Part shown: in pieces, positions 1 through 64,000 of the stretch
Position numbering within the stretch: the stretch's first letter is position 1
Layout of the letters: the number at the start of each line of letters is the position of its first letter
DNA from: Bolinopsis microptera
Taxonomy: Eukaryota > Ctenophora > Tentaculata > Lobata > Bolinopsidae
Assembly: GCF_026151205.1 (NCBI RefSeq)
Contig: NC_087079.1
Coordinates: forward strand, 8,794,635 to 8,858,634
Reading direction: 5' to 3'
DNA: 64,000 bases
Notes under the pieces: generated by a model
What the model was told of the DNA's origin: nothing
What the model saw: the letters and a program-made list of their open reading frames with translations, nothing else
Database searches by the model: none
Position numbers and translations under genes: made by a program

Positions 1-3000
1 CTTTGGTATATCGGGAGGAAATAAGTCTTTTATCGACGACGGCAGAAGGCCAGGCATGTAAGTTATCTTGTGCATCAGAGTCAGAGCATTTTTTATGATG
101 ACCCCGTGTACAGATAATATTTCGTACTCTTTAAACGTAGTTTTAGTATGATCCGGAAGCTTACCGTCCTTGTAATAGTAATTCACGTAGCCCGGCATAA
201 CTGCTCGTATTCCCTGCTTTTGTTTAGTGAACAGTGATTCAATATGGGATTTTGCAGCAAAGCCCCAAACTAGTGAACAGAAATTTAAGTGAGATTGTAC
301 AAAACTTTGGAAGATCTGTAAGCGTGCTTTGATTGGTAATTTGCGTTTTATTTTGAACATAATACCTATAAACCGTGACATTTTTGTTTTGACGGCTCGG
401 ATGTGGCTGGCCCATTTTAGTTTGTCGTCGACGATAACTCCTAAAAACCTGGCCTCCGTTTTGCGTTCTATAGGAGAGTTGTCGATACTTACTTGTAGAG
501 ACGATAGATCTACCCGTCTTTTTGAAAATACCATATAGCAAGTCTTCTTCAGATTAAGAGCTAGGCCGTTCGAGTTAACCCATTTTATCAACACGTCAGT
601 GAGGTGGTTTACTTTGGATATAATGTCTTGTACATTTGATCCGGTGATAATAATGTTTGCGTCGTCTGCGTATAATATAAATTTAGCTAGGTTACTGATT
701 CCTGGTAAGTCATTGATATATATGACAAAGAGCAGGGGGCCTAATATGCTCCCTTGTGGAACACCGTATATCATAGATTCTAATGATGAATTGGAGCCGT
801 TTAGGGAAACAAATTGACTGCGACCACTGAGGTATGACTCGAACCATTTCAACGCAATGCCACGAATACCGTAATGCTCAAGTTTCCTGAGTAATGTCGC
901 GTGATCTAGGACGTCAAATGCCTTGCTATAGTCTAAAAGTAATAAAAGTGCTATTTGGTTCTTATTTAGAGAATGCAGAATAGAGCTCTGAGCATTGAGA
1001 AGTGCGTGCTCACATGATCTTCCTGGTCGGAATCCGTACTGATTCTCGAATAGAGAGTTATTCTTGTCGAGAAATTCTAAAACGCGTCTGTGCATTAGTT
1101 TTTCATAAATTTTTGAGAACGAGCCCAGAAGCGAAATAGGTCTATAATTCGCTACGTCGAGTTTACAACCTCCTTTGTGTATAGGTGTAACTTTTGCCGT
1201 TTTCAAAGCTTTAGGGAAAGCTCCCTCTACAAAAGATGTGTTAACTACTTTTGCTAAGGCGCATAAAAAATTTTGGCATGTGCTGGCTATTTTCAAGGGC
1301 TCAATCTTTGAATCGAGAGTTGCCTTATTTTTTAGGCCAATAATAATTCTATGAATCTCGGTGGGCCCAGTAGGTTCGAGGTAGATAGACGTTGGACATG
1401 ACCCGGTCAGATACTCCTGGAACCCCCCAGGATCGAAGGTCTGTCGGGAACTGATCTGAGACTTGATGTTGGCTGCGATGCTGGAAAAGTAGCCATTGAA
1501 CTTTTCAGCGACTGCCGAGTTAGTACTCAAGATCGTCCCGTCAGTATCCCTCAATCTGATTTGATCAGATCCCCGTCTTTTTCTGTTTAGCAGGCCGTTG
1601 ATTATCTCCCATTGTTTTTTGGAACAGTCCTGATATTTTTCAAATTGTTTTTTGTAATACCGCTCCTTGGCAATGTTAACGTGTTTACTGCAAAATAGTT
1701 TCATTTTGTCGTATGCAGCTATGTTTTCATCAGTAGGCTCTGTGATATTAAGATGGTATAATTGCTGTTTACGTGCACAAGCTGTTTCGAGCCATGGAAG
1801 TATCCACGGCTTCGGATCAGACCGTTCATTTTCACGACGATTACGATTACTCTTAACGGGGTATGCAGTGTTGTAATGTTTCATGTAGATTTCTGAGAAC
1901 TTGTCATACTGTTCACTCGCACTGCCTGATTCCCGCGCTTCCTCCCACGTCTCCCCTTCCAATAGCTCCTTGAACATAGCATTGCTGGCTTCATTCATAG
2001 TACGTGTTTCACGGTATTTTGTGGTATCGGTCCTATTTGAGTGTGTGGTGTGCTTTTGTGATACTGCACGTAACTTTATAGTGGTCAACGTTGCAAGATG
2101 ATCGGAGATGTCGAGTGTTAACACGTTGCTACTTAATGTGTTTTCAATATTATTTGTGTACACATGGTCAATAAGGGTGGCACTGTGGTCAGTGACTCGT
2201 GTTGGTTTTGAAACAGTTTGAACAAAACCATATTTTGCCAGTGTGTCAATGAGGTTCTGGCTTGAGGAATCAGTGTCATATTTAATAAGATCAATATTTG
2301 CATCGCCATGAAACATAACGTGTTTGCGTGAGTGTCTATCTAGTCTATTAAGTACGTGATCGAGTAAGCTAATGAACTTATTTGTATCTCTTGACGGTGA
2401 TCTGTATAAATTTACTATAACCTTGGTTTTGTTAAAACCTTTGCAATTATGAATTTTGACTAGTTGGAACTCGCCACTCATGTCTTCAGGATCCAGAGCT
2501 AAGTCAAGACGTTCAATTTTATCAAAATCGCACACACGTTTGTTTATATAGATTGCTAACCCACCTCCTCTCCCCGATTTTCGTAAAGGTGCTTGTATAA
2601 CAGGTTCGTGAAAACCCTCGATTGTGATATCATCAATACCATTAGGCAGCTTATCAATGTTACAGTTAGTTTCATTAAAGCATAACACATCACATTTTGA
2701 GAAGGTGTGGATTTCTTCTCTAAGATATGTTATGTTTTTTGCTAGTGATCGTATATTTAATGAAAAAACTTTCAACTCGTCTTTGGCGGAGTTTGTGACG
2801 TTTTTAGGTTCTTGATATTTGCACTTGGTTAAGATTTCGCTTATTTCATTCCAGTATTCGTTGTTCATGTCACTATTCTGATCTAAACTATTGCCGATGG
2901 AATTTATTACGTGCGAGCGATCATATGGATTGAAACTAAGACGTGATGCGTGAAGGTGGTCGAACTTATCATAGAGATCGAATGTCTCTACATTGTAACC

Positions 3001-3180
3001 TGGAATCATTGATTCGCAACATCTGATGCAACCTAACGTTTCCTGGAAACATTTCCTATGCACATGGCCCTCGCACCATGCACAAGTACGCAAGTTAGAC
3101 TTAGAGTAACACCAGCCCGGACAGGCCGTGCATTTGATTTTAATTTTTTGACTATTGCTAACTTCACCGTTTGTGTTCAT
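1..3180 (-). CDS. CR1/jockey-type LINE ORF (zinc finger, endonuclease, reverse transcriptase), partial
   Basis: Reading the minus strand from the ATG at 3180-3178, I checked every codon to position 1 and found no stop, so at least 1060 codons are open and the C-terminus lies outside the window. The N-terminus has a PHD-like Cys/His cluster (about residues 15-55, with CTACPGW, CAWCEGHVHRKC and GCIRC). An APE-type endonuclease follows (SLNIRSL, NETNC, GRGGGLAIYIN, GDANIDLI, SDHLATL). The reverse transcriptase has NYRPISLL, GFRPGRS, DYSKAFD, GVPQGSILGPLLF and the catalytic YADD at about 658-675. These are hallmarks of non-LTR elements that cut the target and copy their RNA in place. The order and motifs fit the CR1/jockey group; the exact clade is not certain. 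It lies in an intron of the KDM6 gene in the same orientation. The undamaged frame suggests recent insertion or continuing activity. Confidence 0.88.
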   Translation of the reverse strand, partial: MNTNGEVSNSQKIKIKCTACPGWCYSKSNLRTCAWCEGHVHRKCFQETLGCIRCCESMIPGYNVETFDLYDKFDHLHASRLSFNPYDRSHVINSIGNSLDQNSDMNNEYWNEISEILTKCKYQEPKNVTNSAKDELKVFSLNIRSLAKNITYLREEIHTFSKCDVLCFNETNCNIDKLPNGIDDITIEGFHEPVIQAPLRKSGRGGGLAIYINKRVCDFDKIERLDLALDPEDMSGEFQLVKIHNCKGFNKTKVIVNLYRSPSRDTNKFISLLDHVLNRLDRHSRKHVMFHGDANIDLIKYDTDSSSQNLIDTLAKYGFVQTVSKPTRVTDHSATLIDHVYTNNIENTLSSNVLTLDISDHLATLTTIKLRAVSQKHTTHSNRTDTTKYRETRTMNEASNAMFKELLEGETWEEARESGSASEQYDKFSEIYMKHYNTAYPVKSNRNRRENERSDPKPWILPWLETACARKQQLYHLNITEPTDENIAAYDKMKLFCSKHVNIAKERYYKKQFEKYQDCSKKQWEIINGLLNRKRRGSDQIRLRDTDGTILSTNSAVAEKFNGYFSSIAANIKSQISSRQTFDPGGFQEYLTGSCPTSIYLEPTGPTEIHRIIIGLKNKATLDSKIEPLKIASTCQNFLCALAKVVNTSFVEGAFPKALKTAKVTPIHKGGCKLDVANYRPISLLGSFSKIYEKLMHRRVLEFLDKNNSLFENQYGFRPGRSCEHALLNAQSSILHSLNKNQIALLLLLDYSKAFDVLDHATLLRKLEHYGIRGIALKWFESYLSGRSQFVSLNGSNSSLESMIYGVPQGSILGPLLFVIYINDLPGISNLAKFILYADDANIIITGSNVQDIISKVNHLTDVLIKWVNSNGLALNLKKTCYMVFSKRRVDLSSLQVSIDNSPIERKTEARFLGVIVDDKLKWASHIRAVKTKMSRFIGIMFKIKRKLPIKARLQIFQSFVQSHLNFCSLVWGFAAKSHIESLFTKQKQGIRAVMPGYVNYYYKDGKLPDHTKTTFKEYEILSVHGVIIKNALTLMHKITYMPGLLPSSIKDLFPPDIPK

Positions 3181-4080
3181 GATGTTTTTAAATTTCGTTG
3201 TGAATTGATTAATCAAAATAAATGTTTATGATAAGGTATATAAGAATATATATGAAAGTCAGACCTGCTTCGCGAAAACTAACAGTTTTGTGAGCTAACA
3301 GATCCTGACTGATACTAATTTACACTAACTGATTAATAATCTTAACTATCTAAAACTAACTATCTAGCGAGTGTGCTAGTAGAGCAGCTTAACTTTGACT
3401 GTACTGTACTAAAACGTGTAACTTTAACTTGACTGTAGCTTAACCTCAACTGTACGAAAACTTGCTTAGTTTGGAACTTGTAAGACCTCGCCTACAATTG
3501 CACTCCGCATTACCCGTCCGTTAACAAACAAAAAACAAAACAAAAAAACTTTCATTAGGTGTGTTGATGTGTAATCAAAATATCATGTCAAAGATTTGTG
3601 ATGAATATGAGAGTTGGACGATATATGTGTATGACTGCTAAGTACTAAAATTGTCTTTGATTAAAATTTCGTAGCTGAATAATGGAGATAGTGGTAAAAT
3701 GAAAATCTTATCTGTAGTATTGCTATTTTAGGGGTGGCAGATAAGAAGTGGGCCCATTTATGCATCTGATTGTTTCTGATTGTTTAGTCGTGAGAGCTTA
3801 TTTGTGACACAATTAAATTGAATTAAATTAAAACAGCACGTGATTACATGTGCCGTATCGTGGCCAGGAGTTGACTCGTACATATATCACCAACAGAATC
3901 TCCTACCAAAACTAAACTAAAAATTCTCCAGCGTGTGATCTATCCTCAGTCAAAATATGACTAGCATAACACTTGATCTACAGATCATAACATTTCATTT
4001 CCCGATAACAAAAACTGTCTCAGTCGCAAGAGTTATTGATTAGAACTTGTTAGATCAGAAGCCTAAAATACACTTTTTAC
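3181..4080. other. KDM6 intron flank, including probable LINE 5' untranslated region
   Basis: No coding region is recognisable. The part next to the LINE start codon (about 3181-3530) is probably the element's 5' UTR, but its 5' boundary cannot be fixed because the other end, and so the target duplication, is outside the window. The run of A-rich sequence near 3525-3548 is a possible junction. The remainder is ordinary AT-rich intron leading to the exon ending at 4081. Confidence 0.4.
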
Positions 4081-7000
4081 CTGTGCTCCCCACTTTTTCT
4101 TATCCGATAAGTCAACATTTGTACCGAACTGTATCATCTTGAAATTAGTGAACCGCTTCGGTCCACGTCTTTTAACGCTGGCTAAGTCTTCGTGCTGAAA
4201 TACAGGAATGTTAAGGTTGTAATGCAGCCAAGACGGTTTTAGTATGTACATTAAAAATTATACTTCAGTTTTATATATAACTTAATATATCGTCACCTAT
4301 ATTATAGCTTGTACATAAAAAATATTGGTACCTCACTTTTATTATTTATAGATCTTTAAAACTTAATATCATCATCAAAAATTCAAAAGTTAGTACAAAT
4401 TTAATGGAATGTTATGTAATGAATAGTTCCAAACCTTGTCATTGCCTGATCTGTCTTGTTCTTCCTGTAGGAATTCTCTAAAAGTGCTAGCTTGGTATTG
4501 AGCATATTTTGTTATCGTTGAGTGGGAACGTGTACTTTCACACAGCCACTGCTTCTTTCTTCCCTGCCCGTTCTGAGATAATGTTAGTTTAGATAAATTT
4601 CGTGACCGATAAAGTTTATTACGCTGTAGCACTGATCTACCAAAATCGAATCACTTATTGAAATTGAACTGCAAGTTAAAGAATTCACATTTTTGACTAA
4701 TGACTGATGATGTCATGTTGTACAACAAAAGATAAACAAAACAGATCGAATCTAAACTAAAATTCGTAATCTGATCTACCTGAACATCCCAATTCTCGTC
4801 GGGAGACTGCTGCCACTGTGTCCTCACTTCCACCGGGTGGTCAGGGTTACTGTTCAACAAAGTCCGTGTGTTAAACATGGTCAAGTCCAGTCCCAGGACT
4901 TTGCAAAGTCCTTTGATGACAATGACTGGTTGTTGGGATTCCACACACAGGTCCCGGAGTGTTTTGGAGAATGCGTCTTCCCGCGTGGGAACCTGGAGAA
5001 GAAATGATGGGGTTAGGTGTGTGATAACAATAACATGAACCAGTTTTAAGCAGTATTTCGGATTCAAATTATATAGAAAAAAACTTTAAGCTGGCATCGC
5101 ATTAAAGCAGGGATTGGATTCTCATGACCGAAAGACATCATTTAAATCAAAATTGAAATATTTTCATGAATAAACGGAATTTAAAATATTTCATAGCACA
5201 TCGAGAAATATTTTGATTGTTGAGCAATGAATCCATACGTGCATACACATTACACAATCTAAGATATTAGAGGAAGTTTATCACAAATCCGGGCCCTGGG
5301 GTGAATGTTGTGACTACTTACTAGGGTTGAGTGTGTGATTACTTACTCTGATAGAGGGTGTGGTAGGGTTGAGTGTGTGATTACTTACTCTGATTGAGGG
5401 TGTGGTAGGGTTGAGTGTGTGATTACTTACTCTGATAGAGGGTGTGGTAGGGTTGAGTGTGTGATTACTTACTCTGATAGAGGGTGTGGTAGGGTTGAGT
5501 GTGTGATTACTTACTCTGATAGAGGGTGTGGTAGGGTTGAGTGTGTGATTACTTACTCTGATAGAGGGTGTAGTAGGGTTGAGTGTGTGATTACTTACTC
5601 TGGTAGAGGGTGTGGTAGGGTTGAGTGTGTGATTACTTACTCTGATAGAGGGTGTGGTAGGGTTGAGTGTGTGATTACTTACTCTGATAGAGGGTGTGGT
5701 AGGGTTGAGTGTGTGATTACTTACTCTGATAGAGGGTGTGGTAGGGTTGAGTGTGTGATTACTTACTCTGATTGAGGGTGTGGTAGGGTTGAGTGTGTGA
5801 TTACTTACTCTGATTGAGGGTGTGGTAGGGTTGAGTGTGGCAGGAGGAGGAGGGCGGGGAGGAGGAGAGGGTGGGGCGTTGTATACTTGCTTCATATCAC
5901 TGGCCTCTGACGGTATCTTTGCTGCCCAATGAGTCGGAACTGCAAATTTGGCTGTTAGCTCATCCTCCGATTATAACTTCAACAAAACATCATGATTCAA
6001 TCATATCTTCTGCATGAACAGTTAATACAATTACTAGTAGTTTAACTCGATTAAAAAGAATCATTTTGGACAATAAATCTTAGAATGACGACATAGTGTC
6101 GTACCTTCAGGTTTCTTGTCGAGTTTATTATCAGTTGAATTACCATCGCTAGTATCCATCTTCTCCTCTTTTTGTTGAGAAAATTTGCTCTACAAAATAT
6201 TTAAATAATTAAATAAATATGTATATTCTAACATTTATAACACGCTTCGACAGATACCCAAAAGAAGATACATTTAAGACATTCAAGCACGACTTAGAAC
6301 GGAAATATGATTTCCCGAGTGAATCAGCGGACATACAAAAGAAACTTTTAACGATATATCTAATTTATATCAAATTAACTATCTCATAAATACTAAATAA
6401 TAGCCCAATTAACACATGAATGAATCATATGCCACATTAAAACAATAAAATTGGCAGTTAAAATTCACAGATAAGTAGACAATCTGTTCCACCAATCATC
6501 TTACATTCAATTAAGCATTTAACAGTCTAAGATACAAAATAAAATATATGAAGTACGCTATTCTGACGCACGAGATGTTGGGTTTTGATCATTTTAAGGC
6601 TGTGTGTTGGCAAATTGAGGTCGGCTTTGGCAACTTTGCGGTCGGGTTTAGGTAAGATCAAGGTCAGAATATGTTGAGTCCCCATATAATATGTTAGAAT
6701 ACCTAAAGATACAAAACTCACGTCATTCTTAGTCTCCTTCTTGCTAGTGAGCTGAGCGGGTATGGGTAGTCTCCAGGCCTCCTGTATCTGGGGCAGACTG
6801 CTGTGTTGAGCTGCTCCTGTTCCTGATTTGCTGTTCAGCTGGCGTGATATCGCCTTTATGCGAGCCTGAGAGAGGTATTGTTATCAATAAGTCAATAGGT
6901 GTAGGATAACCTGGGCACGGCCAAAACTTTATATATTTTGATTTTAAACCGTCTAAGTAAAGATCTTCTTGGCTAAAACTCTATCGCTGGAGCTCAGATT

Positions 7001-10000
7001 ATGGTATGACTGTGGTCGACTTCAAGATGGTAGATACGGATCTAAATATAGAATAAAGTGATCTATAAATAGATCTAAAAGCCAAGGTGCCAACTCTCTT
7101 CGAACACCTTCTCCATCAACTTTATATTCAAACAATAATTACCTGCTGTACTAGCATTCGACGAAACTGCACTGGAAACTTGATAACTCTTACTTATATG
7201 CGATGTTTTTGAATGAGGCAAAATGTTCACCATAATAATAGTATGTTATATAATATGTATTATTTGTGAGTTTCGTAGCACGACTAGCAGGCTTTCCAAC
7301 GAGCTATGTGGGGTTCAAACCCCATTTTCTCACAATTTGGAACCCCTCTCCCTATATACTGTTTTATCAGAGTTTTACTGATTTACCTGTAGTTTAGCAA
7401 TAGGATCGTAGTATCCCTCCCCATCTAGATTCCTACTGAGCTCCACTGCCTTCTTGTAGCAAACCATTGCATCAGCCGGTTGCAGGTTCTGTTCGTACAA
7501 TATACCTGTAAAACATGCATGTGTGATATCACTGACACTATTAAAGGTTTAACGGGTGATATCATACGGTTCCCAGGGTTAACAACATGCGACATTATAA
7601 GGTTTGACTTATCTAATTGAAAATCTTTTCGAACACATACAAGAATACAGGATAACACAATTATTATAAAACATTTAAAACATGTGACATCATGGGTTTA
7701 ACTTTACGTTTGCAACACCGTGTCAAGTATACACATACCGTCATAAGAACCCATAAACCTTACTAACATCTACCACCGCCCACAGAAGCCTACCAACAAT
7801 ACAACTATTGTAAGAAAAAGTACAAGTTGATAGGTTAGGCCGCCAACTTGCACCCTTTACAACAATACAACTATTGTAAGAAAAAGTCAAGTTGATAGGT
7901 TAGGCCGCCAACTTGCACCCTTTACAACAATACTTCTTTGTTAGAAAAAGAGATTTTTACCTAAGTTAGTCCAGGCGGCACTGTGCTGAGAATCAATCTG
8001 CACCGCGCAAATGTACGCCTGCAGTGCATCCATGGGCTGGTGCTGATGCTGGTACAAAACTCTGAAATATTCATTAGGTTGAGGAGGGAATATTATGAAA
8101 TTTGTCCGTGTAATAATAACATTAGGAAGAGTGTTTTTGAGAAGTGAAACGAAATGAGTTAAAAGATTGCTGATTCCAGTGTGGCTCTCTTATACTATAC
8201 ATGGATTACCAATAATTGAAACGTAACTCACTTTAAAGACTTGAAATCAAATTTTAAGTACAACTCGGGCCTCGGCCTTATACAGTGTTTACTGTATAAC
8301 ACTTGCTGTTTACTGTATAATACTTACTGTATAAGAGCTTGCAGCTCCATCTGTATTTGAGATCTATTCCTGGATTTGAAGTCTATTGATCCATTCAAAA
8401 TACTGTACATGTAATTAGCATACATGTTAGGTTCGTCACAACATAGTATTCTGTCATGAGTTTGACGTGATAGTTTTAATATACGAATAAGTATTCAACG
8501 CTTGAGTGACTGAGAAATGAAAAATTGTTTAAATGGTTCACAACAAGCATTAGTTTTTTATTGTCCACAAAAACATCTAAAGTTGCCGAAAATATCATAA
8601 GTTAGCCAACAAAATGTGTTTAAACCTTACATAAATTTTTCGAATCCATAGAAAGGGCCTGACTGACCACACCCTCTTTTCTGACTCTAGTTTGAACTCT
8701 ACACAACTTTAACTAAAAATAAAGCTTTGTATCATATATATAAAGTTTATATTATATAAACGTACACACATCTCCGCCAAGTCCCCACATGACTGCTTTA
8801 CTGTAACTCATGAGGAACACACAAATTTACCCTTCTTCTATGTGATACACAACACAGCTATAACACAGATACTCAATATACAAATTGGCACTCTGACATA
8901 AAAGAAGAGATATTATAAGTCGTCATGTTACTCATTATATAATATCTCCGTTACTAAGGTTATACTATAGACCTCACTAACTGAGGGGAGGACACTTAGC
9001 GCACTCCTTCTAACACTGTGTAATTTAAATAACAATAGTATTATTATTATGTAACTCTGTAACTCTTTGTTATTAGTTATAATATTCATGAAATGATGAT
9101 GTGAGCCGTGGGCAAAGATTTTAATTAACGACAACGTCCTTTCGTGGCTATCAGTTATCACAAAAGTTAATGAACATTGAACAATTACAATAATAATGAA
9201 CAATAACAATAATAATGAAGAGTTTATAGTTAGTTACATTATATAATATGTATAAAGATAATGACTAACCCGATGGAACACCAAGTATCTGCATTACGAT
9301 CCAGTCTATCAATACTCTGTCTGTACGCTAAAAACGCTTCATTCACTTTGTTCTGTGCTGAATAACATCTCCCCAGAAAATACCAACTCTGTCAAATAAT
9401 AAAGGTAATTAATGAAGGTTCAACCTGATATAATCTATCGACTACATATTATATCAGTGTGTTTTATTAATACAGGAAGTTTAAATATAAAATATTGGAG
9501 TGGTATACTAACAAAACTAAACGAGTACTGCAATACAACGTGTACTTAGTGCTGTACTTAGTACTGCACTTAGTGCTGCACTTAGTGCTGCACTTAGTAC
9601 TGCACTTAGTACTGCACTTAGTACTGCACTTAGTACTGCACTTAGTACTGCACTTAGTACTGCACTTAGTACTGTACTTAGTACGGCACTTAGTACTGCA
9701 CTTAGTACTGCACTTGATATTGTACTTGATACTGCACTTAGTACTGCACTTAGTGCTGTACTTAGTGCTGCACTTAGTACTGCACTTAGTACTGTACTTA
9801 GTACTGTACTTAGTACTGTACTTAGTACTGTACTTAGTACTGTACTTAGTACTGTACTTAGTACTGTACTTAGTACTGTACTTAGCACTGTACTTAGTAC
9901 TGCACTTAGTACTGTACTCAGTACTGTACTTAGTAGTGTACTCAGTACTGTACTTAGTACTGTACTTAGTACTGTACTCAGTACTGCACTCAGTACTGCA

Positions 10001-12982
10001 CTTAGTACTTACTACCTGAGTCAATAAGTCTGGACATAACATTCGCATATTAATGAGATAGCATATAATGATATTGGCGAGTGTTACAATACACATGCGA
10101 TAACATGCAATCGCTCAAGCAGCAGATTGCGTCTAGGACAAACAAAAAACTCCACTTCTCTTCTAACCTGGCCATTGCTGGGATCAGTTTGTACAGATTC
10201 CAGCAGGAGAGGTTCTGCTTTCTGTATCCGGTGAATGTCGATGGTACTGGAGATACTGGAATGGTATAGCCAGCCTAGCTGCCTTAGTGTGCTGGCTCGA
10301 ACCTGGTGATGGGAATTTCAAAAACTGGGTACTTGTTATGTAAATTATGAGGAATTTATGTAAATTGTGAGGAAAGAGACTATGCCGGAAAAGGCTAATC
10401 TTTATAAATTTACCAAATTTGGATTTGAGCCAATATGTAGAAATAAACAAACTTATTTTGATTTATACAGCTCAATTATAACTCAGTTATTTAAAGTAGT
10501 ATGCGAAGTGATCTTGATAAAGAAACTTAATAAAGATAGGTAAAATTGTTACCTTGGACGGGACACTCTCCGTAGAAAGAATGGTTTCGTACATATCTTT
10601 AGCCAGGTTGAACTTTCCCTGAACCTCGTATAAATGGCCGATGTGGAAGCGGATCTCAAGAGGACTTAGAGAGCTGGGTGCAGTATCCAGGAGGGCGAGG
10701 TGGAAGTGCTGAAATGAGGGGGAGTTAATTGGTTTATTTAATTAATTATCAGTATGCAATGCTCAAATTTAATGGTTTTTTTATGCACCAAGTTCACGCC
10801 TTGATCTTGGCGCTTATCAGGGAACAGATGGTGCAAAACGTGAGATATACAATCGAATTCGTTAATTGGTTGATTGAAGCACGATAACTTTCCATTTTAT
10901 ATTTACTGAGAGTCCTGTCTTATTAAAAGGAATTGAGTTCGGCATATCTATCATATCTTAGAATCCAGAGGTTTTAAATTACAATTTTTCAAACATTACC
11001 GAGTCCGACTACAACCTTATACAGATTAGCATTATCATGGAAACATTGAATTATGTAACATATTTGAAATTTTAGACCCGAGATAATAGCCAAATACCAC
11101 GCCTTCCCACGGTCACAACGTACCTTCAGTGCAGCATTAAAGTCGTTCTTGTTTTTAAACATGATAGCAAGCCTGATGTGGACTTCGTTCTTGCGACTGA
11201 ATCCTGGATCAATATACAGGACTTGCTGCAGTGCTTTTGTTGCCCTGATAAAATGAGAGCAGGTTTATTATGTGGTAAAATGAGAGCAGGTTTATAATGT
11301 GATGATTTAACATGAATAATATAGAGTCTAAACTCTAAACAGTAAACTCCTAGTTTACAACAGGAGTGATATAGGGAAATGTTTAAAATGTGTTGTCAAG
11401 ATAAAGAATGAGCATGAAATCATCACGAAATTTAACATAACAAGTGTTTAAACGCCACTATTTTATTGCACACAACTGCACTCTGTAGTCTGAAGCAGTG
11501 AAACTGACCATTGAAAGGCGTTGAAGTGGAAGTAAACAAGACCCAGTCCGTACAGGAAGGCGGCGTTCTTCCAGTGTTCAGGGTGAAGTGTTATATACTC
11601 CTGGTACGCTGACATCGCTGGGGGATACAAAAATATAAGAGAAAGCATTTGAAAAACAGCTTGGAAACGGCTAGAAGTGCAGTTAAGTCCTTATCACGAA
11701 CTTAACAAGAATGATTATAATTTACTAATTATTAATTAATAACTAATATAATCTGACTAATTACCTTTGTCGTAATCCTCTAAAAGTAAGTGAAAATGTC
11801 CGAGCTGACAGAAGAGGTCAGGATTATCATAAGTTGAGTGAAGGAGCTTGTTCAGCTGCGATGTAGCCTAGAAACAGGGAGGTAGGGTAGCAGCTTAGCA
11901 GGTAAATAGTGGAACTAAAATCGAACTATTTACTTTTAGTTTTATTTTATCAGAGTGTTTATAGTTATGACTGTTTAGTGTTTACTAATGAAATTATTTG
12001 CAGCAGTCAGCTGGCACGCTCATGTTTAGCGTTACAAATCTCATTACTTTATTAACATTTCAAGGCTCAACCCCCCTCAGGGTTATGACATTTCACATTC
12101 ACACCATGTAGAACCTGGCCTTGCCCCTTACCATAACGTGAACCGAGTAGAAACCTGGCCTTGTTCTCCTAACCTGGCCTTTTTAGGGCCAGGGGGCCCT
12201 GTTCTCCCACCCTGATCTTTCCCCTTACCATAACGTGAACCGAGTAGAAACCTGGCCTTGTTCTCCTAATCTGGCCTTTTTGGGGGCAGGGGGCCCTGTT
12301 CTCCCACCCTGATCTTTCCCCTTACCATAACGTGAACCGAGTAGTAGAGTAACATGGCCTTGTCTTACCTGAGTCAAGTAAACTCTCTCTTCCTCAGCCT
12401 CTTTGTGTTCCTGACTCCCCTCCTCAGGACCCGGGCTAGAGTGTATCCTCAGGAACCCAAACAACCTGCTATCATACTGGCTCATACACTGGATCTCCTC
12501 CAGTTTAGAAGAAGGAGGAGGAGGAGGAGGAGGGTTACTCATAGGAAGAGGGGGAGGAGGATGTGACACCTGAGAGGAGAGGTGGACTGCATTTCTGATA
12601 GGAGGTTGGGGAGGAGGAGGACGGTTGGTGGTGTTGTCTGCAGCTGCTGGAGGGTGTTCCGGAGCTAGAGTGGAGATGGAATCTTTCGAAACAGCCACCT
12701 GTTGTGGTAATCTGATTAGAAACCTGATAGGGGGCTAACGTGATGGTTAGAAACGCTCATCTTACAGTTAATTTACTACAAGTACTAAGGATTGACAAGG
12801 ATCGGACTAATATGGTTTTCAAAAAGTATTAAGTAAAAGTATAGCAAGTCGAGAACTATTATCTTGTGCAAGGATTGTTAGTGCCCACAGATAGGGGCTT
12901 TTTGTTGAATTAATCAATAAAAATTTTAAATTTCATAAAAATATAATCTTACAGGTTGGGGAGGATGTGCGGACGATGTCAT
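4081..12982 (-). CDS. KDM6: KDM6/UTX-like histone H3K27 demethylase, N-terminal 16 exons (partial)
   Basis: Sixteen exons with matching phases encode 716 residues: 12953-12982, 12369-12698, 11765-11867, 11509-11617, 11124-11244, 10553-10708, 10168-10302, 9270-9388, 7961-8061, 7387-7505, 6722-6865, 6105-6189, 5809-5939, 4780-4992, 4435-4572, 4081-4194. Residues about 11-120 are proline-rich and end in the UTX signature YDSRLFGF. Residues about 121-441 are TPR repeats ([60 protein letters not shown]). A short linker leads to [13 protein letters not shown] and FGTNVDLSD, which in vertebrate UTX/UTY directly precede the JmjC domain. Family members are nuclear Fe(II)/2-oxoglutarate enzymes that remove H3K27 di- and trimethyl marks within MLL3/4 complexes. 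The JmjC catalytic exons are not in the window, so activity cannot be judged. The linker is much shorter than in vertebrates. The ATG at 12982 opens a ten-codon exon and is the best visible start, though an upstream exon is possible. Confidence 0.92.
5305..5838 (-). repeat. 42-bp minisatellite of exon-end plus 5' splice site
   Basis: Twelve full tandem units of 42 bp plus a partial thirteenth. On the sense (minus) strand each unit reads exon end ...CCCTCNATCAGA followed by GTAAGTAATCAC. Potential exon ends fall at 5809, 5767, 5725 and so on every 42 bases to 5347, with a variant GTAAGT at 5321. As 42 is a multiple of three and no stop occurs until the partial last unit, each later donor would add one 14-residue repeat ([14 protein letters not shown]) in frame. 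Units differ by single substitutions. Confidence 0.95.
5809..5939 (-). CDS. KDM6: KDM6 exon 13 with duplicated donor region
   Basis: The acceptor is TTTGCAG at 5940 and the first donor is GTAAGT at 5808-5803. The exon encodes a proline-rich linker ([15 protein letters not shown]) ending ...TTPSIR, which joins in phase 0 to exon 14 (VPTREDAF). This corresponds to the proline-rich stretch before the DAF motif of vertebrate UTX. Its last 30 or so bases and the donor are the founding unit of the adjacent 42-bp minisatellite, so the true exon end may vary between transcripts. Confidence 0.8.
7793..7948. repeat. Short tandem duplication, about 69 bp x 2.3, in KDM6 intron
   Basis: The block beginning CAACAATACAACTATTGTAA is repeated twice with one indel, followed by a diverged partial third copy that abuts the exon ending at 7961. 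Each unit contains an inverted pair (AAGTTGATAGG / GCCAACTTG). No coding content is seen. Confidence 0.85.
8062..9269. other. KDM6 intron without recognised feature
   Basis: AT-rich intron between the exons at 7961-8061 and 9270-9388. It has no long ORF with recognisable content, only short degenerate AT repeats such as the TGTTTACTGTATAA repeats near 8285-8325. Confidence 0.6.
9537..10012 (-). repeat. 12-bp minisatellite, about 40 copies, in KDM6 intron 7
   Basis: Sense-strand unit is TACTAAGTRCAG with a few variants. It lies about 150 bases upstream of the acceptor of the exon starting at 9388. Period 12 keeps all frames open on both strands, which explains the long spurious ORFs. Each unit contains a branch-point-like CTAAG and a CAG trinucleotide. 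Confidence 0.93.
12130..12368. repeat. 97-bp tandem repeat next to KDM6 exon 2 donor
   Basis: Copies begin at 12130, 12227 and 12324 (ACCATAACGTGAACCGAGTAG). The third, diverged copy runs into the real 5' splice site of exon 2 (GTAAGA, 12368-12363). The matching positions in copies one and two carry donor-like CAG/GTTAGG and CAG/ATTAGG on the sense strand, so the repeat seems to have grown from the exon-intron junction. Confidence 0.8.
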
Positions 12983-13864
12983 GCCCTAACCCACGCCACC
13001 ATTCACTACCTAGCTCAGCAGATATACTTGTTAAATACTAAGTAACATTTAGCAGAAATAAGATACTATTGTCGGTGTTATTTCATATAGATTTGAGTTC
13101 ATTTTCTAAGAGAAACAATAAGAAATATTTCGTATCAGGTTTCCGGTAATATTTAAAAATGACGTACTATGATTTTTAAATAATTCAAAAATTTGCATTC
13201 GTTATATTAAGACGAAGTTTGTTTTCATGCCAAGTTGTATTTTATTGAGACTGTGCAATTAGGTACCCAGTTCTTTTTGCTTTTTGTTAGAGTGTTTCTT
13301 CTAATCGAAAGTCACATTTGTTTTATGTGGCAGTACAATGTTGAAATGATGTAAAAACCGCGCAGGATATTGTAAACAACGGAATAGATATTTTAAATTG
13401 GGCATTTAATCAACTTATTATGTGCTCACCCAAAAGTGCTATTGTCTTTACTTTCGACATTAAGTTGTGACCAGCACTATATTAACTATACGGCATAACA
13501 TGTGATAAAACTTAAATACACAGACAGATAGACGATAAAAGAGACAAAAGCTATGCTACTACATGAAACAAAAGTACACTGAACAACCCGAAACGAATTG
13601 CCAACTGCCTAGATCGACTACAACCCAATTACTGTCCTGAAAAATCAGCACCTCTAATATTCCTCATAACATATTATATCATAACATTTGCATACCAGGC
13701 AGAGAAAAAGAGTTAACAAGTCAACCTAACCCGATACAAGGAACACAGAGTTCTCACTATACCAAACACACATAGAATAAGTGCAGGCTGGTTAATGTGT
13801 ACACTGAAAGTATAGCCAACTAGCCCAATGTACATGGCTAATTGAGTGCAGGCGCTACCTACCG
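12983..13864. other. Upstream region of KDM6 (probable 5' UTR/promoter)
   Basis: No ORF or RNA gene recognised. It lies directly upstream of the KDM6 start codon, so a promoter and 5' UTR are expected here, but no element can be pointed to with confidence. Confidence 0.4.
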
Positions 13865-15640
13865 GAAACTAGAGGCAGGGAGGCAGTAAACTAGAGGCAG
13901 GGAGGCAGTTGTAATAAACTAGAGGCAGGGAGGCAGTTGTAATCAACTAGAAGCAGGGAGATAGTTATAATCAACTAGAAGCAGGGAGGCAGTTGTAATA
14001 AACTAGAGGCAGGGAGGCAGTTATAATAAACTAGATGCAGGGAGGCAGTTGTAATAAACTAGAGGCAGGGAGGCAGTTGTAATAAACTAGAGGCAGGGAG
14101 GCAGTTGTAATAAACTAGAGGCAGGGAGGCAGTTGTAATCAACTAGAGGCAGGGAGGCAGTTGTAATCAACTAGAGGCAGGGAGGCAGTTGTAATCAACT
14201 AGAGGCAGGGAGGCAGTTGTAATAAACTAGAGGCAGGGAGGCAGTTGTAATAAACTAGAAGCAGGGAGGCAGTTATAATCAACTAGAAGCAGGGAGGCAG
14301 TTGTAATAAACTAGAGGCAGGGAGGCAGTTGTAATCAACTAGAGGCAGGGAGGCAGTTGTAATCAACTAGAGGCAGGGAGGCAGTTGTAATCAACTAGAG
14401 GCAGGGAGGCAGTTGTAATCAACTAGAGGCAGGGAGGCAGTTGTAATCAACTAGAGGCAGGGAGGCAGTTGTAATCAACTAGAGGCAGGGAGGCAGTTGT
14501 AATCAACTAGAGGCAGGGAGGCAGTTGTAATAAACTAGAGGCAGGGAGGCAGTTGTAATAAACTAGAAGCAGGGAGGCAGTTATAATCAACTAGAAGCAG
14601 GGAGGCAGTTGTAATAAACTAGAGGCAGGGAGGCAGTTGTAATCAACTAGAGGCAGGGAGGCAGTTGTAATCAACTAGAGGCAGGGAGGCAGTTGTAATC
14701 AACTAGAGGCAGGGAGGCAGTTGTAATCAACTAGAGGCAGGGAGGCAGTTGTAATCAACTAGAGGCAGGGAGGCAGTTGTAATAAACTAGAGGCAGGGAG
14801 GCAGTTATAATAAACTAGAGGCAGGGAGGCAGTTGTAATAAACTAGAGGCAGGGAGGCAGTTGTAATCAACTAGAGGCAGGGAGGCAGTTGTAATCAACT
14901 AGAGGCAGGGAGGCAGTTGTAATAAACTAGAGGCAGGGAGGCAGTTGTAATAAACTAGAAGCAGGGAGGCAGTTATAATCAACTAGAAGCAGGGAGGCAG
15001 TTGTAATAAACTAGAGGCAGGGAGGCAGTTGTAATCAACTAGAGGCAGGGAGGCAGTTGTAATCAACTAGAGGCAGGGAGGCAGTTGTAATCAACTAGAG
15101 GCAGGGAGGCAGTTGTAATCAACTAGAGGCAGGGAGGCAGTTGTAATCAACTAGAGGCAGGGAGGCAGTTGTAATCAACTAGAGGCAGGGAGGCAGTTGT
15201 AATAAACTAGAGGCAGGGAGGCAGTTGTAATAAACTAGAAGCAGGGAGGCAGTTATAATCAACTAGAAGCAGGGAGGCAGTTGTAATAAACTAGAGGCAG
15301 GGAGGCAGTTGTAATCAACTAGAGGCAGGGAGGCAGTTGTAATCAACTAGAGGCAGGGAGGCAGTTGTAATCAACTAGAGGCAGGGAGGCAGTTGTAATA
15401 AACTAGAGGCAGGGAGGCAGTTATAATAAACTAGAGGCAGGGAGGCAGTTGTAATAAACTAGAGGCAGGGAGGCAGTTGTAATAAACTAGAGGCAGGGAG
15501 GCAGTTGTAATCAACTAGAAGCATGGAGGCAGTTGTAATCAACTAGAGGCAGGGAGGCAGTTGTAATAAACTAGAAGCAGGGAGGCAGTTGTAATAAACT
15601 AGAGGCAGGGAGGCAGTTGTAATAAATTAGAGACAGGCTA
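13865..15640. repeat. 28-bp minisatellite, about 62 copies, with higher-order pattern
   Basis: Unit begins GGCAGGGAGGCAGTTGTAAT and ends (A/C)AACTAGA. Most copies are near identical, differing at an A/C site, a G/A site (GAGGC/GAAGC) and TTGTAA/TTATAA. The variant pair AGTTATAATC recurs at 14271, 14579, 14971 and 15251, spacings of 308, 392 and 280 (11, 14 and 10 units), so multi-unit blocks were duplicated. It lies about 0.9 kb upstream of the KDM6 start codon. Confidence 0.95.
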
Positions 15641-16807
15641 GGGTGGCAATTGTAGTAAGCAGTTGTAAGGCAATCATAATACCGCGACCGTGTCTTTCAA
15701 TTTTAGTGCATTACGACCTTATCATTACTAGACTAGTAGTTTTATATTATACGAGTAACTATATTATCAATATTTGATACTATGGAAACCAACCATAATA
15801 CTATCATGGACATTGGACATGGTATCGGCTTCTAATTGATTAACCATGAAACAAATATTTGAACAGTATCGTCTGCACTGTTAGAAAGATAAATAAAACA
15901 AGCAAATTTTAGGAATCGAAATAAATAATCATTATATTCGAACGCCAGATTGCCAATTTAGCAGCTAAACTTAAGCAACATATAATTTTTACAATGCTCA
16001 ACTTAATAACGCAAAATACAAACTGAAAAGTTTCTTCATTGTAAGACTCATAGTTCAAAATGACTTAATTAAATCTGTTTGCACTTCCATAAATTTTGAT
16101 TTATCTAAACTCACTAAAAGTTGTTTTAAAATACTTTAATCTACGGACTGCTGAAAAATTATTAAATAAACCTCTAGTCTACTTTAAAGATTCTGACTGC
16201 AGGGAAGTGTTAAAAACAATTAAGAAATCGTTAAATTTATCATCATTATTATATTATTATTTACATACCATCGAATCCAAATTCAACCCATAGCAGCCCA
16301 AAATATCGCGTATTGAATCCTTAAAAATACCGATCATACTTTGTTTAAAAATAATTTTCAGTTATCACGGCAACCTGAGCCTAAGCCCCGCTTAAAGTTG
16401 CAACAGTGAACACACTGTAATTATTCCACAGAAAATAAGATTTAACAGCCATCACCTTCATCATGTATGTAACACGAATAGCAACTGTTCCACACAATAA
16501 TGAATAGCGTTATAAATTGCACAGCGTTATTGAAAAGCTTCCAATGTACGGCTTAAGTAAATTGAAAAGTATGGTTTATCATCCAACAGAATGAAGTGTA
16601 AATACAGTCCTAATTTAGGCGATTTAACAAAAACGTAACGTAATTTTAGAAAAAAGTGAAAATTATTACTTTTACAACTAAAAATATAAATTATAAGAAT
16701 TTAAAAATAATGCTAACAATTTTAGAATGGCAAGCATGAAGATTGAACTTTTGTATTTTCAAATTGATCGTGGTACGATTTTACTGTTTATCATAATACT
16801 GTATCAA
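15641..16807. other. Intergenic AT-rich sequence
   Basis: Between the minisatellite and the 3' end of the MAP2K-like gene. It has short ORFs without recognisable content and no repeats or RNA genes that I can see. Confidence 0.6.
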
Positions 16808-16813
16808 TTTATT
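16808..16813 (-). terminator. Polyadenylation signal AATAAA
   Basis: AATAAA on the minus strand about 34 bases beyond the MAP2K-like stop codon (16849-16847). Position and sequence fit an animal polyadenylation signal. Confidence 0.55.
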
Positions 16814-16846
16814 CCTAAATTAAAGTGAGTAAGGATCGTCACAGGT

Positions 16847-18824
16847 CTAATTTTTGGTCAAATTGTTGTACCATTCAGCGACCTGTTTCTCTAGAATAAT
16901 CTCTCGCATGGATATGAACTTGTGCTTCATGATGTAGAACCTGCCGTTCTTAACTTTCGGGTACATCCGCTCATCCGGGTCTTTCTTCAGGCATTGGGCT
17001 ATAAAGTCGGCTAGGTTTGGTTCGTAACTGAAGATTATTTGATTTTGGAATAGTAGTAAAAGATTAAACTTATTTCGGACGACTAAGCTCATTTTAAAAT
17101 CACATTAAATAATTTTCAGATATGCTGGCCCCACTAATTTTATAGAAAAATTCTACAAAAACCAACCATACAGACACAAAAACTCACGCGGGATCAGATT
17201 TAGCAAGATACGGTGGTTCCTGTTTTAGTATCTTAGCCATCAGGTCGAACTGTGCTTTCATATCCTTACTGGCAAAGGGATGCTTCCTGGTGGCCAACTC
17301 CAGTGCAGACACACCTGTAATTTTACAGTTAGTTACAACTTACGGTATATAAAACATAGTTTGCCGTCGCATATCGTATTATAATTACTATATTACAGGG
17401 AAAATAATTGATTTGGTATTCCCGGTATTTGAGACTAAATTTTAAATAGATAGAAGCCGGAATTGGTACACTTTTCATTTTGGCATACCTAAGCTCCAGA
17501 TATCTGCGGTGCAATCAAATTTAGCCTCATTCTTCTTATCATCACAGTCTATTCTTTCAGGAGCAGCGTAACAGCTCGTTATAGTGGGATCACTAAAGGG
17601 GAACAACACGTTATTCAATGTTTTAAACAATGACTCGTTTATTGGTATGCAGGGACGACGGAAATCATGATATCTGATTTCATTTACAATCACTGGGTCG
17701 AAACGCAAGGTTGTCTTCTCTCAGACCTTAAAAGCAACGATAATTCTGAAGAAAAAACGATTAGATGATTAAATCGGCTAGACCTACTTTAAGCAATTAC
17801 CTAAAGCAATAAGAATTATAGAGATATCCCGATCCATCAAAATCTGATAGCTTTATTTGTCCCTCAGTGCCCAGCAAAATGTTCGCTGACATGATAGAGT
17901 TTGTCAATTATCAGTGGAGTTAGAATTTAGATAGCATATTCAATATTCACGAAGTCACACAGGACCAAAGCAAAGCAGAGACATTACATTTAGACCAATT
18001 CTGTCGAATTCTTATCTAAGAGATAAAATATCAGAGTCTCATAGTTTGCTGGCGACTTAATGGATTATCTAAGTTAATGTCACTGACCTGGCTTGACGTC
18101 TCTGTGAATTATCTTCTTGTCTTTCAAGTACACCAGAGCGTGTGATATACTGTAACAAAGAGTGGCCAGCACTTTAGCAGGGATGAGGGTATCTTTCTTT
18201 AAACAGATTTGGAGTATTTTTGCAAAACAAGTCTCCATTTTCTCCATACAAATGAAGGCTTCACCGCACATTTCGAAGTAACCATAGAGAGTAATGATGT
18301 TACTGTGTCCTCTTAGTTTTCGAAGATGTTCTATGTCACGAGTTACTTTCGTCTTTTTGTCCAGCTCATTCAGTTGGCCTAATCTCGTTTTCTTGAGAGC
18401 CATGACAGTATCTGCAAATATTCTGATATTAACAAATTTTTTATGGAAACATCAAAAATCAGCTACTTTACCATAAAAGCTAAGGCAATACAAGACAAGC
18501 TTCACCTGCTAGCATCAAATTTGCCAGAAGAGAACTCATGGATGTCACTTTGTATTACAAAGAAAGATAAAGGCACTTACCCGACTTTATGTGCTTGTAA
18601 CATTCTACTGTGCTATTACCACCCTTGCCAAGGAGAAGGGGTTCTTGACGCTCAAAGTGATCCAAGGAAACGCCTTTAAAATTCCTGTCATTAATTTTCA
18701 GAGAATTTATATCTCCTTTTGAGGTGTATCGACGCTCATTGTAATAACGTTCAGTAATAGATTCGATTGGAATTGCCCCAAAAGTTCCATGATTACTTTT
18801 AGGTCTTGATCGTGAACCATTCAT
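16847..18824 (-). CDS. Divergent MAP2K-like (MKK4/7 group) kinase, possibly nonsense-interrupted
   Basis: Six exons with consistent phases: 18581-18824, 18088-18411, 17801-17885, 17489-17745, 17188-17314, 16847-17027 (405 codons). Visible kinase parts are a glycine loop GKGGNSTV (residues 66-73, third glycine missing), MALKK with K88, IIHRDVKPAN (D186), then DFD at 204-206 instead of DFG. The activation segment ends CYAAPERI with DIWSLG, then AxILKQEPPYL-type C-lobe residues. PERI, the substrate-pocket spacing and SGYL after the DFD resemble MAP2K4/7, kinases that activate JNK/p38-type MAP kinases. With the strong acceptor TTTTTTCTTCAG at 17746, exon 4 holds an in-frame TGA at 17723-17721. 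An acceptor at 17674 (ATCAG) has the same phase and skips 24 codons including the stop. It may be a pseudogene, a pseudokinase or a spliced active gene; family placement is fair, function uncertain. Confidence 0.75.
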
Positions 18825-19315
18825 TTCTAATGCTCATAATGTGTTCCTAATAGAGGAATGAATTTGTTAAATCATCATCAACGATAAAATAAGGAAAAAT
18901 GCAGATTAGAATATTGTTTCTTAAATTTATTGACTTCTGCAAAGAATTGGTCAGCAACAGAGTGTGAGATGTATGGGATCCTTGTCTGTTATAGGAAATG
19001 GCGGGACTACTGCAATGGTAAGGTAACATTCATCACAGATCATGAACCATAGCCCATAATCAATTTTACACTTATTACTGATGTTATGTCGATGAAATTG
19101 GCTAGATCTTTCTAAAAGTAATGACACTATCCCCTGTAAGATAATAAATAATTTGAACCAACACAAGTCAACAATTTTATAAAGGAGGGTGAGTCAGTAT
19201 ATAAAAATTGCGACAAGAAACTGAATTTAAATATTCAATTTTGATTGACTCAAAAGTTTCAGAAGATATCAAATAACACCCATCATCGAAAAGAATAAAT
19301 TAGCCTGAATTTAAT

Positions 19316-19765
19316 TTAGTTCATAACAGTAGATGACTCCAACTGGTTTTGTAATTCTTGGACCTGATCTTTATGTTGAGTAGTCATCAGACCTAAATGA
19401 ATAGGATACACTGGAGCTTCGGGTGTGGTATAACTTCCTAATCCAGCAGCCTTGTCAGCTTCAGCATGTGAGTACTGTGGTTCTGATAGGTATTTAATAC
19501 GCTTTTTGTGAGGTTTGGATCTTTCGTGCCTTACCAGATCTCCAGGATTCATAAAATATCTGTCACATGGCATACAGAAATGTTCACCCTTGCCAACTTT
19601 ATCATAATCACGTTTCTCCAGCTGTTTGACTAGTGCTGGTGTGGCTTTAATGATATTTGCTGAAATCTGATCAACGTCTGTTGCTCTACATCTGGTTCGT
19701 TTGGCTTTCTTCTGATCTAAAACTCTGTGATGATGGCGCTTCTTTGCATACTTTCCATTAGACAT
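19316..19765 (-). CDS. ZNF593: ZNF593/Bud20-like zinc-finger ribosome assembly factor
   Basis: Single coding exon of 149 residues. It has a basic N-terminus (KYAKKRHHHRVLDQKKAKRTR), a C2H2 finger of the dsRNA/Jaz type (FCMPCDRYF...LVRHERSKPHKKR, about residues 62-86) and the family tail EPQYSHAEADKAAGLGSY. Length is close to human ZNF593 (134 residues). Yeast Bud20 is a shuttling factor that joins pre-60S particles and promotes their export; the same role is inferred here. An AG acceptor (TTTTATTGCAG) sits one base before the ATG, and a donor-like CTAT/GTGAGT lies near 19850, so a short 5' UTR intron is likely. The gene is 0.5 kb upstream of the MAP2K-like gene on the same strand; no functional link is implied. 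Confidence 0.9.
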   Translation of the reverse strand: MSNGKYAKKRHHHRVLDQKKAKRTRCRATDVDQISANIIKATPALVKQLEKRDYDKVGKGEHFCMPCDRYFMNPGDLVRHERSKPHKKRIKYLSEPQYSHAEADKAAGLGSYTTPEAPVYPIHLGLMTTQHKDQVQELQNQLESSTVMN

Positions 19766-20137
19766 CCTGCAATAAAACGGTAAGATATGGTTTTAAGATC
19801 AATAAAATCAGATTTATAATCTACGTTTTCATCAAATAAACTCACATAGTACACCAACTGTTTGACCGGAAATGCTGGAAAAATATTGGTGAAATAAGCT
19901 ACAAGTTCATATCTAAAGAGGCCAACAAAAATAAGTCCTTAAAATTCTCCAACATGAGCATGTTATTTTAAGCCAGTTTCGAATTAACAGTTGATGAGTA
20001 AGGCCACATATTTAAAACATATATAGCAATATTATAGTTTGAATGTTTCATAGCATATTGGGGCTGTACATGCAGCATGAAGACAAATGGAGTCGAAAAT
20101 AGTGTAAGCGGGCAATAATTTATTATTTGCAGAACTA
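19766..20137. other. Upstream region of ZNF593 and left flank of retroelement fragment
   Basis: It includes the probable 5' UTR intron and first exon of the zinc-finger gene (19768 to about 19870). The rest is AT-rich with no recognised feature. Confidence 0.4.
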
Positions 20138-20674
20138 ATGAGAACTGTGAAATGCAAGGATGTGCAGACTGAGCCAGTTCTTCTTCCAGTTGATGGTCTA
20201 GAGTTACCAAAGGGAACAGTCCTAGGAGACCAAGCCAGGCTGGACATTTCTGCAAGATCGATTTGGAATGCTTCAGAGAGGGCATATTTTGATGTAAGGG
20301 TATTTCATGCCCCAGCCCCCTCCAATGCAAGCAAATCGATCCCAGCAATGTACCTGTCCCATGAAAATGAGAAAAAGCGATGTTACAATGCAAGGGTTCT
20401 TGAAGTGGAGAAAGGAAGCTTCACACCTTTAGTGTTCTCGACTTCTGGTGGAATGGGTGGTGAAGCTGAGAGACTGGTCAAGAAGCTGGCCAGTAAGATG
20501 GAGTACCACACTGGCCAGAGGTACTCAGACGCTGTAGGATACATTAGAAAGCGCCTTCGCTTTGAAATCCTTAGAACAACAGTGATTTCTCTCCGTGGAG
20601 ACAGAGGTACGAGAAAAAACATTGTTGATATAAACAGTCTAGATCTTAACTTGGAGCCACAAGGCCAAGGGTAA
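20138..20674 (+). pseudogene. Retroelement-derived nuclease-like C-terminal fragment
   Basis: An open frame of 178 residues with the block ARLDIS...AYFDVRVFHAPAPSN, then EKKR, VEKGSFTPLVFSTSGGMGGEAER, KKLASKM and YIRKRLRFEILRTTVISLRG. From memory this combination recurs at the C-terminal end of reverse-transcriptase-type proteins in many invertebrate genomes. The D...DVRV spacing resembles a PD-(D/E)XK restriction-like nuclease core (inference). In-frame sequence upstream reads LFAEL and then reaches a TAA, so it is a 5'-truncated piece without the polymerase. The frame itself is undamaged. It lies 220 bases left of the TIR element at 20894. Confidence 0.65.
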
Positions 20675-21725
20675 TTTTTGATTGTTAAGGGAATTTTTTG
20701 AATTCTTAAAGGGTTGATTTTATATAGGGTCACTGCTATTATTAAACTAAGCTCAGTTAATGTAAGAGCCGCTTTAGAAAGCACTGGAGTTCATCTCCAG
20801 GATTAAATTATATCGAGTTATACGATTTAGCTATAAGGCGGTTTATAAATGTTGTGTTTATTTTATGTTTTATTATCATTATATTATGTGTATGGACACG
20901 TTCATTGAAGTTTGAGGATATTGGTAAATATTAGTGACCCTACTAAATGGCACGATGATGTAAAATGTGTCACACTATAAAACTATATAAACCCTCAATG
21001 GTTAGGATAATCGTTTCATCCTCTAGATAAACTTTGTCGCATAACGATATCTTTATCAGACAATAAGATATCGTTTAAATGCGGCCGGCAGTGAGTTGTA
21101 AACTTTGTCACACTATAAAAACGTGACAGAGTTTATATGGACCCCTTGTTGCCGTGCTTGACCAAATTTTCGAATTTCAAATTTATAGGATAGTTGCATA
21201 TGACTATTATCTACATATTTAGCGACTTTTTTCGTTAAATGGTAGCACCATGTAAACTCCGTCACACATTTAAGAAATTTATATGAGGGATGTTTATGAC
21301 ATCCTGACAAGAAATGCCGAATAGTCTAGCATTATTTTGTGAGCTGAATGTGTTTGGAATTGTTCACATATTTCATTGTTATAGGCAAATACAAATACAG
21401 AAGGCAGAAATAGGTAAATTTAGTCACATAAATTTGTATGATATCTCAACATGTGTGAAATTGAGTAAATATTAGTATACCAACTTAAACACCCTATATT
21501 ACGTACTATGGATCAATTAACAATATTTCAACCATACGCCGGTCATATAAATTATTATATGGCAGTGATATGTTAACATTGGCAAAATTTCAACACCTGA
21601 ACAGGGTAAAAATTTGTGAATTTCGTCACAAAAAAAATATTATAACTTTATTTGCTCCGTGTTGGCAAAATAACTAATTTATCGACATAGTGATGGTGAT
21701 AAAGTAACATTATATACTAATTGAG

Positions 21726-22510
21726 GTATTATATATATGATTCTTCAAAATAGGGGCAAGAAATGTAAATTTCGTCACATCAGCCATAGCATTAGTTAGA
21801 TAGATTTTCTTTCATATCAACTGCCCTTATTATAGCTAGAATGGATTTATACAGGAAATATAGAAACCCATGCCCATTTTTCATCACATTGAAATTATAC
21901 TGTTGGGGCAGGAAAAGTAAATTTTGTCACATTTCGGTAAATTAGTGATATCAAACTCAGCATTGTTAAACTTGGGTTCTGATTTGTTGAAAAATAACCA
22001 ACCAATAATTCCTGGAAGAAAATTGAATTTTAACTGAGGTATGGTTCTTTAAAATAGGGGCAAGAAATGTAAATTTCGTTACATACGTCATTTTAAAATT
22101 TAGATAGATTTTCTTTCATATCAATAGTCCTTATTATAGTTAGAATGGATTTATACAGGAAATATAGAAACCCATGCCAATTTTTCATCACATTGAAATT
22201 ATACTGTTGGGGCAGGAAAAGTAAATTTCGTCACATTTCAGTAACTTAGTAAAATTAAACTCAGCATTGTTAAACTTGAGTTCTATTTTTCTAAACAATA
22301 ACCAACCAATAATTCCTGGAAGAATATTGAATTCTAACCGAGGTATGGTTCTTCAAAATAGGGTCAAGAAATGTAAATTTTGTCACATACGAGTACGTCA
22401 TTGTAAAATTTAGATACAATTTCTTTCACGTGAACAGTCCTAATTACAGTCCGAAATGATTAATACAGAGATACAGGAAATATAAAAACCCCTGCCCATT
22501 TTATAATGTA
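21726..22510. repeat. 304-bp tandem repeat inside element A
   Basis: The block with TTCTTCAAAATAGGGGCAAG occurs at 21741, 22045 and 22349, exactly 304 bases apart. The third copy is incomplete and diverged. Each unit holds two plus-oriented GTCACA motifs and one degenerate CATCACATT. Confidence 0.9.
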
Positions 22511-22557
22511 TGTAATATGTTAATCACAGACTATTTCATTCTATAATCATTGTTTCC

Positions 22558-23113
22558 AAATTTAACCTATTTATGATGTCTTATCATTTTGTGACGATGT
22601 TTACATCAACTGCCCTATACTTGAATCAACTGTATCCGTGTATCGTCCTTATATAGAGTTTTCCCGCAAAATTTAACTTATTTACGATGTCGTATCATTT
22701 TGTGACGATGTTTACATCAACTGCCCTATACTTGAATCAACTGTATCCGTGTATCGTCCTTATATAGAGTTTTCCCGCAAAATGTAACCTATTTACGATG
22801 TCGTATCATTTTGTGACGATGTTTACATCAACTGCCCTATACTTGAACCAACTGTATCCGTATACTGTCCTTATATAGAGTTTTCCCGCAAAATGTAACC
22901 TATTTACGATGTCGTATCATTTTGTGACGATGTTTACATCAACTGCCCTATACTTGAATAAACTGTCTCCGTGTATCGTCCTTATATAGATTTTCCCCGC
23001 AAAATGTAACCTATTTACGATGTCGTATCATTTTGTGACGATGTTTACATCAACTGCCCTATACTTGAATCAACTGTATCCGTGTATCGTCCTTATATAG
23101 AGTTTTCCCGCCT
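22558..23113. repeat. 111-bp tandem repeat, five copies, inside element A
   Basis: Units start near 22559, 22670, 22781, 22892 and 23003, beginning (A)TGTAACCTATTTACGATGTC, with only a few substitutions. Each carries one copy of the motif in reversed orientation (TTGTGACGATGTTTACATC). Confidence 0.93.
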
Positions 23114-23708
23114 TCCAAACCAAAATCAGATATAAATGATTTCGGAAATTCACCCAGAATTTCAAACTCCATATAATGTGACTATGTGACAGAATTTACA
23201 TCATTTCCTAATAACCAAGTGCATGTATTAGCTAACTTTTCAAAACAAGTTCATATTTTAGCCTTTTAGGGCTATGATTGGCAGAAGAACCATCAAATAA
23301 TGAGTTGAAAGGGTTTTGAGGACACCTCACAGTAGAAAAGAGGTCTCGTATTCTGAGTGTGACAAAGTTTACGAAATATTGCCTTAAAGCCGTTCGATCC
23401 GTGCCCTTTAACCAATGTTGTATCACAATTGTTAGATTGACCTAATCTACTATATTTCAGACCAAGGAATGATAATTGGGCAGCTATGGTAAACAATGTC
23501 ACAAAAATGTGACATTTTTTACATTATAGTGCCTAAAAGCAATACATTTTATTTCTGAGCAGTGCATATGGGAGTATGGGTCACGTGGCTAATGTTCTGA
23601 ACTTATGAACACGCTAGATTAATAGATGCTAAAATTAAGCCACTATCGTCGAAAACGCTATTTTAGAAATTTACCAATATCCTCAAACTTCAATGAACGT
23701 GTCCGTAT

Positions 23709-26022
23709 ATTGTTTGAATAGTTTTATATTTTTAGTTAGTTTGGTAATGTTATAATATTCTTGATGTCAACTGTTTTATAGCGTGAATATTCTGTTATTC
23801 TAACAGCACCGTCAATATAATATAGTGTATTTTCCGAATTGCAGAATTTTTTGATAGGAAGATTAAAGCGGTTGACCAATTTTTCCCCAACACACAACAT
23901 TTAATAGGCTTCCAATTAGGTCAACAATGATATATTTGAAGCACACGAAAATTGTTTGATGGGACACTAAATAGTAGATTTGGGTAATCAAAAGTATCAT
24001 CCTTCAACGTGAAAAGTAATCTAAGGGATCGTTCACAATTTTTAACCCCCTCCCATAAAATTATACACTAGCGTAATCGTTGAAACAAGCCACAACGAAG
24101 TAGCCTATCGTATGAGGATAGCGTTCATATTATATATATCAGTAAAGCGCTCGATTTTAGCACGCCAATAACAAATTAAATGAACATCGAAGACTTGCAA
24201 ACAAAGCGTAATTTATCATGCATCATCTTTACTGGGCGGCGCTTGCAGCCTGTCATTCCACTGCAAATCTCTATGATAATGAACATGATTATGAACATAA
24301 ATTTAATAGCTTGGGGTCCCCAGGTAGCATCATATGTCATTTTAATTAATTTTTTGATTCATGTTTCGTATCCAAATATCAAATATCGGCGGCGCGCGCT
24401 TCGCGCGCGAAAAGTGGCATGCAACTTGCTCTAACCAGAGCCCTCTCGCTTGCAGTAGCGCGCGACCGCGCTTGTGAAACAAGCGCGTCACGCAGTACGC
24501 GTAGGCACATGGCTATGTGAAGCATGCAACGTATGTCAATTAATTTTATATACATAACAACATTATCAAAAATGTAAATTAAGGACTTAATTCTTATTTT
24601 ATCATTACACATTAGCTGTTGATAATATAATAACAAAAATCAAAAGCAATAAAATTAATCGTTTACTTCGTTTTTTGTGTTCATAAACACTGATTTGTGT
24701 TCATAAACACCGATTAAAAATTTGTAAAGCTATGCACTACTAGGCCGCGTGGTAAAATTGCACTGTGAACGAAGAGAAGAAAAATATTGCGTTTGAGAGA
24801 GCGCAGCCTAACCATGCACGAATTCATAATAATTCGAATCACCATTATAAAACATGACATCCGTGGCCTGTGGCCGGGCATGATGCATTACCAAATTGCA
24901 AACGTTGCCTGGCCCGACACGCGCGCCCCTCCCTGTGCACTGCGAGACGAAGCATAAATCAGATGTTATTATAAGTCACGCCACTAGAAGGGATGTAAGC
25001 AGTAAGGGGTTGACATTGTCCGTGTCAGCCTATATGCACGGCGCCAATATCCTCCCCCGCAACAACTAATAGTAATAGCTATGTCCTCGAGTAAACGGCT
25101 ACGAGTACGTCAGCACTCAGCAGCCAGGAATTAGACAATAAGATACGGCCACTGATTATTAAACCAACGTCGATCATAATTTCTATTTCTCTCTCGATGA
25201 TTTAAGCGGACATACAACTTTAAACTTGTCTTTCATCAACATGTGCACCATGCATGGTATAATATACTATTTGATCAGACGATGGCTTAAATTGAATTAA
25301 GAATTTTCTTCATACTTTTTTAGACAAGTTAAAATGCTGTGTTTGAAATTTATGATAAAACAAAATCTGCCTATGTCTTTACAAATTCAATTGGTGAAAC
25401 AGGCTGTGTAAACTTGATGTTGATATTGAACAACGTCTATTTTCTTACTATTTACTCACTTTAAAGAATTCTAACCATGGGTATTTTTACATGTTTAGCT
25501 GGTTTAGAACTTGATGAAAGTTCTGCAAAACTTATCTGCCTACCGAGGTGATAATCTTAAAACGGTACTTAACCAGAAGATAAGCACTTGCTTAAGTTAC
25601 CACATACCAACATGTGTGCTAATGGGACTGCAAACAGTTTTGGTACCGGTAGAGCAGTTAAGAGGCACAGGTGACTAGGTCTGAGAAGCTTGGAAATAAA
25701 GCCCGTGAAACATGATTTTGAAATATATATAAAGGGGGGATGTTCCTTTTACTAATTACTCATGAATATCCAACTGCTATTAACAAGAGGCTTAGATTTG
25801 GGGTTCTAGTCTATAAATTCGGTTTGAGCACGGTAAGATCATGCAGTGATTAGGTAATGAGATGATTATGCCAACTAATATGACTTTGAGTTTAAGTAAA
25901 CAGTATTAATAATAACAACCTAACGTTGGTATTAACCAGAGAGTCCCAAAAAGAAAAAAAGCATGCCATACTATTTTACATAATGATTATAACTGTAGCA
26001 TATCAATATCATATCCATAGCC
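23709..26022. other. Intergenic sequence downstream of CaMK1
   Basis: No gene recognised. It contains a CpG-rich palindromic patch at 24388-24500 inside otherwise AT-rich DNA, listed separately. Short ORFs here have no recognisable content. Confidence 0.55.
24388..24500. other. CpG-rich patch with palindromes
   Basis: Contains CGCGCGCTTCGCGCGCG (self-complementary around TTC/GAA) and CGCGCTTG-TGAAA-CAAGCGCG, a perfect 8-bp stem. The density of CpG is far above the surrounding AT-rich DNA. It may be a repeat fragment or a small unmethylated island. Confidence 0.6.
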
Positions 26023-26028
26023 TTTATT
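26023..26028 (-). terminator. Possible CaMK1 polyadenylation signal
   Basis: Minus-strand AATAAA about 460 bases beyond the CaMK1 stop codon. It is a candidate only; other AT-rich matches cannot be excluded. Confidence 0.3.
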
Positions 26029-26488
26029 TTCAATATAACTAAACTTTCTATAACGTTAAATATAACTTTGTACATCTTTTGTCCGATTTATTATATTAGC
26101 TAAATACACATTAGTACGTAAATTTCCCAAAATAATTTCAGCACATGACCTAAGGATCAAAAAGAGGTATTTAAGGATACAAACCAAAAACAGTGTGATA
26201 TAATCTAAATCAAACAAAGTCAAGCAAATTAAACTGTAAATCGCCACCACAATATTATGGCAACTTAATAAATCTCTCTCAGAAATAACTGCAAAGCTCA
26301 AAACAGCCAAATTTCAGGTATCTCCAGGTATGGAATGTGTTTGATGATAATGACAAACTCCGAATCAGAATAATAGGATCTCTCCAACATAGCTTCCTCG
26401 AAACGGGACGCTATAAGTAACAAACTCAAAATATTAGGTATCTTGGTGCATAATCTCTCATCTTTTTCTTCCAAAGTTCGGGAAGTTT

Positions 26489-61020
<34,532 letters not shown>

Positions 61021-61401
61021 CTCTATGTGTTCAAGTTGTTAGTGAAATTAGAGAAGCCTAACATCTTTTATAAATTTAAGATCAATGAACATTGAACACG
61101 AATTAACGGATCAAATTACGAATACCAACGAACATAAATCAGAATAATCAAATCATACTGCACAGAAATTAAGATAAGGAACGTATATATATAACGATTG
61201 CATCTAATTTTGACATTGAACCCATAGCTTGAAAATAGTCAAGTGGGACAAAAAATCGTTTAAAAACAAAATTAAAAACTTAAATAGTGCTATGTCAACA
61301 AAGTGAGTTTAGCAAAAACAGAATAAGTAGTCAAACTTGCTGACCAACCAATGGTTATGATGAGATCTGCATTGTTTTCCTTTGATCCGTGACTTTTATA
61401 A
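61021..61401. promoter_or_regulatory. CAMK1: CaMK1 upstream region (probable promoter/5' UTR)
   Basis: The 380 bases between the CaMK1 start codon and the 30-bp minisatellite. A TATATATATA stretch lies near 61185-61195 on both strands, but no transcription start can be fixed from sequence. Confidence 0.3.
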
Positions 61402-62192
61402 GGTTGTAAGAAAGAATACCAATAATCCGTTTGTGCACTGAACCCCTAGCAGAATACTATTTGTGTACTGAACCTCTAGCAGAATACTGCTTGTGTATTG
61501 AACCTCTAGCAGAATACTGCTTGTGCACTGAACCCCTAGTAGAATACTGCTTGTGCACTGAACCCCTAGCAGAATACTATTTGTGTATTGAACCTCTAGC
61601 AGAATACTGTTTGTGCACTGAACCCCTAGCAGAATACTGCTTGTGCACTGAACCCCTAGCAGAATACTATTTGTGTATTGAACCTCTAGCAGAATACTGC
61701 TTGTGCACTGAACCCCTAGTAGAATACTGCTTGTGCACTGAACCCCTAGCAGAATACTGCTTGTGCACTGAACCCCTAGTAGAATACTGCTTGTGCACTG
61801 AACCCCTAGCAGAATACTGCTTGTGCACTGAACCCCTAGCAGAATACTATTTGTGTACTGAACCTCTAGCAGAATACTGCTTGTGCACTGAACCCCTAGC
61901 AGAATACTGCTTGTGCACTGAACCCCTAGCAGAATACTGCTTGTGCACTGAACCCCTAGTAGAATACTGCTTGTGCACTGAACCCCTAGCAGAATACTGC
62001 TTGTGCACTGAACCCCTAGTAGAATACTGCTTGTGCACTGAACCCCTAGCAGAATACTGCTTGTGCACTGAACCCCTAGCAGAATACTGCTTGTGCACTG
62101 AACCCCTAGCAAGTAGCAGAATACTGCTTGGAGCATTGCAGCGCCAGGTATCCCAGTGCATATTTGGAACATCGGTATTCTTTCTTACGACC
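61402..62192. mobile_element. 30-bp minisatellite bounded by inverted repeats (element C)
   Basis: GGTTGTAAGAAAGAATACC (61402-61420) and the complement of GGTCGTAAGAAAGAATACC (62174-62192) form 19-bp inverted ends with one mismatch. TAAGG-like bases just outside extend the match with a small gap. Between them are about 23 copies of a 30-bp unit (TGCTTGTGCACTGAACCCCT plus AGCAGAATAC). No clear target duplication is seen. With period 30, both strands stay open for over 250 codons; these ORFs are not taken as genes. Confidence 0.65.
61428..62130. repeat. 30-bp minisatellite, about 23 copies
   Basis: Units vary at few sites (CACTGAACCCC/TATTGAACCTC, TAGCAG/TAGTAG, CTGCTTG/CTATTTG). The variants alternate in a pattern suggesting block duplication, for example the CTATTTGTGTATTG variant followed by normal units. 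Confidence 0.95.
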
Positions 62193-63059
62193 CCTTACAA
62201 ATATAGGACATTTAAAGTAGCCCTACTTCAAATCATCACACACATTGATGCATGACGAATAATTTCAAAATAATCTAATACTGATTAAATAATATCAGAC
62301 AAAGCATTAACCATTATATTATCATATTATTTAATCATATTATAATATGATTGAATTTGGCAACCTTCCCAAATAATTCAGCTAAGGGTCGTGTCTTCCG
62401 CACCAATCCTAAATCAACGTTTCAACAGATCTAATTGTCAGAATTGGATAAAATTGTAGTGTTAGGTAGGGAGCACGGCTCTCGAGTCTCGACACTTAAA
62501 GTGAAACAAGGCAAATTACCAAATTATATAAGAATTGGCTAAAATAACCAATACAATAGATATGATGAAATTGTATGTGCAGAAAGACTTATGACTTATT
62601 GGATGGAATGGCAGTAAGGTTCTTAGATAAATAATGGTAACTAAACAATATAATAATTTCAATTTGAATGAAATTGGAGCTGGGTTAATTACTAATGAGT
62701 AGATCATGTTAAAGTTGGTGTATTAAAATTAAATATATTTCGCATATTAGCAAAGTGTTGGATGATAATTTCATTGAACTACGATACATGGCACCAGCAT
62801 AGGCTTAACATCTTGTGGACAAGAGTTTTAAATCAGAACACTATACAAACAAAGTGTTGCAAATTTTGCCATTAGGGCCCATAACAAAAACAATCTTGAT
62901 TCCGTTTATCATGCCACTAAAAGTACATAATTATTGATTGATAAAATTTTGTAATTCAGACACAACTAAAATGTTATCTTAACAGGATAACATTTTAGTA
63001 TCTATAAATCGTAATCGCGATTTACATTTAAAGATCACTTCAACATAATATTGACATAC
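62193..63059. other. Intergenic AT-rich sequence
   Basis: No gene recognised. A small hairpin AAAATGTTATC-TTAACAG-GATAACATTTT lies at about 62969-62997. Confidence 0.55.
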
Positions 63060-63242
63060 CTAGTACCTACCCATATGCTGTACCCTCATTTCATGCCAAC
63101 TCATCAATTTATTACCTACACCTTGACCACTATTAATAAGTAACTGTCGCAGTGATATTGCTAACATGTGACCATCTGGTTTTAATAGCAGACTACAGTA
63201 TTGCAATATGCAATCTACATCTGCTGTAGTTAAAGTTCGCAT
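63060..63242 (-). CDS. Possible exon of an unrecognised gene
   Basis: The 60-codon frame has a protein-like composition (TTADVDCILQYCSLLLKPDG, LRQLLINSGQGVGNKLMSWH, EMRVQHMG) and a donor-like GTAGGT after ATATGG near 63070. I do not recognise the family. No acceptor-like AG stands directly upstream of the ATG, so it might be a first exon or a chance ORF. Confidence 0.25.
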   Translation of the reverse strand: MRTLTTADVDCILQYCSLLLKPDGHMLAISLRQLLINSGQGVGNKLMSWHEMRVQHMGRY

Positions 63243-64000
63243 TCATTGGTAAACATTTAAACCGTGGCACATAGCACAATACAATTTTAACATTTAATGA
63301 GAATGTTCTAGATCAACAGGAACTGCAAATGTAAATAAAATTGGTTATCATTGGTTGTATGATACGTTACAGTTAAACTTAATCATAACCATCTCTATTT
63401 ACATATTTATTTGATCATCTAGTCACTGTCACGCAGGATAATGTACGATAAAATACAAATTTAAGTGTTTAGTATATCATAACATGCTTGTGCTACATGG
63501 AGTCGTTGCAGGAAGTTGATAATTGATAGATTTACCACACTGTTGCTCTAATAGTTAATACACATTTGCAGTTACATAATTTTAGGCTACAACTGTGGAC
63601 TAAATGTCTAACCTAGCGATGCTAAAAATAGATATTCCGTTTATGATGGGGCCAATTTAAAGGTTACTTAGAATATCGATGTACTGACAAATTATCTATT
63701 GACAGAGTGGAAAATACCAAGAATTGCAAAAAAAACACCAAGAATTGTACTTGCAGACCCTAAACCGTTACTCTGCAGCATGTATTAGTTTTAAAGACTT
63801 AAATGTAACATCTTTAAGCATAAACATTTAACATGCACGAATTCACTATATCAATGAGCATCTTTATGAGACTCACCACTTTAAAAACAATGAATGAAAT
63901 TTTAAGTTTGTTTTTAATTCAAATCTTATCAAGATGGTTCAAAAAACTATATAAAACTTGAGGATAATAAGTTGGAGGATCTTTCAGGATCGACAATCAA
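63243..64000. other. Right edge, no recognised feature
   Basis: AT-rich sequence with no supported coding region, RNA or mobile element. Confidence 0.5.

Follow-up and report, generated by a model that had tools for sequence, protein, structure and literature searches.

A minisatellite with the features of a mirage repeats a KDM6 5' splice site in the ctenophore Bolinopsis microptera

Introduction

Minisatellite-like duplications of intron–exon boundaries, known as mirages, have been described in the amphioxus genes Adh3, BflGb6 and BflGb9 (both globins), and troponin C, and PGBD5 carries repeats similar to mirages (PMC3087553, PMC3902484). According to the excerpts of these reports considered here, the repeat units measure 10–72 bp in Adh3 and 150–160 bp in BflGb6, and two BflGb6 haplotypes carry six and three units. 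Mirages apparently do not interfere with regular splicing, and RT-PCR also suggests that splicing is regular. Somatic instability is reported for the Adh3 mirages, and mirages may seed new introns (PMC3087553, PMC3902484).

Several other systems link repeats or neighboring splice sites to variable splicing, again as described in excerpts of the papers cited. Human duplicated genes contain internal tandem repeats at exon–intron boundaries that show mixed splicing (PMC2812944). Tandem alternative donors of the GYNGYN type give subtle protein variants through the choice between neighboring 5' splice sites (PMC1779574). Minisatellites are also found near alternative splicing in Caenorhabditis elegans (PMC4039745). 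Among the open-licence papers listed in our searches, none describes donor arrays for any ctenophore. Excerpts of three ctenophore genome papers contain no mention of minisatellites or introns and one unrelated tandem repeat (PMC11797021), no mention of tandem repeats or minisatellites (PMC12221973), and no mention of tandem repeats or introns (PMC10232365).

Here we describe a boundary-spanning array in a KDM6 gene of B. microptera. The gene lies on the minus strand of a 64,000-nucleotide stretch of contig NC_087079.1 (positions 8,794,635 to 8,858,634), which is called the window below and is numbered from its first base.

Results

A KDM6 exon end and its 5' splice site are repeated in tandem

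The array begins 31 nt within a KDM6 exon, and the left edge of its exact periodicity is position 5839 (Table 1). The repeat unit, CTCAACCCTACCACACCCTC(T/A)ATCAGAGTAAGTAATCACACA, joins the end of the exon to the start of the intron. Each of the 12 units comprises 27–31 nt of exon and 11–15 nt of intron, and the intron portion copied in every unit is GTAAGTAATCACACA, with GTAAGT included. The minus strand reads CAGA/GTAAGTAAT 12 times, where the slash marks the splice junction, with last exon bases at 5809, 5767 and so on to 5347 in steps of 42. The G positions of GTAAGT in donors 2–12 are 5766, 5724, 5682, 5640, 5598, 5556, 5514, 5472, 5430, 5388, and 5346. A thirteenth GTAAGT, in a truncated unit, may be a leftover of the ancestral intron start.

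A chance arrangement is ruled out by the 12.3 copies at 98% matches. A dispersed repeat is likewise ruled out, because the 635-bp stretch from 5305 to 5939 has itself as its sole match in the window's own genome (264,652,675 bases, 232 contigs) when very common words are skipped.

Table 1. Positions in the window of the KDM6 features, and exon context of the arrays sampled elsewhere in the genome
Feature	Position	Strand	Basis or remark
42-bp minisatellite	5322..5839	-	12.3 copies, 98% matches, 0% indels, score 1001 (TRF)
Donor 1, exon-proximal GTAAGT, proposed main 5' splice site	5803..5808	-	Motif positions, homology, U1 pairing
Donors 2–12, one common phase	5341..5766	-	Motif positions, frame
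Donor 13, GTAAGT within truncated unit CCCTA/GTAAGTAG	5316..5321	-	Last exon base 5322
KDM6 exon as made with donor 1, 143 nt, KFAVPTHW...	5809..5951	-	Homology, frame; acceptors by eye
Next KDM6 exon, ...ENWDVQ, acceptor CTCCAG/GTTCCC common to all donors	4780..4992	-	End counted by eye
Following KDM6 exon, ...GNDK	4435..4572	-	Ends approximate, by eye
Following KDM6 exon, ...KKWGAQ	4081..4194	-	Ends approximate, by eye
Upstream KDM6 exons with TPR-like repeats, several, boundaries approximate	7375..11690	-	Pfam
Donor-spanning arrays L020, L039			Sushi-type exons
Donor-spanning arrays L035, L036			Dynein heavy chain exons
Donor-spanning array L038		-	LMF1-type exon, 65-bp unit
Donor-spanning array L069			USP-type exon
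Donor-spanning array L070			DPH2-like exon
Donor-spanning arrays L072, L079, L080, L082, L084			Coding exons by eye
Probable donor-spanning array L071			First GTGAGT may itself be exonic
Likely donor-spanning array L011			
Arrays starting at a donor or no more than about 60 nt past it: L004, L037, L074 (probable)			Kinase (L004)
Arrays abutting a 3' splice site: L038 (14-bp array), L066, L073			Exon on strand opposite to motif in each
Neither: L018, L034, L061, L075, L076, L077, L078, L081, L083			

The array sits at the edge of the catalytic module

The peptide made with donor 1 aligns without a gap over the exon junction to human KDM6A, UTY, and KDM6B, and gaps appear only further on. Its E values are 1.4e-48 to KDM6A (3avr_A) and 4.3e-43 to KDM6B (2xxz_A), and the KDM6A segment facing the junction is LNPPTPSIYLENKRDAF. 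The gene continues past the window into two intact exons (L002) with the motifs GHQENNN and GAIHWVQ (E 1.9e-54 to UTY). Alignment to UTY places the JmjC signature H-x-E ... H of the KDM6 (UTX/UTY/JMJD3) demethylases in these exons, and we take the histidines and the glutamate of the two motifs to be the JmjC iron ligands. Upstream, an exon-by-exon Pfam scan found TPR_1 in four of six KDM6 ORFs, with E values from 7.4e-05 to 0.025, every one below the Pfam cut-off. By eye, a second acceptor 12 nt further into the exon that carries the array would likewise preserve the frame.

The solved UTY chains start two residues ahead of the match to the donor-1 peptide, and the insertion point therefore falls within this catalytic construct instead of a free linker. 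An initial, sequence-only reading of this DNA had put the repeats in a linker between the TPR half and the JmjC domain. That placement is not supported: residues would instead be added inside the solved constructs, at the N-terminal edge of the catalytic module, where every copy restores LNPTTPSI beside the junction.

Other features were noticed around the gene. An unbroken 1075-aa frame on the minus strand (1–3225, open at the window start) is, by eye, like that of a non-LTR retrotransposon, with endonuclease and reverse transcriptase; it lies within the KDM6 intron that separates the exon at 4194–4081 from the L002 exons. The window holds further large minisatellites at 9541–10013 (12 bp × 39.5), 13867–15637 (28 bp × 63.5), and 61431–62111 (30 bp × 22.7), the first of them seemingly in a KDM6 intron. 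Downstream of KDM6, also on the minus strand, an SMC1-like gene with an unbroken 1092-aa frame (L003, C8:8782633-8779358) lies beside an FtsJ-type methyltransferase, both judged by eye.

Twelve of the 13 donors keep the frame

When donors 1–12 are each joined to the exon that starts at 4992, the frame is retained in all 12 cases. Products of the later donors have 14-residue units inserted upstream of a rebuilt LNPTTPSIR at an unchanged junction. The 12 units translate as LNPTTPSI(T)RVSNHT without a stop, and they vary at two synonymous sites and by one I-to-T change. Joining donor 13 to 4992 causes a frameshift that leads to a stop. The sequence-only reading had reported a 42-bp minisatellite that starts shortly before a KDM6 exon ends and copies this exon end together with GTAAGT, on which TRF and the motif positions agree, and a unit that is divisible by three and free of stops, as the translated units bear out. 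The 12 donors that it listed do share one phase; it had missed the thirteenth, which shifts the frame.

Predicted pairing with the U1 5' end is −8.0 kcal/mol for each of donors 1–12 and −7.2 kcal/mol for donor 13 in the best register. On the minus strand of the window, 56 of 4032 GT sites pair with U1 at least as well as −8.0. A 561-nt stretch of the RNA folds with z = −2.05 (3 of 100 shuffles as good), and the copies fold much alike, which led us to reject an RNA structure that singles out one donor. Neither U1 pairing nor the RNA fold provides a mark that distinguishes donor 1.

Donor motifs form arrays across the genome

Three GTAAGT words spaced 24–54 bases apart give 17,994 matches in the genome versus 3,129 for the reversed pattern. 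The single hexamer occurs 160,744 times versus 153,150 for its reverse. The excess over the reversed control is 5.75-fold for array matches and 1.05-fold for single hexamers. For AGGTAAGT, there are 1,491 array matches versus 12 reversed, and 10,758 versus 7,965 single words. A poorer donor, ACGTAAGT, gives 158 versus 76 array matches, with single words at 4,548 versus 6,402. Counts of the array pattern alone, uncorrected for single-word frequency, are 1,351 versus 188 for AGGTGAGT and 7472 versus 1574 for the acceptor-like TTTCAG.

These numbers count matches and not arrays, so long arrays weigh heavily in them; the array at C1:428574 has 44 AGGTAAGT in a row. Some matches also belong to a dispersed family that carries its own array, as seen in the 32-bp AGGTAAGT arrays with common flanks at C1:36576-37703 and C1:761375-762150. 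Among the matches listed, the first 1.29 Mb of C1 hold at least nine GTAAGT arrays on the plus strand (the minus-strand array at C1:36576 fits the pattern yet is absent from this plus-strand listing). The reversed control shows at least five arrays on both strands up to 3.74 Mb, again among the matches listed, two of which are inverted copies of each other. For this end of one chromosome, and among the matches listed, array density is about 7 (GTAAGT) versus about 0.7 (reversed) per Mb and strand. By rough extrapolation, the genome would hold one to a few thousand GTAAGT arrays, perhaps half of them on donors. From these counts, donors in the B. microptera genome look like minisatellite hotspots.

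Many sampled arrays span a 5' splice site

Flanks were read for 29 arrays besides KDM6, and exons were called by eye from an open frame with AG and GT signals. The sample takes in all nine listed GTAAGT arrays and all nine listed AGGTGAGT arrays, three of the five listed AGGTAAGT arrays (the other two were already in the GTAAGT set), and seven of the 12 new listed ACGTAAGT arrays, with periods of about 29 bp or more; the five shorter-period arrays were omitted. The minus-strand array of L038 was met by accident. In fourteen cases, the array runs across a coding exon's 5' splice site; three others start at such a site or shortly after it, three adjoin a 3' splice site, and nine show neither relation (Table 1). 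Because the motif search favors donor-like words, it overstates the proportion of arrays at 5' splice sites, a bias that does not account for the three at 3' splice sites.

Some of these exons could be assigned by Pfam. LMF1_C (2.3e-28, L038 exon) and Pkinase (6.2e-13, L004) scored above the cut-off, and dynein AAA_8 (1.7e-05) and AAA_9 (0.00069), UCH (0.00055), and Sushi (0.004 and 0.024) fell below it. A Pfam scan of the L011, L037, and L070 exons gave no match; the last of these, which we take to resemble DPH2, had no match in the PDB either.

Three local observations concern the form of these arrays. Only about 3–8 nt of intron are included in the unit in L035, L038 (minus strand), L039, L070, and L079 (the last by eye), so that the duplication stops almost where GTRAGT stops, a pattern partly forced by the hexamer search. 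One LMF1-type exon (L038, C1:1290400-1291600, minus strand) is flanked twice: a 14-bp array reaches its 3' splice site, and a 65-bp array crosses its 5' splice site. At L036 (C1:884300-885500), the donor array is immediately preceded by a dynein coding stretch that is itself duplicated (171-bp period, 1.9 copies, 100% match).

Few other arrays keep the reading frame

A later GTRAGT (GTWAGT in L011) was scored as usable if it is in phase with the first donor and the intervening sequence is free of stops, with frames judged by eye; L072 was judged from its translation, which meets a stop two codons past the donor. Later donors that are both in phase and open number 11 of 12 in KDM6, six of 11 in L011, and two of 28 in L039. 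Within the sequence examined, 12 of the 14 donor-spanning arrays besides KDM6 have none. The first step is divisible by three in four of the 13 arrays for which it was computed (L011, 39; L020, 54; L036, 57; L039, 102), which matches chance. L011 and L020, with consensus periods of 39 and 54, also have off-frame steps. Arrays that break the frame include the LMF1-type one at about C1:1289226-1291121, a dynein one at C1:858865, and one at C7:2815843. These arrays do not keep the frame beyond chance, as regulated arrays of alternative 5' splice sites would.

Because 12 of the 14 arrays lack an in-phase, open later donor, most of these genes cannot make wide use of later donors. About one array in four to six would be expected to be in frame and open by chance, given that one-third of units would be in frame and that the intron part would be open in perhaps one-half to four-fifths of cases. 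Read in one of its three phases, GTAAGT yields TAA. With so few usable later donors in the other donor-spanning arrays, the in-frame array of KDM6 looks like a chance case.

Discussion

From the anatomy, frame, homology, and sampled class, all read from the sequence, we infer use of the first donor, birth at a microhomology, and tolerance of the extra units. The account that we judge probable is that of a mirage minisatellite born by duplication of a boundary, in which donor 1 is the main site and the extra units are tolerated, and which belongs to a class common in this genome. A segment over the KDM6 exon end and the first intron bases would have been duplicated in tandem, perhaps via the CACA present on both sides of the junction, as the one junction inspected closely suggests. 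Slippage or unequal exchange would then have expanded it to 12 copies.

The donor after base 5809 would have stayed the main splice site throughout, and the other 11 units would therefore normally be removed as intron. Donor 1 is most likely the working site, and the extra donors are most likely silent. A leaky series of minor isoforms may arise from the later donors, and their occasional use would add 14-residue repeats just ahead of the JmjC module with LNPTTPSI still at the junction. As the length of the unit is by chance divisible by three and the unit contains no stop, the array is probably tolerable rather than useful.

Several considerations count against this account. All 12 donors have equal predicted U1 pairing, and their copies fold much alike. 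The unit in KDM6 stays open and keeps the frame, as a functional use of later donors would require, and that of L011 partly does so. Furthermore, among several identical strong donors, the intron-proximal one can win when U1 is abundant, and long KDM6 isoforms would therefore be favored.

If the later donors were used, alternative choice among the 12 might yield functional KDM6 proteins that differ by 0–11 additional 14-residue repeats, a series that would also vary with copy number between individuals. The sequence-only reading had proposed such a series as a device for a length-variable linker, and any of the 12 donors would indeed give a translatable product. The donors are in phase, open, and of equal predicted strength, each product keeps the same residues at the junction, and variation among the units amounts to two synonymous sites and one I-to-T change, all of which agree with a functional series. 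However, the zero-repeat form made with donor 1 by itself aligns gap-free with human KDM6A, UTY, and KDM6B, and the scarcity of in-phase, open later donors in 12 of the 14 other arrays indicates that such genes do not generally use their later donors. We also set aside selection acting on the repeat peptide, for which the three variant sites in the 12 units give too little to go on. We consider a functional series unlikely, and the proposed device is not supported.

The later donors could also be used often and their unproductive products lost to nonsense-mediated decay, in which case copy number would tune KDM6 expression and not protein length. Donor 13 fits this role in that it is the most intron-proximal donor, is nearly as strong as the others (−7.2 vs −8.0), and shifts the frame to a stop. 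Yet 12 of the 13 donors give open products, so that preferential use of the last donor would be required, and many other genes would be loaded with dead transcripts. This explanation seems to us very improbable. Least probable of all is an assembly artefact or wrong copy number at a locus that truly has few or no extra donors: long arrays are difficult to assemble, but this one is just 518 bp, its units bear distinguishable variants in a non-uniform order, and comparable arrays lie on other exons.

The mirage account, with donor 1 as the main site, leads to a broader proposal on which we find belief and doubt evenly balanced. In this proposal, minisatellites would arise systematically at 5' splice sites, arrays of near-identical donors would terminate many hundreds of exons, and the spliceosome would reliably take the first. 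KDM6 would be an uncommon in-frame member of this class, in which any leak is translated and hence visible.

Taken singly, the KDM6 array is one more mirage minisatellite, and its weight comes from the class and from the choice among equal donors. If donors are hotspots genome-wide, the genome holds many natural contests in which 3 to about 44 near-identical 5' splice sites follow one another, and 12 of the 14 donor-spanning arrays sampled besides KDM6 allow no use of a later donor without a frameshift or a stop. With such arrays, one could test whether a cell picks among equal donors by which was transcribed first, by exon definition, or by distance, and whether splice sites generate minisatellites or just tolerate them. 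The KDM6 array should be a good reporter because the products of its later donors are translatable.

Comparison with known systems

The KDM6 array resembles GYNGYN-type donors in that protein variants could come from a choice among neighboring 5' splice sites, although here this is a potential. The GYNGYN type is a short motif with two close donors and lacks a repeat array. Closer in structure are the boundary repeats of human duplicated genes, where, in the excerpts considered, a boundary minisatellite is retained in or spliced from the exon (PMC2812944). In contrast to KDM6, those repeats belong to recent primate paralogues and are described as forming novel introns, not runs of near-identical donors (PMC2812944).

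The nearest relatives are the amphioxus mirages. By the features tested, namely a tandem unit of minisatellite size that spans an exon–intron boundary and copies its splice signal in 12 units, the KDM6 array falls among the mirage minisatellites, a class already described in amphioxus. The gap-free homology of the donor-1 form lends indirect support to regular splicing of KDM6. The case at hand comes from the sequence of one assembly, and it differs from the amphioxus examples, as far as these are covered by the excerpts, in its ctenophore host, its 12 in-frame donors, and the presence of arrays on many sampled exons. The ctenophore host would extend a phenomenon that we found reported for amphioxus to the far side of the animal tree. 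In both animals the unit lies over an exon–intron boundary, and many of the amphioxus mirages also copy the AG/GT splice signals.
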